Source of the DNA: Albidovulum litorale
GTDB lineage: Bacteria; Pseudomonadota; Alphaproteobacteria; Rhodobacterales; Rhodobacteraceae
Reading direction: 5' to 3'
Assembly: GCF_025751495.1 (NCBI RefSeq)
Contig: NZ_JAOWKZ010000002.1
Location: 620,001 to 684,000, forward strand
DNA: 64,000 bases
A program made the translations under genes and the position numbers. The notes beneath the pieces were generated by a model. It searched no databases, had not been told where the DNA came from, and saw nothing but the letters and a program-made list of their open reading frames with translations. Of the stretch, positions 1 to 64,000 are shown one piece after another; within the stretch, counting starts at the first letter, position 1; every line of letters begins with the position of its first letter.

Positions 1-1
1 A

Positions 2-409
2 ACGCTGACCGCCGGCTGGCTCGGCAAGGTCTTTCCGAAAAAGTATGTTCTGGCCGCGATCTATACCGGGCGGACGCTCTTTGCCGCGATGTTCATCCTA
101 TTCCCGATCACGCCGCTTACCGTGGTTCTTTTCTCGATTGGCATGGGGTCGCTCTGGCTGGCCACAGTGCCGCTGACGTCCGGCCTCGTCGGCCATATCT
201 ACGGGCTGCGTTACATGGGCACGCTCTACGGAATCGTGTTCCTGTCGCATCAGGTTGGATCGTTCATGGGCGTCTGGCTCGGCGGACGTCTTTACGATGC
301 CTATGGCGACTATACGCTCGTCTGGTGGATCGGTGTCGCGGTCGGGGCGTTTTCGGCCATCGTGCATCTGCCGGTGAGGGAACGGTCGCTGGCGGCTCAG
401 GCGGCGTAA
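2..409 (+). CDS. MFS transporter, C-terminal part
   Basis: Only the last 135 or so codons are in the window; the gene starts upstream of base 1. The visible part has about four hydrophobic helices and the loop GLRYMGTLYG, followed by the segment GGRLYDAYGDY near the last helix. That loop and glycine-rich helix arrangement is typical of the C-terminal half of major facilitator superfamily permeases of the monocarboxylate/oxalate-antiporter type. It is an inner-membrane secondary transporter. The substrate cannot be read from this fragment. It ends convergently with the ornithine-cyclodeaminase-family gene, and a GC-rich hairpin lies between them. Confidence 0.8.
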   Translation, partial: TLTAGWLGKVFPKKYVLAAIYTGRTLFAAMFILFPITPLTVVLFSIGMGSLWLATVPLTSGLVGHIYGLRYMGTLYGIVFLSHQVGSFMGVWLGGRLYDAYGDYTLVWWIGVAVGAFSAIVHLPVRERSLAAQAA

Positions 410-420
410 CGGTGGAGAGG

Positions 421-441
421 CCGGGGGTTTCACACCCCCGG
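421..441. terminator. GC-rich hairpin between convergent genes
   Basis: CCGGGGGT and ACCCCCGG form a perfect 8-bp stem around a TTCAC loop, 12 bases after the MFS stop codon and 35 bases before the end of the opposing gene. There is no T-run on either strand, so it is not a classical intrinsic terminator. It may still act as a bidirectional transcript end or mRNA-stabilising hairpin. Confidence 0.5.
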
Positions 442-475
442 ACCCCCGTGGCGTATTTTCCGACAGAAAATGGGA

Positions 476-1387
476 TCAGGACTTCGCGGCGTTCAGGATG
501 TAGCGGGCAGTCATAAGGTCCAGATGCGCACCGCCGCCATTCTTGGCGATTGTGATCTCGTCGTCCGACGTCCGGGTGTAGACGCCTCCGGCGATGTCAT
601 AGAAATCGGCCAGTATATCGCCTTCGGTGATTGCGCCCGAGGCGATGGGGTCCATGATCTCGCCGATATGGTGGATCGTGGTCGCGCGCGCATCGACGAA
701 GATACGGGAGCGCCGCATGGCTTCGTCATCTACTTCGCGCATATCGGGCCGATAGGCGCCGATCAGGTCGAGGTGAGTGCCGGGTTTCAGCCATTCACCC
801 CGGATCACCGGCGCCGTCGCCATGGTGGCCGTGGCGATGACATCGGCCTTGGCGACGGCGGTCTCCAGATCGGCTTCAACGGTAGCCCCGGTTGCCGCGG
901 CAAAGGCCTGCGCGGTTGCATCTGTACGGGTCCAGACATGGAAGCGTGCATTGGGGAAGGCTGCGGAATAGGCCTCGACCATTGACTGGGCGACAGTGCC
1001 CGCGCCGACGAGGAGGAAGGTCGCGGAATCCTTGCGGGCAAGTCGACGGGCCGAGAGCAGGCTGTCGGCGGCCGTCTTCCATTTTGTCACTAGCGCGAAG
1101 TCGAGATAGGCTTCGGGGATACCGGTCTGATCGGCAAAGAGCGCCACGGCGCCATGAAGGTTCGGCACGTTGAAGCGCTGGTTTCCGGGGTAAATCGTGG
1201 CGGCCTTGACCGCGAGCCCCATGCCGTCGATCCAGGCCGAGCGGGTCAGGAGCGTGTCGTCGCCGCGGCGGAGCACCGTATCGCCAACCTCGGCCTTCGG
1301 CAGCAGGTGGCCCGCCTCCAATGCCTCGGTCAGGGCCAGCCAATCCAGCTTCGCCTCGGCCTCCGGCCCGATGATCTCGATACTCAT
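476..1387 (-). CDS. Ornithine cyclodeaminase / mu-crystallin family protein
   Basis: A 303-residue NAD(P)-binding protein. The family substrate-binding region with KWKTAADSLLSAR lies around residues 105-117, and the Rossmann glycine motif LVGAGTVAQSMVEAY follows around 124-138. Family members include ornithine cyclodeaminase, ketimine reductases, and alanine or other N-alkyl amino acid dehydrogenases, so the exact reaction is open. The start at 1387 is chosen because it overlaps the upstream HAD gene by four bases (ATGA), which implies translational coupling. A longer open frame upstream runs inside the HAD gene and is disregarded. A second member of the same family lies at 8228-9193. Confidence 0.85.
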   Translation of the reverse strand: MSIEIIGPEAEAKLDWLALTEALEAGHLLPKAEVGDTVLRRGDDTLLTRSAWIDGMGLAVKAATIYPGNQRFNVPNLHGAVALFADQTGIPEAYLDFALVTKWKTAADSLLSARRLARKDSATFLLVGAGTVAQSMVEAYSAAFPNARFHVWTRTDATAQAFAAATGATVEADLETAVAKADVIATATMATAPVIRGEWLKPGTHLDLIGAYRPDMREVDDEAMRRSRIFVDARATTIHHIGEIMDPIASGAITEGDILADFYDIAGGVYTRTSDDEITIAKNGGGAHLDLMTARYILNAAKS

Positions 1388-2004
1388 GCAGCCTCCCTTT
1401 CGGTTAACAATCCCTCGGCGATCAGCCGGGCGGCAAAGCCCTCCGGCCTGTCGAATTGATGCACATGCCAGCCGCGTGCGGCAGCGGCGGCGATGTTTTC
1501 CTGCTTGTCGTCCGTGAAGAGAAGCCCGCCGGGTGGCAGTCCGCAATCCTCCTCGACGATTTCATAGATGCGCGGTTCGGGTTTCAGGACGCCCAGATGA
1601 GCCGAGACATAGGCGCGGTCGAACTCGGCAAAAAACGGATAGGGATCCTTTGCGATCTCGAATGTTTCCGCCCCGAAATTCGTCAATGCGAAGACCGGAA
1701 TGCCGCGCGCCTTCAACGCACGCAGCAGCCGCACCGAATGCGGGATGACGGGCTGAGCCATATCGATCCAGTTGTCATGCCACTTCACGATCATGTCGGC
1801 CCATTCGGGATGGCGTTCGGCCAAGGCAAAGATGGTTTCACGGAAGGGTGCGCCCCGGTCGATCGAGAGGTTTACGTCTTCGATGCCGGTCTCGGCGAAC
1901 ATACGTTCCCGCTCTGAACGCGGCATCAGCCGGTCGTAGAACCCTTCGGGGTTCCAGCCGATCAGGACCCGGCCGATATCGAAGATGACAGCTTGAATGG
2001 TCAA
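1384..2004 (-). CDS. HAD-superfamily hydrolase (YihX-like phosphatase)
   Basis: 206 residues with all HAD motifs. Motif I is VIFDIGRVLIGW (nucleophile Asp9; the D-x-G variant seen in the YihX sugar-phosphate phosphatase group). Motif II is ALTNFG. The lysine is in LGVLKPEPRIYE, and the acidic motif is FTDDKQENI. A helical cap lies between motif I and II, as in HAD subfamily IA. A small soluble phosphatase, possibly for sugar or amino-acid-derived phosphates, is likely; the substrate is unknown. It is the first gene of a two-gene unit with the ornithine-cyclodeaminase-family gene and overlaps it by four bases. Confidence 0.85.
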   Translation of the reverse strand: MTIQAVIFDIGRVLIGWNPEGFYDRLMPRSERERMFAETGIEDVNLSIDRGAPFRETIFALAERHPEWADMIVKWHDNWIDMAQPVIPHSVRLLRALKARGIPVFALTNFGAETFEIAKDPYPFFAEFDRAYVSAHLGVLKPEPRIYEIVEEDCGLPPGGLLFTDDKQENIAAAAARGWHVHQFDRPEGFAARLIAEGLLTEREAA

Positions 2005-2061
2005 GATAGGCCTCCCGTCCGGCCCATCTAGATCACAGCCGCCCGGCCGGTGAAAGCCCCC

Positions 2062-3030
2062 TCAGCGGCGGTATCGCGGCGTATCGGGCACTTTCGCCCG
2101 GCGGTCCTGCGCATCGCGCCAGACCATGAAAAGGCCCGAGCCGATGATCAGCGCGATCCCCGCCGTGGCCACCAGATCGGGCCAGTCGCCGAAGACCAGA
2201 ACGCCCCAGGCCACGGCGAGCGGCATGGCGATATATTCGAAGGGCGCGACAACGGCGGCTTCGGCCACGCGGTAGGCCTGAGAGATCAGAAAACCGCCGA
2301 AGGCAGAGGTGGCGCCGACCGCGAACAGGATCCACCAGTCGCGGCCCGACGGTATCGTCCATTCGCGGAACAAGAAGTCGAGCGAGGCATTGCCGGTCCC
2401 GGCGAGGCTTCCGTCTCCGATTGCGAGCCCGGTCAGGCCCGAGATCACGATGAAGGTGAGCTGGATGTAGAAAGACATCGACAGCGCGTTCTCCGTCCGG
2501 CCGATATAGCGGGTCAGCATGTGCAGCGTCGCATAGCCGAAGGCGGCGGCGATGGGCAGAAGGGCCGCGGGCTGAAAGACCGAGGTGCCGGGGCGCAGGA
2601 TGATGAGGACACCGATGAGACCAACGGCGATGGCCGCCCAGCGCCTTGGGCCGACCTTTTCGCCAAGGAAGATAACCGAAAATACCGTGATGATCAGCGG
2701 CGACACAAAAAAGATCGCCACCCCGTCGGCCAAGGGCAGCGAGGCGAGGCCGAGGAAGAAGGTCATGTTGGCGAAGACGACGCAGGCGCCGCGCGCAAGG
2801 TGCAGTCCCAGCCGCCGCGTCCGGAGTGCGGCAAAGCCCCCCGAGACGGGCAAAAGGACGATCAGCAGGACGGCCATACCGATCAACGAGCGAAACAGCA
2901 CGACCTCATGCAGGGCGTAGCCATCGGACAGGAACTTGATCGCCATGTCATTGACGGAAAAGCAGAAGACCGCGCCGAGGGCGCAGAGGGCTCCGAGAAG
3001 CGTGGGGTTTTCGGACAGCGACCGCAACAT
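2062..3030 (-). CDS. EamA/DMT-family transporter
   Basis: 322 residues with about ten hydrophobic helices arranged as two EamA repeats, the usual length and layout of drug/metabolite transporters of the RhaT/YdcZ/EamA type. The first repeat begins around residue 12 (LLGALCALGAVFCFSVNDMA) and the second around residue 160. An exporter of a metabolite or amino acid across the inner membrane is the family expectation; nothing in the sequence fixes the substrate. It is transcribed alone, with 57 bases to the next gene downstream and a 263-base divergent spacer to the GST gene. Confidence 0.85.
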   Translation of the reverse strand: MLRSLSENPTLLGALCALGAVFCFSVNDMAIKFLSDGYALHEVVLFRSLIGMAVLLIVLLPVSGGFAALRTRRLGLHLARGACVVFANMTFFLGLASLPLADGVAIFFVSPLIITVFSVIFLGEKVGPRRWAAIAVGLIGVLIILRPGTSVFQPAALLPIAAAFGYATLHMLTRYIGRTENALSMSFYIQLTFIVISGLTGLAIGDGSLAGTGNASLDFLFREWTIPSGRDWWILFAVGATSAFGGFLISQAYRVAEAAVVAPFEYIAMPLAVAWGVLVFGDWPDLVATAGIALIIGSGLFMVWRDAQDRRAKVPDTPRYRR

Positions 3031-3293
3031 GTGGGCATCTGATAGGGAACAGAATACCGGCGCAAGTCAAGATCGGCCGTAGCGTTTCAGCGACGGCCGC
3101 TTTTTTCACCCTTCCGGCGCCACGCTGCCCGCGCCCAATGAAAACCACTCATCGGGTCCCCAGACAAATATCGGCAGTAGACGGCAAATGCCTCACGATC
3201 TTCGTGCCTGCCAGCATCACATCCGGCTCACACCCCCTTGCACCGGCCCGAGAGGTCATGTCTCCATATGGCAATCGCCCCGGGGAGAACCGC

Positions 3294-3881
3294 ATGTACA
3301 CAGTGATCGGAACCAGCAACAGTCGCGCCGCCCGTGTGCTTTGGATGCTGGAAGAGTTGGGTATCCCCTTCGATCACATCTCGGCACCGCCGCGGTCCGA
3401 GGGTGTTACGAATTTCAACCCGGCCGGCAAGGTTCCCGTCCTGATCGAGGACGGAACACCGATCACTGATTCCACGGCGATCATCCAATATCTTGCCGAC
3501 AAACACGACAAACTCACCCATCCCGCCGGCACGCTGGACCGCGCCCGGCAGGACAGCCTGACACAGTTTCTGCTGGATGAGTTTGACGCCAATCTTTGGA
3601 TGGCGGCGCGGCACAGCTTCGTCCTGCCGGAAGAACTGCGCCATGCCGCGATCAAGAACACCCTCCGCTGGGAATTCGAGCGCAGTCAGAAAACCCTGAT
3701 GCAGCGGATGGGCGATGGCCCCTTCCTGATGGGCGAGATGATGACGGTGCCCGACATCATCCTTACCCATTGCGGAAACTGGGCACTGTCGGCGCGCTTC
3801 CCGATCGTCGAGCACCGGCTGACCGACTACCTCACCCGCATGCGCAAGCGGCCCGCCTATCAGCGGGCCATGGCGCGCTGA
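3294..3881 (+). CDS. Glutathione S-transferase family protein
   Basis: 195 residues. The N-terminal thioredoxin-like domain (about 1-75) has SNSRAARVLWMLEELGIPF, the cis-proline motif GKVPVLIEDG and the glutathione-binding ITDSTAIIQYL. An all-helical C-terminal domain follows. The start at 3294 is favoured over an in-frame codon 156 bases upstream because GGGGAGA sits just before it and the protein then begins with the beta-strand expected of the family. A cytosolic glutathione conjugating or reducing enzyme is likely; the substrate is unknown. The N-terminal serines in SNS are candidate active-site residues. Confidence 0.88.
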   Translation: MYTVIGTSNSRAARVLWMLEELGIPFDHISAPPRSEGVTNFNPAGKVPVLIEDGTPITDSTAIIQYLADKHDKLTHPAGTLDRARQDSLTQFLLDEFDANLWMAARHSFVLPEELRHAAIKNTLRWEFERSQKTLMQRMGDGPFLMGEMMTVPDIILTHCGNWALSARFPIVEHRLTDYLTRMRKRPAYQRAMAR

Positions 3882-3884
3882 GCT

Positions 3885-4148
3885 TCAGGGACAAGCCGCG
3901 ACATAGCGGCGACCATAGGCATCCTCATAGACGCAATCGCCCGGGTTTTGGGCCTGTCCTATCAGCGTGCCCACGAGCGCGCCCGCTGCGCCGCCCACGA
4001 TGGCGCCTTCCAGACGGTCATCGTCATCAGCAACAGCCGCGCCGATCGCCGCACCGGCAAGCGCGCCTGTACCGACGGCGCGCTGCTCAGCCGTCTGGCA
4101 TCCAGCAAGGGCAAGGGTGATCGGCAGGATCAGTATAAGTTTGTTCAT
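3885..4148 (-). CDS. Glycine-zipper lipoprotein
   Basis: 87 residues. A lipoprotein signal peptide ends in the lipobox LALAGC (lipidated Cys17), so the mature protein should be anchored to a membrane, most likely the outer one. The mature part has two glycine/alanine-rich helices (about 28-43 and 53-68) of the glycine-zipper type, then a small C-terminal tail with a pair of cysteines. Function is unknown; related proteins are envelope lipoproteins. A GGAGG sequence lies just before the ATG at 4148. A TTG codon four codons upstream is in frame but inferior. It ends convergently, three bases from the GST gene. Confidence 0.8.
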   Translation of the reverse strand: MNKLILILPITLALAGCQTAEQRAVGTGALAGAAIGAAVADDDDRLEGAIVGGAAGALVGTLIGQAQNPGDCVYEDAYGRRYVAACP

Positions 4149-4274
4149 AGGAGCCTCCAATTGCTGTCCCGTATTATAATCGGGATTTGGCTTCCTGGTT
4201 CCTGACCTGCGTCAAGACATCGGCCAATAGCCGCTTAAGGATGAACGTCGTTAGGCAACGCGGATGGTCAGAGA

Positions 4275-5345
4275 TTACTGACAAGCAGTTTTGTCGCCGC
4301 AAGCAAAGGCCGCTTCGATCTCGATCAGTTTCTGTTTGCGCCACAGGCCGCCGCCATAACCGGTCAGGCCGCCATCCGCACCGACGACCCGATGACAGGG
4401 CACGATCAGCGCGATCTGGTTGGCACCGTTGGCGCGGGCCACCGCCCGAACCGCTTCGGGCCTGCCGATCGCGCGCGCAACGTCGCTATAACTGCGGGTT
4501 TCACCCGGAGCGATCCGCCGCAATTCCTGCCAGACGGTACAGGCAAACGCGCTGCCATGGAGGGCGAGCGGGGTGGCAAACCGCGCAGAGCGTCCGGCGA
4601 AAAACGCTGCCAGTTCCGTCGCGACCAGATCGTGGACGGGCGTCCGGCCGATCCCCAGTGATCCGCGCCCAGCCGTTCGAAGGCGCTTCAACTCGCCGGG
4701 TAGCGCCTTGCGGTCGGCGAATTCCAGCAGGTGCAGCGCACGGTTGTCGGCGACAGCGATCATCGCGCCCAAAGGCGTTTCAATCCAGTCGACGCACAGG
4801 ATCGGATCAGCAGGCAGACGGCCGGGGGCCTCTCCGATCAGCCGCGAAATAGCATCGCGAAAAGCCGAGGGCGACAGAAAACCCGCCTCCAACTGCGCAT
4901 CAATGACCCGGCCACCGTCGTTCAGAACCGTGAATCCGCGCCGCAAGCGATCCAGCCGGGCCATTTCCAGGAAGGTCATCCCGAAATGGCGTTTGAACGC
5001 GCGCCGGACGGTAGAGGGATCATAGCCCATCGCAACGATGTCGTCCTCGCTCCAGCGGTGATCTTCTCGCTCAGCCAGAGCGGCGAGACAGTCGCGGATC
5101 ACCGCGTCTGCCTCCGCCGCAGCGGTCAGCGGATGGCAGCGTTTGCAGGGCCGGAACCCGGCGGTCAGGCATGCGGCGACGGTACGGTAAAACCGGCAGT
5201 TCTCGCGTTTGGGTTTACGGGCCGGACAGGTCAGCCGGCAGAAAATACCGGTCGAGGTGACACCGACAAAGGCGCGGCCGTCATAGGCAGCGTCCCGCGC
5301 AACGAGGGCGGCATAGAGATCGTCATCTGAGGTCTGAAACAGCAT
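4275..5345 (-). CDS. ada: Bifunctional Ada: methylphosphotriester acceptor, AraC-type regulator and O6-methylguanine methyltransferase
   Basis: 356 residues, the usual Ada length. The N-terminal zinc domain has GIFCRLTC and FRPCKRCHP; Cys36, Cys40, Cys67 and Cys70 match the four zinc ligands, Cys36 being the methyl acceptor for DNA phosphotriesters. An AraC-type helix-turn-helix region follows (about 95-165). The C-terminal methyltransferase domain has the active-site motif PCHRV with Cys317. The protein repairs alkylated DNA and, once methylated, activates its own regulon. It is transcribed alone between the lipoprotein and flavoprotein genes, and no alkB or alkA repair gene is adjacent. Confidence 0.95.
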   Translation of the reverse strand: MLFQTSDDDLYAALVARDAAYDGRAFVGVTSTGIFCRLTCPARKPKRENCRFYRTVAACLTAGFRPCKRCHPLTAAAEADAVIRDCLAALAEREDHRWSEDDIVAMGYDPSTVRRAFKRHFGMTFLEMARLDRLRRGFTVLNDGGRVIDAQLEAGFLSPSAFRDAISRLIGEAPGRLPADPILCVDWIETPLGAMIAVADNRALHLLEFADRKALPGELKRLRTAGRGSLGIGRTPVHDLVATELAAFFAGRSARFATPLALHGSAFACTVWQELRRIAPGETRSYSDVARAIGRPEAVRAVARANGANQIALIVPCHRVVGADGGLTGYGGGLWRKQKLIEIEAAFACGDKTACQ

Positions 5346-5396
5346 GGGATCATTGGTAAACCGGCCGGCCGTGTCGTGCAGCCGGAAATCGGGCGC

Positions 5397-6560
5397 TTAT
5401 TTCACTTTTGCTGCAGCGCGCCCGGCCCAGAGCCCGGTCGCGAGGCAGGCGGTCAGCAGGTAGCCGCCGGTTGGCGCTTCCCAGTCAAGCATTTCGCCTG
5501 CCGCAAAGACTCCGGGAAGGGCGTTGAGCTCCAGATTGTCGGTTAGCGCCCCGCGTGCGATCCCGCCCGCAACCGATATCGCCTCATCGATCGGACGCGG
5601 TCCGTCATGGCGTACGGGCAAGGCCTTGATCAGCCGGGCCAGCGCCTCGCCTTTCGGCAAGGGACGCCCCCATTCCTGCAACAGCGCGATGCGCACCGGG
5701 TCAAGGCGCAGCGCTTTGCGGAGCCAGTTCGCCGCCGTGTCCTTGCCCGGCCCCGTGGCGAGCCGGCCCTCGATGTCGGACAGGCTGCGGTCGGGCAACA
5801 GGTCAAGCATCAGGGCAGCCCCATCCCGCACCGCACGGGATACGGAATAGACCCCGCCGCCTTCGACGCCCCTTTCCGAGATGACGAATTCGCCCCGCTC
5901 CACCTGACCGCCCGCGATCAGGGCAGCCCCCTTCACCGGCTGGCCGAAATGGCGCGCCATATGGGGCGACCAGTTCACGCGGAAGCCCACATTGGCGGGT
6001 TTGAACGGGGCGATTTCGACGCCCTTTTTTGCCAACCACGGCACCCAGGCCGCATCCGATCCAAGCCGTGCCCAGCTTGCGCCGCCGAGTGCCAGAACGG
6101 TGACTTTCGGGTGAAGGACCTGCCGCCCGGCCGGCGTTTCAAAGGCAAATCCATCACCGTCGAACCCCGCCCAGCGCCAACGCGTGCGCAACCCAACCCC
6201 CGCAGCGTCGAGCCGTCTCAGCCATGCGCGCAAAAACGGCGAGGCCTTCATCGCCTCGGGGAAGACCCGGCCGGTGGAGCCGGTGAAAACCTCCTGCCCC
6301 AGCCCCCGCGCCCAATCCATGACCTCTGCCGGACCGAAGACCTCCAGCATCGGGCGCAGCCAGTCGGCGTCGTAGTTTTGCATGAACGTGTCGAAGGGCT
6401 CGTCCTTCGTCAGGTTCAACCCGGACTTGCCTGCCATCAGGAACTTGCGAGCGGGACTTGGCTTTGCCTCGCAGATCATCACCCGCCGCCCGGCCGCCGC
6501 CAGCGCCTCGGCCGCCATCAGACCGGCCGGGCCCGCGCCGATCAGAAGGGCATCGGTCAC
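5397..6560 (-). CDS. BaiN/HI0933-like FAD-dependent flavoprotein (TIGR03862-type)
   Basis: 387 residues. The N-terminal dinucleotide-binding motif LIGAGPAGLMAAEAL starts at residue 6 and is followed by KPSPARKFLMAGKSGLNL, which is the signature of the HI0933/YhiN-like flavoprotein family. The C-terminal FAD contact GVFAAGEMLDWEAPTGGY is also typical. The physiological reaction is not established for most members; BaiN, a bile-acid dehydroxylation flavoprotein, is one characterised homologue. The start overlaps the end of the upstream mscS-type gene by four bases, so the two are probably co-transcribed. Confidence 0.85.
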   Translation of the reverse strand: MTDALLIGAGPAGLMAAEALAAAGRRVMICEAKPSPARKFLMAGKSGLNLTKDEPFDTFMQNYDADWLRPMLEVFGPAEVMDWARGLGQEVFTGSTGRVFPEAMKASPFLRAWLRRLDAAGVGLRTRWRWAGFDGDGFAFETPAGRQVLHPKVTVLALGGASWARLGSDAAWVPWLAKKGVEIAPFKPANVGFRVNWSPHMARHFGQPVKGAALIAGGQVERGEFVISERGVEGGGVYSVSRAVRDGAALMLDLLPDRSLSDIEGRLATGPGKDTAANWLRKALRLDPVRIALLQEWGRPLPKGEALARLIKALPVRHDGPRPIDEAISVAGGIARGALTDNLELNALPGVFAAGEMLDWEAPTGGYLLTACLATGLWAGRAAAKVK

Positions 6561-7870
6561 TTCGGCAACCCGCCTTTGAACTCGACCACGCGGTGCGGAT
6601 AGGGGATGGTGATCCCGGCATCCTTGAGCGCGTTCCAGACGGCGAAAAGGACGTGACTGGCATATTTGTTGCGCCCGTCATCAATACCCGAGACCCAGTA
6701 TTCGACGCTGAAGTCGATGCCGCTGTCGCCGAACCCCTTCAACTCGCAATCCGGGCCTTCGGGTTTCGACAGGACGAAAGGCAGTGCCGAGACGGCCTTG
6801 TTGATGATGTCGGGCACCGTGTTGATATCGGTGTCGTAGCTGACCGAAAACCCGACCTCATAACGGTTGGCGCTGCCCTGATCGGAATAGTTCACCACGC
6901 GGGTCGTGATGAAGTGTTCGTTCGGCACCACGATCCACTTTCCGTCGAAGGTCTCAAGAATACAGGCGCGCGCGGTCATCCTGACAATGGTCCCAGCCTC
7001 CCCTCCATCCAGTTCGACATAGTCGCCGACCGTGGTCTGACCCTCGACCAGCAGGATGATGCCCGAGATGAAGTTCGCCGCGATCTGTTGGAGGCCAAGG
7101 CCGATGCCGACGCCCAGTGCACCGCCAAGAACGGCGACGGTGGTCAGGTCGATCCCCATGATGTTGAGAAGCAGCAGGAAGGCCACGCCGAAGATCGTGA
7201 TCTCCGCCGCCTTTGCCGCCAGTTCGCGGGTGGCAGGGCGCAGTTCCTCCTGCGCCTTGATATAGTCGGCGCTGCGCCGGTTCGACCAGGAACCGAGCCA
7301 GAAGAGAAGACTTCCCGCAATGGCGCCGCGAATAAGCGCCATCATGGAGAAGCTGATATTGCCCAGTTCGACGGTCAGGCTTTCCAGCCATGTGGCGGCT
7401 TCGTCCGTCAGGCCAAGCACATAAAGCGCAGCAACGGGGATCAGCACGTAACGGCCGAGCAGTTTCAGGAACGGGTCGCTGATGACTTTGGAGACGAAGA
7501 CCCGCGCGGCGATGAAGAAAAAGACCCGCTTGCCGAAGGCGATGACCGCACCCGAGCCGAAAAGCGACCGGGTGACGCTTTCACCGATGGCGGTGAAGCC
7601 ATAGGCCAGAAGCGGCAGGAGCAGCGGCAGGAAACGCAGAATGAACCGGCGCAGAATGGCGAAGGGGCCCTTGGCATCCGTCGGCGGGGCGACGAAGGTC
7701 GCGATCCTGATCCCGAGTTTCTTCGCGACGACAACAGCGATCAGCCAGGACACGACGAGCAGCGCGAATTGCGACCAGGCGGCGGGGCTCGTGGCCCAGT
7801 CGATTGCGATGGCCCAGAACTGGTCCAGATAGCCAAGCGCCATGGCAACGATCTCTGGCTGTCCATCCAT
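6557..7870 (-). CDS. MscS-family mechanosensitive channel
   Basis: 437 residues with four to five predicted N-terminal membrane helices, the pore-lining helix around GALGVGIGLGLQQIAANFISG (about residues 215-235), and the beta domain of MscS with VGDYVELDGGEAGTIVRM directly after it. A mixed alpha/beta C-terminal domain follows. It should act as an inner-membrane osmotic release valve. It is larger than E. coli MscS (about 286 residues), because of extra N-terminal helices, as in many alphaproteobacterial paralogues. It is translationally coupled to the downstream flavoprotein gene; the divergent HNH gene starts 54 bases upstream. Confidence 0.9.
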   Translation of the reverse strand: MDGQPEIVAMALGYLDQFWAIAIDWATSPAAWSQFALLVVSWLIAVVVAKKLGIRIATFVAPPTDAKGPFAILRRFILRFLPLLLPLLAYGFTAIGESVTRSLFGSGAVIAFGKRVFFFIAARVFVSKVISDPFLKLLGRYVLIPVAALYVLGLTDEAATWLESLTVELGNISFSMMALIRGAIAGSLLFWLGSWSNRRSADYIKAQEELRPATRELAAKAAEITIFGVAFLLLLNIMGIDLTTVAVLGGALGVGIGLGLQQIAANFISGIILLVEGQTTVGDYVELDGGEAGTIVRMTARACILETFDGKWIVVPNEHFITTRVVNYSDQGSANRYEVGFSVSYDTDINTVPDIINKAVSALPFVLSKPEGPDCELKGFGDSGIDFSVEYWVSGIDDGRNKYASHVLFAVWNALKDAGITIPYPHRVVEFKGGLPK

Positions 7871-7923
7871 GGCGCTCTTGCCCCCTCCGGTTGCTCAGAC
7901 CATCCTGTGACAAGAAACCGACC

Positions 7924-8226
7924 ATGACACAAGCACCCGATCCGATCTGCCCGCTTTGCCTGCGCCCCATCCCGCCGGACGTGGCGCAAAGCCGTCATCA
8001 CCTCGTGCCGAAACTACGGGGCGGCAAGGGCGGGCCGACGGTGCTGCTGCACGCGATCTGCCACGCGGAAATCCATGCGACGCTGAACGAGACGGAACTG
8101 GCACGAGATTATCCGACGATCGAGACACTCCGCGCCCATCCGAGACTTCAGAAATTCGTGCAGTGGGTAGCGTTGCGGCCACCGGGTTTCCGGTCCCGCG
8201 TGCCGGGGCCGCGCCGGGGACGTTAG
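7924..8226 (+). CDS. Small HNH endonuclease-like protein
   Basis: 100 residues. A CPLCLRPI zinc-ribbon knuckle (Cys10, Cys13) is followed by SRHHLVPKLRGG and, after a spacer, LLHAICHAEIHATL. The HH...C..H pattern fits a compact HNH nuclease fold with a structural zinc. The C-terminus is basic. It stands alone, divergent from the mscS gene and ending one base from the opposing cyclodeaminase gene. No methyltransferase, phage or toxin partner is adjacent, so a role in defence is not supported by context. Such small HNH proteins are common and mostly uncharacterised. Confidence 0.75.
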   Translation: MTQAPDPICPLCLRPIPPDVAQSRHHLVPKLRGGKGGPTVLLHAICHAEIHATLNETELARDYPTIETLRAHPRLQKFVQWVALRPPGFRSRVPGPRRGR

Positions 8227-8227
8227 G

Positions 8228-9193
8228 TTAGGACGTGACCAGGGTGCCCCGGCCGAGCGCCACCGCACGCTCATAGGCCAGCGCTGCGAGCGCGAAGTCG
8301 CCCACCGCGATGCCGCGGAACACGAAGGCTGACCGCTCACCCGGCGCGAAGGATGCGGTGACTTTTCCGCTGACAAGCTCCGTCAGATCGCCGGCAACGA
8401 GGGCCGGATCGACCATCGCTCTGGCGCTTTCAGACTCTTGCACGCGGTCATCAATGATCACGGTTCCGAAAGCAGCCATTCCGTCCGGCGCCCAAGGAAT
8501 CGCGAGGTCGGTGATGGCAGCGAAGGCACCGGGCTTCAGCCAGCGTGCATCGAGGAACGGCTCGACTGAGTAGTCGAGGGTTATAGAGCTCACCACAAGG
8601 TCGGCGCCGTCGAGCGCCTCCTGTGCCGGAGCGGCGCGCGCCATGAGTCCTATCCCGCGCGCCGCCGCGCATAACGCGTCGACCTTCGCCTGACCGCGTC
8701 CCACCGCCCGGATTTCCCTGAGCGGGAACAGTTCGGCGAAGGCTGAGAGATGGCTTTGGGCCTGTACACCACAGCCAACGAAGGCAACGATGGCGGAGCC
8801 CGGGTCGGCAAGGCGCCGCGCCACGACGGCACTCAGCGCGGCCGTGCGCACGGCCGTGACCCAGTTTGCATCCAGAACGGCCTTCAGGATGCCCGTCTCG
8901 CTGTCAAGGATCAGGATCGCGCCATTGATTCCGGGCAATCCCCGCGCCGGATTTTTCGGGGCGACCATCACGGATTTCACCGCGATCACGCCCGGATGGT
9001 CCGCTGCTGCCAGCGTCGACATCATGTAGCGTCCGTCACCCGGCATCACCGCCGATTTCGGCGCGGTCCAGAGTTGCCCGTCGGCCTTGGCAAGCAGCGC
9101 GGCCTCAATCTTGTCGACCACGTCGGTCGTGGTGATGCCGAGCCCGTTCAGAGCCGCATCGGACAGGTAAAGGAACCCGCTTTTATCCGTCAT
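8228..9193 (-). CDS. Ornithine cyclodeaminase / mu-crystallin family protein (second copy)
   Basis: 321 residues. The family features are AVKSVMVAPKNPARGLPGINGAI-like substrate-binding residues around 70-90, a conserved helix with WVTAVRTAALSAVVAR around 112-127, and a Rossmann motif IVAFVGCGVQAQSHLSAF around 136-153. This copy is closer to the classical R-T-A-A cyclodeaminase/alanine dehydrogenase pattern than the one at 476-1387. The start at 9193 is the first codon giving a normal N-terminus; an upstream extension would run into the crotonase gene. It follows the crotonase gene by 13 bases and is probably co-transcribed with it. The substrate is unknown. Confidence 0.87.
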   Translation of the reverse strand: MTDKSGFLYLSDAALNGLGITTTDVVDKIEAALLAKADGQLWTAPKSAVMPGDGRYMMSTLAAADHPGVIAVKSVMVAPKNPARGLPGINGAILILDSETGILKAVLDANWVTAVRTAALSAVVARRLADPGSAIVAFVGCGVQAQSHLSAFAELFPLREIRAVGRGQAKVDALCAAARGIGLMARAAPAQEALDGADLVVSSITLDYSVEPFLDARWLKPGAFAAITDLAIPWAPDGMAAFGTVIIDDRVQESESARAMVDPALVAGDLTELVSGKVTASFAPGERSAFVFRGIAVGDFALAALAYERAVALGRGTLVTS

Positions 9194-9206
9194 GATATGG
9201 CCGCCC

Positions 9207-9821
9207 TCACCGAACCATCCGCTTGATCGCCGCAATATGGTCTGCCGCAGCGCTGGCGGCATCGGCGCTCAGGTCCGCAACCGCGCCGTCCATCCCGTCA
9301 GGGTCAACGATACGGTCAATCAAACCCCACGCCAATGCCTCCTCCGCCCCGACCTTCTGGCCCGCCATAAGGATCATCTTGGCCCGTGCAGGCCCGATCA
9401 GTGCGGTCATTCGAAGCGGATCGGAGGGTTGGGGAAGAAAACCCAGCTTCATAACCGGGTAGAAGAACTTCGCGCCCGGCACGGCGATGCGCAGATCACA
9501 GGCCAGCACCATGCCGAAGGCGCCGCCCGCCACGGTGCCGTTCAGCGCCGCGATGGTCAGGCACGGCATGGACGCAATAGCACCAGAGAGACGTTCCCAG
9601 ACCGGATCGGTCGCCAATCCCGCGCGCGCCTCATCCAGATCGGCACCAGCGGAAAAGACCTTGCCCTCGCCCGTCAGCACGAAGGCGCGGACATTCTCCG
9701 TGGCGGCCGCACTCGCAATATCGGCAAGTTCCCCGAGCATCGCACGGGTCAAGGAATTTGCCTTTTCCGGTCGCGATAACGTGACCCGCCACAGACAGTC
9801 ATTCTTTTCCAGCCGGATCAT
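9207..9821 (-). CDS. Enoyl-CoA hydratase/isomerase family protein
   Basis: 204 residues with crotonase-fold motifs. The oxyanion-hole strand is FVLTGEGKVFSAGADLDE and the second glycine-rich element is ALNGTVAGGAFGMVLACDLRIA. The protein is shorter than typical 255-260-residue hydratases because the C-terminal trimerisation helices are reduced, which makes an isomerase or a divergent member possible. The catalytic glutamate pair of rat hydratase is not obvious, so the reaction is left open. The ATG at 9821 is chosen with a GTGAGG-like ribosome site; a GTG nine bases upstream is possible. Confidence 0.8.
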   Translation of the reverse strand: MIRLEKNDCLWRVTLSRPEKANSLTRAMLGELADIASAAATENVRAFVLTGEGKVFSAGADLDEARAGLATDPVWERLSGAIASMPCLTIAALNGTVAGGAFGMVLACDLRIAVPGAKFFYPVMKLGFLPQPSDPLRMTALIGPARAKMILMAGQKVGAEEALAWGLIDRIVDPDGMDGAVADLSADAASAAADHIAAIKRMVR

Positions 9822-9956
9822 TTGCCTCACCGCCTTGATATCGCCCGATTGTTACCCTGTAACAGCGCCTGATGGTGAAATTCCATCCCCTTGCGGCCCT
9901 TGACCGCGCCTGTGCGCGGCCTGATGCTGTGGGATGACATTGCAAACAAGGCAGGC

Positions 9957-11447
9957 ATGCTGATGAAACACTTTGCGGGTCCGGCGACCCTTACCGCGCT
10001 TCTTCTGTCCTCGACGGCCGTTCGGGCCGAAATCACGGCCGAGGAGGTCTGGACGGGAATCGAGGCCTATTACGCCGATACCGGTTATGCGGTGACAGCC
10101 GAGTCGAAGGAAAAGCAGGGCGACACGCTTGTGGTTTCTGGCATGTCGTTGTCGAACGAAATGCCGGAAGTGACGGCGACGATCAGCTTTGGGGAAATGC
10201 GCCTGAAGGAACTTGGGGACGGACGGGTCGAGTTAACCGTTGCAGAAACCATCCCGATGACGGTCGTGACCAGACCCGCGACGGGTGAAGCCGTCGAGAC
10301 GGTGATCACCATGACCCAATCGGGCCTGTCGGTCATCGTCTCGGGCAGCGCGGCGGACACGACCTATGACTTCACAGCCCCGGAAATGGCTATGGCGATG
10401 GGCGGTATGTCGGTCGACGGGGCCGAGGTGCCGCTGACGCTGAACATGAAGGCCACGGGCAATAGCGGCACCATGCGGATGCAAAGCGAAGGCGACCGCA
10501 AGGTGGTTCAGGAGATGCGGACAGAGAAGGTGGACTTCTCGATGTCCGCCGAGGATCCGGAGGGCAAGGGCAGGTTCTCCACCTCCGGTTCGTTTGCCGA
10601 ATTGGAAGGCAGCGCCAATATGTTGATGCCCGAAGGCGTCGACATGAAAGACATGAATGCCGCCATTCAGGCAGGCTGGGCGGTCGACGGTGTTTTCTCG
10701 TTCTCCGGCGGCGGCTATGTGATGGATTTCGCCGAGGGCGAAGAGACGATGCATGCCGAATCCACGATTGGCACCGGGTCGCTCTTGCTCGACATGTCGT
10801 CCTCGGGCCTGTCCTATGGCGTGACGGGCAATGATACCAAGACGTCGGTGCAGGTCTCATCCTTCCCGCTGCCAATCGACCTTTCCGTCGCGCAGAGTGC
10901 GTTTAACCTGACATTGCCGGTGACCAAGAGCGACGATGCACAGCCTTTCGGCATGTTGATGAAGTTCGTCGACCTCGAAGTATCGGAAGGCCTCTGGGGC
11001 ATTTTCGACCCCGCGGCGCAACTGCCACGCGACCCGGCGACGGTGATCGTTGATCTGTCCGGTGCAGCGAAGATGCTGGTCAACATCCTTGACCCGGAAG
11101 AGGCCGAAACGCTCGGCGCGACACCTCCGGGTTCGCTAGAGGCGCTTGATCTCAACGAGTTGAAGGTCTCGGCCGTCGGCGCGGAACTGACCGGAACCGG
11201 GGCGGTGACCTTTGACAATAGCGCAGGAATGCCTAAGCCACTTGGTGCAGTTGACCTGCAACTGATCGGCGGCAATGGCCTGATCGACAAGCTTGTCGCG
11301 ATGGGGTTCGTACCCGAGGATCAGGCGATGGGCGCGCGTATGATGCTGGGACTTTTCGCTGTGCCGTCGGGTGAGGATACGCTGACTTCCAAGATCGAGT
11401 TCAAGGAAGATGGCGGCGTTTATGCAAACGGGCAGCGGGTTCAGTAA
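9957..11447 (+). CDS. DUF2125 family exported protein
   Basis: 496 residues. A signal peptide (about 1-23, cleavage near STAVRAE) precedes a long beta-rich region with repeated strand-turn units, consistent with the alphaproteobacterial DUF2125 family. It should be periplasmic or outer-membrane associated; no function is known. Start codons at 9957 and 9963 are both possible (MLMK or MK); AAGG lies just before 9957. A strong intrinsic terminator follows the stop codon. The gene is monocistronic and divergent from the crotonase gene. Confidence 0.75.
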   Translation: MLMKHFAGPATLTALLLSSTAVRAEITAEEVWTGIEAYYADTGYAVTAESKEKQGDTLVVSGMSLSNEMPEVTATISFGEMRLKELGDGRVELTVAETIPMTVVTRPATGEAVETVITMTQSGLSVIVSGSAADTTYDFTAPEMAMAMGGMSVDGAEVPLTLNMKATGNSGTMRMQSEGDRKVVQEMRTEKVDFSMSAEDPEGKGRFSTSGSFAELEGSANMLMPEGVDMKDMNAAIQAGWAVDGVFSFSGGGYVMDFAEGEETMHAESTIGTGSLLLDMSSSGLSYGVTGNDTKTSVQVSSFPLPIDLSVAQSAFNLTLPVTKSDDAQPFGMLMKFVDLEVSEGLWGIFDPAAQLPRDPATVIVDLSGAAKMLVNILDPEEAETLGATPPGSLEALDLNELKVSAVGAELTGTGAVTFDNSAGMPKPLGAVDLQLIGGNGLIDKLVAMGFVPEDQAMGARMMLGLFAVPSGEDTLTSKIEFKEDGGVYANGQRVQ

Positions 11448-11467
11448 CCCCGCACTTGAGACGTGAG

Positions 11468-11500
11468 AACCGCCCGCCATCCGGCGGGCGGTTTCCTTTT
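11468..11500 (+). terminator. Intrinsic terminator of the DUF2125 gene
   Basis: AACCGCCCGCC (11468-11478) pairs perfectly with GGCGGGCGGTT (11483-11493) around an ATCC loop, and TCCTTTT follows. It lies 20 bases after the DUF2125 stop codon. Confidence 0.88.
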
Positions 11501-11505
11501 GGTCA

Positions 11506-11549
11506 TATGGCATCCGTACTGCCAGCGTATGGCACACGTATGGCATGCG
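11506..11549. repeat. Four-unit 11-bp tandem repeat upstream of pmbA
   Basis: Four consecutive 11-base units start at 11506, 11517, 11528 and 11539: TATGGCATCCG, TACTGCCAGCG, TATGGCACACG and TATGGCATGCG. Units 1, 3 and 4 share TATGGCA, and all four end in CG. The array is non-coding. It begins a few bases after the T-run of the preceding terminator and ends 83 bases before the pmbA start codon. An 11-base period keeps each unit close to one helical turn from the next. Confidence 0.85.
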
Positions 11550-11632
11550 TCCCGACATCTGTCCCGTCGCACTTGCGCACCGATCCGGCCCGGACTAGGT
11601 CCTAGAGAATTGACCCGGAGCAGGACCCAGCT

Positions 11633-12979
11633 ATGACCGAGCGGCTTTCCCATCTGACCGAAGCGCTTCTGGCGGCGGCGACGAAGGCCGGGGCCGATGC
11701 CTCCGATGCCATCGCCGTCGACGGAACGTCGGTTTCTGTCGATGTCCGGGGCGGCAGGCTGGAACAGGCCGAACGGTCCGAAGGGATCGAGATCGGGCTG
11801 CGGGTTCTCATCGGCAAGCGTCAGGCCTGTGTCTCCGCCTCCGACATCTCTGACCGCACTATCGCCGAAATGGCCGAGCGCGCCGCCGCCATGGCCCGCG
11901 AAGCGCCGGAGGATGAGAGCATCGGGCTCGCTGACCCGGCGGACCTGGCGCGGGCCTGGGACCTTGCCGCGCTCGACCTGACCGACCCGACATCCGAGCC
12001 CGCCGCCGCCGATCTGGAGGAGGATGCGCGCCGTGCCGAAGCTGCCGCCCTGAATGTCAAAGGCGTCAGCCAGTGTCAGGCGGCTTCGGCCAGTTATTCG
12101 CGCCGTCACATCCATATTGCCGCGACCAACGGCTTCTCCGGCGGCTACGGGCGAACAGGACGTTCGGTCTCCGCCGTCGCCATTACCGGCGAGGGGCTGA
12201 AGATGGAGCGCGACTGGGCGGCCGAAAGCCGGACCTATCAGTCCGATCTGCCCGACGCGGCAGAGGTTGGAGCATTGGCGGGAACGCGCGCCGTGGAACG
12301 GGCGGGCGCGAAGAAGCCAAAGACCGGGGCCTATCCGGTGATCTTCGATGAACGCATCGCCTCGGGCCTGATCGGTCATCTGCTGGCTGCCGCCAACGGT
12401 TCGGCGGTGATGCGCGGATCGTCATGGCTCCGGGATGCGCTGGGCCAGCAGGTGCTGCCCAAGGGGCTTTCGATCCATGAGAACCCGCACCGGCCGCGCA
12501 TTTCCGGCTCGCGCCCCTTCGATGCCGAAGGCCTGCCGACCGTCGCACGCGACGTGGTGCGCGATGGCGTGCTGATGGGCTGGACATTGGACCTCGGCAC
12601 GGCCCGCAGGCTCGGCATGACCTCGACCGCCAATGCTACGCGCGGTCCGTCCTCGCCGCCGTCGCCCAGTATTTCGAACATCGCAATGACGCAGGGTGAC
12701 AAGAGCCGCGAACAGCTGATGGAGGAGATGGGCACGGGCCTTCTTATCACGTCGATGATCGGCGCCTCTATAAATCCCACGACCGGGGATTATTCGCGGG
12801 GCGCGTCGGGATTCTGGGTGGAGAAGGGGCAGATCGCCTATCCGGTCAATGAATGCACGATCGCGGGCAACCTGCGCGACATGCTGATGCGGATCACGCC
12901 CGCGAACGATGCGCGGGGGCATCTGAGCCACGTTGTCCCCTCGCTTCTGGTTGAAGGGCTGACGCTTGCCGGCGAGTGA
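11633..12979 (+). CDS. pmbA: PmbA-type subunit of the TldD/PmbA (TldD/TldE) metalloprotease
   Basis: 448 residues across the full family length. Typical features are the N-terminal DVRGGRLEQAERSEGIEIGLRV segment (about residues 37-58), the central HIHIAATNGFSGGYGRTG region, and the C-terminal glycine-rich stretch SRGASGFWVEKGQIAYPVNE. The HExxxH zinc motif of TldD is absent, which marks it as the PmbA/TldE partner, so it needs a TldD encoded elsewhere to form the protease that processes modified peptides. The gene overlaps the following phosphatase-like gene by 14 bases. Confidence 0.92.
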   Translation: MTERLSHLTEALLAAATKAGADASDAIAVDGTSVSVDVRGGRLEQAERSEGIEIGLRVLIGKRQACVSASDISDRTIAEMAERAAAMAREAPEDESIGLADPADLARAWDLAALDLTDPTSEPAAADLEEDARRAEAAALNVKGVSQCQAASASYSRRHIHIAATNGFSGGYGRTGRSVSAVAITGEGLKMERDWAAESRTYQSDLPDAAEVGALAGTRAVERAGAKKPKTGAYPVIFDERIASGLIGHLLAAANGSAVMRGSSWLRDALGQQVLPKGLSIHENPHRPRISGSRPFDAEGLPTVARDVVRDGVLMGWTLDLGTARRLGMTSTANATRGPSSPPSPSISNIAMTQGDKSREQLMEEMGTGLLITSMIGASINPTTGDYSRGASGFWVEKGQIAYPVNECTIAGNLRDMLMRITPANDARGHLSHVVPSLLVEGLTLAGE

Positions 12980-13745
12980 TCTTGATCTTCTGATCGAGGC
13001 CGCGCGTGAGGCCGGCCGCATCGCGCGCGGGTTCTTCCGCCGCGATCCAGGCATCTGGCAAAAGCCCGGCGATGCTGGACCGGTGACGGAGGCCGATCTG
13101 GCGGTGAACCGGATGCTGCATGCCGAACTCGCCGCCGCCCGGCCGGACTATGGCTGGCTGTCGGAAGAAACGCCCGACGACGGGGCACGGCTGAGGGCCG
13201 AAAGGTGCTTCATCATCGACCCGATCGACGGCACGCGAGCCTTCATCGAGGGCGATACGAGCTGGTCCCACTCGCTCGCCGTCGCTGTGGGCGGCCAGAT
13301 CACTGCCGCCGTTGTCTTTCTGCCGATGCGCGACGCGCTTTATGCTGCAACCGAAGACGGCGCCGCTACGCTGAACCACGCCCCGATCCGGGCGTCAGCC
13401 AAGGCCAAGGCGGGTGAGGCAACACTTCTGACCGCCAAATCCAACCTGTCGCCGGATCTGTGGAAGGCCGGCGCCCCACCGCCTTTCACGCGCAAGTTCC
13501 GCGCCTCGGTTGCGTGGCGGCTCTGCCTTGTGGCCGAGGGGCGGTTCGACGCGATGCTGACGCTGCGCCCGAGTTGGGAATGGGATATTGCAGCCGGCGA
13601 CCTCATCGCGCGGCGGGCGGGCGCGACAGTGACCGACCGGCAAGGCGCGCGCCTGTCCTACAACGCCGCCGACCCCCGGGTCGCGGGCGTGATTGCCGCG
13701 CCGGGACCGCTCTGGTCCACGCTGCGCGAGGGGCTCATTTCCTAG
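12966..13745 (+). CDS. Inositol monophosphatase-family phosphatase (CysQ-like)
   Basis: 259 residues. The metal-binding acids are in GWLSEET (Glu67/Glu68) and IIDPIDGTRAFIEG (Asp85, Asp88), with the C-terminal WEWDIAAGDLIARRAG completing the three-metal site. The family covers inositol-1-phosphatase, 3'(2'),5'-bisphosphate nucleotidase (CysQ) and histidinol-phosphatase; the DPIDGTRAFI pattern cannot separate these safely. The start is a TTG at 12966, inside the end of pmbA; no better in-frame ATG exists before the conserved region. The overlap implies translational coupling to pmbA. It ends overlapping the opposing small gene by 11 bases. Confidence 0.85.
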   Translation: MPASDLDLLIEAAREAGRIARGFFRRDPGIWQKPGDAGPVTEADLAVNRMLHAELAAARPDYGWLSEETPDDGARLRAERCFIIDPIDGTRAFIEGDTSWSHSLAVAVGGQITAAVVFLPMRDALYAATEDGAATLNHAPIRASAKAKAGEATLLTAKSNLSPDLWKAGAPPPFTRKFRASVAWRLCLVAEGRFDAMLTLRPSWEWDIAAGDLIARRAGATVTDRQGARLSYNAADPRVAGVIAAPGPLWSTLREGLIS

Positions 13746-14112
13746 GCAATATACCGATCTCTCCGGCCACGATGACCTGAACCGGCACGCCGTCAAGCTG
13801 GTCCGGCACCCGGTGTTCGGGCGTGGTGGTTTCGGGATCGATCTTTTCTGCGACGAAGACGGTGATGCAGGGCTGACCTGCCGTCGGACCGTCCTGACAG
13901 ATGCCGTCCGCGACGGCGACGACGCCCGGATAGGTCATCAGCCTCGCTTCGTGCCGGGCCAGCACCTCGGCCACCTTCGCCTGCCCTGCGCCGATAGGTG
14001 CCGCGTCCCCGTCGCCGGTGGCGCTGGCCGCAAAGGTTTTCCACCTGTCCGCGAAACCCTCTCCCGCGGCGATTTCATCTGCCGACCAGACCGGCACGAG
14101 TGTTCGCTTCAT
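13735..14112 (-). CDS. Stand-alone homologue of the protease N-terminal domain
   Basis: 125 residues starting MKRTLVPVWSADEI. By eye it aligns end to end with residues 1-122 of the divergent protease at 14499. Shared elements in the same order are W-S near the start, A-G-x3-A-D-x-W-x2-F-A-A, A-K-V-x-E-V-x3-H-E-A-x2-M, V-V-x-V-A, P-x-x-T-V-x-V, and P-x3-D-G-V. The start at 14112 is preferred because AAGGAG lies six bases before it, exactly as at the protease gene. An in-frame ATG at 14211 would add 33 residues resembling a signal peptide but has a poor ribosome site; if used, the protein would be exported. The function is unknown; a propeptide-like, inhibitory or partner role is inference. Confidence 0.72.
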   Translation of the reverse strand: MKRTLVPVWSADEIAAGEGFADRWKTFAASATGDGDAAPIGAGQAKVAEVLARHEARLMTYPGVVAVADGICQDGPTAGQPCITVFVAEKIDPETTTPEHRVPDQLDGVPVQVIVAGEIGILPRK

Positions 14113-14498
14113 CTCGATCTCCTTCACTGTCCGGTCCAACTGGACGGACGCTGACGCCATGCCCGGCCACAGGGCGCCGACTGACAGGACTACAGCAAGA
14201 AAATTGTTCATCTTCGGTGCGCTCCCGAATGGGACCCGACGGGTCGCGAGCGGCAGGCAACAGGCGGTGTTCGATAGAGTAGCCGCGCTGCGCCTCGCCT
14301 TTAAAGATAGGAGGCCGGAAGCGAATCGCAACCTTGAGAGTGCAATGGGGTAAAACCAGACGTGGCGACCATAGGTTGTTTCTGGTATAGTGGCTTCGCG
14401 CTTAATCAGTATTTTAGAACGATTTCAGTCGGGTCGGTATTTCGCGCCCGACGATGCGCGACCTTTTCAGGGAAGGGTAATTTCAAAAGGAGATTGAT
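14113..14498. other. 386-bp divergent intergenic region of the protease / N-domain pair
   Basis: No gene is supported here on the preferred starts. If translation of the left gene began at 14211 instead, the left 99 bases would be coding. Bases 14370-14425 are AT-richer than the surroundings and are the likely promoter area for both genes. TTAATCAGTATTTTAG (14402-14417) resembles a CtrA box but has 8-base rather than 7-base spacing to TTAG. The protease ribosome site AAGGAG is at 14487-14492. Confidence 0.6.
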
Positions 14499-15596
14499 AT
14501 GACACGCGATCTTAAGCAGTGGTCCGGTGCGCAGCAAAGCGCGGGCAAGAAACTGGCCGACAACTGGGCTGGCTTTGCCGCCAAAAAGGCCGGTGAGCCG
14601 GACAAACAACGCCTGGAGGCGATGGAGGCCAGCGCCAAGGTCACTGAAGTGCAGGAGAAACACGAAGCCGAGATCATGGCGAAAGAGAACGTCGTCGGCG
14701 TGGCCTGTTCCAACAAGATGAAGGGCACGACGCTGAAGGATACACCGGCGCTGACCGTCTATGTGACCAAGAAGGAGAAATCCGCGAACATCGCCAAGGG
14801 GTCGGAGATTCCGGCGGAGATCGACGGGGTCACGACCGATGTCGTCGAGGTGGGCGAGTTGAACGCACTTGCCTTCAACACGCGGGTGCGGCCCGCTTTG
14901 CCCGGCTATTCCATCGGTCATTACAACATCACGGCGGGCACGTTCGGCGCGCTGGTGCGCGATGTGCGGCGCTGCTGCTGCGAGAGCGAGCATTGCCATT
15001 GCCGCCACGGTCATGGCCATGGGCGGCAGGACTGCAAGGGCGACATCCTGATCCTGTCGAACAACCATGTTCTGGCCGATGTGAACAAGGCCCGGCCTGG
15101 TGACAAGATCCTGCAGCCCGGTCCGTTCGATGGCGGGCTATACCCCGCCGATACGGTTGCGACCTTCGAGCGGACGGAGGAAATCGTCTTTGGTGCCTCG
15201 GGCTATAACCTAGTTGATGCCGCGCTGGCCCGTCCGACGGATGCGCGCAATGTCACCGCCTCGATCATCGGCGCGGCGGCACCGACAGGTGTCGGACAGG
15301 CGCTGCCCTTGATGAACGTCCTGAAGGTCGGACGCACGACCGAAGTGACGCAGGGCGTGGTTCTGGCGACGAATGCGACCGTCGCGGTGAACTTCGGCGC
15401 CGAGGGAATCGCGATCTTCCGTCATCAAATCATCACGACGGGCATGTCGGCGGGTGGCGATTCCGGCAGCCTATTGATGGATTTCGATCTGAACGGCGTC
15501 GGGCTGCTGTTTGCCGGTTCGGCGGTGATCACAATCCACAACCACCTTCTGGACGTTCAGAACACGCTTGGTGTCGAGCTGGTCACGACACGCTGA
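14499..15596 (+). CDS. Trypsin-like serine protease with Cys/His-rich insertion
   Basis: 365 residues. The N-terminal domain (about 1-122) is shared with the divergent small gene. A chymotrypsin-fold domain follows; the likely triad is His190 in ILSNNHVLA, Asp240 in NLVDAALARP and Ser322 in AGGDSGSLL, with Gly319/Gly320 for the oxyanion hole. Between the first strands and His190 is a segment, residues 159-179, with six Cys and five His, which looks like a metal-binding insertion. No signal peptide or membrane helix is visible, so it appears cytosolic unless exported in a non-classical way. The ribosome site AAGGAG lies six bases before the ATG. A GC-rich hairpin follows. The substrate is unknown. 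Confidence 0.82.
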   Translation: MTRDLKQWSGAQQSAGKKLADNWAGFAAKKAGEPDKQRLEAMEASAKVTEVQEKHEAEIMAKENVVGVACSNKMKGTTLKDTPALTVYVTKKEKSANIAKGSEIPAEIDGVTTDVVEVGELNALAFNTRVRPALPGYSIGHYNITAGTFGALVRDVRRCCCESEHCHCRHGHGHGRQDCKGDILILSNNHVLADVNKARPGDKILQPGPFDGGLYPADTVATFERTEEIVFGASGYNLVDAALARPTDARNVTASIIGAAAPTGVGQALPLMNVLKVGRTTEVTQGVVLATNATVAVNFGAEGIAIFRHQIITTGMSAGGDSGSLLMDFDLNGVGLLFAGSAVITIHNHLLDVQNTLGVELVTTR

Positions 15597-15607
15597 AACG
15601 GGCGGTA

Positions 15608-15630
15608 TCGGGGCGGCGGTGCCGCCCCGA
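15608..15630 (+). terminator. Hairpin after the protease gene
   Basis: TCGGGGCGGC and GCCGCCCCGA form a perfect 10-bp stem with a GGT loop, 11 bases after the stop codon. No T-run follows, so termination strength is uncertain. Confidence 0.55.
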
Positions 15631-15807
15631 AAGGCAATCCGGGCAGGCGCCTCCGCCGCCTTGAGGCTATGCGCCCCATCGCATAGGGTGGCGCGAACCC
15701 ATGGCCTTAGCGGAGCCGGCATATGACTCAGCGCGTTGCAGATGTTGCCCACGGGCGATCCTCCGGCGGGCCAGCTTGCGAACGCGATTTCTGAGCCGCA
15801 GGCGACG

Positions 15808-17037
15808 ATGGGACGTTCGATTGCGCTCGCGCTCTATCTGCTGACCGCACGGGGCGGTACGGTCCCGCCCGCGCCATCTCGTCCGGCCCGGCCCGATGGT
15901 GCGTTGATCTGGCTGCATCTTGGACGGGATGCCACGCCCCGTCGGCTCGGGCAGCTTGCGCAGAAGCTTGTCCGTGAACGACCGGAACTGAGCCTGCTCA
16001 TCACCCGCGATGGGGATGCCTTGCCGGATGCGGACAATTTTCCCAAAGGCGCGATCACTGATCTGTGTCCGCCCGACAACCAGACCGCGATCCACGCCTT
16101 TCTCGACCATTGGCGGCCCGATCTGTGTGTTCTTGCCGGGGGCAGCCTGCCGCCCGTTCTGATCTGTGAAACAGACCGCCGGAATATTCCGCTGATGCTG
16201 GTGAATATCCGGATGACGCAGGCGGGTGAGCGTGCCTGGCGCTGGCGGCGCGGCATGGTGGCATCGCTTCTGTCACGGTTCCGGCGGATCATGGCACAGG
16301 ACCCCGACAGCGCGGCGCGGCTGCGTCGGCTGGGCGGGCGGCTTGCGCAGATCGACGTTGCCGGGCGGATCGAGGAGACGACCGAACCGCTGACCTGCAG
16401 CGAGACTGAACGCAGTTCGCTGGCCGAGCTTCTGATGGCCCGACCGATCTGGCTGGTCGCCGGATGCACCGAGGCCGAGGAGGATGCGGTCATCGCCGCC
16501 CATGCCCATGCGATGCGGTTGGCCCACCGCATGTTGCTGATTGTCGCCCCTGCCGATCCCGCGCGCGCCGGCCCTCTGGCCGAAAGGCTGCGGCAGGTGG
16601 GCTGGATGATCGCCGAAAGATCGCGCGAGGAGGAACCCGACCCCGAGGTGCAGGCCTTTGTTGCCGATGGCGAGGAGGAGCTCGGCCTCTGGTACCGGCT
16701 TGCCCCGGTGACCTTCATGGGCGGCACGCTGATCGAAGGCGGGCCGAGCCGAAATCCGTTCGAACCGGCGGCTCTTGGATCGGCGATCCTGCACGGACCC
16801 TATCCAGGCCCCTATCCCGACGCCTATGCCCGCCTGACCGAGGCGCGGGCGGCGCGGCGCGTTGACAGCGGTGCGACCCTTGCCGAGGCGGTGGGCGAGA
16901 TGATCGCGGCGGACAAGGCGGCGATCCTTGCGCACAACGCCTGGGCGGCCTCGTCCGGCGGCGCGGAGGTGGCGGAACGCGTGGCACAGGCGGTCTTTGA
17001 GGCGCTCGATGCAACCGCCAGAAAGGTGGCAATGTGA
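15808..17037 (+). CDS. WaaA/KdtA-like 3-deoxy-D-manno-octulosonate transferase homologue lacking catalytic motifs
   Basis: 409 residues with the two-domain GT-B layout of Kdo transferase and its best-conserved C-terminal block, [19 protein letters not shown]. It sits directly upstream of lpxK (TGATG overlap), the expected lipid A/core context. However, the N-terminal HxxSxGE motif that holds the catalytic glutamate reads HLGRDAT (37-43), the ExExWPN motif reads AGGSLPP (110-116), the STH-GEE-like element reads GCTEAEE, and PRHPER reads PADPAR. Activity as a Kdo transferase is therefore doubtful; it may be a lineage-specific transferase or a degenerate copy. The ATG at 15808 has AGGCGA before it; an ATG 72 bases upstream is also in frame. 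Confidence 0.75.
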
Positions 17038-18035
17038 TGCGCGCGCCCGGCTTCTGGTATCGCGATCCCGCAGCACCTGGCCTTGCCGCCCGGCTTCTGT
17101 CGCCGCTCGGCCGGATCTATGCCAGCCAGACCGCCCGGCGGCTGGCATCGGGTCGCGGCGATCATCCCGGCGTTCCGGTCATCTGTGTCGGCAATATCAA
17201 TGCCGGAGGCACCGGCAAGACGCCTACCGTTATTGCGCTGGCGCAGAGACTGGCCACCAAGGGCGTGACTGCCCATGTCGTCAGCCGCGGCCATGGCGGA
17301 TCGCTGACGGGACCGGTCCGCGTTGATGAACGGCGGCATGATGCGACGCAATGCGGCGACGAACCGCTGCTTCTGGCGGGCTTCACCCCCACATGGATCG
17401 CCCGCGATCGCGCGGCGGGCGCGCGAGCGGCCGTAGCGGCAGGGGCCGGGGCAATCCTGCTTGACGACGGATTCCAGAATCCGGCGCTGGCAAAGGACCT
17501 TTCCGTCGTCGTTGTCGATGCCGCGCGAGGCTTCGGCAACGGGCTCTGCCTGCCCGCAGGTCCCCTGCGGGAACCGGTTGAGGCGGGCCTTGCCCGCGCC
17601 GACATGATCCTTTCTATCGGCGATCCCCCGGCGCAGGAGGCGTTCAAGGCGCGATGGGGGCACGCGATACGCATCCCACACCTCACAGGAGGCCTGAAAC
17701 CGCTGCCCACCGGTATGGACTGGCCCGGCCTCAGAGTGCTGGCCTTCGCCGGCATCGGTCATCCCGAGAAGTTCTTCGCGACGCTCCGCGACCTAGGGGC
17801 CGAAATTGTCCGGTCGGTGCCGCTCGACGATCACCAGCCGCTGACCCCCGCGATCCTGCGGCGTCTGGAAAGCGATGCGGCCGCCCTCAGCGCGCAACTG
17901 GTGACGACGGAGAAGGACGCCGTCCGCCTGCCGCAGGAGTTCCGGGCGCAGGTCCTGACCGTTCCGGTGCGGCTGGAACTGGACGACTGGGCGCCGCTTG
18001 ATGCGCGGCTCTCAGAGTTGGGATTTAAAAAGTAA
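17037..18035 (+). CDS. lpxK: Tetraacyldisaccharide 4'-kinase
   Basis: 332 residues. The N-terminal membrane-associated segment is followed by the P-loop NAGGTGKTP (Gly57-Thr62), [17 protein letters not shown] and [12 protein letters not shown], all LpxK signatures. The usual DDGxQH reads DDGFQN here. The enzyme phosphorylates the 4' position of the lipid A disaccharide precursor at the cytosolic face of the inner membrane. The ATG at 17037 overlaps the stop codon of the WaaA-like gene by one base; a GTG one codon upstream is also in frame. The gene ends convergently with the CoA-transferase gene, 26 bases away. Confidence 0.93.
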
Positions 18036-18061
18036 GGCGGGTTCGAACCCACCTGTCCCGA

Positions 18062-19180
18062 TCAGTCCTTCCCGCCGTGCTCACCGAGTTTCGGTGAGGG
18101 GCGGTCCAGCACCAGATCCGCACCGGAGATAGTGAAGGGCGAGCGGACGCCCGGCACACCGCCGGGTTCAATCCGCATGCCGCGCGCCACGACCTGCGGG
18201 TCTGCAAAGACCTCGCCCATATCGTTGATCGGTCCGGCGGGCACGCCCTCAGCCTCGCAGGCGGCCAGAAGGTCGGCCTTCGCCCAGCCTTTCGTCTTCG
18301 CGGTGATCGCTGCCGTCAGGCGCTCGCGGTTGGCGATGCGGTCGGCGTTCGTCAGGTAGTCTGGCGCTTCGGCAAGATCGTCGAGCCCCAGCACGCGGCA
18401 GAGCCGCCGGTACTGGCCGTCATTTCCGGTGGCGACGATGATCCAACCATCGGCGCAGTCGAAGACGGAATAGGGCACGATGTTCGGATGCGCGTTCCCC
18501 ATCCGCTGGGGCGGCGTGCCAGAGGCAAGGTAGTTCATCGCCTGATTGGCCATGATCGAAGTCGCTACGTCGAGAAGCGCCATGTCGATATGCTGCCCCT
18601 CGCCGGTCACTGTCCGTTGGTGCACGGCGGCAAGGATCGCGGTCGCGGCATAGATACCCGTGAAGATATCCGTCACCGCGACGCCCACTTTCTGCGGCTG
18701 GCGGTCGGGTTCGCCGGTCACGCTCATCAGCCCGGACATGCCCTGAATGATGTAATCGTACCCTGCCCGGTGGGCATAGGGACCGGTCTGGCCGAAACCC
18801 GTAATCGAACAGTAGATGAGGCGCGGGTTCACCTGCCGCAGGCTGTTGTAATCGAGCCCGTATTTCTTCAGGCCCCCGACCTTGAAGTTCTCGATCAGGA
18901 TATCGGCGTCCTTGACCAGATCGCGCACGAGAGCCTGCCCAGCTGCCGTGCGGAAATCGGCCGTGACCGAAGACTTGCCCCGGTTCGCGGCGTGGAAATA
19001 GGCGGCGGAACGGTCGCCGTCGCGCTCGATGAAGGGCGGGCCCCATCGGCGGGTGTCGTCGCCTTCGGGCGCTTCGACCTTGATCACCTCGGCGCCGAGA
19101 TCGGCCAGCGTCTGACCGGCCCAAGGACCGGCCAGGATACGGGCCAGTTCGACGACCTTCAGGCCGTGCAGCGGGGTCAT
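18062..19180 (-). CDS. CaiB/BaiF family (class III) CoA transferase
   Basis: 372 residues. The N-terminal GLKVVELARILAGPWAGQTLADLGAEVIKVE is the family signature, and the probable catalytic aspartate, which forms an aspartyl-CoA anhydride in this class, is Asp171 in VGVAVTDIFTG. These enzymes move CoA between carboxylic acids such as oxalate/formate, carnitine or succinate/itaconate derivatives. No partner dehydrogenase or decarboxylase is adjacent, so the substrate stays open. It starts five bases after the end of the dsbA-like gene and may be transcribed with it. Confidence 0.88.
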   Translation of the reverse strand: MTPLHGLKVVELARILAGPWAGQTLADLGAEVIKVEAPEGDDTRRWGPPFIERDGDRSAAYFHAANRGKSSVTADFRTAAGQALVRDLVKDADILIENFKVGGLKKYGLDYNSLRQVNPRLIYCSITGFGQTGPYAHRAGYDYIIQGMSGLMSVTGEPDRQPQKVGVAVTDIFTGIYAATAILAAVHQRTVTGEGQHIDMALLDVATSIMANQAMNYLASGTPPQRMGNAHPNIVPYSVFDCADGWIIVATGNDGQYRRLCRVLGLDDLAEAPDYLTNADRIANRERLTAAITAKTKGWAKADLLAACEAEGVPAGPINDMGEVFADPQVVARGMRIEPGGVPGVRSPFTISGADLVLDRPSPKLGEHGGKD

Positions 19181-19185
19181 CGCGG

Positions 19186-19857
19186 TCAGTTCGCCAGCTT
19201 CTCGTCGAGGATCTTGGCGAAATCCTCATAGGACATGTTGGAGTACTTCTCGCCGTCGATGATGAAGGACGGGGTCGAGTTGATCTCATCCTTCGTGGCG
19301 TTCGTCTGATAGGTCGCGATCATCGCCTTGAGCTGATCCTCGTCGCGCATGCAGGCATCGACCGCTTCGGCGGACAGGCCGGCCTTCAGGCCTATCTTCT
19401 TGAGGTTGTCGGCGATCGTCGCGGCGTCGCCGTCAGCGATCCAGGTCTTCTGCGTGTCGTAGATGATGTCGGAGATACCGAAGTACTTCTCCTCTCCGCC
19501 ACAGCGCGCAACCGTCGCGGCCCAGAGACCGAACTTGTCGAAATAGACCTCGCGGTAGACGAAGCGGATCTTGCCGGTATCGATGTAGTTCGCCTTGAGC
19601 TGGTCGAAGACGGTTTCATGGAAGTTCGCGCAATGCGGGCAGGTGAAGGAGGCATATTCAATGACCTCGATGGGAGCCTCGGCCTGACCCAACACCATGT
19701 CCGGCACCATCTGCACATCGGTCGCGGTCTGCGCAACTGCGGCGGTGGAGAAGGTGGAGACATTCGCAGTCTGCGCGGCATCCCGCGTCATCCAGAACGC
19801 GCCGCCCGCGGCAGCGACAAGCGCCACGGCGCCGGCGATGAGGTAAGTCTTGGACAT
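19186..19857 (-). CDS. DsbA-family periplasmic thioredoxin-fold protein
   Basis: 223 residues. A hydrophobic N-terminal segment (about 4-22, IAGAVALVAAAGGAFWM) anchors or exports the protein. The redox site is FTCPHC with Cys73 and Cys76, and the cis-proline motif NSTPSFIIDG is near the C-terminus. It is closest in layout to the DsbA/BdbD-like proteins of alphaproteobacteria that oxidise or isomerise thiols in the periplasm. The start at 19857 is selected over an upstream frame because it gives a normal export signal. It follows the DciA gene by four bases. Confidence 0.9.
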   Translation of the reverse strand: MSKTYLIAGAVALVAAAGGAFWMTRDAAQTANVSTFSTAAVAQTATDVQMVPDMVLGQAEAPIEVIEYASFTCPHCANFHETVFDQLKANYIDTGKIRFVYREVYFDKFGLWAATVARCGGEEKYFGISDIIYDTQKTWIADGDAATIADNLKKIGLKAGLSAEAVDACMRDEDQLKAMIATYQTNATKDEINSTPSFIIDGEKYSNMSYEDFAKILDEKLAN

Positions 19858-19861
19858 GGGA

Positions 19862-20389
19862 TCAGCCTTTTCTGTTTCGGGGCCGAGATAAGACCTTTTC
19901 GCCCAAGGCTTCAAGCGCTGCCCTGAGAGTCTGGTCTCCGATCTCACCGGAAAGTGTTCTGGCAGTGGCTTGCACCGTCGGATCTGCCGGTTCCGGGGCG
20001 GGTTTCGGTTTCGGGGTGAAGGCGACCTGTCCTTCGGCAAACCCCGTCGGCGCGGTCTGGGTGATCACAACCCGCGAGATGGCGTTGTAGCCGTAGCAGG
20101 CGTTTACCTTCTCGCGGATCTTCGGCAGTTGCATCTGCAGGAGCGGCGCCGAGGCGCCGGTGGTCAGGAGCGTCAGTGTCGCGCCGAGCCCTTCGCGCCC
20201 GTAGCCGACCTTGACCGGCAGGGCCATGGCGGCAATCTCGTCTCCCACCACTTCGGCCCAGTGGGTCAGAAGCCGCGACACGGCGAAGCCGCGCGATTCG
20301 CCGACCGAGCGGATGCGGTCCTTCAAAAGGCCTGCGGCGGGCTCAAAACCTCGGCCGCGCCGCTTCTGGTTGGGGGGCGTAACGCTCAT
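19862..20389 (-). CDS. DciA-like (DUF721) replicative helicase loader candidate
   Basis: 175 residues. The conserved DUF721 core has LLTHWAEVVGDEIAAMALPVKV (about 41-62), then a KH-like fold with LPKIREKVNACYGYNAISRVVI. DciA proteins load the replicative helicase in bacteria that lack DnaC/DnaI. The C-terminal 45 residues are proline/alanine-rich and likely flexible. It is the first gene of dciA-dsbA-(CoA transferase) and is divergent from mutY with an 82-base spacer. Confidence 0.82.
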   Translation of the reverse strand: MSVTPPNQKRRGRGFEPAAGLLKDRIRSVGESRGFAVSRLLTHWAEVVGDEIAAMALPVKVGYGREGLGATLTLLTTGASAPLLQMQLPKIREKVNACYGYNAISRVVITQTAPTGFAEGQVAFTPKPKPAPEPADPTVQATARTLSGEIGDQTLRAALEALGEKVLSRPRNRKG

Positions 20390-20471
20390 CCCTGTCCTTT
20401 CCCGATCTTGGACCTATGTTAGACCCCGCATGGGGCCTTGCCCACCGGCTTGATGATGACGGAGCGGAAAT

Positions 20472-21533
20472 TTGCGGGACGAACAAATCGGCGCGGCACT
20501 CATCGGCTGGTACGACACCCATGCCCGCGTTCTGCCCTGGCGAGTCGGGCCTGCGGACCGCGCGCGGGGTATGCGCCCGGATCCCTACCGCGTATGGCTG
20601 TCGGAGATCATGCTGCAACAAACAACCGTCGCCGCCGTGCGTGACTATTTCCACCGCTTCACGGCGCGCTGGCCGGATGTCACGGCTTTGGCGTCCGCTG
20701 CGGATGCCGAGGTGATGGCCGAATGGGCGGGGCTTGGCTATTACGCCCGCGCCCGCAATTTGCTGAAATGCGCCCGGGCGGTGGTTGCGGATCATGGCGG
20801 GCGGTTTCCCAAAACCCGCGACCGTCTGCTGACACTGCCGGGCATCGGCCCCTATACCGCCGCCGCTATCGCGGCCATCGCCTTTGACGAGGCCGCGACC
20901 GTGGTTGACGGGAATGTCGAGCGGGTCACGGCACGGCTCTTTGCGGTCGAAACGCCTTTGCCCGGGGCAAAGGCTGAACTGACAGCGCTGGCCGCCCGGC
21001 TGACGCCACGCGAACGGCCCGGCGATCATGCGCAGGCGATGATGGATCTTGGCGCGACCATCTGCACCCCGCGGAATCCCGCCTGCGGCATTTGCCCGCT
21101 GCGCGAATTCTGCAAGGCCCAGGCAGCCGGTATTGCCACCGACCTGCCCCGCAAGACTCCGAAAGCCGCCAAACCCACCCGCTACGGCATCGCCTATCTC
21201 GGCCGCCGCGAGGACGGTGCGGTGCTGCTGGAACGCCGCCCGGATCGGGGGCTTCTGGGTGGCATGCTCGGCTGGCCCGGAACCGGCTGGACCGAAGCAG
21301 ACCCCGCCCCTGCCCCGCCCGCCGAGGCCGACTGGCGCGAAGTGCCGGGCGAGGTGCGGCACACCTTCACCCATTTCCATCTGGTCCTGCGGGTCGAAAC
21401 CGCCCATTTGTCCATGGGCGCCAATCCCCAACGGGGACATTTCGTGCCGGACACCGAGTTCCGCGCCGACGATCTGCCGACCGTCATGCGCAAGGTTCAT
21501 GACCTTGCGTCCCAGCCCGCGACCGGCGATTGA
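20472..21533 (+). CDS. mutY: A/G-specific adenine DNA glycosylase
   Basis: 353 residues. Catalytic Glu45 is in LSEIMLQQTTV and Asp146 in VVDGNVERV. The helix-hairpin-helix is LPGIGPYTA (132-140). The iron-sulfur cluster is held by Cys198, Cys205, Cys208 and Cys214 in the C-x6-C-x2-C-x5-C spacing. A C-terminal Nudix-like 8-oxoG recognition domain begins near residue 235. It removes adenine mispaired with 8-oxoguanine. The start is TTG at 20472 with GGAG about 10 bases upstream; no in-frame ATG lies closer. Confidence 0.95.
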   Translation: MRDEQIGAALIGWYDTHARVLPWRVGPADRARGMRPDPYRVWLSEIMLQQTTVAAVRDYFHRFTARWPDVTALASAADAEVMAEWAGLGYYARARNLLKCARAVVADHGGRFPKTRDRLLTLPGIGPYTAAAIAAIAFDEAATVVDGNVERVTARLFAVETPLPGAKAELTALAARLTPRERPGDHAQAMMDLGATICTPRNPACGICPLREFCKAQAAGIATDLPRKTPKAAKPTRYGIAYLGRREDGAVLLERRPDRGLLGGMLGWPGTGWTEADPAPAPPAEADWREVPGEVRHTFTHFHLVLRVETAHLSMGANPQRGHFVPDTEFRADDLPTVMRKVHDLASQPATGD

Positions 21534-21585
21534 GCGGCAGCCGCCCCGCGACTAGACTGACCAAAAGGCATGAGGCAGAGGCCCG

Positions 21586-22722
21586 ATGTCCCGACCCGTT
21601 TCCAGCTTCGTCTCGGCAGCCCCGTTCTGGCTGTCGCTGATCCTCGTGCCGCTCGCCATCATCGGGGCGTCCGCAGGCGGCTGGACCGTCTGGCTGCTGC
21701 CCGTCTATGGCTGGATCGTGACCTCGATCCTCGACGTCATCGCAGGGCGTGAGACGGGAAACCCCGACACCGATACGCCGGAGGCCGATCTCTTCTGGTA
21801 CCGGCTGATCACGATGATCTGGTTCCCGATCCAGGCGGTCACGCTTTACGGAATGATCTGGTATGTCACCCGCGCCGACCACCTCGTGACATGGGAAAAG
21901 ATCGTGCTTTTCTTCGGGGTCGGCGTCATCTCGGGCTCCATCGGCATCACCTATGCCCATGAGCTGATGCATCAGAAGAACCGGTTGGAGCGCTGGCTGG
22001 GCGATCTGCTGCTGGCGACCGTGCTCTACAGCCATTTCCGCACCGAGCATCTGCTGGTCCATCACCGCTATGTCGGTACGCCGCGCGATGCGGTGACGGC
22101 GCGCTACAACGAAGGCTTTCACCGGATGTTCTTCCGGGTGCTGACCGAGGGACCGGGATCGGCCTGGCGGGCGGAAAAGCAGCTTCTGTCGCGGGCCGGG
22201 CGTTCGCCCCTGCACGGATCGAATCCGTTCTGGCGCTACGGCGCGCTGCAGCTATTGGCGCTTGTCCTTGCCTTTGCCATCGGCGGCTGGGCGGGGCTTG
22301 GCCTTTTCATATGGCAGGCCTTCGTGGCGATCTGGCAGTTGGAGCTGGTGAATTACGTGGAACATTACGGCCTGACCCGCCGCCATCTGGGCGAGGGTAA
22401 GTACGAACATGTTCTGCCGCGTCATTCCTGGAATGCCGATCACAAGGTGACCAACTGGATGCTGATCAACCTTCAGCGCCATTCGGATCACCATTACAAA
22501 CCCGACCGCCGCTTCCCGCTTCTGCAGACCTACAGCGCGGATGAGGCCCCCCAGCTGCCCATCGGCTATCCCGGAATGACCGCACTTGCAATGGTCCCGC
22601 CGCTCTGGCGGCGTCGCATGAACCCGCGCGTGCGGGCGTGGCGGAAGAAATACTACCCCGATATCAGCGACTGGACGGACTACAATCGCGGCAATCTTCC
22701 GATGCCGAAGGGCGCAAGCTGA
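21586..22722 (+). CDS. alkB: Alkane 1-monooxygenase
   Basis: 378 residues with about six membrane helices and the full set of di-iron histidine boxes: HELMH (125-129), EHLLVHH (154-160), NYVEHYG and LQRHSDHH. The second box reads EHLLVHH rather than the EHxxGHH of Pseudomonas AlkB. NYVEHYGLTRRH is characteristic of true alkane hydroxylases rather than fatty-acid desaturases. It hydroxylates the terminal carbon of n-alkanes in the inner membrane and needs rubredoxin and rubredoxin reductase, neither of which is in the window. It appears monocistronic. Confidence 0.93.
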   Translation: MSRPVSSFVSAAPFWLSLILVPLAIIGASAGGWTVWLLPVYGWIVTSILDVIAGRETGNPDTDTPEADLFWYRLITMIWFPIQAVTLYGMIWYVTRADHLVTWEKIVLFFGVGVISGSIGITYAHELMHQKNRLERWLGDLLLATVLYSHFRTEHLLVHHRYVGTPRDAVTARYNEGFHRMFFRVLTEGPGSAWRAEKQLLSRAGRSPLHGSNPFWRYGALQLLALVLAFAIGGWAGLGLFIWQAFVAIWQLELVNYVEHYGLTRRHLGEGKYEHVLPRHSWNADHKVTNWMLINLQRHSDHHYKPDRRFPLLQTYSADEAPQLPIGYPGMTALAMVPPLWRRRMNPRVRAWRKKYYPDISDWTDYNRGNLPMPKGAS

Positions 22723-22823
22723 CGCATGGTGGGCGTTTGTCCGCGCTGATGATGACGTAGCGCCGCTTTCCGTACTAGGATTTCATCAGGCTGCCGGCGC
22801 GTAATCGTGTGAAGGGAGACGCC

Positions 22824-23315
22824 ATGAAGACGAGCGATACTCAGCCCGTCACACTCATGCAGAGGGTGCGGCTGCAAGCCGAGGTTCTGGTGCCGCTGCT
22901 TCGTCGCCTGCGTACTGAGCTTGGAGAAGAAGCTGCAAACGCCTTGGTCTATCCTGTGCTTCGATCCTGCATGAAAGACTGGATATCCAGCGTCGCCTCG
23001 TCGGCGTCTTCAAACCCGACCGAGAATTTTTACGAGACATCCGAGGTGCTTGCCAACCTGTTCGAGGGGGATGTGGACCTGGAGATTCTGGAGCACAATG
23101 CCAAGAAGCTCGACGTCGATGTGACAGGCTGCCGATTTGCTGATTTCTTCCGGCAGTTGGGCGAACCGGAATTGGGCGCGATCCTGACATGTGAACTCGA
23201 CGATCACATCGCCGAACTGTCGGCGCCAACCGTCACCCTATCTCGATCGGCGACAATCATGAACGGCGCGGCACGCTGCCCATTCAGATACCAGTTCAAG
23301 CAGGCCGACACTTGA
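22824..23315 (+). CDS. L-2-amino-thiazoline-4-carboxylic acid hydrolase (ATC hydrolase) family protein
   Basis: 163 residues. The C-terminal two thirds carry the family pattern: CRFADFFRQLGEPELG, then LTCELDDHIAEL, then LSRSATIMNGAARCPFRYQF. Members hydrolyse L-ATC in the L-cysteine pathway of Pseudomonas, but most are uncharacterised and substrates vary. The Cys in TCELDDH and the Cys in ARCPF are candidate functional residues. The ATG at 22824 has GGGAG at the right distance. It is followed by a hairpin that can end transcription on both strands. Confidence 0.72.
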   Translation: MKTSDTQPVTLMQRVRLQAEVLVPLLRRLRTELGEEAANALVYPVLRSCMKDWISSVASSASSNPTENFYETSEVLANLFEGDVDLEILEHNAKKLDVDVTGCRFADFFRQLGEPELGAILTCELDDHIAELSAPTVTLSRSATIMNGAARCPFRYQFKQADT

Positions 23316-23408
23316 AAATAAGCACATCTGGCGCAGGCTAGCCAAAAGCGCTGTCACTTGCCATGACGGTTTAGGGGCCGAAGCAGGCCCCCAGTTTTCC
23401 AAAACTCG

Positions 23409-23442
23409 AAAAAAGGCCCCGCCGGGGTGCATTCCGGCGGGG
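23409..23442 (-). terminator. Intrinsic terminator of ccrM (shared hairpin)
   Basis: CCCCGCCGG (23417-23425) pairs with CCGGCGGGG (23434-23442). On the minus strand the stem is followed by six T residues (AAAAAA at 23409-23414 on the plus strand), about 50 bases downstream of the ccrM stop codon. On the plus strand the same hairpin is followed only by TTAGTTT and may weakly end the ATC-hydrolase-like transcript. Confidence 0.9.
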
Positions 23443-23491
23443 TTAGTTTCGTGCCGTGGATCAGGCCACAGGCACCGGCGGTAACTTGTGA

Positions 23492-24689
<1,198 letters not shown>

Positions 24690-24691
<2 letters not shown>

Positions 24692-25325
24692 AAGCACTTA
24701 TAGTTTTTGCTTGGCACAAGATATTGTGCACGGGCTTGAACGAACGTCTATGATGTGGGGTCACACCAAGATTTCGGAGCGCTTCAAGGTGATCTTTCGT
24801 CGGGTAACCGGCGTTCCTTTCCCAGCCGTAGCCCGGATGCTGTTGCGCCAAATCCACCATGATGCGATCGCGCAACACCTTGGCGACGATGGAGGCCGCA
24901 GCGATCGACATCGACCGGCTGTCACCCTTCACAACCGCCTCCGCGCTGATCGTCAGACCCCGCGGGATCAGGTTGCCGTCGATCAGCAGATGATCGGGCG
25001 CGACAGCCAGCCCCGCAACCGCGCGGCACATCGCGATATGGCTGGCGCGGAGGATGTTGTGTTCGTCGATCTCGGCCACCGAAGCCTCGGCCACCGAGAC
25101 ATCGGCCGAGGCCATGATCGTATCGAACAGGGCTTCGCGCCGCCGAGCGGTCAGCTTCTTTGAATCGTTCAGCCCCTCGGGGATGCACGCGGGGTCAAGG
25201 CGTACGGCGGCGGCTAGGACCGGGCCGCACAAGGGGCCGCGGCCAACCTCATCAACGCCGGCCACGTATTGCAGACCACGGGTTTGCGCGGTCGTTTCAA
25301 AGCTCAGATCAGGATTTTCGGACAT
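24690..25325 (-). CDS. rnhB: Ribonuclease HII
   Basis: 211 residues, normal for the family. [19 protein letters not shown] (about 23-41) holds the first catalytic Asp-Glu pair, LLIDGN the next acidic residue, and [19 protein letters not shown] the final conserved segment. The enzyme nicks DNA 5' of single misincorporated ribonucleotides. The ATG at 25325 is chosen over an upstream one because conserved sequence starts soon after it. The gene precedes ccrM, an arrangement seen in other alphaproteobacteria. Confidence 0.95.
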
Positions 25326-25360
25326 GGCGCCACCTTGCGCGAAAAGGCCCCGCACGCAAG

Positions 25361-25388
25361 AAAAAAGGCGGGTGCCGTGGCACCCGCC
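25361..25388 (-). terminator. Intrinsic terminator after the small secreted-protein gene
   Basis: GGCGGGTGCC (25367-25376) pairs with GGCACCCGCC (25379-25388); on the minus strand it is followed by TTTTTT. It lies 70 bases downstream of the stop of the gene at 25458-25949 and just upstream of rnhB, so rnhB should have its own promoter in the remaining short spacer. Confidence 0.9.
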
Positions 25389-25457
25389 CAGTGGACCGAT
25401 CCGGAGTACAAGGGATGCCGGACCGACTGCTCGACAGTTATCTCGTGCGCTGCGGCC

Positions 25458-25949
25458 TTACCAACGGCCGTCAGCGATCTTGAACCCGTGGTCGCTGAGA
25501 CAGCGCGCACCATAGACAGTGCGATTGCCCCAGCGCGTATTGATGTCGAAGGCACAGCGCTCGGGAATGCGCCGGTTGATCCCGTATTCGTCCAGGCAGC
25601 GCGCCGAGACAACGTCACTGCGCCGGTCATGGCCACGGCGTCGGTCATCGCCACGGATGGAAAAGACGCATTCGGCGGGAATCCAGCGGTTCCTGTGCCC
25701 GTATTTGCTCGGGCGCTTCCAGCGTTCATCCTTCCATTCATCATCGTAGCGACGGGTCTGGGCTGCCTGCTGCTGTTCCTTCTTGCGCTTGTTCTTGTTC
25801 ACTTCGTTGATCACGAGGCCGATCGCGGCCGCGCCGAGAAGCACCTTGAGCGCGTCCTTGCTGCGGTCGTCTGCGAGAACCGGCGTCGCGAAGGCCGAGG
25901 TAAAGGCGAGCGTCGCGGCGGTTACAGTGGCGATCAGGCGGCTTTTCAT
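25458..25949 (-). CDS. Secreted protein with a duplicated two-cysteine motif
   Basis: 163 residues. A signal peptide (about 1-26, cleavage near PVLADD) is followed by a hydrophobic helix (36-49), a very basic glutamine/lysine stretch, then two copies of a motif I-P-x2-C-x-F-x-I ... A-R-C-L-x3-G. Copy one spans 90-124 (Cys94, Cys118) and copy two 128-156 (Cys132, Cys150). The spacing suggests one disulfide per copy in the periplasm. I do not recognise a characterised family. It has its own terminator and no clear functional neighbour. Confidence 0.75.
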   Translation of the reverse strand: MKSRLIATVTAATLAFTSAFATPVLADDRSKDALKVLLGAAAIGLVINEVNKNKRKKEQQQAAQTRRYDDEWKDERWKRPSKYGHRNRWIPAECVFSIRGDDRRRGHDRRSDVVSARCLDEYGINRRIPERCAFDINTRWGNRTVYGARCLSDHGFKIADGRW

Positions 25950-26121
25950 CGGACATCTCCTTTCGGATGGATAGGCGGGCAGCGCCCCCGTCAGTTCATG
26001 GCAAAACCTTGGGCCCGACCTGATGCGGCAGGCAATAACGCCGCCGTGCTAGGCGATAACGGGACCAAAAACCGGATTGGTTATTGATTAGCCGTCCGTC
26101 CCCGAGCAGTGTGATCGCATC

Positions 26122-26367
26122 ATGACGCGAACACTTCTCATCCCCATGGCGCTCGCCGCCGCCCTCGCCGCCGGACCGGCGGTTGCCGGTTGCAAGGTCG
26201 AGTACAAGGCCAAGCAGGACGATCCCCTGCGGCTGGATTACGGCACGGTGGAATTGCCGGACAAGGCCTGCGCCTCGAAAGAGGCGGCGGCCGCGGCGCT
26301 GGCGCCGAAGCTGAAAAAGGAAGGCTGGACGCTTCTGGCCATTGTGTCCATCCTAGGCTCCAACTGA
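26122..26367 (+). CDS. Small exported protein of unknown function
   Basis: 81 residues. An N-terminal signal peptide (about 1-22, ending AGPAVAG) is followed by a mature domain of about 58 residues with two cysteines (CKVEYKAKQ and DKACAS), which could form a disulfide, and an alanine/lysine-rich helix ending in a hydrophobic strand. No known family is recognised. Codon usage matches the surroundings. It lies 21 bases upstream of the membrane winged-helix gene and may be co-transcribed with it. Confidence 0.65.
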   Translation: MTRTLLIPMALAAALAAGPAVAGCKVEYKAKQDDPLRLDYGTVELPDKACASKEAAAAALAPKLKKEGWTLLAIVSILGSN

Positions 26368-26388
26368 CCGAGCCCGGGAATCCGCGAC

Positions 26389-27093
26389 GTGACCGATACC
26401 TCAAGTACGACGAGTGACGCGCTTCGCTCCGGCAACCGGATCGTTGTCTGGGGCATCGTGGCGATTGTCGCGATTCTCGCGCTGGCGGCGGTCCTGCTGT
26501 TCATGGCTCTGCCGGATGCCAATGCCTTCAATGCGCGCGTCGAACGGATCTTCGTCGAAAACGACGCGCTGCGCACGGGTGAGCAGATCAAGCTTCTGGA
26601 GGTTCTCGCGCAATCCGGCACCGCTTTCTCCGAGGTTCTGGCGAGTTACCGCACGATCATCTTCATCCTTCTGATCTTCGCGACCGGCCTTCTGGTCGCC
26701 GCGCTGATCTTTCTCGTCATGATCGTTGCGCTGAACAAGCGCATGGGCGAGATCGAGCGTCAGGGGATTCAGGTGTCATCGCTTCTGATCAGCCGGGCCG
26801 AGAACGCGGTCGTGCTGAACAACATGGAATTCAAGCTGACCCCTGCCGCCATCGAGACCCTTTCGGTTCTGGCCGAGGCGCGGATGGATGACGATGTTCT
26901 GTCGGGCGCCGAGATCGAAGGCGTCATCTCGGGCAAGAACTCCGCCGATTGCGATGAAAGTGCCGGCGCAATGCGGATCAAGCGGCTGCGCGATGCCTTG
27001 GGCAACCAGATGGTCAGCGAATTGCTGGTCAAGAACATCGCCCGGCGCGGCTATATGCTGGCCGTCGACAAGGACGCGATCCGCATGCTCTGA
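26389..27093 (+). CDS. Membrane protein with C-terminal winged-helix-like domain
   Basis: 234 residues from a GTG start. Two hydrophobic helices (about 18-41 and 85-112) flank a 45-residue segment likely to be periplasmic. The C-terminal part (about 145-232) starts with MEFKLTPAAIETLSVLAEA and ends with AMRIKRLRDALGNQMVSELLVKNIARRGYML. The latter resembles the recognition-helix and wing of OmpR/PhoB-type effector domains, which typically read hIrrLRkKL...i.Tv.g.GYml. The order is the reverse of ToxR/CadC, where the DNA-binding domain is N-terminal. A membrane-tethered regulator is a reasonable inference; DNA binding is unproven. Confidence 0.65.
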   Translation: MTDTSSTTSDALRSGNRIVVWGIVAIVAILALAAVLLFMALPDANAFNARVERIFVENDALRTGEQIKLLEVLAQSGTAFSEVLASYRTIIFILLIFATGLLVAALIFLVMIVALNKRMGEIERQGIQVSSLLISRAENAVVLNNMEFKLTPAAIETLSVLAEARMDDDVLSGAEIEGVISGKNSADCDESAGAMRIKRLRDALGNQMVSELLVKNIARRGYMLAVDKDAIRML

Positions 27094-27139
27094 CGCGCGG
27101 GCGTTGACCTCACTTTCTGTCCTGAAATACTCCGGGAGC

Positions 27140-27158
27140 GCGAGGGCAGCGCCCTCGC
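27140..27158. terminator. GC-rich hairpin upstream of the polyamine genes
   Basis: GCGAGGGC and GCCCTCGC form a perfect 8-bp stem with an AGC loop, 47 bases after the membrane winged-helix gene. It sits after TCCTGAAATACTCC. No T-run follows. It probably marks the end of the preceding transcript. Confidence 0.45.
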
Positions 27159-27233
27159 ACGGCCCCGGCGGCTCTTGCGGGAATCTGCCCGAGGTCCTAT
27201 AGGGGCCCTTCCTTTTGCCGGTGGGGGGCGCCC

Positions 27234-28328
27234 GTGATTCAGACACCCTTCTATCTGATCGACAAGGCGAAGCTGCTTCGCAACATGGAGATCATCGACC
27301 GGCTACGCGCCGGGTCCGGGGCGAAGGCCCTGCTGGCGCTGAAATGCTTTGCCACCTGGTCGGCCTTCGACATGATGCGCGACCACATGGATGGCACGAC
27401 ATCCTCGTCGCTCTTTGAACTGCGTCTGGGCAAGGAGAAATTCGGCAAGGAAACCCACGCCTATTCCGTCGCCTGGGCCGATCACGAGATCGAAGAGGCG
27501 GTGGGATACGCCGACAAGATCATCTTCAACTCCATCGGCCAGCTCGAACGCTTCGACAATCACTCCGCCGGTATTCAGCGCGGGCTGCGCCTGAACCCGC
27601 GCTTTTCGACCAGCGGTTTCGATCTTGCCGACCCGGCGCGGCCGTTTTCACGACTCGGCGAATGGGACCCGGTGAAGATCATGGCGGTGATCGACCGGAT
27701 TTCCGGCTTCATGATCCATTACAACTGCGAGAACCGGGATTTCGACCTCTTCGATCAGCAGCTGGGCCGGATCGAGGCCGAATTCGCCCCCCTTCTGGAA
27801 AAGGTCAAATGGGTCAGCCTTGGCGGCGGCATCCACTTTACGGGTGAGGGCTATCCGGTCGATGACCTCGCAGCGCGGCTGAACGCGTTTTCGGAAAAGT
27901 TCGGCGTGCAGGTCTATCTGGAGCCGGGCGAGGCGGCGATCACCAATTCGACCTCGCTTGAGGTGACGGTGCTGGACCTTCTCAACAACGGCAAGGACCT
28001 CGCCATCGTGGATTCGTCCATTGAGGCGCATATGCTCGACCTTCTGATCTACCGCGAGAAGGCCAAGCTGCCGCATGAGGGCGAGCACGAATACCAGATC
28101 TGCGGCAAGTCCTGCCTTGCCGGAGACATCTTCGGCGATGCGCGGTTCGAAAAACCGCTGAGCGTGGGCGACCGCATCTCGGTCGCCGATGCCGCCGGTT
28201 ACACGATGGTCAAGAAAAACTGGTTCAATGGCGTCGGCATGCCGTCCATCGCCATCAAGGAACTGGACGGAACGATCCGTCTGGTGCGTGAGTTTGGCTA
28301 TGAGGATTACGCCTCCAGCCTGTCGTGA
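27234..28328 (+). CDS. nspC: Carboxynorspermidine/carboxyspermidine decarboxylase
   Basis: 364 residues of the fold III (alanine racemase-like) PLP decarboxylases. The PLP lysine is Lys37 in LLALKCFATWS. KWVSLGGGIHFTGEGY provides the glycine-rich phosphate-binding loop, and the C-terminal ICGKSCLAGDIFGD contains the active-site cysteine region and VADAAGYTMVKKNWFNG. It decarboxylates carboxyspermidine or carboxynorspermidine to the polyamine. The start is GTG at 27234 after a G-rich ribosome site. It is the first gene of a two-gene operon with the dehydrogenase that makes its substrate. Confidence 0.93.
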   Translation: MIQTPFYLIDKAKLLRNMEIIDRLRAGSGAKALLALKCFATWSAFDMMRDHMDGTTSSSLFELRLGKEKFGKETHAYSVAWADHEIEEAVGYADKIIFNSIGQLERFDNHSAGIQRGLRLNPRFSTSGFDLADPARPFSRLGEWDPVKIMAVIDRISGFMIHYNCENRDFDLFDQQLGRIEAEFAPLLEKVKWVSLGGGIHFTGEGYPVDDLAARLNAFSEKFGVQVYLEPGEAAITNSTSLEVTVLDLLNNGKDLAIVDSSIEAHMLDLLIYREKAKLPHEGEHEYQICGKSCLAGDIFGDARFEKPLSVGDRISVADAAGYTMVKKNWFNGVGMPSIAIKELDGTIRLVREFGYEDYASSLS

Positions 28329-28376
28329 GGGCTCGCCCCTCCCTTCCCCTGTCGAAAGAATAAGGAGACAGCCGAA

Positions 28377-29618
28377 GTGAAAAAGAACGTGCTGATCATC
28401 GGCGCCGGTGGTGTCGCGCAGGTCGTGGCGCATAAATGCGCGCAACATAACGATGTGCTGGGCGATCTGCATATCGCCAGCCGGACGAAATCGAAATGCG
28501 ACGACATCATCGCCTCGGTTCGCGAGAAGGGCGCGATGAAGGTTGCAGGTACGTTCGAGGCGCATGCGCTGGATGCCAAGGATTCCGGTGCGGTCGCTGA
28601 TCTGATCCGCAAGACCGGATGCCAGATCGTGATCAATGTCGGCACGCCTTACGTGAACATGTCGGTGCTGGATGCCTGCATCGCGACGGGCGTGGCCTAT
28701 ATGGACACCGCGATCCATGAAGAGCCGGACAAGATCTGCGAAACCCCGCCCTGGTACGCGAATTACGAATGGAAGAAGCGCGAGGCCTGCGAAAAGGCGG
28801 GCGTGACCGCGATCCTCGGCGTCGGTTTCGATCCGGGCGTCGTCAACGCCTATGCACGGCTGGCCGAGGATCAGTTCCTCGACACCATCAGCGAGATCGA
28901 CATCGTCGATATCAACGCGGGCTCGCACGGCAAGTATTTCGCGACGAACTTCGACCCTGAGATCAATTTCCGCGAATTCACCGGCACGGTCTATTCGTGG
29001 CAGGGCGGCGAATGGCGCGAGAACAAGATGTTCGAGGTGGGAAAGGAGTGGGACCTGCCCGTCGTCGGCAAGCAGAAGGCCTATATGTCGGGCCATGACG
29101 AGGTTCATTCGCTGTCGCAGCGCTACAAAGATGCCGACGTGCGGTTCTGGATGGGCTTTGGCGATCACTACATCAACGTCTTCACGGTGCTGAAGTCGAT
29201 TGGATTGCTCTCCGAACAGCCGGTGACGACGGCCGAGGGGCTGGAGGTCGTGCCGCTGAAAGTAGTGAAGGCGGTTCTGCCCGATCCGGCGAGCCTCGCG
29301 CCCGGCTATACCGGCAAGACCTGCATCGGCGATCTGGTAAAGGGGACGAAGGACGGCAAACCGGCCGAGGTCTTCATCTACAACGTCGCCGACCACAAGG
29401 AAGCGTTCAACGAGGTGGGTTCGCAGGGCATTTCCTATACTGCCGGCGTGCCCCCCGTTGCGGCCGCGATCCTGATCGCCAATGGCACCTGGGATGTGAA
29501 GAAAATGGCCAATGTCGAGGATCTCGACCCCAAGCCTTTCATCAGCGTGCTGAACCGTATCGGTCTGCCGACGCGGGTGAAGGATGCTGCGGGCGACCGG
29601 GCCGTCGATTTCGGCTGA
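28377..29618 (+). CDS. Carboxy(nor)spermidine synthase, saccharopine dehydrogenase family
   Basis: 413 residues. The N-terminal Rossmann motif is VLIIGAGGVAQVVAHKC (about 4-20), and GVGFDPGVVNAYARLAED (about 157-174) is a saccharopine dehydrogenase-family signature. The enzyme condenses putrescine (or diaminopropane) with aspartate semialdehyde and reduces the product with NADPH to carboxyspermidine (or carboxynorspermidine), the substrate of the decarboxylase just upstream. The start is GTG with AAGGAG nearby. Together the two genes give an S-adenosylmethionine-independent route to spermidine or norspermidine. An intrinsic terminator follows. Confidence 0.92.
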   Translation: MKKNVLIIGAGGVAQVVAHKCAQHNDVLGDLHIASRTKSKCDDIIASVREKGAMKVAGTFEAHALDAKDSGAVADLIRKTGCQIVINVGTPYVNMSVLDACIATGVAYMDTAIHEEPDKICETPPWYANYEWKKREACEKAGVTAILGVGFDPGVVNAYARLAEDQFLDTISEIDIVDINAGSHGKYFATNFDPEINFREFTGTVYSWQGGEWRENKMFEVGKEWDLPVVGKQKAYMSGHDEVHSLSQRYKDADVRFWMGFGDHYINVFTVLKSIGLLSEQPVTTAEGLEVVPLKVVKAVLPDPASLAPGYTGKTCIGDLVKGTKDGKPAEVFIYNVADHKEAFNEVGSQGISYTAGVPPVAAAILIANGTWDVKKMANVEDLDPKPFISVLNRIGLPTRVKDAAGDRAVDFG

Positions 29619-29641
29619 GCTTCATCCTCGTGATTTGAACA

Positions 29642-29668
29642 GGCGGTGCCCGACGGGTGCCGCCTTTT
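29642..29668 (+). terminator. Intrinsic terminator of the polyamine operon
   Basis: GGCGGTGCCC (29642-29651) pairs with GGGTGCCGCC (29655-29664), with two G-T pairs, around a GAC loop and is followed by TTTTCCTTT. It lies 23 bases after the dehydrogenase stop codon. Confidence 0.85.
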
Positions 29669-29719
29669 CCTTTGCTCCGCGCCGCTTTAGTCTCGCGCCG
29701 GACCGAAGCGGAGCCTTCC

Positions 29720-30832
29720 ATGACACACGACGACGCACAGCGCGCAGCGGGCTTGCTGCACCTGCACCGTGAGACGCTTTCCAAGGGCGATCCGGTGCCG
29801 CCGCAGATCACGCTTGCCGCCATGTATCACCTGCCGGGCGACCCTGCGTGTGTGCGCACCTATGGGCGGGCGGACAATCCGAACTGGGAGGTTCTGGAAC
29901 AGGCGCTCGCTCATCTGGAAAGCGCCGATACCGTTGTCTTCCCCTCCGGCATGTCCGCCATTGCTGCGCCGCTCTTTTCGCTTCTCGGGTCGGGCGACCG
30001 GCTGCTGATCCCCTCGGATGGCTATTACACTACGCGGCTCTTGGCCGACCGCTTTCTGAAGCGGCTGGGTGTGACCGTGGAAACGCGGCCGACCGTGCGG
30101 ATGGAGGACGGAGGATTTGACGGATACCGCCTCGTCTTCCTGGAAACCCCGTCCAATCCGGGCCTCGACCTCTGCGATCTTGCTGACATCACCGCCGCCG
30201 TCCGTGCGACCGGTGGGCTGACGGTGGTCGACAACACGACAATGACCCCTTTCGGCCAACGCCCGCTGGACCTTGGCGCCGATATCGTTGTCGCCGCCGA
30301 TACCAAGGCACCAAACGGGCATTCGGATGTGCTGATGGGTCATGTTGCCAGCCGCGATGGCGAGATCATCGCGGCAGTGAGGGAGTGGCGGAAGCTTTCG
30401 GGTTCCATCCCCGGCCCGTTCGAATGCTGGCTCGCCCATCGCGGGCTGGAGACGTTGGAACTGCGGTTCGACCGGATGTGTTCAAGCGCCGCGACCCTCG
30501 CGCCCCGATTGGCAGAGCATCCGGCGATCCGTGCAATCCGCTATCCGGGGCTGGACAGTGATCCCTCTCACGGGCTGGCCCAACGCCAGATGACCCGGCC
30601 CGGCTTCCTCATCGGCCTGACCCTGCTGTCTGCGGAGGCCGCAGAGGCGTTCATCAATGCCTGCCCGCTCCTGCAGCCGGCCACGTCCTTCGGCGGCGTC
30701 CACAGTTCCGCGGAACGCCGCATCCGTTGGGGCGACGCGGTGGATCCCGGCTTTGTCCGCCTGTCGGTCGGCTGCGAGCCGGTCGAGGAATTGTGGAAGG
30801 CGCTGAAAACCTCGCTTGACGCCTGCGTTTAA
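29720..30832 (+). CDS. Cys/Met-metabolism PLP-dependent enzyme (cystathionine gamma-lyase/synthase type)
   Basis: 370 residues of the fold I Cys/Met family. The early motif YGRADNPNWEVLEQALAHLESADTVVFPSGMSAI, seen here in full, binds PLP phosphate. The Schiff-base lysine is Lys196 in VVAADTKAPNGHSD, and the C-terminal FGGVHSSAERR is the substrate-carboxylate region. The ATKY/STKY motif of classical lyases reads DTKAPNGHSD, so the exact reaction (gamma-lyase, beta-lyase, gamma-synthase) is open. The start at 29720 is the first that gives a normal N-terminus. It ends overlapping the opposing VOC gene by four bases. Confidence 0.85.
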   Translation: MTHDDAQRAAGLLHLHRETLSKGDPVPPQITLAAMYHLPGDPACVRTYGRADNPNWEVLEQALAHLESADTVVFPSGMSAIAAPLFSLLGSGDRLLIPSDGYYTTRLLADRFLKRLGVTVETRPTVRMEDGGFDGYRLVFLETPSNPGLDLCDLADITAAVRATGGLTVVDNTTMTPFGQRPLDLGADIVVAADTKAPNGHSDVLMGHVASRDGEIIAAVREWRKLSGSIPGPFECWLAHRGLETLELRFDRMCSSAATLAPRLAEHPAIRAIRYPGLDSDPSHGLAQRQMTRPGFLIGLTLLSAEAAEAFINACPLLQPATSFGGVHSSAERRIRWGDAVDPGFVRLSVGCEPVEELWKALKTSLDACV

Positions 30833-31413
30833 CGGTAGGTGTCCTTCGGCCCGCGATCCTCTGAGAGCGATCCCTGCCGCCGGGCGATCAGCGTTTCGAT
30901 GGCATCGGCCAGATGGACTTCGGCGATGTTGTAATCGCCCTTTGCCAGCCGGATCAGATGCGCCTCGTGCAGCACATCGGCATGGGAGTAACCGAAGGGC
31001 GGTTCGAACCGGTAGCTGGCCAACTCCACCAGCAACCCGAGCGGATCGCGGAAATAGATCGAATCCATGAAGCCCCGGTCCTTGACGCCAGAATGGCTGA
31101 TCCCACGCGCATCAAGCCGTTCGACAGCCTGCGAAAAGACCGCCTTTGAAACGGCGAAGGCAATGTGATGCACCTCGCCCGGCGCGGGGCGGCGCGGCTT
31201 CGGGTCGGGTACCCGGTCTTCATTGGTGAAGATCGTGATCAGCCGCCCGTCGCCCGGATCGAAGTAAAGGTGCCCCTCGCCCGGATTGTCGAGATTGGGC
31301 TGGTCGAAGACAAAGGGCATTCCCAACGTCCCCTCCCAGAAATCGATGGAGGTCTGCCGGTCCGCCCCCATCAGTGTGATGTGATGTACGCCCTGTGCCT
31401 GAAGTTTCCGCAT
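30829..31413 (-). CDS. VOC (glyoxalase/dioxygenase) superfamily protein
   Basis: 194 residues with a two-module VOC fold. Candidate metal ligands are His15 or His16 in QGVHHITLMG, His98 or His99 in GEVHHIAFAV, and a Glu in GLLVELASYRF. The spacing fits bleomycin-resistance/glyoxalase/extradiol-dioxygenase proteins, but the substrate cannot be deduced. The C-terminal 60 residues are additional and helical (GDYNIAEVHLADAIETLIARRQG). Transcribed alone and divergent from motB. Confidence 0.8.
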   Translation of the reverse strand: MRKLQAQGVHHITLMGADRQTSIDFWEGTLGMPFVFDQPNLDNPGEGHLYFDPGDGRLITIFTNEDRVPDPKPRRPAPGEVHHIAFAVSKAVFSQAVERLDARGISHSGVKDRGFMDSIYFRDPLGLLVELASYRFEPPFGYSHADVLHEAHLIRLAKGDYNIAEVHLADAIETLIARRQGSLSEDRGPKDTYR

Positions 31414-31467
31414 CGCCCCCTCCCGGTCTGATACCCGGTCATCCTAGCAGAGTTCTATGCCCTGAGG

Positions 31468-31482
31468 TTAGGCCGCTGTTAA
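31468..31482 (+). promoter_or_regulatory. Putative CtrA box upstream of motB
   Basis: TTAG-N7-TTAA, read as GTTAGGCCGCTGTTAAGCC, ends 47 bases before the motB start. Nearly the same string, GTTAGGGCGATGTTAAGCC, occurs before flgE. Confidence 0.6.
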
Positions 31483-31529
31483 GCCCCGGCTGCTAGTCCT
31501 GAATCCGGGTGAAAGGAAAGGTTGGTGGG

Positions 31530-32381
31530 ATGGCCGGGCAGAGCAATGCCGCGCCGGTTATCATCAAGCGTAAGAAGGTTGTCGGCGGCGACGGGCACCA
31601 CGGTGGGGCGTGGAAGGTGGCCTATGCCGATTTCGTCACCGCCATGATGGCCTTCTTCATGCTGATGTGGCTGTTGAACGCGACGACGGAAAAGCAGCGC
31701 AAGGGGATCGCGGATTATTTCAGCCCGACGATCCCCCTCAGCCGGGTCTCGGGCGGTGGGGATGGCTCGTTCGGCGGCGACAGCGTGTTTTCCGAGGATC
31801 AGATCGCCCAGAACGGCACCGGCGCCTCCAGCCTGAAACCGGCAGAGGAACGCCAGGCGATGGGTCAGACCGGCACCGACACAACAGAAACCGCAGGCGA
31901 TGCCGCCGCCTTCGCCGAGGAAGTGCGCAAGATCGAAGAGGCGCTGATGGGGATCGGCGGCGAAAGCATGGTCAGCGAACAGGCCGCCCGCCATATCGTG
32001 ACGCGCGTCACCGACGAAGGGCTGATCGTCGAGCTTTTCGATCTCAACGATGAACCTCTGTTTCTGGACGACACCGACAGGCCCGCGCCGATCCTGACCG
32101 AAATGGCCGGGATGCTGACGCGTGTTTTTTTGCTGGTGGAAAACGGCGTCGCGGTGAACGGCCATATAAGGGCACTGCCCGCAGTTCTGCGCGACAACCC
32201 GTCCTGGGACCTGTCGACGGCGCGCGCGATGCGGGTGCGGGCGATGCTTGAGGCCGAGGGTCTGGCCCCGCAGCGATTGAAACGCGTCACCGGATACGCC
32301 GACCGCAAGCCCGCGTTGCGCAACCCGATGGCCCCCCGCAACAACCGTCTGGAAGTGATTCTCCTGCGGTCCGACGCCTGA
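31530..32381 (+). CDS. motB: Flagellar stator protein MotB
   Basis: 283 residues. The single N-terminal membrane helix carries the proton-binding aspartate Asp34 in AYADFVTAMMAFFMLMWLL. A linker of about 100 residues follows, then an OmpA-like peptidoglycan-binding domain (about 150-280) ending with RVTGYADRKPALRNP and NNRLEVILL. MotB anchors the stator to the cell wall and, with MotA encoded about 11 kb downstream, conducts protons. The start at 31530 removes a short N-terminal extension and is preceded by G-rich sequence. First gene of the flagellar cluster on this side, apparently a unit of its own with a CtrA-like box upstream. Confidence 0.95.
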   Translation: MAGQSNAAPVIIKRKKVVGGDGHHGGAWKVAYADFVTAMMAFFMLMWLLNATTEKQRKGIADYFSPTIPLSRVSGGGDGSFGGDSVFSEDQIAQNGTGASSLKPAEERQAMGQTGTDTTETAGDAAAFAEEVRKIEEALMGIGGESMVSEQAARHIVTRVTDEGLIVELFDLNDEPLFLDDTDRPAPILTEMAGMLTRVFLLVENGVAVNGHIRALPAVLRDNPSWDLSTARAMRVRAMLEAEGLAPQRLKRVTGYADRKPALRNPMAPRNNRLEVILLRSDA

Positions 32382-32401
32382 AATGCGGGGCATTTGAGTT
32401 G

Positions 32402-32416
32402 TTAGGGCGATGTTAA
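32402..32416 (+). promoter_or_regulatory. Putative CtrA box upstream of flgE
   Basis: TTAG-N7-TTAA lies 57 bases before the flgE start and 20 bases after the motB stop. It shares the flanks GTTAGG and TGTTAAGCC with the motB site. Confidence 0.6.
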
Positions 32417-32473
32417 GCCGCCATGCGCATGGTGGGCGGAACTGACGGACGCAGCAGCAGAAAGGCGGCACCC

Positions 32474-33784
32474 ATGTCCATTTCGTCCTCGCTCAATGCC
32501 GGTGTGGCCGGGCTCAGTGCAAATGCCACGCGGCTGGCGACGATTTCCGACAATATCGCGAATTCCGGCACCTATGGGTACAAACGGGTTTCGACCGATT
32601 TCGAGAATTTCGTGATCAACCAAGCGCGCGGTGCCGGGACATACTCCGCCGGGGGCGTGCGGGCGGCGACCACCCGGCTTATCGACGAACACGGCGCGCT
32701 GGTGGCGACCAATAACGCGCTCGACCTTGCCGTATCGGGGCGCGGCATGCTGCCGGTGACCTCGGCTGTATCCTTAAATTCCTTTTCGGGCGGCGCGCAG
32801 CCCCTGATGATGACCACGACGGGATCGTTCCGGCCCGATGCCGATGGCGTCCTACGCACCGAATCGGGCCTCGTCCTGCTTGGCTGGCCCGCCAATGCCG
32901 ATGGCTCGATCCCGGTCCTGCCGCGCGATACGATTTCGGGCCTGCAGCCCGTCATCATCAATGCCAACCAGACCGCTGGCGATCCGACGACGACGATGAA
33001 CCTTGGCGTCAACCTGCCCGCGACGGCGACCGAGGCCGGGGCCGGGGGGGCCGCGCTGCCCCTGTCAGTCGAGTATTTCGGCAATCTCGGAACCTCGGAT
33101 ACGCTCGACATCACCTTCACGCCGACGGTTCCGGCATCGGGTGCCTCGAACACCTGGACGATGGAAATCCGCGATTCCGCGCAGGCCGGCGCGCTGATCG
33201 GGGAATATACGCTGGTCTTCGACGACACCCGCGCCAATGGCGGTACGCTCGCGTCGGTCACGACCGTGTCGGGCGGCGCTTATGACCCGCTGACCGGGGA
33301 ACTCGCCCTGACGGTCGCGGGCGGGCCGATGACGATGACGATCGGGCGCTTGGGCGATCCGAACGGGCTGACGCAGCTTTCCGACAGTTTCGCCCCCACC
33401 TCGATCACCAAGGACGGCTCACCCGTCGGCAACCTCACCACGGTTGAGGTCGATGAGAACGGCTATGTCACCGCGACCTATGACACGGGTTTTACGCGGC
33501 GCATCTATCAGATCCCCGTCGTCGACGTGCCGAACCCGAACGGGCTCATCGCTTTGAACAACCAGACCTTCCAGGTCTCGCCGGATTCGGGGTCGTTCTT
33601 CCTCTGGGATGCGGGCGACGGGCCGACGGGGTCGGTCGTGGGCTATGCGCGCGAAGGGTCGGCCACCGATGTGGCCGCGGAACTGACCGCCCTGATCCAG
33701 ACCCAGCGGGCCTATTCCTCGAACGCCAAGGTTATCCAGACCGTGGACGAGATGTTGCAGGAAACCACGAATATCAAACGCTGA
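32474..33784 (+). CDS. flgE: Flagellar hook protein FlgE
   Basis: 436 residues. The N-terminal rod/hook signature SSLNAGVAGLSANATRLATISDNIANSGTYGYK and the C-terminal helix VAAELTALIQTQRAYSSNAKVIQTVDEMLQ are those of the FlgE/F/G axial family. The hook-specific D1/D2 domains lie between. FlgE polymerises into the hook that joins the basal body to the filament. The start at 32474 follows from the conserved N-terminus MSISSSLNAG. First gene of flgE-flgK-flgL-flgI, driven from a CtrA-like box. Confidence 0.93.
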   Translation: MSISSSLNAGVAGLSANATRLATISDNIANSGTYGYKRVSTDFENFVINQARGAGTYSAGGVRAATTRLIDEHGALVATNNALDLAVSGRGMLPVTSAVSLNSFSGGAQPLMMTTTGSFRPDADGVLRTESGLVLLGWPANADGSIPVLPRDTISGLQPVIINANQTAGDPTTTMNLGVNLPATATEAGAGGAALPLSVEYFGNLGTSDTLDITFTPTVPASGASNTWTMEIRDSAQAGALIGEYTLVFDDTRANGGTLASVTTVSGGAYDPLTGELALTVAGGPMTMTIGRLGDPNGLTQLSDSFAPTSITKDGSPVGNLTTVEVDENGYVTATYDTGFTRRIYQIPVVDVPNPNGLIALNNQTFQVSPDSGSFFLWDAGDGPTGSVVGYAREGSATDVAAELTALIQTQRAYSSNAKVIQTVDEMLQETTNIKR

Positions 33785-33821
33785 TCCGGACGGGTGGGGC
33801 CGTAACCGGAGACACTGAACC

Positions 33822-35273
33822 ATGAGCCTTTCTGCCTCTCTGGCCAATGCGCTGACCGGGCTGACCGCGTCGTCGCGGCGGGCCGAGGTCGTGTCCTCGA
33901 ACGTGTCGAATGCGCTGACCGAAGGCTATGCGCGGCGGGAGATTCACCTCTCACCGCAATCCCTGGGCGGCAATGGCGCGGGCGTACAGATCGACGGCAT
34001 CACCCGCTCGGTCAATGTGGCCCTTCTGGCCGACCGCCGTCTGGCCGATGCCGAGGCGGGCAATTCGGGGATGCGGACCGATTTCCTCGCGCGCGTCGAA
34101 AGCCTCATCGGTTCGCCCGAGGATGCGGGGTCGCTTTCGGCCCGGATCGCGGAACTGGAATCCGCCCTCGTCCAGGCCGCGAGCCGCCCAGACAGTCAGG
34201 CGCGGCTGCAAAGCGTCGTCGATGCGGCGAATAGGGTGACGGGGCATCTGAACGCACTCAGCGACGATGTGCAGCAGGCCCGGATGGATGCAGATGACAG
34301 TATCGCGAAACAGGTGGAGACGCTGAACGATGCGCTGGGCCAGATCGACCGGCTGAATGCCGAGATCCTCGCCCAGCGCGCCTCGGGCCGGGACGCCACC
34401 GCGCTGATGGACGAACGCCAGCGGCTGGTCGACCGGGTGGCCGAGATCGTGCCGGTCCGCGAAGTCCCGCGCGACCGCGACCAGATTGCCCTTTTCACCA
34501 CCGGCGGCGCGATCCTCCTGGAGGGTAATCCCGCGGTGATCGGCTTCAACCCCGTGGGCGTCATCACCGCCGACATGACGATCGGATCGGGCGCGCTCTC
34601 GGGCTTCACGATCAACGGCATGCCGGTGCCCTCGGGCGATGACGGTGTGCTGGGCGGCGGCACTCTCGGCGCGGCCACCGCGATCCGCGACGATCTTGCG
34701 ACGGGCGTGCAGGCGAAACTTGATGCGCTGGCCCGCGACCTAATCGAACGGTTCGAAACCCCCGCCTTAGACCCGACGCTCGCCCCCGGCCAGCCGGGGT
34801 TGTTTACCGATAGCGGCCTGATCCTTGATCCGCTGCTGGAAGAGGGGCTCGCCGGGCGCATCCGGCTGAACACGATTGTCGACCCGGCGCAGGCCGGGCA
34901 GCTCTGGCACCTGCGCGACGGGCTGGGCGCAGTGACGCAGGGCAATGTGGGCGATGCGACCCTCCTGAACGCCCTCACTACCGCGCTGAGCGTTCCGCGC
35001 GTGGCGTCCTCAGGCAGCTTCATCGGCGCACGCTCCGCCGCCGGGCTGGCCGCCGATGTCCTCTCCGGCATCGCCAGCGCGCGCCAGCAGGAGGAGTTCC
35101 GCCAAAGCTACACCGTCGCGCGTCAGGGCGCGCTGACAGAACTGCAACTCGCCGACGGGGTCGATACCGATGCCGAGATGCAGCAGCTTCTGCTCATCGA
35201 ACAGGCCTTCGCCGCCAATGCCCGCGTTATCCAGACCGTCGACGACCTCATCCAGCAACTGATCGGACTTTGA
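33822..35273 (+). CDS. flgK: Hook-filament junction protein FlgK
   Basis: 483 residues. The N-terminus SLSASLANALTGLTASSRRAEVVSSNVSNALTEGYARR is the FlgK signature (about 2-39) and the C-terminus ends with MQQLLLIEQAFAANARVIQTVDDLIQQLI. A variable central domain spans about 140-380. FlgK (HAP1) forms the first ring of the hook-filament junction. It lies 37 bases after flgE with GGAGA before the ATG, and three bases before flgL. Confidence 0.93.
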   Translation: MSLSASLANALTGLTASSRRAEVVSSNVSNALTEGYARREIHLSPQSLGGNGAGVQIDGITRSVNVALLADRRLADAEAGNSGMRTDFLARVESLIGSPEDAGSLSARIAELESALVQAASRPDSQARLQSVVDAANRVTGHLNALSDDVQQARMDADDSIAKQVETLNDALGQIDRLNAEILAQRASGRDATALMDERQRLVDRVAEIVPVREVPRDRDQIALFTTGGAILLEGNPAVIGFNPVGVITADMTIGSGALSGFTINGMPVPSGDDGVLGGGTLGAATAIRDDLATGVQAKLDALARDLIERFETPALDPTLAPGQPGLFTDSGLILDPLLEEGLAGRIRLNTIVDPAQAGQLWHLRDGLGAVTQGNVGDATLLNALTTALSVPRVASSGSFIGARSAAGLAADVLSGIASARQQEEFRQSYTVARQGALTELQLADGVDTDAEMQQLLLIEQAFAANARVIQTVDDLIQQLIGL

Positions 35274-35276
35274 GCG

Positions 35277-36293
35277 ATGAATTACGTCTCCATAGGCGAC
35301 ATGGCCCAAGCCTTCCAGATGCGGCGCCACAATGTCGAATTGCAGCGCCACCTGTCGCAGTTGACCAAAGAACTGACCAGCGGTGTGAAAGCCGATTTGG
35401 CCGGCGCCGTGTCGGGCGATTTCAAGGCACTGGCCGGGATCGACCATTCGCTTGAGACACTGCGCGCCTACAAGACGTCAACGGATGAAGCGGAGCTGTT
35501 TACCGGCGCATTGCAGGCCGCCTTCGAAAATGTGCAGGATATGACGACCGACCTCGCCCCCGGCCTTGCCAATGCCGCGACCACCGGTACGCCGCTGATC
35601 GTGGAGACCGCTGCAATGGATGCGCGGCAGAAGTTTCATTCGGTTGTGGCGTCGCTCAACACTCAGGTAGCCGACCGGTTTCTCTTGTCCGGCGATGCCA
35701 CGGATCAGCGGCCGATCCTCGGCTCGCAGGATATCCTTGACGCGCTGATGGTCGCGACCACCGGGCAGGTGACCGGAACCGGCGTCGCGACGGCGGTCGC
35801 GGCGTGGTTCGATGCGCCGGTGGGCGGCGGTGGCTATCTCGACATGATCTATGGCGGTTCGGCCGTGCCGCTGTCGCCGTTCCAGATCGGTCCGGGGGAT
35901 CAGGCATCGATGGACATCACCGCCGCCAGCCCTGAGATCCGCGACATGCTGGAAGCCTTGTCGCTGTCTGCCCTTGTCGCCGAGGGGGTGCTGCCCGGCG
36001 ACCAGACCGGCCGCGCGCTGCTGGTCAAGACCTCGGCCAATGCGCTCTTCTCCGCGAATGACGAAATGGCCGATCTGCGCGCGCGCCTTGGCGCGGCCGA
36101 AGGGCATATCGCCGACGCGGCCACCCGCAACGCCGCTGAAAGCGCCGCGCTGGAGATTGCCCGCACGAAGATCATCGCCGCCGACCCGTATGAGACGGCC
36201 AGCGCTCTTGAGGCGGTCCAGACCCAGATCGAGACCCTTTACACCCTAACCGCGCGACTCTCGCGCCTGTCACTGGCGGATTATCTGAGATGA
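35277..36293 (+). CDS. flgL: Hook-filament junction protein FlgL
   Basis: 338 residues with a flagellin-like N-terminus (MNYVSIGDMAQAFQMRRHNVELQRHLSQLTKELTSG) and C-terminus (TARLSRLSLADYL). FlgL (HAP3) links FlgK to the flagellin filament. It begins three bases after flgK and its stop overlaps the flgI start (ATGA), so the genes are translationally linked. Confidence 0.9.
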   Translation: MNYVSIGDMAQAFQMRRHNVELQRHLSQLTKELTSGVKADLAGAVSGDFKALAGIDHSLETLRAYKTSTDEAELFTGALQAAFENVQDMTTDLAPGLANAATTGTPLIVETAAMDARQKFHSVVASLNTQVADRFLLSGDATDQRPILGSQDILDALMVATTGQVTGTGVATAVAAWFDAPVGGGGYLDMIYGGSAVPLSPFQIGPGDQASMDITAASPEIRDMLEALSLSALVAEGVLPGDQTGRALLVKTSANALFSANDEMADLRARLGAAEGHIADAATRNAAESAALEIARTKIIAADPYETASALEAVQTQIETLYTLTARLSRLSLADYLR

Positions 36294-37387
36294 GATTTCT
36301 TCTGGCGGTTCTTATCTGGGCTCTTGCGGGCATGGCCGTGGCCGCGCCGATCCGGATCAAGGATCTGGTCGAATTCGACGGGGTCAGGGGCAATGACCTG
36401 GTCGGCTACGGCCTTGTCGTCGGGCTGAATGGCACCGGCGACGGCATCCGCAACGCCCCGTTCACCGAGGAGATCATGTCGAACATCCTCGAACGGCTGG
36501 GGGTGAACGTGACGGGCGAAAGTTTCCGGCCCAAGAACGTGGCCGCCGTCTTCGTCACCGCCACCCTGCCCCCCTTCGCCCGCGCGGGCAGCCAGATCGA
36601 TGTGACCGTGTCGGCCATCGGTGATGCGAAAAGTCTTTTGGGCGGCACGCTGGTGATGACGCCGCTCAACGCCGCCGACGGTGAGATTTATGCCGTAGCG
36701 CAGGGCACGATCATCGCCGGCGGCGCCTCGGCCGAGGGGCAGGCGGCGAGCGTGGTGCAGGGCGTGCCGACCTCGGGTTCCATCCCCTCCGGCGCGCGGG
36801 TGGAACGCGAGATCGCCTTCGATTTCGGCGGGCTGAACGCGGTGCGCCTCGCGCTCCGCAGTCCCGATTTCACCACGGCGGGCCGGATCGAACAGGTGAT
36901 CAACACCGAGTTTGGCCGCGCGGTCGCTGTGATGACCGATGCGGGCACCGTTGCGGTCAATATCGGCGCGACCCGAATGGGATCGCCCGCCCATGCGCTG
37001 GGCCGCATCGAAAACCTTCTGGTGGAACCGGAACGCCGTGCGCGGGTCGTGGTCGATCAGCGCTCGGGAACGATCGTCATGGGCTCGGATGTCCGCATCA
37101 GCCGGGTCGCGGTCAGCCAGGGCAACCTGACACTCAGGATCGAAGAGCAACCGGTCGTGGTGCAGCCCAACCCGTTCGCAGAGGGCGACACGGTTGTCGT
37201 GCCACGCTCATCCGCCGGGATCGAGGAAGAGCCGGGCATCGGCATGGCCGAGATCAACGAAGCCTCGTCGCTTTCCGAAGTCGTCGCGGGCCTGAACGCG
37301 CTGGGCGTGAGCCCGCGCGACATGATCGACATTCTTAAGAGCATCAATGCGGCGGGCGCTCTGCATGCCGAATTCGTGGTGCACTGA
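36290..37387 (+). CDS. flgI: Flagellar P-ring protein FlgI
   Basis: 365 residues with a signal peptide (about 1-18, AGMAVAAP) and the family N-terminus IRIKDLVEFDGVRGNDLVGYGLVVGLNGTGDG. The C-terminal segment SSLSEVVAGLNALGVSPRDMIDILKSINAAGALHAEFVVH is diagnostic. FlgI forms the periplasmic ring around the rod. Last gene of the flgE operon, followed by a 210-base non-coding spacer to the opposing fliP end. Confidence 0.95.
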   Translation: MRFLLAVLIWALAGMAVAAPIRIKDLVEFDGVRGNDLVGYGLVVGLNGTGDGIRNAPFTEEIMSNILERLGVNVTGESFRPKNVAAVFVTATLPPFARAGSQIDVTVSAIGDAKSLLGGTLVMTPLNAADGEIYAVAQGTIIAGGASAEGQAASVVQGVPTSGSIPSGARVEREIAFDFGGLNAVRLALRSPDFTTAGRIEQVINTEFGRAVAVMTDAGTVAVNIGATRMGSPAHALGRIENLLVEPERRARVVVDQRSGTIVMGSDVRISRVAVSQGNLTLRIEEQPVVVQPNPFAEGDTVVVPRSSAGIEEEPGIGMAEINEASSLSEVVAGLNALGVSPRDMIDILKSINAAGALHAEFVVH

Positions 37388-37597
37388 TGACCAAATTGGG
37401 ATGGGCCTCCTGAAGGCAGTACCGAAGGTTTGTGCGGGACAGAGTCCCGATCAGAGGAACTCAGTCGGGCTCCCGGCCAACACGCAACCCTGTAAACGGA
37501 CGCAGGGACACCAAGGATCAGGTCGGGGATTCGCGCGCGTGACACCTGCACGTGTCGTCTGGTCCCGACGTATCCGAACGTGCGGGAGGACGGCGGA
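37388..37597. other. Non-coding spacer between convergent flgI and fliP
   Basis: 210 bases with no supported gene. A small hairpin CGGGAC-AGA-GTCCCG lies at 37435-37449, too weak and without a T-run to be called a terminator with confidence. Confidence 0.5.
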
Positions 37598-38323
37598 TCA
37601 GAAATAGCTCCTGACCAGCGCACCCGAGATCAGCGTCCAGCCATCGGCGACGACAAAAAAAGCGAGCTTGAAGGGCAGCGCCACGACTGCTGGCGGCACC
37701 ATCATCATCCCCATCGACATCAGGACAGCGGCGACGACCAGATCGATGATCAGGAACGGCAGGTAGATCAGGAATCCGATCTCGAAGGCCCGGGCGATTT
37801 CTGACAGCATAAAGGACGGAACGAGGAGTGAAAGTGGCGCCTCCCGGGCATCGGCAATCCCGGTCGTTTCCGGCCGCAGAGTGGCGAGCGACAGGAACGT
37901 GTCGGCCTCGATCCGGGCCGCCATGAAGGTGCGGAACGGCGCGATGCCGCGGTCAAACGCTATCGGCAGGTCGATCGTCCCGGCAATCAGTGGCTGAACA
38001 CCGGCCACCCACGCCTCGGAAAAGACAGGCTCCATGATGAACCATGTCAGGAAGAGCGCGAGAGACACGATGAGCATATTCGGCGGCGATTGCTGAAGCC
38101 CGATCGCCTGACGCAGGATCGACAGCACCGTCACGATGAAGGGAAAGCAGGTCACCATGATCGCGAGGCCCGGCGCAAGGCTGAGGACCGTGACCAGAGC
38201 GATCAGCAGCAAGGACTGGCCGGTCAGTGTCTGGTCGCCGAGATTGAGGTTCAGATCCTGTGCCGATACCGGCACGGTGGATGCCACCAGCGCGCATGTG
38301 GCCAGAACCGCGATCCGCATCAT
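37598..38323 (-). CDS. fliP: Flagellar export gate protein FliP
   Basis: 241 residues. A cleavable signal peptide (about 1-20) is followed by four membrane helices. Family motifs are LSLAPGLAIMVTCFPFIVTVLSILRQAIGLQQSPPNMLI (about 50-88) and the C-terminal LPFLIIDLVVAAVLMSMGMMMVPP. FliP forms the core of the type III export gate with FliQ and FliR. No FliO is adjacent. Last gene of fliF-fliH-fliN-fliP, three bases after fliN. Confidence 0.95.
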   Translation of the reverse strand: MMRIAVLATCALVASTVPVSAQDLNLNLGDQTLTGQSLLLIALVTVLSLAPGLAIMVTCFPFIVTVLSILRQAIGLQQSPPNMLIVSLALFLTWFIMEPVFSEAWVAGVQPLIAGTIDLPIAFDRGIAPFRTFMAARIEADTFLSLATLRPETTGIADAREAPLSLLVPSFMLSEIARAFEIGFLIYLPFLIIDLVVAAVLMSMGMMMVPPAVVALPFKLAFFVVADGWTLISGALVRSYF

Positions 38324-38326
38324 GTC

Positions 38327-38611
38327 TCAAAGACCGTCCTGAAGATCCGCCACCTCCGTCAGCCGAACGGCGAGCTGTCCGGCCTGGTCACCGTCGAGCT
38401 CGGTCAGCTCGCCCCGCGCGATCAAGCGGTCGCCGACATAGAGTTCCACAAGGTCGTCGACCTTCCGGTCGAGCGGCAGGATCGCGTCACGCTTTAGCCG
38501 CAGCAGTTCCCGGACCAGCGGTCGCGCCCGTCCGACCGAGATGGTGACCTCGATCGGGACCTGGGTAAACGGATTGCCGTCGGGAATCGCCGGTTTCGCC
38601 CCGTCATCCAT
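38327..38611 (-). CDS. fliN: Flagellar C-ring protein FliN
   Basis: 94 residues covering the SpoA domain: VPIEVTISVGRARPLVRELLRLKRDAILPLDRKVDDLVELYVGDRLIARGEL. It lacks the long N-terminal extension of enterobacterial FliN. It forms the base of the switch complex. It overlaps fliH by eight bases. It is the only C-ring gene in the window; FliM and FliG are not present. Confidence 0.92.
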   Translation of the reverse strand: MDDGAKPAIPDGNPFTQVPIEVTISVGRARPLVRELLRLKRDAILPLDRKVDDLVELYVGDRLIARGELTELDGDQAGQLAVRLTEVADLQDGL

Positions 38612-39209
38612 GGCGTCGCTCCTCTTGTTGTTTCTCGATGTGGAAGAACCCGGATACCGCCGATGAAATCGCGCCGATCACCCCGTCAAGGTCGATGCGG
38701 GTTTCGTCTCCGGTGCCGAACTTAAGGTAAACCTGCCCTTCACCCAGAGATTCTTCCTCCTTGAAGGTTAAGGGGAAGGGCGCATCGGCGATCACCAGCC
38801 GCTCCAGCACCTCGCGGTTCACCGGATTGGCCAGAAGTGTGATGGGTAAGTCGGACAATTCGCGGGCTATCGGACGCAGATGCTCCAGAATCATCGGCGC
38901 GAGCGACTGGCGCGCAATGGCGGGCAGCACCTTGTTCACCATGTCATGCAGCAGCGGTTCAAGGGTTCGCAGAACGTGGCTGTGGGCCTCGTGAAAGGTG
39001 AAGGACATATCCTCAAGATTGCGGCCAAGATCGGCCCGAAGCCGTGCGATTTCCTTGTCCTGGGCCGCAACCGCGTCATCCCAGCCGGCCGAGTAACCCT
39101 GCTCATAGGAGGCAAGCCGGGTTTCTTCGAGCTCTGCCTGTCCAAGCTCGACCCTCTGGTCGGTCATGTCGGTGAGTTCGAAGACCTCAAGCTGAACCCT
39201 GCGCGGCAT
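38604..39209 (-). CDS. fliH: FliH-like flagellar ATPase stator protein
   Basis: 201 residues. The N-terminal half (about 25-80) is charged and likely coiled coil (YEQGYSAGWDDAVAAQDKEIARLRADLG), and the C-terminal half is a FliH/HrpE-like domain ending in GVIGAISSAVSGFFHIEKQQEERR. Overall similarity to enterobacterial FliH is weak and the call rests largely on position between fliF and fliN. It should regulate FliI, encoded at 55650. It overlaps the fliF stop by one base. Confidence 0.7.
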   Translation of the reverse strand: MPRRVQLEVFELTDMTDQRVELGQAELEETRLASYEQGYSAGWDDAVAAQDKEIARLRADLGRNLEDMSFTFHEAHSHVLRTLEPLLHDMVNKVLPAIARQSLAPMILEHLRPIARELSDLPITLLANPVNREVLERLVIADAPFPLTFKEEESLGEGQVYLKFGTGDETRIDLDGVIGAISSAVSGFFHIEKQQEERRHG

Positions 39210-40792
39210 CAGGCGCGCTCCTCTTCGCTGTCTTCCATCCAGCCCCGCAGTATCTCCACCGTTTCCTCCTGCCGTTCTGAAATCATCTGACGCAGGCGCG
39301 CAACGGGATCGGCCGCAGCGGCTGCGGCGTCGCGGTCGGAAACGACGGACAGGTTGGCCGGAACATAGTCGCCGTCATCGATCTCACCGGTCAGCGCCTC
39401 AGCCTTTCCCGGCGGCAAGCCGCGCACCGCAGGCGCTTCAAGCTCGGCCGGCCGCTGGCCGCGCGAGGACAGAATCGGCCGCACCACAAACAACCCGAGC
39501 ACCAGACTGACAACTGCCAGAACAGCAAGCTGGGCGATGCTCATGATATCGAGCCCGGCGAGCAGCGAGCTGCCAGCCTCGGTCTGAACTGGCACGACCG
39601 GCTCAAAGCTCATCGACTTCAAAGTGATCACATCACCACGATCGGCATCGAAACCGACAGCGGCAGCCACCAGGTCGCGCAGGGCCGTCAGTTCGTCGTC
39701 GCTGCGCGGCTCGGTGGTAGACGCGCCCGCGGCATCCACCGAGGTGACACCGTCGACAAGGACGGCAACAGTCAACCGCTTGATAGCGCCCGGCGATTTC
39801 ACGACCTCGCGTGTCGTCTCGGACACCTCGAAATTCGTGCGTTCACGGGTTTCGCTGTTCTGGCTCTGCGACGATCCGGCTGTCCCGTCGGCATCGCCGC
39901 TGGGCAAGTTAGACGCGACCGTGACCGCGGACGATCCACTGTCATTGGCCGAAGTCGTCCGCTCCTCGGTATCCGTCGAAATTACGACCCTGCCATCGGG
40001 ATCGAAGCGGCGTTCAGTTATGGCTTCGCGTTCGGTCACGGTTTCCAGCGAAACCTCGACAATCGCATTGCCAAATCCGACCCGCGCCTCCAGCAACCGT
40101 TCGACATTGCGCCGCAGGGTTTCGGCGCGATCCTCGGCGGCCGGTCCGGTGGCTTCGTCCCCGGCCATCACCAGACCGCCTTCGCCGTCGATGACGGAGA
40201 CATCATCGGGCGACATGCCGGCGATTGCCGATGAAACGAGGTATTTCAGGGCTTTTGCATGGGAGGGTGTGATCCCGCCGGCCGTTGTCGTCACCGTGAC
40301 CGAGGCGGTGGGCCGCGCACGGTTGTGCAGGCCTTGCGCCCGCGTATCGGCAATATGGACGCGCGCCGCCCGGACCTGCGGCAGAGCCGAGATCGTGCGG
40401 GCCAACTCGCCCTCTTTCGCGCGGAGATAGGCGGCATCGAACATCTGTGATGTGGTGCCGAACCCGGAAAGCGTATCGAGCAGTTCGTAACCGGAACCGC
40501 TGTTGGCGGGCAGACCTTCGGCGGCGAGCGTCATCCTCAACTCGTCGCGCCGCGTCGCCTCGACATAGATCGCGGTGCCACGCACCTCGTAGACCGCAGC
40601 CCGCTGATCGAGCGCGGCAAGCACATCACCGGCGCGGTCACCGTCCAGACCGGCATAAAGGAGCGACATCGAGGGTTTCGTCGCCAAACCAGTCAGCGCG
40701 AGCACAGCCGCGAACATCGCGATCGTCGCGACGGCAACCGTCAGGCGGCGGCGCGGGTCGAGGTTCTGCCAAACGGCTGCCAGCTCTCGCAC
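39209..40792 (-). CDS. fliF: Flagellar MS-ring protein FliF
   Basis: 527 residues with two membrane helices (about 20-42 and 430-450) flanking the periplasmic ring-building motifs; typical segments are LYAGLDGDRAGDVLAALDQRAAVYEV and IADTRAQGLHNRARPTASVTV. A low-complexity Ser/Glu-rich stretch around 275-320 is the usual variable region. The acidic C-terminus ETVEILRGWMEDSEEE resembles the FliG-binding tail, although fliG is not in the window. First gene of the fliF operon; a CtrA-like box lies in the spacer shared with fliL. Confidence 0.93.
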   Translation of the reverse strand: MRELAAVWQNLDPRRRLTVAVATIAMFAAVLALTGLATKPSMSLLYAGLDGDRAGDVLAALDQRAAVYEVRGTAIYVEATRRDELRMTLAAEGLPANSGSGYELLDTLSGFGTTSQMFDAAYLRAKEGELARTISALPQVRAARVHIADTRAQGLHNRARPTASVTVTTTAGGITPSHAKALKYLVSSAIAGMSPDDVSVIDGEGGLVMAGDEATGPAAEDRAETLRRNVERLLEARVGFGNAIVEVSLETVTEREAITERRFDPDGRVVISTDTEERTTSANDSGSSAVTVASNLPSGDADGTAGSSQSQNSETRERTNFEVSETTREVVKSPGAIKRLTVAVLVDGVTSVDAAGASTTEPRSDDELTALRDLVAAAVGFDADRGDVITLKSMSFEPVVPVQTEAGSSLLAGLDIMSIAQLAVLAVVSLVLGLFVVRPILSSRGQRPAELEAPAVRGLPPGKAEALTGEIDDGDYVPANLSVVSDRDAAAAAADPVARLRQMISERQEETVEILRGWMEDSEEERA

Positions 40793-40850
40793 GGTATATC
40801 TCCCGATTGGGGCTTCTGCCCGTCGTACCCCGATGCTTCGCTGATTGCGC

Positions 40851-40865
40851 TTAACAATCGGTTAG
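40851..40865. promoter_or_regulatory. Putative CtrA box between fliF and fliL
   Basis: TTAA-N7-TTAG (TTAACAATCGGTTAG) is centred in the 120-base divergent spacer, 47 bases before fliL and 58 bases before fliF, so one site could serve both operons. Confidence 0.6.
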
Positions 40866-40912
40866 TTTCCATCGGGTTATACCGGGGCAGGTGGTCAAAC
40901 CCCGGAATCCTC

Positions 40913-41395
40913 ATGTCTGAAGCAGAAGCACAACCCGAAGACATTCCGAAGAAGTCGAAGCTACCGCTCATCCTCGGGCTGATCCTGATGCTTGCGCTTG
41001 GCGGCGGGGGCTTCTTCGCCGTCTATTCGGGAATGGTTCTCGGCCATGGCGGCGACGACCATCCCGAAGAAGAAATCCATGTCGAGGCTCTGCCCGACAT
41101 TGCCTTCGTGCCGATATCGCCGATGGTCATCTCGCTCGGCACTGAACCGTCGGGCCGCTATCTGCATTTCACCGCGCAACTGGAAGTGGCCAAGGCCCAT
41201 GAGCCGGACATGGTTCTGCTGTTGCCCCGGGTCCTGGACGTTCTTAACGGGTATCTGCGCGCCGTGGAGGTGCGTGAGCTGGAAGATCCGACCGCGCTCG
41301 TCCGGCTCAGGGCGCAGATGCTGCGCCGTGTGCAGATGGTCGCTGGCGAGGGACGCGTCCGCGATGTTCTCGTAACCGAATTCGTGATCAACTAG
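40913..41395 (+). CDS. fliL: Flagellar basal-body-associated protein FliL
   Basis: 160 residues. One N-terminal membrane helix (about 18-40) precedes a periplasmic FliL domain with AFVPISPMVISLGTE and a C-terminal RVRDVLVTEFVIN. FliL surrounds the stator and affects torque. First gene of the long plus-strand operon that carries motE, motA and the export genes. A second FliL-like protein is encoded at 50991-51497. Confidence 0.9.
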   Translation: MSEAEAQPEDIPKKSKLPLILGLILMLALGGGGFFAVYSGMVLGHGGDDHPEEEIHVEALPDIAFVPISPMVISLGTEPSGRYLHFTAQLEVAKAHEPDMVLLLPRVLDVLNGYLRAVEVRELEDPTALVRLRAQMLRRVQMVAGEGRVRDVLVTEFVIN

Positions 41396-41405
41396 GGCGG
41401 ATAAG

Positions 41406-41771
41406 ATGGCGCTGATTGCCGATATTCTCCTCGGGGCGGGCGCCATTGGCGCAGGTCTGTATTGCCTGGTCCTGTCGCGACGCCTCAAGGCGTTCAACCA
41501 GCTGGAAAACGGCATGGGAGGCGCCATCGCCGTTCTGTCGGCACAGGTCGACGATATGACCAAGGCACTGGAGACCGCGCGCGGCGCGGCGGGAGATTCG
41601 GCAAAGTCATTGCGCGAGATGACCGAGCGGGCCGAGGCCGCGGCGGCAAAGCTGGAGCTGATGCTGGCGACCCTGCACGACCTGCCGGAAACACCGGCTG
41701 CGGGCGGACAGCGTCTTCGTGTTGTGCGGCGGCGGCATCGCGGGGATGACCGGATGGAGGCTGCGGAATGA
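41406..41771 (+). CDS. Flagellar-operon small membrane protein (DUF6468-like)
   Basis: 121 residues. One N-terminal membrane helix (about 2-24, ADILLGAGAIGAGLYCLVL) is followed by an acidic coiled-coil-like helix (about 30-90) and a basic tail. It sits between fliL and motE and overlaps motE by four bases. The position matches a conserved alphaproteobacterial flagellar gene of unknown role, which I believe is named DUF6468; that name should be checked. It may act in stator assembly alongside MotE. Confidence 0.65.
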   Translation: MALIADILLGAGAIGAGLYCLVLSRRLKAFNQLENGMGGAIAVLSAQVDDMTKALETARGAAGDSAKSLREMTERAEAAAAKLELMLATLHDLPETPAAGGQRLRVVRRRHRGDDRMEAAE

Positions 41772-42364
41772 CCGGAAAGGCGGCCAAGGTCAAACAGGCA
41801 AGGAAAGCTCGTCGGGCCAGCCGCGGCACGCTTGTCGTCATCGCAGTGCTGCTCGGCCTTTCTGGACTCATCCGGATCGGTTCGGGCGCGGTGCATGCGC
41901 TGACCAAGGAAGAGCCTGCGGTGCACACAGAGGACAGCGGAGCCTGCACCCCGGATGATGGCGCTCTTGCCATGCTGACCGATCTGCGTGCCCGCGAGGA
42001 ACGCCTGTCCCGGCGCGAGGGGATGATCGCGGACCGCAGCCAGGCGCTGAATCTCGCCAAGGCCGAAATCGACAAAAAGCTCGCGGCCCTCGTTGCGGCC
42101 GAGGAGAAGCTCGCAGCAACGCTGACCCTCGCGGATGAGGCAGCTGATGCCGATGTGGCACGGCTGGTCGCGGTTTACGAAAAGATGAAGCCAAAGGATG
42201 CGGCGTCTCTATTCAGCGAGATGGACCCCGAATTCGCGGCCGGATTCCTCGCCCGGATGAAGCCCGACGCCGCAGCGCAGGTCATGGCCGGGCTTGAACC
42301 GAAAACCGCCTACACGATCAGCGTTCTTCTTGCGGGGCGTAACGCTGCCGCACCGAGAAATTAG
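41768..42364 (+). CDS. motE: MotE-like flagellar stator chaperone
   Basis: 198 residues. A basic N-terminus and one hydrophobic helix (about 20-42) lead to a coiled coil (about 65-125) and a C-terminal MgtE-N-like domain, YEKMKPKDAASLFSEMDPEFAAGFLARMKPDAAAQVMAGLEP. In Sinorhizobium, MotE is a periplasmic chaperone specific for MotC. No canonical MotC is seen here, but the large protein after motA is a candidate partner. Coupled to the preceding gene by an ATGA overlap. Confidence 0.8.
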   Translation: MTGKAAKVKQARKARRASRGTLVVIAVLLGLSGLIRIGSGAVHALTKEEPAVHTEDSGACTPDDGALAMLTDLRAREERLSRREGMIADRSQALNLAKAEIDKKLAALVAAEEKLAATLTLADEAADADVARLVAVYEKMKPKDAASLFSEMDPEFAAGFLARMKPDAAAQVMAGLEPKTAYTISVLLAGRNAAAPRN

Positions 42365-42437
42365 GCCGAAGACGGAAAATTAAGGACTGTTTGCGAGGGT
42401 CGGGCCAAAGCGATGGCGCGAATGGAAGGAACGGCAC

Positions 42438-43307
42438 ATGGTCGGCATTATCGGCATCGCGATCATCTTCATTATGGTGTTCGGCGGCTATATGGCGGCT
42501 GGCGGCAAGCTCGGCATCATTCTGAAGGCACTGCCGTTCGAGATGATCATGATCGGCGGTGCCGCGACAGGCGCGTTCGTCCTGTCGAACGACGGTCCCG
42601 CAATCAAGCACACGCTGAAAGACGTGAAGAAGGTCTTCAAGGGCGCCCATTGGAAGCCGGACGATTACCGCGACCTGCTTTGCCTGCTTTTCGAGCTTAT
42701 CCGTCTGGCAAAGCAGAACCCCGTTGCCGTCGAAGAGCATATCGAGAACCCGGAAGAATCGTCGATTTTCGGCAAGTACCCCAAGATACAGCATGACCAT
42801 GCAGCCGTGGAGCTGATCTGCGACACGATGCGATCGGCCTCGATGAATTACGACGATCCGCATCAGGTCGAAGAGGTATTGGAAAAACAGCTGGATGCGA
42901 ACCTGCATCACGCATTGCACTCTACGCACGCGTTGCAATCCATCGCCGACGGCCTGCCCGCGCTCGGCATCGTCGCGGCCGTGCTCGGCGTCATCAAGAC
43001 GATGGGGTCAATTGACCAGCCGCCGGAAATTCTGGGCAAGATGATTGGCGGGGCGCTTGTCGGCACTTTCCTTGGCGTCTTCCTGGCCTATGGCCTTGTC
43101 GGCCCCTTCGCCGCGAAGCTGAAATCGGTGGTCGAGGAGGACAGCCATTTCTACAAGCTGATCCGCGAGGTGCTGGTCGCAAATCTTCACAATCATCCGG
43201 CCAATATCTGCATCGAGGTGGGCCGGCAGAATACGCCGCATCATTTCCGCCCCAGCTTTTCAACTCTGGAGGAAGCGCTGAAAGCGGCGAAATCGGACGC
43301 GGCATGA
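42438..43307 (+). CDS. motA: Flagellar stator protein MotA
   Basis: 289 residues, normal for MotA. Four membrane helices (two near the N-terminus, two at about 170-225) flank a large charged cytoplasmic loop. LPALGIVAAVLGVIKTMGSI contains the conserved proline of helix 3, and GGALVGTFLGVFLAYGLVGPFA is helix 4. It forms the proton channel with MotB, which is encoded in a separate operon at 31530. It overlaps the next gene by four bases. Confidence 0.95.
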   Translation: MVGIIGIAIIFIMVFGGYMAAGGKLGIILKALPFEMIMIGGAATGAFVLSNDGPAIKHTLKDVKKVFKGAHWKPDDYRDLLCLLFELIRLAKQNPVAVEEHIENPEESSIFGKYPKIQHDHAAVELICDTMRSASMNYDDPHQVEEVLEKQLDANLHHALHSTHALQSIADGLPALGIVAAVLGVIKTMGSIDQPPEILGKMIGGALVGTFLGVFLAYGLVGPFAAKLKSVVEEDSHFYKLIREVLVANLHNHPANICIEVGRQNTPHHFRPSFSTLEEALKAAKSDAA

Positions 43308-45763
43308 CCAGTGGAGTCAAGAGCAAGGCTGTCCGGATCAGCGGAGTCCTTGCCGTTTCGATGATCTGCTTGGTCACTTATCGCCCCGCCGGGGCTGAGG
43401 CGCTACGTGTCAGATCGGGTGAACATAATGGGTTTACCCGTCTGGTGATCGACGGTGCGACCCGGCACGGCTGGACGATTGGCCGTCTCTCCGACGGGTA
43501 TGAACTACGTCTTGGACAGAAGGGCACGACCTACGATACGTCACATGTATTCGCCATGATCACACGCAAGCGGATCGCTGATCTGGTCCCGGCAGAGCCA
43601 GCTGCACTGCACGTCGTGCTCGGCTGCGACTGTCACGCAAAGGCCTTCGCCACAGGGTCAGGCGCTCTGGTGATCGACATTGCCGATGGAGCGGCACCAC
43701 CGGGATCACCGTTCGAGACACTGATGCAACCTGTGGCACTTCCGGCGCCGGCCTCGGCGATTCCATCGCCGCATCCGGACATCGTTGAACGAAATGACGG
43801 AGCGCCTGCCTGGTTGTTACCCGAAACCGATTTTCGCAAGCAGGCCGTCGCAGATCCCAGGCTGGCCTTTTTCTGGAAGGGTATAGAAGATATGCCCGAA
43901 AATGCCTTCAATGCAGAACCATTCGCGGCAGAGCCGGACCGTCAATCGGATGCGCCAGCCCCCGTTCTCCCCCCGTTGCCAGCATCGGAACCGATCACTC
44001 CTCACCCGTCGCCGGTCCTGCCGATCATTCCCGATCCCCGGGTCACGATGGCACAGGACGAATTGCTCAGGCAGCTTGGGCGGGCAGCGTCTCAGGGTCT
44101 GGTTGATTTCGACACGTCCCGGCTGCTCCTGCGCAGCCGGGGCAAAAGCATCGGTGCACCAAGTGCCGGTACCGCTGACGGCGCCAAAGCCCCCACGCAG
44201 ATCGAAACCGATGCTTCGGTGATGAACGCCGAAACCAGTATCGATCGCGATGCGGTTTTCGCGGTGAAGCGCATGCCTGTGACGGCCGAAGGCGCGGCCT
44301 GTATACGTGCGGAAGAACTGGACATCGCAAGCTGGGGAGATGACCGTCCCGCCCCGCTCCAGATCGCCGACCGCAGAAAGACTTTGGTCGGAGAGTTCGA
44401 CCGAGCTTCGCCGGAAGCCGTACTCGCCCTGTCTCGGCTTTACATCTACCTCGGTTTCGGCGCCGAGGCGATGGCGGTTCTGACCGCTTTTGACATAAAG
44501 CCGGAAATGGCCCGCAACTTGGAGGATATGGCGGTAATCGTCGATGGGGGCGTCCCGAAAGCGATACCTGACCTCGCGCATATGACCGATTGCGATACGC
44601 CGGCTGCCCTCTGGGCGGTTCTGGCATGGCCCGAAATCCCCGGCGGCACAGCGGTTGATCAGGGGGCCGTTCTGCTGGCCTTCTCCGCCCTGCCCCCGCA
44701 TCTGCGACGGGATCTCGGGCCCGAGCTTTCAAACCGCTTGCTGGCGGTCGGTGCGGAATACGCTGCGCGGTCGGTCCGTGACGCCATTGCCCGCGTCAGC
44801 TTTGGAAACACTCCCACGCTGGATCTGATCGATGCCCGGCTCAACGTCGCCGGGGGCCACGCCGAAACCGCCGAACAACATGTCGACAGTTTGGCTCGCA
44901 GCAATGATCCTCTGGCCAATGACGCGCTGATCCTGACGGTCAGATCGAAGCTGGACCGGGGCCAAGCGGTCGACCGCAACCTCATAGAAAGCGTTGCCGC
45001 CCTTGCCTTCGAACGGCAGGACGGAACCGACGGCCCGGTTCTGAGCCAGCTTCACATCCTGTCGCTCGGGTCAAGCGGCGCACTTGCCGAAGCATTCGAC
45101 GCCTTTGATCGGTGGCCAGGGCATCCGCCGGAGGAGATTCGCGCATCGACCGTACGGCAGCTTTTCACGATGCTCGCAGAAGACAAGGATGAGGCAGAGT
45201 TTCTGAGTCTCTATTACGCGCGGCACGCGTTGCTCGAAACTCATGTATCGGACGGCACGCTCCGGCTCGCGTTGGCCGCGCGGCTCTCAGCGGCAGGTTT
45301 TGCCGAGGAGGTCGCCGAGCTTCTCGCTGGTGAGGCGGGCCAGAGCGAACAGGGGCGCCACCTGTTGGCCGAGGCAGCGCTGGGGCGATTCGACCCGGAC
45401 ACAGCTCTCGCAAAACTCGATGGCCTGACGGACGAGGCTGCAAACGCGTTGCGTGCGCGCGCGCTTACAATGACTGGGAGTCATCGCCAGGCTGCGCAGG
45501 CTTTCGCAACCGCCGGTGAAGACGAGGCCGCGGCCCGCGCCGCTTGGAGAGGTGGAGATTGGGCGAATGTCGTTAAAAACGGACCCGATCCGATGCGTCA
45601 GGCGATCATGGAATTCGATTTGCTTCCCGCAGATCCTGCAAGCGTAGACGATAAACCCAGTACTGAAGGGGAACTGGCACAGGGTCGCATGTTGTTGAGT
45701 GACAGCCAGGCAATCCGCACGACGTTGACCGCACTTCTGGCCACGACCGAAGACGGCGGCTGA
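43304..45763 (+). CDS. Large exported repeat protein of the flagellar operon (possible MotC counterpart)
   Basis: 819 residues. A signal peptide (about 1-32, AGAEA) is followed by an AMIN-like beta domain (about 33-130, starting LRVRSGEHNGFTRLVID). Then comes a proline-rich linker (about 140-250), and a long helical part (about 350-800) built from TPR-like hairpins such as SPEAVLALSRLYIYLGFGAEAMAVL. It should be periplasmic. I know of no function for this family. Its place between motA and the lytic transglycosylase, and the presence of motE upstream, suggest a stator-related scaffold. It is a single intact frame overlapping motA by four bases. Confidence 0.75.
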   Translation: MTSGVKSKAVRISGVLAVSMICLVTYRPAGAEALRVRSGEHNGFTRLVIDGATRHGWTIGRLSDGYELRLGQKGTTYDTSHVFAMITRKRIADLVPAEPAALHVVLGCDCHAKAFATGSGALVIDIADGAAPPGSPFETLMQPVALPAPASAIPSPHPDIVERNDGAPAWLLPETDFRKQAVADPRLAFFWKGIEDMPENAFNAEPFAAEPDRQSDAPAPVLPPLPASEPITPHPSPVLPIIPDPRVTMAQDELLRQLGRAASQGLVDFDTSRLLLRSRGKSIGAPSAGTADGAKAPTQIETDASVMNAETSIDRDAVFAVKRMPVTAEGAACIRAEELDIASWGDDRPAPLQIADRRKTLVGEFDRASPEAVLALSRLYIYLGFGAEAMAVLTAFDIKPEMARNLEDMAVIVDGGVPKAIPDLAHMTDCDTPAALWAVLAWPEIPGGTAVDQGAVLLAFSALPPHLRRDLGPELSNRLLAVGAEYAARSVRDAIARVSFGNTPTLDLIDARLNVAGGHAETAEQHVDSLARSNDPLANDALILTVRSKLDRGQAVDRNLIESVAALAFERQDGTDGPVLSQLHILSLGSSGALAEAFDAFDRWPGHPPEEIRASTVRQLFTMLAEDKDEAEFLSLYYARHALLETHVSDGTLRLALAARLSAAGFAEEVAELLAGEAGQSEQGRHLLAEAALGRFDPDTALAKLDGLTDEAANALRARALTMTGSHRQAAQAFATAGEDEAAARAAWRGGDWANVVKNGPDPMRQAIMEFDLLPADPASVDDKPSTEGELAQGRMLLSDSQAIRTTLTALLATTEDGG

Positions 45764-45843
45764 TCGAAACCGGTTACCGAATCTAAAGGCCTGACCCCTA
45801 GCTTTGCCTTCGCACCGGCAAGAACTGCCACCGGAAGGTCAGA

Positions 45844-46629
45844 ATGCCCGAACCGAACTTTGTTGCCCTTATCTGGACGGTCAAGCGGTCTGCCGCGATG
45901 CTTGCAGTGCTGTTGCTCCTCGCGGCGCCGACAAAATTGCACGCGCTGACGGACCATTCCCAGACCTGCGATCAGGTTGCAGCCGAAGCCGCGCGGCGCA
46001 CCGGCGTACCGATTTCGGTCCTGAAAGCGATCACCAGAACCGAGACGGGACAGAAAAAGAACGGTGCGTTCAGGCCCTGGCCCTGGACGGTCAACATGGA
46101 AGGCAAGGGGGTCTGGTTCGACACCGAGGACGAGGCGCGGGCCTATGTCTACAAGGAATTCAAGCGCGGCGCCCGCAGCTTTGACGTGGGATGCTTCCAG
46201 ATCAATTACAAATGGCACGGCAAGGCTTTCAGCTCCATTGACGAGATGTTCGACCCGCTGACAAACGCCCTCTACGCCGCCCGTTTTCTTGGCGAGCTTT
46301 ATGCCGAACACGGCAACTGGGGCGGCGCGGCAGGCGCCTATCATTCCCGCACGCCTGAATTCGCGAACCGCTACAAGGTCCGGTTCGAAAAGTTCCGTGC
46401 CGCGCTCATGGCCGATGACGGACGGGAGATACCGGAAATCCCCGATATTGTCCGTGTCGCGAATGGCGGCGCGGATCAGGACGTGGGGCTGGCAGAGATT
46501 GTCAGGGTTAACACATATCCGCTGCTGCAGTCGGGTACAGCGGGTGAACTTGGTTCTCTGGTGCCCCTGGGCAATGGCGTTAGAGCCGGGCTGTTCGTGC
46601 GAGCCCATACATCGGGCGTGGTCAACTGA
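45844..46629 (+). CDS. Flagellar lytic transglycosylase (SltF-like)
   Basis: 261 residues. A signal peptide with a long n-region (about 1-35) precedes an SLT domain: catalytic Glu67 in ITRTETG, then SFDVGCFQINYKWHG and AGAYHSRTPEFANRY. The PWPWTVNMEGKGVWF insertion is typical of alphaproteobacterial transglycosylases in flagellar operons, which open peptidoglycan for the rod. FlgJ here (60484) has no muramidase domain, so this gene supplies the activity. GGAAGG precedes the ATG. Its stop overlaps the flhA start. Confidence 0.9.
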   Translation: MPEPNFVALIWTVKRSAAMLAVLLLLAAPTKLHALTDHSQTCDQVAAEAARRTGVPISVLKAITRTETGQKKNGAFRPWPWTVNMEGKGVWFDTEDEARAYVYKEFKRGARSFDVGCFQINYKWHGKAFSSIDEMFDPLTNALYAARFLGELYAEHGNWGGAAGAYHSRTPEFANRYKVRFEKFRAALMADDGREIPEIPDIVRVANGGADQDVGLAEIVRVNTYPLLQSGTAGELGSLVPLGNGVRAGLFVRAHTSGVVN

Positions 46630-48716
46630 TGCCGAAGGTGACACTGACCAACCTCTTCCAGCCGACCGTCCTGTTGGCGCTCGCGCTGATGGCGGTAATC
46701 GTCATGATGATCCTGCCGATGCCCGCCTGGGTGCTGGATATCGGGCTGGCTGCCTCCTTCGCTTTGGCCATCCTGATCTTTACGGTCACGCTCTTCATCG
46801 AACGACCACTCGATTTTTCCGCCTTCCCGACGATCCTGCTCGCCTCGCTGATGCTCCGTCTCTCGCTCAACGTATCGTCGACGAAACTGATCATCGGGCA
46901 GGGACATACCGGAACGAACGCCGCTGGCGACGTGATCGAGGGCTTTGCCATGTTCATCATGTCGGGTTCGGTCCTGATCGGGCTCGTCGTGTTCGGCGTC
47001 CTGTTGATCGTCAACTTCATCGTCATCACCAAGGGCGCGGGGCGGATGGCCGAGGTGGGCGCGCGCTTCGCGCTGGACGGTATGCCGGGCAAGCAGCTTG
47101 CGATCGACAGCGACATGAATGCGGGTGCCATCGACCATGCCGAGGCGAAGGCGCGGCGCGAGCGGGAACAGGCCGAGACGACCTTCTTCGGCTCGCTCGA
47201 CGGTGCGTCGAAATTCGTCAAGGGCGATGCGGTGGCAGGCCTCCTGATTACGCTTCTAAACCTTGTGATGGGGCTCATCATCGGTGTCACCATGCACGGC
47301 ATGCCGATTGCCCGCGCGGTTGAGACCTATGCGATCCTGACTGTCGGCGACGGGCTGGTCAGCCAGATTCCGGCCGTCATCATTTCCATCGCTTCAGCGC
47401 TTTTGCTGTCGCGTGGAGGAGCCAAAGGGACAGCCGACCTCGAATTATTCCGCCAGCTGGGGAAATATCCCCCGGCCCTGGCCACCGTGGCCTTCCTGAT
47501 GGCCCTGTTCGCACTGGTGCCGGGGCTTCCCTTTCTGCCGTTTCTGGCCGGCGCGACCGTTCTGGGAGGCGCGGCCGAATATGTAAGACGCCTCGCGATC
47601 CGGCAGGAGACCGCACGCGCTGCAGCCGCAGCGCCGAATGCTGCGGCGCCAAGACGAAAATCCATGGGCGACATCCTCGACCTCGACGAGATCCACGTCG
47701 AATTCGCGCCGAACCTCGTCAGCATGGTTCTCGATCCCGCGACGGGGCTCGACGCGCGGATAGTGAACATGCGCAACCATGTCGCCTCCGCCTACGGGCT
47801 GATACTGCCGGAGATAAGGCTGACCGATGATGCGCTGCTGGAACGGGGCACCTACCGTATTCGGATTCAGGGCGTCGAACAGGCCCGTGACAGGCTGATG
47901 CCCGATCAGGTACTGGCGCTGCTGGCCGGGGGCGACGCTGGCGTCCCGACCGGGCAGGACGTTCGTGAACCTGTCTACGGCGCCCCGGCCCGCTGGATAC
48001 CCTCATCGGCGCAGGAAGAGGCGGCGCTGGCGGGCGTTACCGTGGTCAATCCGACCGAGGTGCTCGCGACACATCTTCTGGAAGTCATCAAACGCAACTT
48101 CGCCCGACTTCTGACGCTGAGGGGCGTGCGTCGGCTGCTGGAGGAATGTACGAACCTCTCCGACCCGGCACGCGGTGAGGCCAACCGGCGGCTGCTGGAT
48201 GAGCTCGTGCCGGACAAGGTGCCGGTTGATCTGCTTTTGACCGTACTCCGTCTGCTACTCGAGGAACGGGTATCCATCCGCAACCTGCCCCTGATTCTCG
48301 AGGCCATTGCCGAGGGGCGCGGGATGGGCAGCCCAGAGGTGATCTGCGAACATGTCCGCCGCCGCCTTGGTTTTCAGCTTGTCGCCGAGATCCGCCGCGA
48401 TGATGGGTCGGTGCCGCTTCTGCAGCTCGCGCCGGAATGGGAAGACACCTTTACGGCGCATCAGATCGACGGCGAACGCGGCCAGACCGATGTCGCGCTG
48501 CCACCCGAGAAATTCAACCGGCTGGCCATGAACATCGCCGAAAAGATCGGCAACGCGGGCGAGAAGGGCCTGTTTCCGGCCATAATCACATCGTCCCGCC
48601 GGCGGCGCTTTCTTAAGACCGTTCTCTGCGCCAAGGGGATCAGCGCCCCGGTGCTGTCTTTCGACGAGATCGGCTACGACGCCAGACCGTCCATCGTCGG
48701 GCTGGTGCCGGTTTGA
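46629..48716 (+). CDS. flhA: Flagellar export gate protein FlhA
   Basis: 695 residues. Eight N-terminal membrane helices (to about residue 310) contain the conserved ERPLDFSAFPTILLASLMLRLSLNVSSTK and the cytoplasmic loop with GRMAEVGARFALDGMPGKQLAIDSDMNAG. The C-terminal cytoplasmic domain follows after a linker. FlhA is the largest component of the export apparatus. Its stop overlaps fliR by four bases. Confidence 0.96.
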   Translation: MPKVTLTNLFQPTVLLALALMAVIVMMILPMPAWVLDIGLAASFALAILIFTVTLFIERPLDFSAFPTILLASLMLRLSLNVSSTKLIIGQGHTGTNAAGDVIEGFAMFIMSGSVLIGLVVFGVLLIVNFIVITKGAGRMAEVGARFALDGMPGKQLAIDSDMNAGAIDHAEAKARREREQAETTFFGSLDGASKFVKGDAVAGLLITLLNLVMGLIIGVTMHGMPIARAVETYAILTVGDGLVSQIPAVIISIASALLLSRGGAKGTADLELFRQLGKYPPALATVAFLMALFALVPGLPFLPFLAGATVLGGAAEYVRRLAIRQETARAAAAAPNAAAPRRKSMGDILDLDEIHVEFAPNLVSMVLDPATGLDARIVNMRNHVASAYGLILPEIRLTDDALLERGTYRIRIQGVEQARDRLMPDQVLALLAGGDAGVPTGQDVREPVYGAPARWIPSSAQEEAALAGVTVVNPTEVLATHLLEVIKRNFARLLTLRGVRRLLEECTNLSDPARGEANRRLLDELVPDKVPVDLLLTVLRLLLEERVSIRNLPLILEAIAEGRGMGSPEVICEHVRRRLGFQLVAEIRRDDGSVPLLQLAPEWEDTFTAHQIDGERGQTDVALPPEKFNRLAMNIAEKIGNAGEKGLFPAIITSSRRRRFLKTVLCAKGISAPVLSFDEIGYDARPSIVGLVPV

Positions 48717-49489
48717 CTGCGCTCCTTCACATTCTTCTTGAGGCGGCGCAATCTGTCGGTCTGATCGGTTTCATCGTCTTCCTGCGCATCGGCTCGGCGA
48801 TGGCGGTCCTGCCCGGTTATGGTGAGCGATCGGTGCCGGTGCGGGTCAAGCTCGTCCTCGCGCTGGCCTTCACCGTAATCATTGCGCCCGCGGTGTCCGG
48901 ATCTGTCGCGCCGCTCGTCATGGAACCGGGCACCGTTCTGACCTGCATCGCGACCGAAAGCCTGATTGGCTTGGCAATGGGGCTCGTGCTCCGGCTCATG
49001 GTGCTCGCCCTTGAAATGGCGGGGGCAATGGCAGCGCAGTCGACCTCTCTGTCGCAGCTCTTCGGCACGGGAGGAGAGCCGATGCCCTCCATGTCGCATC
49101 TGCTCGTGGCAGGTGGGCTTGCGCTCGCAATGATAGCAGGACTGCATGTGCGATTGGCCGAGGTGCTGATCCTCTCCTACGACGCTCTGCCACCCGGCGC
49201 TTTTCCGGACGCGGCCGCGATCCGGGGCTGGGGGATCGGCCATATCGCGCGGGCCTTCGCGCGGGCCTTCAGCCTCGCCGCACCCTTCGTGATGGCGGCG
49301 CTGATCTACAACCTCGCACTCGGCGCCATCAACCGGGCCATGCCGCAACTGATGGTGGCCTTCGTCGGCGCCCCCGCCCTGACCGCAGGTGCGCTGGTTC
49401 TTTTCGCGGTTGCCGCCCCGGCCGGGCTCGCGATCTGGAATGGAGGCCTGATCGATGTTCTGGCCGACCCGTTTGGAACCGCGCGATGA
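48713..49489 (+). CDS. fliR: Flagellar export gate protein FliR
   Basis: 258 residues with about six membrane helices. Typical segments are GFIVFLRIGSAMAVLPGYGERSVPVRVKL and ALEMAGAMAAQSTSLSQLF. The start is TTG in a TTGA overlap with flhA, showing coupling. FliR completes the FliP/FliQ/FliR gate. FlhB overlaps its end by four bases. Confidence 0.93.
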   Translation: MTALLHILLEAAQSVGLIGFIVFLRIGSAMAVLPGYGERSVPVRVKLVLALAFTVIIAPAVSGSVAPLVMEPGTVLTCIATESLIGLAMGLVLRLMVLALEMAGAMAAQSTSLSQLFGTGGEPMPSMSHLLVAGGLALAMIAGLHVRLAEVLILSYDALPPGAFPDAAAIRGWGIGHIARAFARAFSLAAPFVMAALIYNLALGAINRAMPQLMVAFVGAPALTAGALVLFAVAAPAGLAIWNGGLIDVLADPFGTAR

Positions 49490-50571
49490 GTGGTGACGAC
49501 AGCGGCGAAAAGGAACATGAAGCCACACAGAAGAAACTGGACGATGCGAGGGCACGGGGTGAGGTCGTGCGTTCGGCCGAACTCGCCGTCGCTGCCGGTT
49601 ACGGCGGACTGCTGATTGCTGCGACAGGAATCGGAGCAGTGGCATTGCGGGCCTTAGGTGATAGCGCCTTGGCGATGCTGGACCGCGCCGACGCGCTGGC
49701 GCAGGCGATGCTGGGTGGCGGTGCCTCGGTCGCCGGTTGGACCATAGTTGTTGCGGTTACGCCGGTACTGCCTTTCTTTGCCGGACCGGCGATTGCCGTT
49801 ATCTGCATACTTTTCGCACAGCGCGCGTGGGTCTTCGCCCCCGAAAAGCTGATGCCGAAATTGTCGCGCATCGACCCCGTCGCCAATGCGCGTCACAAAT
49901 TCGGCCGAAGTGGCTTATTCGAGTTTGCCAAGAGCACCGTGAAGCTGGTTCTGATCGCGGTGCTTCTGGGAATGTTCCTGACCGCGCGCCTGCCGCGTAT
50001 CCTGATGGCGCAGGGCATCGATCCGGGGCTGACCGTCGCCGATCTCTTGCGGATGATCGTCGAGTTCCTGTTCCTGCTCTTTCTCATCGCCGCCACTCTG
50101 GGTGCTATCGACTATCTCTGGCAGCGGCATGAGCATCTGCGTACAAATCGCATGTCGCGGCAGGAACTGATGGATGAGCTGAAGCAATCCGAAGGCGACC
50201 CCCATATGCGTGGCCAACGGCGGCAGCGTGCCGAGGCCATTGCGATGAACCGGATGCTGGCGGATGTGCCGAAATCCGACGTCGTCATCGTCAACCCGTC
50301 CCACTACGCCGTTGCGTTGCAGTGGGACAGGGCAAGCGGACAGGCGCCCGTCTGTGTCGCAAAGGGCGTCGATGAGATCGCGGCGCGCATCCGGGAAGCT
50401 GCGGCAATGGCCGGTATTCCCATTCATTCCGATCCGCCAACCGCGCGTGCCCTTCATGCCACAATCGAGATTGGTCGTGAGATCCGCCCCGAACACTATG
50501 CCCCCGTCGCCGCCGCGATCCGCTTCGCCGAGCGGATGCGTCAGCGCGCCCGCGAACGGAAGGGCGGATGA
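49486..50571 (+). CDS. flhB: Flagellar export switch protein FlhB
   Basis: 361 residues. Four membrane helices (about 30-210) lead to the linker RMSRQELMDELKQSEGDPHMRGQ and the cytoplasmic domain. The autocleavage site, usually NPTH, reads NPSH (Asn270-His273); Asn and Pro, between which cleavage occurs, and the His are kept. FlhB switches export from hook to filament substrates after sensing FliK, encoded at 60881. Coupled to fliR and to the next small gene. Confidence 0.95.
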   Translation: MSGDDSGEKEHEATQKKLDDARARGEVVRSAELAVAAGYGGLLIAATGIGAVALRALGDSALAMLDRADALAQAMLGGGASVAGWTIVVAVTPVLPFFAGPAIAVICILFAQRAWVFAPEKLMPKLSRIDPVANARHKFGRSGLFEFAKSTVKLVLIAVLLGMFLTARLPRILMAQGIDPGLTVADLLRMIVEFLFLLFLIAATLGAIDYLWQRHEHLRTNRMSRQELMDELKQSEGDPHMRGQRRQRAEAIAMNRMLADVPKSDVVIVNPSHYAVALQWDRASGQAPVCVAKGVDEIAARIREAAAMAGIPIHSDPPTARALHATIEIGREIRPEHYAPVAAAIRFAERMRQRARERKGG

Positions 50572-50960
50572 TGGATGTGAAACGGCTTTCAGTGCTGGTC
50601 CGCCTTGCCGCCGCGAAGAAGGAGGCGGATCTGATAGCGCTCAGCCGTGCAGGGGAGGAGCGAGCCGCAATCGAGACCCGGCTGAGCAATCTGGATGCTG
50701 TCGCGCAGGCGGCGAGGGACGCTGCCATTTCCGCCCGCGACGCTGTAACGCCAGCTACCGGGGCTGCGTTCGCCAGGTACGTTACGCATGAGCGGGCAAG
50801 GCTCGACACAGCTATGTCGCATGCCGCAGAGATCTGGCATGCCCGGCGAGAGGCCGCAGCCCAGTCGTTCGGCAGCTGCGAGGCATTGCGTCAGTTACAC
50901 GAAGAGCTTGTTCGCAGGAACACCGCAGCACGGGTCAGACGGCACCGGGACGGGGTATGA
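50568..50960 (+). CDS. FliJ-like flagellar coiled-coil protein
   Basis: 130 residues, almost entirely helical and charged (KRLSVLVRLAAAKKEADLIAL near the start, YVTHERARLDTAMSHAAEIWHARREAAAQ in the middle). It overlaps flhB by four bases and ends the operon. Length and coiled-coil character fit FliJ, the rod-shaped export chaperone attached to FliI, which is otherwise missing from the cluster. Sequence similarity alone is weak. Confidence 0.55.
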   Translation: MMDVKRLSVLVRLAAAKKEADLIALSRAGEERAAIETRLSNLDAVAQAARDAAISARDAVTPATGAAFARYVTHERARLDTAMSHAAEIWHARREAAAQSFGSCEALRQLHEELVRRNTAARVRRHRDGV

Positions 50961-50990
50961 CCGTTCCCTGACTCGCGCAAAGAGCCAGCG

Positions 50991-51497
50991 TCAGCCGTCC
51001 TGTCGCACGATGTCGACAATCAGCACATCGGACACGACCGCGCCCATCGTCTTTCGCGCAACCTCCAAAAGGCCGCTGCGCAGAACATCCATCTTGTTCG
51101 ACTGTGTGAACGCGCCTTCGAACCCGCCCGCATTGGCATGATCAAACAGGACCTGAAGAAAGACATCGCGGAGTTTTGGCTCCCGCAGAAAGACCGCCTC
51201 TGAATTGCCAACAGCGACTTCCAGGCTGATCGACAGGATCACCAGCGCCGCGACATTGCCGTCCTCGACGACAGGCACGACGAACTGGTTGTTCAGTTTG
51301 ACATAATCATACAGCGGCGGTTCATCGTCGGCTGTCTCCGCCGCATGGCTTTCATCCATCTCGGCATCATGTGTGCCGGCGTCACCGCAGGGGTTAATCT
51401 CCACCATCTCTTCGGGCGCCGGACGCAGGAGGAATCCCGCGCCACCGCCGAGCCCAAGGCCAAGCAGGGCAAGAATGACCGGAGTGAGCTTGCGCAT
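50991..51497 (-). CDS. Second FliL-like protein
   Basis: 168 residues. One N-terminal membrane helix or signal anchor (about 5-25) and an acidic linker precede a FliL-like domain, YVKLNNQFVVPVVEDGNVAALVILSISLEV, that ends in SDVLIVDIVRQDG. It differs from FliL at 40913 and is the last gene of the flgB operon, next to the L-ring gene flgH. Its role, whether as stator collar or basal-body protein, is unknown. Confidence 0.72.
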   Translation of the reverse strand: MRKLTPVILALLGLGLGGGAGFLLRPAPEEMVEINPCGDAGTHDAEMDESHAAETADDEPPLYDYVKLNNQFVVPVVEDGNVAALVILSISLEVAVGNSEAVFLREPKLRDVFLQVLFDHANAGGFEGAFTQSNKMDVLRSGLLEVARKTMGAVVSDVLIVDIVRQDG

Positions 51498-51506
51498 CGC
51501 TACCTC

Positions 51507-52232
51507 TCAGAACGGCAGGATGATATCGGCGACCTGCTGGCCGTATCTGGGCTGTTGAACATCCGTGATTTGGCCGCGCCCGCCATAGGAAATGCGCGCT
51601 CCCGCGATCTTGTCGTAGGTAATCTCATTCTGACGCGAGATGTCCTCTGGTCGGACGAAACCCTGAACGATCAGTTCGCGGACCTCGAAATTCACCCGAA
51701 CCTCCTGCGATCCAAGAATGCGCAGAACACCATTTGGAAGCGTCTCGACGATCGTGGCCGCAACCCGCAGGGTGAGCTTTTCCTTTCGCGCAACCGAACC
51801 GTCGCCCTGATAGTTCGACGACGAATTCGTCCCGACAGCGTTTGCCATACTGGCTCCGCCAGGCAGTTGCGAATCGATCCGTTGAGGGATGCCCAGAAGA
51901 TGGGGGATGCCCATCGCATCGGAGGAAGAACGTGACCGGCCCGTCGAATTCGAAATCTCCGCCTTGTCGTCGATCTCGATGACGACAGTCAGGATGTCAC
52001 CGCGTTGCCCGGCGCGGCGGTCGCCGAGAAGCGAGCCCCGCGATCCGGACCAAAGCGATGCCCCATTGGTCACGTGCCGCGAACCCATGCCGACCGGCAG
52101 GCCGGTCGTTGTCATGGCGTAATATTCGTTGCCATTCTCGACCGGTGTGAAGGCCGGCGCCTTGCCGACGTTTTCCAACCGCGAACACCCTGCCAACACG
52201 AGCACGGCCATCAGGAGGATCCCCAATCTCAT
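51507..52232 (-). CDS. flgH: Flagellar L-ring lipoprotein FlgH
   Basis: 241 residues. The lipoprotein signal ends with VLVLAGC (Cys16), so the ring is lipid-anchored in the outer membrane. The family core is SLWSGSRGSLLGDRRAGQRGDILTVVIEIDDKAEISNSTGRSRS and the C-terminal ILGSQEVRVNFEVRELIVQGFVRPEDISRQNEITYDKIAGARISYGGRGQI. The start at 52232 puts the lipobox near the N-terminus; the upstream frame runs into flgA. It follows flgA closely. Confidence 0.95.
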   Translation of the reverse strand: MRLGILLMAVLVLAGCSRLENVGKAPAFTPVENGNEYYAMTTTGLPVGMGSRHVTNGASLWSGSRGSLLGDRRAGQRGDILTVVIEIDDKAEISNSTGRSRSSSDAMGIPHLLGIPQRIDSQLPGGASMANAVGTNSSSNYQGDGSVARKEKLTLRVAATIVETLPNGVLRILGSQEVRVNFEVRELIVQGFVRPEDISRQNEITYDKIAGARISYGGRGQITDVQQPRYGQQVADIILPF

Positions 52233-52245
52233 TTCTTTCTCCCCG

Positions 52246-52668
52246 TTACCGGTCGCCCATGACCCGGACCGACCCATCTGCGGCGACGATGCCCGAAACG
52301 GTGGTACGGGAGGCGGTGTTCATGACGCGAATGCTGTCACCCGGCCCGCCGCGCCCAAGCGCGCGGGCCTCGGCGATGATGGTGAGCGGCCCAGCAACGT
52401 AGCTGAGCACCACAATCTGGTTACGCTCCACAATCGCGGGCGGCCCAAGATCGGCGGGCCGGATCGGGCGGCCTTGATAAATCGCGACCCGGGTTTCAAG
52501 ACCGATCACCTCTGCCAGATCAGTGGCGGTGCCCGGAACCGTGCCGGTGGCGACGGTCAGATCGTCGGGCGTGAGGATGGTCTGGGCGCGCAGAGTCCGG
52601 GCCGCAAGGAGTGTCTCTGCCGCGACAGGAAACGCCCAGATAACGAACAGGGCAACCGCAAGCCGCAT
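52246..52668 (-). CDS. flgA: P-ring assembly chaperone FlgA
   Basis: 140 residues. A signal peptide (about 1-18) is followed by the SAF-like domain LLAARTLRAQTILTPDDLTVATGTVPG and the C-terminal GDSIRVMNTASRTTVSGIVAADGSVRV. It is shorter than enterobacterial FlgA (about 219 residues), as in other alphaproteobacteria. The ATG at 52668 overlaps the flgG stop by one base; a GTG one codon upstream is also in frame. It helps FlgI assemble in the periplasm. Confidence 0.9.
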   Translation of the reverse strand: MRLAVALFVIWAFPVAAETLLAARTLRAQTILTPDDLTVATGTVPGTATDLAEVIGLETRVAIYQGRPIRPADLGPPAIVERNQIVVLSYVAGPLTIIAEARALGRGGPGDSIRVMNTASRTTVSGIVAADGSVRVMGDR

Positions 52669-53453
52669 CACCGCACCTGCGTTGTCGCGCCGAGCATCTG
52701 GTCGGCGGCGGTGATGACCTTGGCGTTCAGCTCATATCCCCGCTGCGCCTCGATCAGGTCGGTGATCTCACGCACCGCATCGACGGAACTGTCCTCCAGA
52801 AAGCCTTGCCGAAGTGTGCCGAGCCCATCTTCGCCCGGCGCGGCAATGGCAGCGGGGCCGGAGGCGGAGGTCTCCAGGAACAGGTTCGACCCGATCGCCT
52901 CCAGCCCCTTTTCATTGACGAAACCGGCCAGAGTGAGCTGCCCCAGAAGCTCGGGCTGCACCCGGTCTGAAAAATAGGCATAGACCTCTCCCGACGCATT
53001 GATCGACAGCGATCTCGTATCCGAGGGGATCGTGATCCCCGGTGCCACCTGATATCCGTCGGACGTTACGATCAGCCCCTCACCCGTCCGTTTCAATGCC
53101 CCGTCGCGGGTATAGGCCGAGAGGCCGGACGGAAGCGTCACTTCCAGATAACCCAGCCCCTCAATAGCGACATCCAGATCACCACCCGAGGCCGACAGAG
53201 ACCCCTGCGCGACGTTGACCGTGACGGCTGCGGGCCGGACGCCCAAACCGACCTGCACGCCGGTCGGAACGATTGTGCCATCGCTCGCATTGAGCGTGCC
53301 GGGTCGCGTGAGTTGCTGATAGTGAAGATCGGCAAACTCCGCGCGGCGGGCGTTGTAGCCGGTTGTCGACATGTTCGCGAGGTTGTTGGAGATGACATCA
53401 ACCCGCATCTGCTGGGAACTCATTCCGGTGGCGGCAATCTGTAAGGCGCGCAT
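52668..53453 (-). CDS. flgG: Distal rod protein FlgG
   Basis: 261 residues with the axial-protein N-terminus MRALQIAATGMSSQQMRVDVISNNLANMSTTGYNARRAEF and the C-terminal VDAVREITDLIEAQRGYELNAKVITAADQML. FlgG makes up the distal rod that passes through the P and L rings. It follows flgF by 11 bases and overlaps flgA. Confidence 0.96.
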   Translation of the reverse strand: MRALQIAATGMSSQQMRVDVISNNLANMSTTGYNARRAEFADLHYQQLTRPGTLNASDGTIVPTGVQVGLGVRPAAVTVNVAQGSLSASGGDLDVAIEGLGYLEVTLPSGLSAYTRDGALKRTGEGLIVTSDGYQVAPGITIPSDTRSLSINASGEVYAYFSDRVQPELLGQLTLAGFVNEKGLEAIGSNLFLETSASGPAAIAAPGEDGLGTLRQGFLEDSSVDAVREITDLIEAQRGYELNAKVITAADQMLGATTQVR

Positions 53454-53464
53454 CTGTCTCTCCT

Positions 53465-54184
53465 TCAGGTCCGGCCAAGGGTCTGGATGACGGAGCGGAT
53501 CCGCTGATCCTCGGCATCGAGAAAGCCCTGCCCCATCTCATAGGCGCGCTGCACCTCGATCATGCGGGCAATCTCGGCCACCGGGTTGACGTTCGAATTC
53601 TCCAGAAACCCCTGAAACATGGTGCCGCCCTCGAAAGGCTCTATCCCCGCTTCGGCGGCAAAACGGGTGCCGCCTGTGTGGACAAGGCCGTTGGGGTCAG
53701 CCGGTATGAAAAGACCGACCTGCCCGATCGGATCGCCACCTGCCGAGATCGTGCCATCGGTCGCGATGGAAACCGCGCCGGCATCGGTCGGCACGAACAC
53801 AGGCGCGCCGCCGAGGTCCAGAAGCCGGTGGCCATCCGGCGTCATTAACTCCCCCTCGGGCGAGGGCGTGAAGGCGCCCGCACGGGTCAACCGGTTGCCC
53901 TCGGGCGTCTGGATCTGAAAGAACCCCTCACCCTCGATGGCAAGGTCGAAGCTGCCGCCGGTCTGCACCATTGCGCCCTGCGCGAGGTTGACGATGCGCC
54001 CCTCGGCCGAGGCCATCGACAGCGACGGTTCCGCCCCTTCCAGATCGGCAACATGTTCGGCGAAGATCACGCCTTCTTTACGGAATCCTGTGGTGGAGAG
54101 GTTGGCGATGTTGTTCGCGACCGCCCGCATTTCGGCCATCAGGCCTGCCTGCCGGTTCAGCGTGGTGTAGGTTGCGTTATCCAT
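53465..54184 (-). CDS. flgF: Proximal rod protein FlgF
   Basis: 239 residues of the FlgF/G family. The N-terminus is MDNATYTTLNRQAGLMAEMRAVANNIANLSTTGFRKEGV and the C-terminus NVNPVAEIARMIEVQRAYEMGQGFLDAEDQRIRSVIQTL. FlgF is a proximal rod component. It follows fliQ by three bases. Confidence 0.93.
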   Translation of the reverse strand: MDNATYTTLNRQAGLMAEMRAVANNIANLSTTGFRKEGVIFAEHVADLEGAEPSLSMASAEGRIVNLAQGAMVQTGGSFDLAIEGEGFFQIQTPEGNRLTRAGAFTPSPEGELMTPDGHRLLDLGGAPVFVPTDAGAVSIATDGTISAGGDPIGQVGLFIPADPNGLVHTGGTRFAAEAGIEPFEGGTMFQGFLENSNVNPVAEIARMIEVQRAYEMGQGFLDAEDQRIRSVIQTLGRT

Positions 54185-54187
54185 GCC

Positions 54188-54454
54188 CTAATACCCCGCG
54201 ATCAGCGGCACGATGCGGTCGGTGAAGAACGTGACCAGCATGCCCGACATGAAGGTCATGGAGACCCAGAAGACAGCGATCATCGCACCCACCTTCGGGA
54301 CGAAGGTCAGCGTCATTTCCTGCACCGAGGTCAGCGCTTGAAAAAGGCCGATCACGACCCCCATGATCAGGGCGACCGTCAGAAGCGGCGCCGAGATCAC
54401 GACCGCAATCCACAAGCCCTGCCGCATTGTGTCGAAAAATACCGCCTCTTCCAT
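54188..54454 (-). CDS. fliQ: Flagellar export gate protein FliQ
   Basis: 88 residues with two membrane helices (about 12-37 and 52-74). Family pattern: FFDTMRQGLWIAVVISAPLLTVALIMGVVIGLFQALTSVQEMTLTFVPKV. It is part of the FliP/Q/R gate, encoded here in the rod operon. It lies two bases after fliE. Confidence 0.94.
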   Translation of the reverse strand: MEEAVFFDTMRQGLWIAVVISAPLLTVALIMGVVIGLFQALTSVQEMTLTFVPKVGAMIAVFWVSMTFMSGMLVTFFTDRIVPLIAGY

Positions 54455-54456
54455 GA

Positions 54457-54756
54457 TCAGACCGGCATCCTGAGGATTTCCTGATAGGCCTCGACAACCT
54501 TGTCGCGCAGCGTGACCGCGGTTTCGACCGCAAGCTCGCTTGCCGCCAAAGCCTCGACCAGCGCATGCGGGTCGGCCCCTCCGGTCATTGCCGCCTTTGC
54601 GGTCTCCTCGCCTGCTTTCAGCGTCCTGGCGAAGTCATCCGCCAGCGCCGAGAAGGCAGACCCGGCCCCGGCTGGCCCCGTCGCGTTCGGCGCGGGTTGG
54701 GTTGCCGGCCGGGCCTGCGCATAGGTCTGCGCGGCGAAAGAGGTTCTCACGTCCAT
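54457..54756 (-). CDS. fliE: MS-ring/rod adaptor protein FliE
   Basis: 99 residues. The first 30 are low-complexity; the rest is helical with FSALADDFARTLKAGEETAKAAMTGGADPHALVEALAASELAVETAVTLRDKVVEAYQEILRMPV, which matches the FliE signature. It connects FliF to the proximal rod. It lies 17 bases after flgC. Confidence 0.92.
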   Translation of the reverse strand: MDVRTSFAAQTYAQARPATQPAPNATGPAGAGSAFSALADDFARTLKAGEETAKAAMTGGADPHALVEALAASELAVETAVTLRDKVVEAYQEILRMPV

Positions 54757-54773
54757 TCTGGACCTCCTCTCGT

Positions 54774-55166
54774 CTAACGGCGCAGGAGGTCGAGCAGGCT
54801 GGCCGACATTTGCCGGGTCTGATCGAACATCCTGAGATTCGCCTCGTAGCTGCGCTGCGCTTCGCGCGCGTCAGCGATTTCGACCACCAGATCGACATTC
54901 GAGCCGTCATAGTAGCCGTTCTGATCGGCCATCGGATGACCGGGATCGAGAATCCGCGTCAGCTCCCGCCGGTCGAGCTTCACATCCCCCAGCCGCACTG
55001 CGCCGGTGGCCTGACCGCCCTCCATCACCGCCTCGAACGCGGTGGTCTTGCGGTGGTAGCCGGGCGTATCGGCATTGGCGATATTCTCGGACACATGCCG
55101 GAGCCGCATTGCCTGCGCTTCCATCCCGCTGGCGGCCACCGAGAGGCTTTGGCTGAAATCACTCAT
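54774..55166 (-). CDS. flgC: Proximal rod protein FlgC
   Basis: 130 residues. The N-terminus is MSDFSQSLSVAASGMEAQAMRLRHVSENIANADTPGYHRK and the C-terminus VDLVVEIADAREAQRSYEANLRMFDQTRQM. It forms the proximal rod with FlgB and FlgF. It lies 13 bases after flgB. Confidence 0.95.
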   Translation of the reverse strand: MSDFSQSLSVAASGMEAQAMRLRHVSENIANADTPGYHRKTTAFEAVMEGGQATGAVRLGDVKLDRRELTRILDPGHPMADQNGYYDGSNVDLVVEIADAREAQRSYEANLRMFDQTRQMSASLLDLLRR

Positions 55167-55179
55167 CTGTCACTCCCCC

Positions 55180-55569
55180 TCAACGGCGCCCGAGCGAGGC
55201 GCGCAGTATCGCCAGCGACTTGCCATAGATCGCCAACGCCATGTCATGGTCGCGCCTGACATCGGCGGCCTTGACCATCTCGGTCTCCAGCGACACCGAA
55301 TTGCCGTTCGGCGACAGCGCCCCCTGATGCGGACGCTCAACGGCCGTGTAGTTTTGCGGCGTGACGGGCGCGCCCAGATGACCGGCGCGGGTCCGGCGCA
55401 TTCCGCCTGCCTCCTGCGCCCGGTAGGACTCGGCGAAATCGGGAAGGTCCTGCGCCCGGTAACCGGGCGTGTCAGCATTCGCCACGTTCCGGGCGATGGC
55501 CGATTGCCGTTCCGCCGCATGGGCGGCGAGCGACGAGGCGAGCGTGAGCACCTCTGGTTTCTCGAACAT
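55180..55569 (-). CDS. flgB: Proximal rod protein FlgB
   Basis: 129 residues. The conserved N-terminal helix is SSLAAHAAERQSAIARNVANADTPGYRAQDLPDF, and the C-terminal helix is TEMVKAADVRRDHDMALAIYGKSLAILRASLGR. First gene of the nine-gene rod operon; the 80-base spacer to the divergent fliI carries a weak CtrA-like element. Confidence 0.94.
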   Translation of the reverse strand: MFEKPEVLTLASSLAAHAAERQSAIARNVANADTPGYRAQDLPDFAESYRAQEAGGMRRTRAGHLGAPVTPQNYTAVERPHQGALSPNGNSVSLETEMVKAADVRRDHDMALAIYGKSLAILRASLGRR

Positions 55570-55590
55570 CGGGGCTTCTCCTCCGAGCTT

Positions 55591-55605
55591 TCAATCAAGC
55601 CTTAA
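55591..55605. promoter_or_regulatory. Weak CtrA-like element between flgB and fliI
   Basis: TCAA-N7-TTAA keeps the 7-base spacing of the other sites but has one mismatch in the first tetramer. It lies in the spacer shared by two divergent operons. Confidence 0.35.
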
Positions 55606-55649
55606 CTGCGATTCGTTTAGAAACGGTTGCAGAACAAAAGGAGGCCAGA

Positions 55650-56978
55650 ATGGCTGCGATCGGATTGGACCTGCTGCGCGCTGAAATCGGCGGATGCGCG
55701 GCGGCGCACCGGCTGGGACGGGTGACCGAGGTCGGGCGCGGGGTGCTGAAGGTCGTGGGAGTCGCTGAGGACTGGCGGCTGGGCGACCGGGTGCGGCTGG
55801 CCGACGGCGCGCGGATTGGGGGCGAGGTCGTGGCGCTTGACGCAGGCGCGGTCACGGTCCTGGCAGACGGGCCCGCCGATGGCGTCCGCCTGGGCGACCG
55901 GGTAGAGCATCTGGGCGCGGGCGGGCTGGCCCCGGACGACAGCTGGATCGGTCGCATTGTCGATCCGTTCGGCCATCCGCTCGACGGGCGGCCGCTGATG
56001 CGGGGGGGCACGGACCGGCCACTGAAAGCCGCGCCGCCCCCACCCGCCGCGCGCGGACGGCTGGGCGCGCGGATGGAAACCGGGGTCGCGGTCTTCAACA
56101 CGCTCCTGCCCCTCGTGCGCGGTCAGCGGATCGGCCTCTTCGCCGGGTCCGGCGTCGGCAAGTCGTCGCTTCTGGGCAAACTCGCGCGTGGGGTCGCGGC
56201 CGATATCACGGTGATCGCGCTGATCGGCGAACGCGGGCGGGAGTTGCGTGAATTTGTCGAGGGGGTGCTGGGCCCCGAGGGCATGGCGCGCAGCGTAGTC
56301 ATTGCCGCCACCTCGGATCAGTCGCCGCTGATCCGCCGCCGCGCCGCCTGGGCGGCAATGACGGTGGCCGAGTATTTTCGCGACAAGGGCCTTCAGGTGC
56401 TCTTCCTCGCCGATTCCGTTACCCGCTTCGCCGAAGCCCATCGCGAGGTCGCGCTGGCGGCGGGCGAACCGCCCTCACTGCGTGGCTTCCCGCCCTCCAC
56501 CTCGCATCTGATCATGTCGCTTGCCGAACGCGCCGGGCCCGGCCCGGACGGGGCGGGCGATATCACGGCGGTCTTTTCGGTGCTGGTCGCCGGGTCCGAC
56601 ATGGACGAACCGGTGGCCGACATCCTGCGCGGCGTGCTTGATGGCCATGTGGTCATGGAACGCGAGATTGCCGAACGCGGGCGCTATCCGGCGATCAACC
56701 TTCTGCGCTCCGTCTCGCGCTCGCTGCCCCACGCGGCGAGCGAGGCCGAGAATGCGCTGATCGCGGGGGCGCGGCGGCTGCTTGGCGCCTATGACCGGGC
56801 CGAGATGATGATTCAGGCCGGTCTTTACGTGAAAGGTTCCGACACGCTCATTGATGCGGCGATGCGGGTCTGGCCCGCGCTGGATGCGTTTCTGGCCGAG
56901 GATGCGCCGGAGGGCATCGCCGCAAGTTTCGCCCGTCTGTCGGAAATTCTTGCCATTGCGGGTGAACCGGGCGGGTGA
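55650..56978 (+). CDS. fliI: Flagellum-specific ATPase FliI
   Basis: 442 residues. Walker A is GSGVGKSS (166-173 region, Lys171); VTRFAEAHREVALAAGEPPSLRGFPPSTSHLIMSLAERAG follows the Walker B strand VLFLADS. The order of motifs is that of FliI rather than of the F1 beta subunit. It energises or organises export of flagellar subunits. It is a single-gene plus-strand unit with AAGGAGG before the ATG, between the rod operon and the flagellin operon. Confidence 0.95.
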   Translation: MAAIGLDLLRAEIGGCAAAHRLGRVTEVGRGVLKVVGVAEDWRLGDRVRLADGARIGGEVVALDAGAVTVLADGPADGVRLGDRVEHLGAGGLAPDDSWIGRIVDPFGHPLDGRPLMRGGTDRPLKAAPPPPAARGRLGARMETGVAVFNTLLPLVRGQRIGLFAGSGVGKSSLLGKLARGVAADITVIALIGERGRELREFVEGVLGPEGMARSVVIAATSDQSPLIRRRAAWAAMTVAEYFRDKGLQVLFLADSVTRFAEAHREVALAAGEPPSLRGFPPSTSHLIMSLAERAGPGPDGAGDITAVFSVLVAGSDMDEPVADILRGVLDGHVVMEREIAERGRYPAINLLRSVSRSLPHAASEAENALIAGARRLLGAYDRAEMMIQAGLYVKGSDTLIDAAMRVWPALDAFLAEDAPEGIAASFARLSEILAIAGEPGG

Positions 56979-57032
56979 CACGATTCGGGTGTGAAGAGGA
57001 GGCGTCGCCTTACAACTGATCCGGTCGGATAG

Positions 57033-57857
57033 TCATACAAGCCGGGACAGCATACCGCCGCGATTGGCCGCCGATTGCAGCAGCGTCAGGGCCGCTGAGG
57101 ATGACGAGTAACCGGCCCCGACCTGCGTTTCTGCCCGCAGAAGGAAAAGCCGGACCAGATCTTCGACCGTTTCCGGGTCTGAGAAGTCTGAGATGTCGCT
57201 GGAGCCCAGAAGCTGCTCGGCCTTGTCCTTCAGCGCGACAAGCTGCTGGTCAAGGTCGATCGCAGCAAAGGCCGAGGGCAGGCCCAGGGCGGTCTGGAAC
57301 ACCTCGCGCAGGGGGGCGGAGCCGAGCACCGCGAACCACTTGGCGTCCACCGACTGATTGCGCCCGGCGATCACCGCCAGTTCGCGTTCTGCATTCATCG
57401 CCAGGCGCATCTGGTAGTTCGACTGGCCGACCGCCTCTTCGAACCTACTTGTCTTGTACGACGACAGGATCTTGTCGGCGAAATCCGACAACTGCGTCCG
57501 CGGTGTTGCGAAATCGCCGAACCCGAAGGCCTTGGAGAAATCCAGATAGCGCTTGTCCGCCAACTTGTTGGCCAGAGCCTTTGTGTCCAGCGTGCCGTCC
57601 TCCAGCACCTTGCGGATGAAATACTTGTTGTTGATATCGTCCGAAAGGCCGAAGGCCCCCAGCGCGACCGACAGAAGCCTGCGATCCGCGACCAGATCCT
57701 CCGCCGTCCGGATCGAGCCGATCCTTTCGCGGAAATAGGCGTCATCGCGCTGGATCTGGCGGCTGGCGACAAAGGCCTCTTTCTGCGCATCTCGGGTGCG
57801 GGCCAGAAACTTCCAGCCCGCATAGCCGCCAAACGGAACGACCGGCGAATAGGTCAT
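57033..57857 (-). CDS. DUF1217 flagellar protein
   Basis: 274 residues, mostly helical. It has the DUF1217 pattern: residues about 45-110 with TAEDLVADRRLLSVALGAFGL, then NKYFIRKVLEDGT. A C-terminal glycine/serine-rich end (SSSSAALTLLQSAANRGG) follows. The family co-occurs with alphaproteobacterial flagellar genes and has no settled function. It overlaps flbT by four bases and ends the flagellin-flaF-flbT group. Confidence 0.75.
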   Translation of the reverse strand: MTYSPVVPFGGYAGWKFLARTRDAQKEAFVASRQIQRDDAYFRERIGSIRTAEDLVADRRLLSVALGAFGLSDDINNKYFIRKVLEDGTLDTKALANKLADKRYLDFSKAFGFGDFATPRTQLSDFADKILSSYKTSRFEEAVGQSNYQMRLAMNAERELAVIAGRNQSVDAKWFAVLGSAPLREVFQTALGLPSAFAAIDLDQQLVALKDKAEQLLGSSDISDFSDPETVEDLVRLFLLRAETQVGAGYSSSSAALTLLQSAANRGGMLSRLV

Positions 57858-58255
57858 GACCGGTGGGCGAGCAGCCTCGCCTCGCGCGGTAATAGCGCCC
57901 TGAGCGCCTTCATCGCCTGATAGAACTGGTTTTCGACCACCGCTGCCGTCGCCGCATTCAGCTGCGCCCGGCTGTCGGTATCGGTCAGAGCCTGACTCAA
58001 CTGCTCAATCCCGCGCATGATCTGGTGACGCGCCTCTTCGGGATCGGCATCGCCCGACAGGACAAGCTGGGTGATGTAGCACACGCGGCGAGCCGGTGTA
58101 TTGACCTCTTCAGGATGGATCGCATCCCGCAGGCGCAGGATGTTGGCATTCGGTGTCATGATCGCCAGCCGCGACCGCTTGTCGCCGTTCTCGATTACCG
58201 CGCCGTTGATCAATACGCGTTCGCGTGGTGCGAGTTTCAGCACCAGCCCGGTCAT
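57854..58255 (-). CDS. flbT: Flagellin translation regulator FlbT
   Basis: 133 residues. The N-terminal LVLKLAPRERVLINGAVIENGDKRSRLAIMTPNANILRLRDAIHPEEVNTPARRVCYITQLVLSGD is the FlbT signature, and the C-terminus is helical. In Caulobacter FlbT binds the 5' leader of flagellin mRNA and lowers its stability. Here it is encoded directly downstream of flaF (four-base overlap) and 1.6 kb from a flagellin whose leader contains hairpins. Confidence 0.92.
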   Translation of the reverse strand: MTGLVLKLAPRERVLINGAVIENGDKRSRLAIMTPNANILRLRDAIHPEEVNTPARRVCYITQLVLSGDADPEEARHQIMRGIEQLSQALTDTDSRAQLNAATAAVVENQFYQAMKALRALLPREARLLAHRS

Positions 58256-58626
58256 GTCGCTTCTCCCGTACCTCTGAGCCCGCGCATCACTGCTGTGTTG
58301 ATGTCGATCAGGACGTCTGCCCCAGCCTCACCCGCAAGGATACGCCGGGTCTGGTGCGTCGTGAATTCGGCGAGATAGAAGATCTGGGCGCGAAGGCCGG
58401 CGGGCAGTTCGTTGGTCTCGATCGCCACATCGGCGGCAAGAGCGGTCCAGAGCGCTCGGTTGTCGTGCAGCGCCTGCACGAGCGCATTGAAATCGCCGTC
58501 ACCCTGTGCCGCGGATATGAGCCGATGGGTCACCTGCGCGAAAACCTCATATTCAGTTCCGCGTCCGGTTCTGGTGGAGATGGTGGTGCCGGAATAGGCC
58601 GTTTTGGCCATGAGTTGAGCGTTCAC
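58252..58626 (-). CDS. flaF: Flagellin regulator FlaF
   Basis: 124 residues with GTEYEVFAQVTHRLISAAQGDGDFNALVQALHDNRALWTALAADVAIETNELPAGLRAQIFYLAEFTTHQTRRIL, the FlaF core. The start at the GTG (58626) is preferred because GGAAGG lies seven bases upstream and it yields MNAQLMAKTAY, like other FlaF proteins; a TTG 15 bases upstream and an ATG 15 bases downstream are alternatives. FlaF promotes flagellin synthesis or export and opposes FlbT. Confidence 0.9.
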   Translation of the reverse strand: MNAQLMAKTAYSGTTISTRTGRGTEYEVFAQVTHRLISAAQGDGDFNALVQALHDNRALWTALAADVAIETNELPAGLRAQIFYLAEFTTHQTRRILAGEAGADVLIDINTAVMRGLRGTGEAT

Positions 58627-58676
58627 TTGAATACCTTCCAATGACGGTTTTCGTCAGTTGCGGCTTTGCCGTGGAA

Positions 58677-58705
58677 GACCGGGGCGGTTTAAGACCGCCC
58701 CGGTC
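58677..58705 (-). terminator. Terminator-like hairpin after the flagellin gene
   Basis: GACCGGGGCGGT (58677-58688) and ACCGCCCCGGTC (58694-58705) form a perfect 12-bp stem with a TTAAG loop, eight bases after the flagellin stop on the minus strand. No T-run follows, so it may either end most transcripts or protect the flagellin mRNA 3' end before flaF. Confidence 0.75.
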
Positions 58706-58712
58706 GATGGCG

Positions 58713-59927
58713 TTAGCGGAACAGAGACAGGACGTTCTGCGGTGCCTGGTTGGCGATCGAGAGCGACTGGATGCCCAACTGCTGCTGCACCTGAAGCGCC
58801 TGAAGTCGGGCCGAGGCCTCTTCCATATCAGCGTCCACCATGGCGCCGATACCGACCTTCAGCGCGTCGGACAGTTTGCCGACAAAGTCGCTCTGGATCG
58901 AAATGCGCTTGCCCGCCGAACCAAACTCCGCGGCTGCGTCGATACCTGTCTGGATCAGCGTTTCGATATTGCCAAGCGCGGTCGCCGCACCGGCGGAGGT
59001 CGACACGTCGACCGTCGACAAAAGGCCAAGTCCGCCCGAACCGGCATTCTTGAACTGGCCGGACACGGTAAGGTCAACTACGCCGGTATTGGTAAAGACC
59101 AGTTCGCCTGCATTGGCGCTGTCATAGTCAACCGTCAGACCGGCAATGCCGAGTGAGTCGATGGCGTTTTTCAGCCCAACCGCGACGAGGTCATCGGTCG
59201 AAGAGGCCGCGACGAGGTCATTAGCCGTGACAGTGTAGCTCGCCGTCTTGTTGCCGATGGAGATCGAAACCTGATCGCCAGCTGTCCAGGTGCCGGCATT
59301 GGCGATGGTAATGTCGTCGGTGCCGGTCGTGGCATCGAGCGTCGTCACGAAGGTATCGCCCGCCGCCGAGATAGTGCCCGCTGTCGAGGCCGAGTAGACA
59401 TCCGATGCAACGTAGCCGCCAGTCGAGAGGTCTTGCGCCGTGACCGTGATCGACGAAGTATTGACCGTACCATTCGCCTGCCGGTCCAACGAGGCAAGCA
59501 CATCCACCGTGCTTTGCGTACCGTTGACGAGGTTCAGGCCGTTGAACTGCGCCGCACCGACCACTGAGTTGATCTGATCGCGAAGCGCCACGATATCGGT
59601 CTGGATCTTCGCCCGGTCAACATTGTCTTCCTGCGCAGCAACGATCTTGCCTTTGATTTCGGTCATCAGGTCGGTGACGGTTTCGGCCGCCTGACGGGCA
59701 ACAGCGACAGTAGATTCGCCCAGCGCGAGGCTGTCCGAGATTCCCTTGAAACCTTTCACATCTGCTTCCATCACCTTTGAAATGGCCCAGACCGCCGCAT
59801 TGTCCTTGGCCGAGGCCACGGATTTGCCGGTCGAAATCTCGTCCTGGGTCTTCGAGAGATTCATGTTGATGCTGCGGAGCGTTTGCAGCGCCACCATGGA
59901 GCTGGAGTTGGTCAGAATGCTTGACAT
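58713..59927 (-). CDS. fliC: Flagellin
   Basis: 404 residues. The N-terminal D0/D1 helix is SSILTNSSSMVALQTLRSINMNLSKTQDEISTGKSVASAKDNAAVWAIS, and the C-terminal one is GIGAMVDADMEEASARLQALQVQQQLGIQSLSIANQAPQNVLSLFR. The central domain (about 150-340) is Ser/Thr/Ala-rich and beta-stranded. The start at 59927 is the standard flagellin N-terminus; AAAGGA lies at 59935-59940. It is the only flagellin in the window and is transcribed from a CtrA-like promoter with a leader of more than 100 bases. Confidence 0.96.
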   Translation of the reverse strand: MSSILTNSSSMVALQTLRSINMNLSKTQDEISTGKSVASAKDNAAVWAISKVMEADVKGFKGISDSLALGESTVAVARQAAETVTDLMTEIKGKIVAAQEDNVDRAKIQTDIVALRDQINSVVGAAQFNGLNLVNGTQSTVDVLASLDRQANGTVNTSSITVTAQDLSTGGYVASDVYSASTAGTISAAGDTFVTTLDATTGTDDITIANAGTWTAGDQVSISIGNKTASYTVTANDLVAASSTDDLVAVGLKNAIDSLGIAGLTVDYDSANAGELVFTNTGVVDLTVSGQFKNAGSGGLGLLSTVDVSTSAGAATALGNIETLIQTGIDAAAEFGSAGKRISIQSDFVGKLSDALKVGIGAMVDADMEEASARLQALQVQQQLGIQSLSIANQAPQNVLSLFR

Positions 59928-59947
59928 GTTTGCGTCCTTTGCTGAAA

Positions 59948-60013
59948 CGGCGCTTTGCGCCGGATATCTGAAGCCGCATCTGGCGGCACCGGTGGCGTTC
60001 TGACCGATGCGGC
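59948..60013 (-). promoter_or_regulatory. Structured flagellin mRNA leader
   Basis: Two stems can form in the leader. CGGCGC and GCGCCG (59948-59962) form a hairpin with a three-base loop immediately upstream of the ribosome site. GCCGCATC (59973-59980) and GATGCGGC (60006-60013) can pair over an intervening 25-base loop. FlbT, which acts on flagellin leaders in Caulobacter, is encoded close by; binding here is inferred. Confidence 0.5.
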
Positions 60014-60077
60014 GTCCGGAGGATTCCCCGCCGCGCCATCCTTTCGCGGATGCAAGGCCGACCTTGGCGACCATGTT

Positions 60078-60092
60078 CTAATAGTTTGCTAA
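60078..60092 (-). promoter_or_regulatory. Putative CtrA box of the flagellin promoter
   Basis: On the minus strand TTAG-N7-TTAG (TTAGCAAACTATTAG) lies 150 bases upstream of the flagellin ATG, preceded by an AT-rich stretch (60103-60140). The 7-base spacing matches the motB, flgE and fliF/fliL sites. Confidence 0.55.
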
Positions 60093-60137
60093 GGTGATCC
60101 GCTTATTGTCGTAATATTTCCAAAAATTTTTAGATAA

Positions 60138-60494
60138 TTACGCGCGGCGCTCGATCTGTCCCTTGACATAGGACACCGAAGACTGCCGCCCGCGGCTGTC
60201 ATAGGTTCTGAGTTCACTGGCAATGCCCGCGATTTCTTTCATCCGTCCGGCACCAGCCTGAACGCCAAGCATGACCGCGCCAAGCAGGTGCCGGTTTTCT
60301 TCCGCCCGGCGCTTCAGCTTTTCAATCGCCGCCCCGCTCTCTTCGGCCGGATGTCGGGCAAGTTGATCCAGATAGTCGCCCATCGGCCCAGACAACGATG
60401 ACAGGGCAGAGATATCGCCACAGCAAATCGCCGCTTTCTGCCGGATCAGAAGATCATTCAGCGCCTTGATCGGAGAACCCGTGTCAGCCCCCAT
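60138..60494 (-). CDS. FlgN-like export chaperone
   Basis: 118 residues, helical throughout (IKALNDLLIRQKAAICCGDISALSSL near the start). The ending, ELRTYDSRGRQSSVSYVKGQIERRA, matches the TYd.rGr pattern near the C-terminus of alphaproteobacterial FlgN-type proteins. FlgN binds hook-junction proteins FlgK and FlgL before export. The start overlaps the flgJ stop by 11 bases, so the two form an operon upstream of the flagellin promoter. Confidence 0.65.
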   Translation of the reverse strand: MGADTGSPIKALNDLLIRQKAAICCGDISALSSLSGPMGDYLDQLARHPAEESGAAIEKLKRRAEENRHLLGAVMLGVQAGAGRMKEIAGIASELRTYDSRGRQSSVSYVKGQIERRA

Positions 60495-60771
60495 CGTCCA
60501 CCCTCCGTTTCACCGCATTGAAAACGCTTTCTGCTAGGCCGATTCCGCCGTTCCGGGCCATTTCCCCGGCCTGTTCCCGACGCAGGAACGAGGCGAACTG
60601 CTCCTCGCCAATGCCGCCGCCGAAACCATCGTGCGCTTCACCAAGGCCCGCCGACTTCAGCATTTCAGCCAGAAACTGCGCCTCCATCTCCTGCGCCGCA
60701 GCACGCAGGGCCTTGTCCTTTGCGTCGGGCGACGAGGGGGTAGTTGTGAGTTTGGTCATGATTTCGGTCAT
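60484..60771 (-). CDS. flgJ: FlgJ-like rod-binding protein (no muramidase domain)
   Basis: 95 residues corresponding only to the N-terminal rod-scaffold domain of FlgJ: AAQEMEAQFLAEMLKSAGL, then IGEEQFASFLRREQAGEMARNGGIGLAESVFNAV. The muramidase half is absent, in line with the separate lytic transglycosylase at 45844. The start is placed at 60771; an ATG four codons later is equally good. It is divergent from fliK. Confidence 0.9.
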   Translation of the reverse strand: MTEIMTKLTTTPSSPDAKDKALRAAAQEMEAQFLAEMLKSAGLGEAHDGFGGGIGEEQFASFLRREQAGEMARNGGIGLAESVFNAVKRRVDDGG

Positions 60772-60818
60772 CGGATCGTTCCAATTGCGGGCACTTTCCA
60801 GAACGATCCCCGATCGAG

Positions 60819-60833
60819 GTAAAGAAGCGGTAA
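60819..60833. promoter_or_regulatory. Weak CtrA-like element between flgJ and fliK
   Basis: GTAA-N7-GTAA, read on the minus strand as TTAC-N7-TTAC, keeps the 7-base spacing but has one mismatch in each half. It lies in the divergent spacer. Confidence 0.3.
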
Positions 60834-60880
60834 CCCTGAACGGGGATGCTGGGCGGGACACAGGCAGAAGTCGTAGACCC

Positions 60881-62599
60881 ATGGACCTATTTCCCTTTCT
60901 CGCACCGTCGCGGCCCGGCGCGCCGTCGGTTGGTGCCCAACTGACGGCGGATAGCAATGCCACCGCCCAAGGGCTGGTTGGCAATCTTGCAGCCTTTCTG
61001 GCGGTTTTTGTGGTCCGCATTCCTGAAAAAGGGGGCAGCGATGGCCACACCTCGATGACAGACGCACCCATGGGCGACATTGCCGGAAGGACATTTCTTA
61101 CCGCCAGCGAGGGGTCGGACGCGGCGGAGAGCGATGCGACCGAAGATGGCGCATCGACTGAACCGGCCGCGGCAATGCCGACCGTCACGGTCGCGCCCGC
61201 AATCGCCCCTGCGCAGGTCGTCGAATCCAGTTTACCCGAAGCGCGTGATAAGTCCGCCCCGTCGATGACACCACAAGACCACACTGTACCCGAGGGCACT
61301 GCTCTGGGGCAGCCGGTTCGGCCCGGTCAGTGGAGCTTGTCTATGCCACCGGTGCCCGCCCTGCCGCGGCGAGGCGATGAACGAACCGTCAGGCGGACGG
61401 ACAGTTTCGCTTTGAGCCCCGGCGCGGTTGCGCATGCTGACGGCGACCGCAAGCCGGGTCGCAATGGCCCGGTGCCGAACGCGACGGCCGCATCGGAGGA
61501 GCGTCCACCTGATACGGGTGTCGCACCAGATTCCCGGGCGTTGGCCCGAGCGGATGCGACGGTGATGATCAGGCGCGCAACTCAGGATGCAGACATGGGC
61601 CCGGCGGCGGTCAAGCACAGCCCTTCGGGCGCGCCTTCGGCCGCGCCAAGGGCGACGGAACCCGCACCGGCCGTGACGATGCCCCTCCCCGCCAGTTCAG
61701 CAACATCCATAGCCGCGGATGCAGTATTGCAGTCGCGCCCGATCCAGATCGGCCAGGCTCCTCCGGTCGACGCGCGGGTGGATGCACCGAGCAATATCAG
61801 GCCTCTGGCGCGCCCAGATCCGTCTTTGGCGCCAGCTGGACAGGGCCGCGTTTCGAAAGATGAACAGGCAATTGAGCATAGCGCGGACAGCGCACCGCAT
61901 TTCTCGAAACCGGACCGAATGGTCGCCGCCGCGCCCTTCAACGTCCAGGCGCCTGAGACTATCCGTGACGAATCCGAACTCGCGTCAGGGCCGAACAAAA
62001 CGGGTCGGCGGGATAGCCCCGCCGCGCTTGAGGGCGCGCGACCGTCCTGTGCCTTGGTTGCGGAAACCATCAGCCGTCCGGTGCCGTCTCTGGAAATCGA
62101 AACAGGTTCAGCGCCGCTGGCTGATGTGTCTGCAATCACCGCATCGCCCGACACCGGACAAACGCCGCGCGCAGAGCACCGGACGGCGTCCGTGACGCAG
62201 ACACTGCCGCAGGGGTTGGGCCACCGTCTGGCCGAAACTGTCGCCACGTTTCCAGATAGGCCGGTGGAGGTGACGCTGTCGCCGGAGGAACTTGGTCGGG
62301 TACGGATGTCGCTTGCCACCCATGACGGCGCACTGACCATGAACGTGGTCGCCGACCGGCCCGAAACGCTCGACCTTTTGCGTCGCAATATTGATCAGTT
62401 GGCTCAGGACTTCCGCGACCTCGGCTTCCGCGACCTCAGCTTCAGCTTCGGCGACAGGTCCGCCGGGCAGTCGCCAGAACACTTGCCGGAGGATACCGCC
62501 ACCGAAACCGAATCCGAGACCATTACACTCCATCAACCCGCCCGGCATCCGCATCTGACCGCGACGCTACCAGAGGGCGGACTGGATCTGAGACTCTAG
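60881..62599 (+). CDS. fliK: Hook-length control protein FliK
   Basis: 572 residues. The first 470 are low-complexity (Pro/Ala/Ser/Asp-rich) and probably disordered, as expected for the molecular ruler. The conserved C-terminal domain (about 470-550) has PVEVTLSPEELGRVRMSLATHDGALTMNVVADRPETLDLLRRNIDQLAQDFRDLG. It measures hook length and signals FlhB to switch substrate. The start at 60881 is chosen because the open frame further upstream lies antisense to flgJ. It is followed 13 bases later by flgD. Confidence 0.92.
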   Translation: MDLFPFLAPSRPGAPSVGAQLTADSNATAQGLVGNLAAFLAVFVVRIPEKGGSDGHTSMTDAPMGDIAGRTFLTASEGSDAAESDATEDGASTEPAAAMPTVTVAPAIAPAQVVESSLPEARDKSAPSMTPQDHTVPEGTALGQPVRPGQWSLSMPPVPALPRRGDERTVRRTDSFALSPGAVAHADGDRKPGRNGPVPNATAASEERPPDTGVAPDSRALARADATVMIRRATQDADMGPAAVKHSPSGAPSAAPRATEPAPAVTMPLPASSATSIAADAVLQSRPIQIGQAPPVDARVDAPSNIRPLARPDPSLAPAGQGRVSKDEQAIEHSADSAPHFSKPDRMVAAAPFNVQAPETIRDESELASGPNKTGRRDSPAALEGARPSCALVAETISRPVPSLEIETGSAPLADVSAITASPDTGQTPRAEHRTASVTQTLPQGLGHRLAETVATFPDRPVEVTLSPEELGRVRMSLATHDGALTMNVVADRPETLDLLRRNIDQLAQDFRDLGFRDLSFSFGDRSAGQSPEHLPEDTATETESETITLHQPARHPHLTATLPEGGLDLRL

Positions 62600-62612
62600 A
62601 AGGGAGAAAACC

Positions 62613-63284
62613 ATGGTTACCGTGACCGCTGCGGGCACAGCCCAGAACAGTCAAAGCCCCGCCAGATCCGCAGACGCGCGAGGCAGCATGATCAGCAGCG
62701 ATTTCCAGACCTTCCTTCTGATGCTGACCACGCAAATCCAGAATCAGGACCCGCTTAACCCTATGGAAAGCACGGAATTCGCGCAGCAACTCGCGACCTT
62801 TTCGGGCGTTGAGCAGCAAGTGAAGACGAATACTTTGTTGGAAACCCTCTCCGACAAACTCGGCCTTTCCGGCATTGCCCAGCTTGCCCCCTGGGTCGGG
62901 ATGGAGGCGCGGGTGGATGCGCCGGTCATGTTCGACGGTGCGCCGCTAACGCTTTACCCAGTCCCCGATGCCTCTGCGGATCAGGCCGTGCTGGTCGTCA
63001 ACGACGCGAATGGCAGGGAAGTGATGCGGTCGCCTGCGGCGGTGTCTTCGGCACCCGTTGATTGGGCGGGAACGGATGCATCGGGTTCGCCGCTGCCATC
63101 CGGCGCATATTCCTTTACCCTTGAGAGTTATAGTGGCGGCGAATTGATCGGAACGACCGCGATTCAAACATATGGAAAGATAACCGAGGTGCGGAATGGA
63201 GTTTCCGGCCCCGAGGTCGTGCTGGAAGGCGGTTCGGTCATCACCACGTCAGACATCGCAGCTCTTCGTGCGGCATCGGGGTGA
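62613..63284 (+). CDS. flgD: Hook-capping protein FlgD
   Basis: 223 residues. The N-terminal part has SDFQTFLLMLTTQIQNQDPLNPMESTEFAQQLATFSGVEQQVKTNTLLE, the FlgD signature. The rest carries a FlgD Ig/tudor-like fold (VLVVNDANGREVMRSP, PLPSGAYSFTLESY). It caps the growing hook and is lost at junction assembly. It is the last gene of the cluster and ends three bases from the opposing ubiB. Confidence 0.95.
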   Translation: MVTVTAAGTAQNSQSPARSADARGSMISSDFQTFLLMLTTQIQNQDPLNPMESTEFAQQLATFSGVEQQVKTNTLLETLSDKLGLSGIAQLAPWVGMEARVDAPVMFDGAPLTLYPVPDASADQAVLVVNDANGREVMRSPAAVSSAPVDWAGTDASGSPLPSGAYSFTLESYSGGELIGTTAIQTYGKITEVRNGVSGPEVVLEGGSVITTSDIAALRAASG

Positions 63285-63287
63285 GGA

Positions 63288-64000
63288 TCAGAACCAGTAG
63301 ACTGCCGTCATGGCCAGTCCGGCAAGACCTGCACCAAGGCCGACGAGTGCGAGCGCCCGGAGCTTTGAGGGTTTTTCTGCGGGCTTTGCCTCTTCCGTCT
63401 GCCGGATCAGAAGCGCCTCGGCCAGTTGCGGCAGGCGGGGTCCAAACCGGCTGACAACCTGCGCCGTGCGGATCAGATCGCGGACAAGGGCCTTGGGGCC
63501 GATGTTTTCGCGGATGTAGCGCTCCACCACCGGCTTCGCGACCTGCCAGATATTGATGTTGGGGTTGAGCGAGCGGGCCACGCCCTCTACCACCACCATC
63601 GTGCGTTGCAACAGGATCAGCTCAGTCCGCGTCTGCATGCCAAACCGCTCGGTCACCTCGAACAGATAGGACAGCAGCCGCGCCATCGAGATGCGGGTTG
63701 CATCCATGCCGAATATCGGCTCGCCCACGGCACGCAAGGCGCGGGCAAACTCATCCACGTCACGATCGCGGGGCACATAGCCTGCCTCGAAATGCACCTC
63801 GGCCACACGCCGGTAATCGCGGCGGATGAAGCCGATCAGAATCTCGGCATAGACGCGGCGGGTGTACTCGTCGATATGGCCCATGATGCCGAAGTCATAG
63901 GCGACGATGTCCCCATTCGGCGCGACCTTCAGGTTGCCCTGATGCATATCGGCATGGAAATAGCCGTCCCGAAGCGCATGGCTGAGGAAAAGCTGCAGCA
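63288..64000 (-). CDS. ubiB: UbiB (ABC1/ADCK-like kinase), C-terminal part
   Basis: About 237 C-terminal codons are inside the window; the gene continues beyond base 64000. The visible part starts around GYFHADMHQGNL, the catalytic loop of the ABC1 kinase-like family, then VAYDFGIMGHID with the metal-binding DFG-like residues. Two hydrophobic helices near the C-terminus (LGAGLAGLAMTAVYWF) are membrane anchors. UbiB is required for ubiquinone synthesis through an atypical ATPase or kinase activity. It is transcribed towards the flagellar cluster and ends just after flgD. Confidence 0.93.
   Translation of the reverse strand, partial: LQLFLSHALRDGYFHADMHQGNLKVAPNGDIVAYDFGIMGHIDEYTRRVYAEILIGFIRRDYRRVAEVHFEAGYVPRDRDVDEFARALRAVGEPIFGMDATRISMARLLSYLFEVTERFGMQTRTELILLQRTMVVVEGVARSLNPNINIWQVAKPVVERYIRENIGPKALVRDLIRTAQVVSRFGPRLPQLAEALLIRQTEEAKPAEKPSKLRALALVGLGAGLAGLAMTAVYWF

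Follow-up and report, generated by a model that had tools for sequence, protein, structure and literature searches.

Why should a bacterium carry, back to back with a trypsin-like protease gene, a second small gene that looks like the front part of the same protease? The question is raised by the 64,000-nucleotide stretch of Albidovulum litorale DNA analysed here (the window). Positions 14499-15596 of the plus strand form an open reading frame (ORF) for a NAL1-type trypsin-like serine protease of 365 aa, preceded by a Shine-Dalgarno-like AAGGAG at 14487-14492. On the minus strand, an ORF at 13735-14112 encodes a protein of 125 aa from an ATG at 14112. Both ORFs lie where a sequence-only reading of this DNA had placed them. 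That reading had also aligned the small protein by eye with the protease N-terminus, and the similarity is confirmed: residues 9-122 align by BLASTP with protease residues 8-124 at 41 of 117 identical positions (35%, 63.5 bits; E = 2e-17 in a single comparison), and a profile of 94 protease N-domains only matches the small protein with a domain E-value of 1.7e-14 among the ORFs searched. Chance similarity was rejected on these two matches. The protease N-domain (residues 1-124; 14499-14870, plus strand) is a paralogue of the small protein. The final 11 bp of the small gene overlap the 3' end of a plus-strand gene (12966-13745) that, by its look, we take to be inositol monophosphatase-like; the names KdtA and TldD-like used for neighbour genes in the window and the genus are likewise assumed by look.

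The protease is of the NAL1 type, as both NAL1 domains match it along their length. His190, Asp240 and Ser322 (codons at 15066-15068, 15216-15218 and 15462-15464, plus strand; the serine in GGDSGS) are invariant in 46 aligned proteases and presumably constitute the catalytic triad. No signal-peptide-like N-terminus is apparent on the window protease. Just N-terminal of the catalytic-His strand lies a Cys/His-rich loop (14973-15035, plus strand; located from the protease sequences of the window, G215, G216 and L053) that is a possible metal site. In the window clade and L053 (window, L034, L035 and L053 proteases) its sequence varies and is always Cys/His-rich; it is missing from the L039 and L040 proteases as aligned.

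The small gene has two in-frame starts. Its frame is open upstream to an ATG at 14211, and the 33-codon extension (14113-14211, minus strand) gives a long form of 158 aa with a signal-peptide-like N-terminus. The ribosome sites and starts of the two genes had been described as alike. Both quoted strings are indeed present, but that of the small gene, AAGGAG at 14119-14124 on the minus strand, falls within the longer frame because the ORF continues upstream to 14211. The extension is open, hydrophobic and signal-peptide-like in each of the three pair-bearing genomes of the genus (window, G215 and G216). The signal-peptide criteria were fixed after the sequences had been inspected; out of 4000 dinucleotide shuffles for each of the three upstream regions, 22, 1 and 15 satisfy them. 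The Shine-Dalgarno duplex energy at the internal ATG is -8.8 in the window, -12.2 in G215 and -10.5 in G216, and -8 is reached by 14 of 139 control internal ATGs from 12 long window ORFs. The upstream starts pair at -6.6, -12.5 and -7.1 in the three genomes. Over the 32-33 codons of the extension, pN/pS is 0.77-0.84 in the three genus pairs, that is, little protein-level constraint, which may fit a signal peptide and equally an untranslated stretch. Two cysteines are common to the small proteins of all three pairs, and a disulfide between them is possible. In this genus, then, the two starts suggest one cytosolic and one exported form. The 287 bp between the outermost divergent starts (14212-14498) are the presumed site of both promoters; a scan for promoters and terminators found nothing, and no sigma-70-like consensus was among its results.

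Within the genus, both genes are present in three of 22 genomes, and the G215 and G216 proteases are each 82% identical to that of the window. Each of the three genomes has the two genes in divergent orientation, with the small gene abutting or slightly overlapping the inositol monophosphatase-like neighbour. Judged by that neighbour gene, the nearest relative is G198 (91% identical). At its locus L148 a deletion of about 1.7 kb took the whole protease gene together with most of the small gene, of which a 46-residue remnant is left at 2273-2410. Since the deletion spans both genes, both were lost at once. In five others of the 18 loci examined (L151, L152, L156, L160 and L161) a KdtA-like gene comes next, no more than about 0.45 kb away, and nothing in these five matched the pair. 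In the family, the small protein matched 35 of 198 genomes at E<=0.01; the best E-value outside the window genome was 1.6e-4, and the matches outside it were taken as chance. In a codon comparison of the three pairs, pN/pS rises from 0.10-0.14 in the catalytic domain through 0.28-0.43 in the core of the protease N-domain to 0.45-0.68 in the stand-alone core. The small protein is thus under constraint, yet changes faster than the protease. In G202, a fourth genome of the genus, the only counterpart is a distant trypsin-like relative (L036, 1483-2601), which is above the Pfam Nal1_C cut-off but matches the N-domain only weakly.

The pairing extends far beyond the genus. From a protease-alignment scan of a genome contig collection, the best 80 of 566 relatives were used. 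Among these 80 loci, the protease-only profile (94 rows) found a second N-domain as an ORF of its own in 26 and a copy fused at the protease C-terminus in two; a first profile of 104 rows, which added 10 stand-alone ORFs including the window's, found 28 separate and two fused. A further profile, A4, was also trained on stand-alones (its rows being the small protein, 27 of the 28 first-profile stand-alones, both fused copies and 24 protease N-domains) and is non-circular for loci beyond that training set; it placed a second N-domain in 43 of the best 80 of 566. By layout these are 28 downstream and nine upstream on the same strand, two divergent, two tail-to-tail and two fused, so that 37 of the 41 separate adjacent cases share a strand; one of the two divergent loci is G216, of the same genus as the window. 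Pairs span Chloroflexota, Pseudomonadota, Bacteroidota, Bacillota, Actinomycetota, Acidobacteriota, Thermodesulfobacteriota and others, together with two archaeal phyla. The N-domain is rare in Pseudomonadota (4 of 398 genomes at E<=1e-5), and one of these four, G873, was found via a 77-aa stand-alone directly behind a protease. Three actinomycetotal loci (L093, L075 and L080) have a short N-domain gene on the strand opposite to the protease, one divergent and two tail-to-tail.

Co-occurrence was surveyed in 298 genomes of one class, that of G1024 (the genome of L107, an Anaerolineae bacterium), with open frames of <300 aa counted as stand-alone. The N-domain is present in 80 of them: 65 have both forms, 14 the protease only and one the short ORF only. 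A protease thus accompanies the stand-alone in 65 of 66 genomes, versus 79 of 298 overall (Fisher p = 2e-50, a descriptive value that ignores shared ancestry). G1212, with two N-domains 143 bp apart, is counted as protease-only because both lie in longer frames. The sole stand-alone-only genome, G1132, has a short ORF that bears the protease-type TDV signature, beside genes that by look we take to be groES- and groEL-like. Forty-six of the pairs lie within 6 kb, all on the same strand, and 19 are apart; in ten class-survey loci inspected, the short gene was beside a protease in three, and no protease was seen within the examined flanks in seven.

How old is the second copy? For a tree of 126 N-domains, built on 83 columns and with bootstrap values that had not settled (L051, a large fusion protein, is mislabelled in it as a stand-alone), the stand-alone label requires eight changes versus 28.6 in shuffles, at least two of them forced by strongly supported branches. 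Stand-alones cluster together, not each with its own protease N-domain. The window stand-alone groups with that of L053, from an Anaerolineae genome (98/96), and the proteases do likewise (99/87). Stand-alone and catalytic-domain distances are correlated over 34 pairs (Mantel r = 0.50, with none of 20000 permutations as high; 0.46 once the same-phylum effect is removed; L035, L046 and L051 left out and L067 set to Pseudomonadota by default). Over 50 pairs, without L035 and L051 and with L040 (E 8e-9), L046 (7.5e-8) and the doubtful L050 (1.6e-4) added, r is 0.48 and 0.45. Nearest neighbours agree between stand-alones and proteases in 18 of 34 pairs. The N-domain of its own protease is the closest relative of the stand-alone in only seven of 50 pairs, which argues against repeated fresh duplication. 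The two groups also differ in residue signatures (87 protease and 50 stand-alone rows): position 113 is Thr in 97% of proteases versus Val or Ile in 92% of stand-alones, Asp114 is found in 100% versus 38%, and Lys73 in 93% versus 16%. As judged from these comparisons, the stand-alones are one old paralogue of the protease N-domain.

The sequence-only reading had proposed that the N-domain, as a free protein, could inhibit, chaperone or target the protease and that it arose by an inverted duplication. The two halves of this proposal part ways. A partner role is upheld by the co-occurrence, by the adjacency, by the parallel divergence, by the two fusions and by the predicted fold described below. 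A local inverted duplication is contradicted by the L053 sister pair, whose genes are on one strand, by the same-strand layout of most separate adjacent cases, by the grouping of the stand-alones, and by the DNA itself: the single inverted repeat of >=16 nt in 13700-15650 lies within the protease gene, and no inverted copy linking the two genes is visible.

Structure predictions, made for monomers, give the small protein the fold of a NAL1 N-domain, and the predicted free domain may resemble a protease pro region; the protease model was compared by VIA-align. Alpha-lytic pro regions are cleaved from a secreted precursor, whereas the second copy in the window is a separate gene. Against the gathering cut-off of 27 bits of Pfam NAL1_N (PF25608), the window protease (18.0) and the long form of the small protein (22.3) both fall below, and the stand-alones of L053 (30.9) and L064 (31.0) and the fused copy of L130 (53.1) pass. 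The pro regions of alpha-lytic protease and streptogrisin (PDB 2pro, 3pro, 4pro) have no profile-level similarity to the N-domain. A Pfam scan of the window proteins gave no match to Pro_Al_protease (PF02983), and comparison of the N-domain with 14 pro regions extracted from 17 loci gave hhalign probabilities of 0.20 and 0.14 percent, not significant, with a pro-region set in which the rows of L168 and L172 (identical to each other) and of L176 seem poorly cut; one of the column-shuffled controls (20 per alignment for three alignments, from an earlier, discarded set with wrongly oriented loci) reached 99.7. With the sequence profile of the N-domain, entry 4hlb, titled 'alpha-lytic protease prodomain-like protein' (Desulfovibrio piger), was not matched at E<=5. 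Sequence homology between the N-domain and alpha-lytic-type pro regions was dropped on the hhalign values.

The SUB1-ProM system of Plasmodium is of a different fold family. It is eukaryotic and belongs to the subtilisin family, and it is like the window in having a separate propeptide-like protein gene adjoining a protease gene. One report shows that SUB1-ProM, a propeptide-like protein made from its own gene next to protease genes, inhibits the protease (PMC6993865). In the window, too, a separate gene is homologous to the N-terminal domain of the adjacent protease. An anti-phage defence system was also considered and dropped, as neither protein matched the PADLOC models at a limit of E 1. 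Pfam holds Trypco models; the small protein had no Trypco match, NAL1_N being its only match at a limit of E 10, where filters drop most weak matches. Trypco1 and Trypco2 are described, in parts of PMC7159879, as small proteins of an unrelated type that co-occur with trypsin-like peptidases. The likeness is a small protein gene beside a trypsin-like peptidase gene; the difference is that the window small protein is paralogous to a domain of the protease itself. The same passages describe NucA-trypsin conflict systems with trypsin and Endonuclease_NS within one protein, as L051 appears to have.

Rice NARROW LEAF 1 (NAL1) is reported to influence leaf width and grain yield, and its structures include PDB 7y77, 8has, 8hat, 8hau, 8pme, 8pmg, 8pmi, 8pml, 8pmm, 8pn1 and 8pn2. 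In rice NAL1 the N-domain is built into the protease, whereas the window has an additional, separate N-domain gene. Among the papers searched, titles and abstract openings mention neither a separate NAL1-type N-domain protein nor a role for the NAL1 N-domain, and the passages searched in a maize NAL1 paper hold nothing on this domain. The earlier remark that no such system has been described thus fits the papers searched on the NAL1-type family, but not more broadly, as inhibitors of the SUB1-ProM type are known, and so are the unrelated Trypco proteins. A separate prodomain-like partner as a kind is known; the family, the spread and the dual-start form appear to be new.

We think it somewhat probable, though far from settled, that the free N-domain serves the NAL1-type S1 protease in trans as a regulatory subunit, in the manner of a prodomain, within a widespread two-gene module. 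The basis of this reading is homology, recurrence, co-occurrence, adjacency, parallel divergence, residue signatures, the two fusions and the predicted folds. From fusion, co-occurrence and fold we infer that the small protein binds the protease; at one remove further, the effect would be inhibition or folding control. The stand-alone domain would bind at the catalytic domain or at the built-in N-domain, and the bound partner would keep the protease inactive, or assemble it; a signal, or loss of the partner, would then free its activity. Of the two forms, a cytosolic protease would encounter just the short one. A bolder version, a pan-prokaryotic control module whose dedicated prodomain-like partner is, in this genus and several further lineages, also made for or sent to a second compartment (by the dual start here, as a lipoprotein-like form elsewhere) and which would therefore couple protease control to the state of the cell envelope, strikes us as doubtful.

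The same evidence can be read otherwise. The free N-domain might enter a protease oligomer through N-domain/N-domain contacts and set its size or symmetry while leaving the active site uncovered. Those rice NAL1 sequences with a single entry each are deposited with 3 or 6 chains, and entry titles include 'open' and 'close'; the stand-alones retain core fold residues, mostly without Lys73, Thr113 and Asp114; and the two natural C-terminal fusions amount to two N-domains per protease. We regard such an assembly partner as an unlikely reading that still deserves attention. Somewhat less likely is that the long form is the main product, exported and immunity-like, shielding the envelope from protease freed by lysis or transfer, or acting on another target. 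The signal-peptide-like extension in all three genus members, the pairing at their upstream starts and the conserved cysteines agree with export, as do signal or lipoprotein-like N-termini on the stand-alones of L041, L111, L116 and L117 and, by eye, of L085, L119 and L122 (outside the genus, judged by eye and hydrophobicity alone). However, most listed stand-alones are without a signal-like N-terminus, the constraint on the extension is weak, and the strong internal Shine-Dalgarno in all three genomes argues for a cytosolic form too. The free domain could also be an adaptor that captures targets and delivers them by pairing with the protease N-domain; the fusion of N-domains to other effectors, a PLD-like domain in Sphingobium and a protease region plus Endonuclease_NS in Tsukamurella, is in keeping with this, and we give it less credence again. 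Finally, the small gene might be a functionless, decaying fragment of a recent inverted duplication. It does evolve faster than the protease, and most genus genomes are without both genes, but purifying selection on the stand-alone core, pairing across bacterial and archaeal phyla and the lack of a visible DNA-level inverted repeat of both genes already contradict this, and we consider it extremely improbable.

With the prodomain-like subunit as the preferred reading, the recurrence of this pairing, in many bacteria as well as some archaea, points to a control of the NAL1-type protease that is widespread and apparently undescribed. Prokaryotes hold many proteases built like NAL1. If the reading is true, a free N-domain that accompanies the protease across phyla would be a model for on/off switching in this family and a natural binder for biochemistry. 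It would tie the NAL1 N-domain to the prodomain concept, in a form testable with two small soluble proteins.

Several minor features of the neighbourhoods were observed. By eye, the stand-alones of L085, L111, L119 and L122 (Bacteroidota) have a lipoprotein-like signal start and their proteases do not. Neighbour clustering gave a largest cluster of 18 loci. The N-domain is fused to a PLD-like domain in L049 (3010-4398, Sphingobium plasmid) and occurs with a protease-like region and Endonuclease_NS in L051 (2498-4396, Tsukamurella plasmid). In L050 (Rhizobium plasmid; 2105-2386 and 2417-3370), the NAL1-type protease adjoins radical SAM and HEXXH peptide-modification genes, and a small divergent gene next to it has a weak N-domain profile match (E 1.6e-4). 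Behind the protease, 11 of the best 80 of 566 loci have a gene of some 300 aa without a Pfam match (for example L060, 1121-2038, and L056, 5953-6861); it recurs in a side branch, and in L060 and some others it is found between the protease and the stand-alone N-domain.
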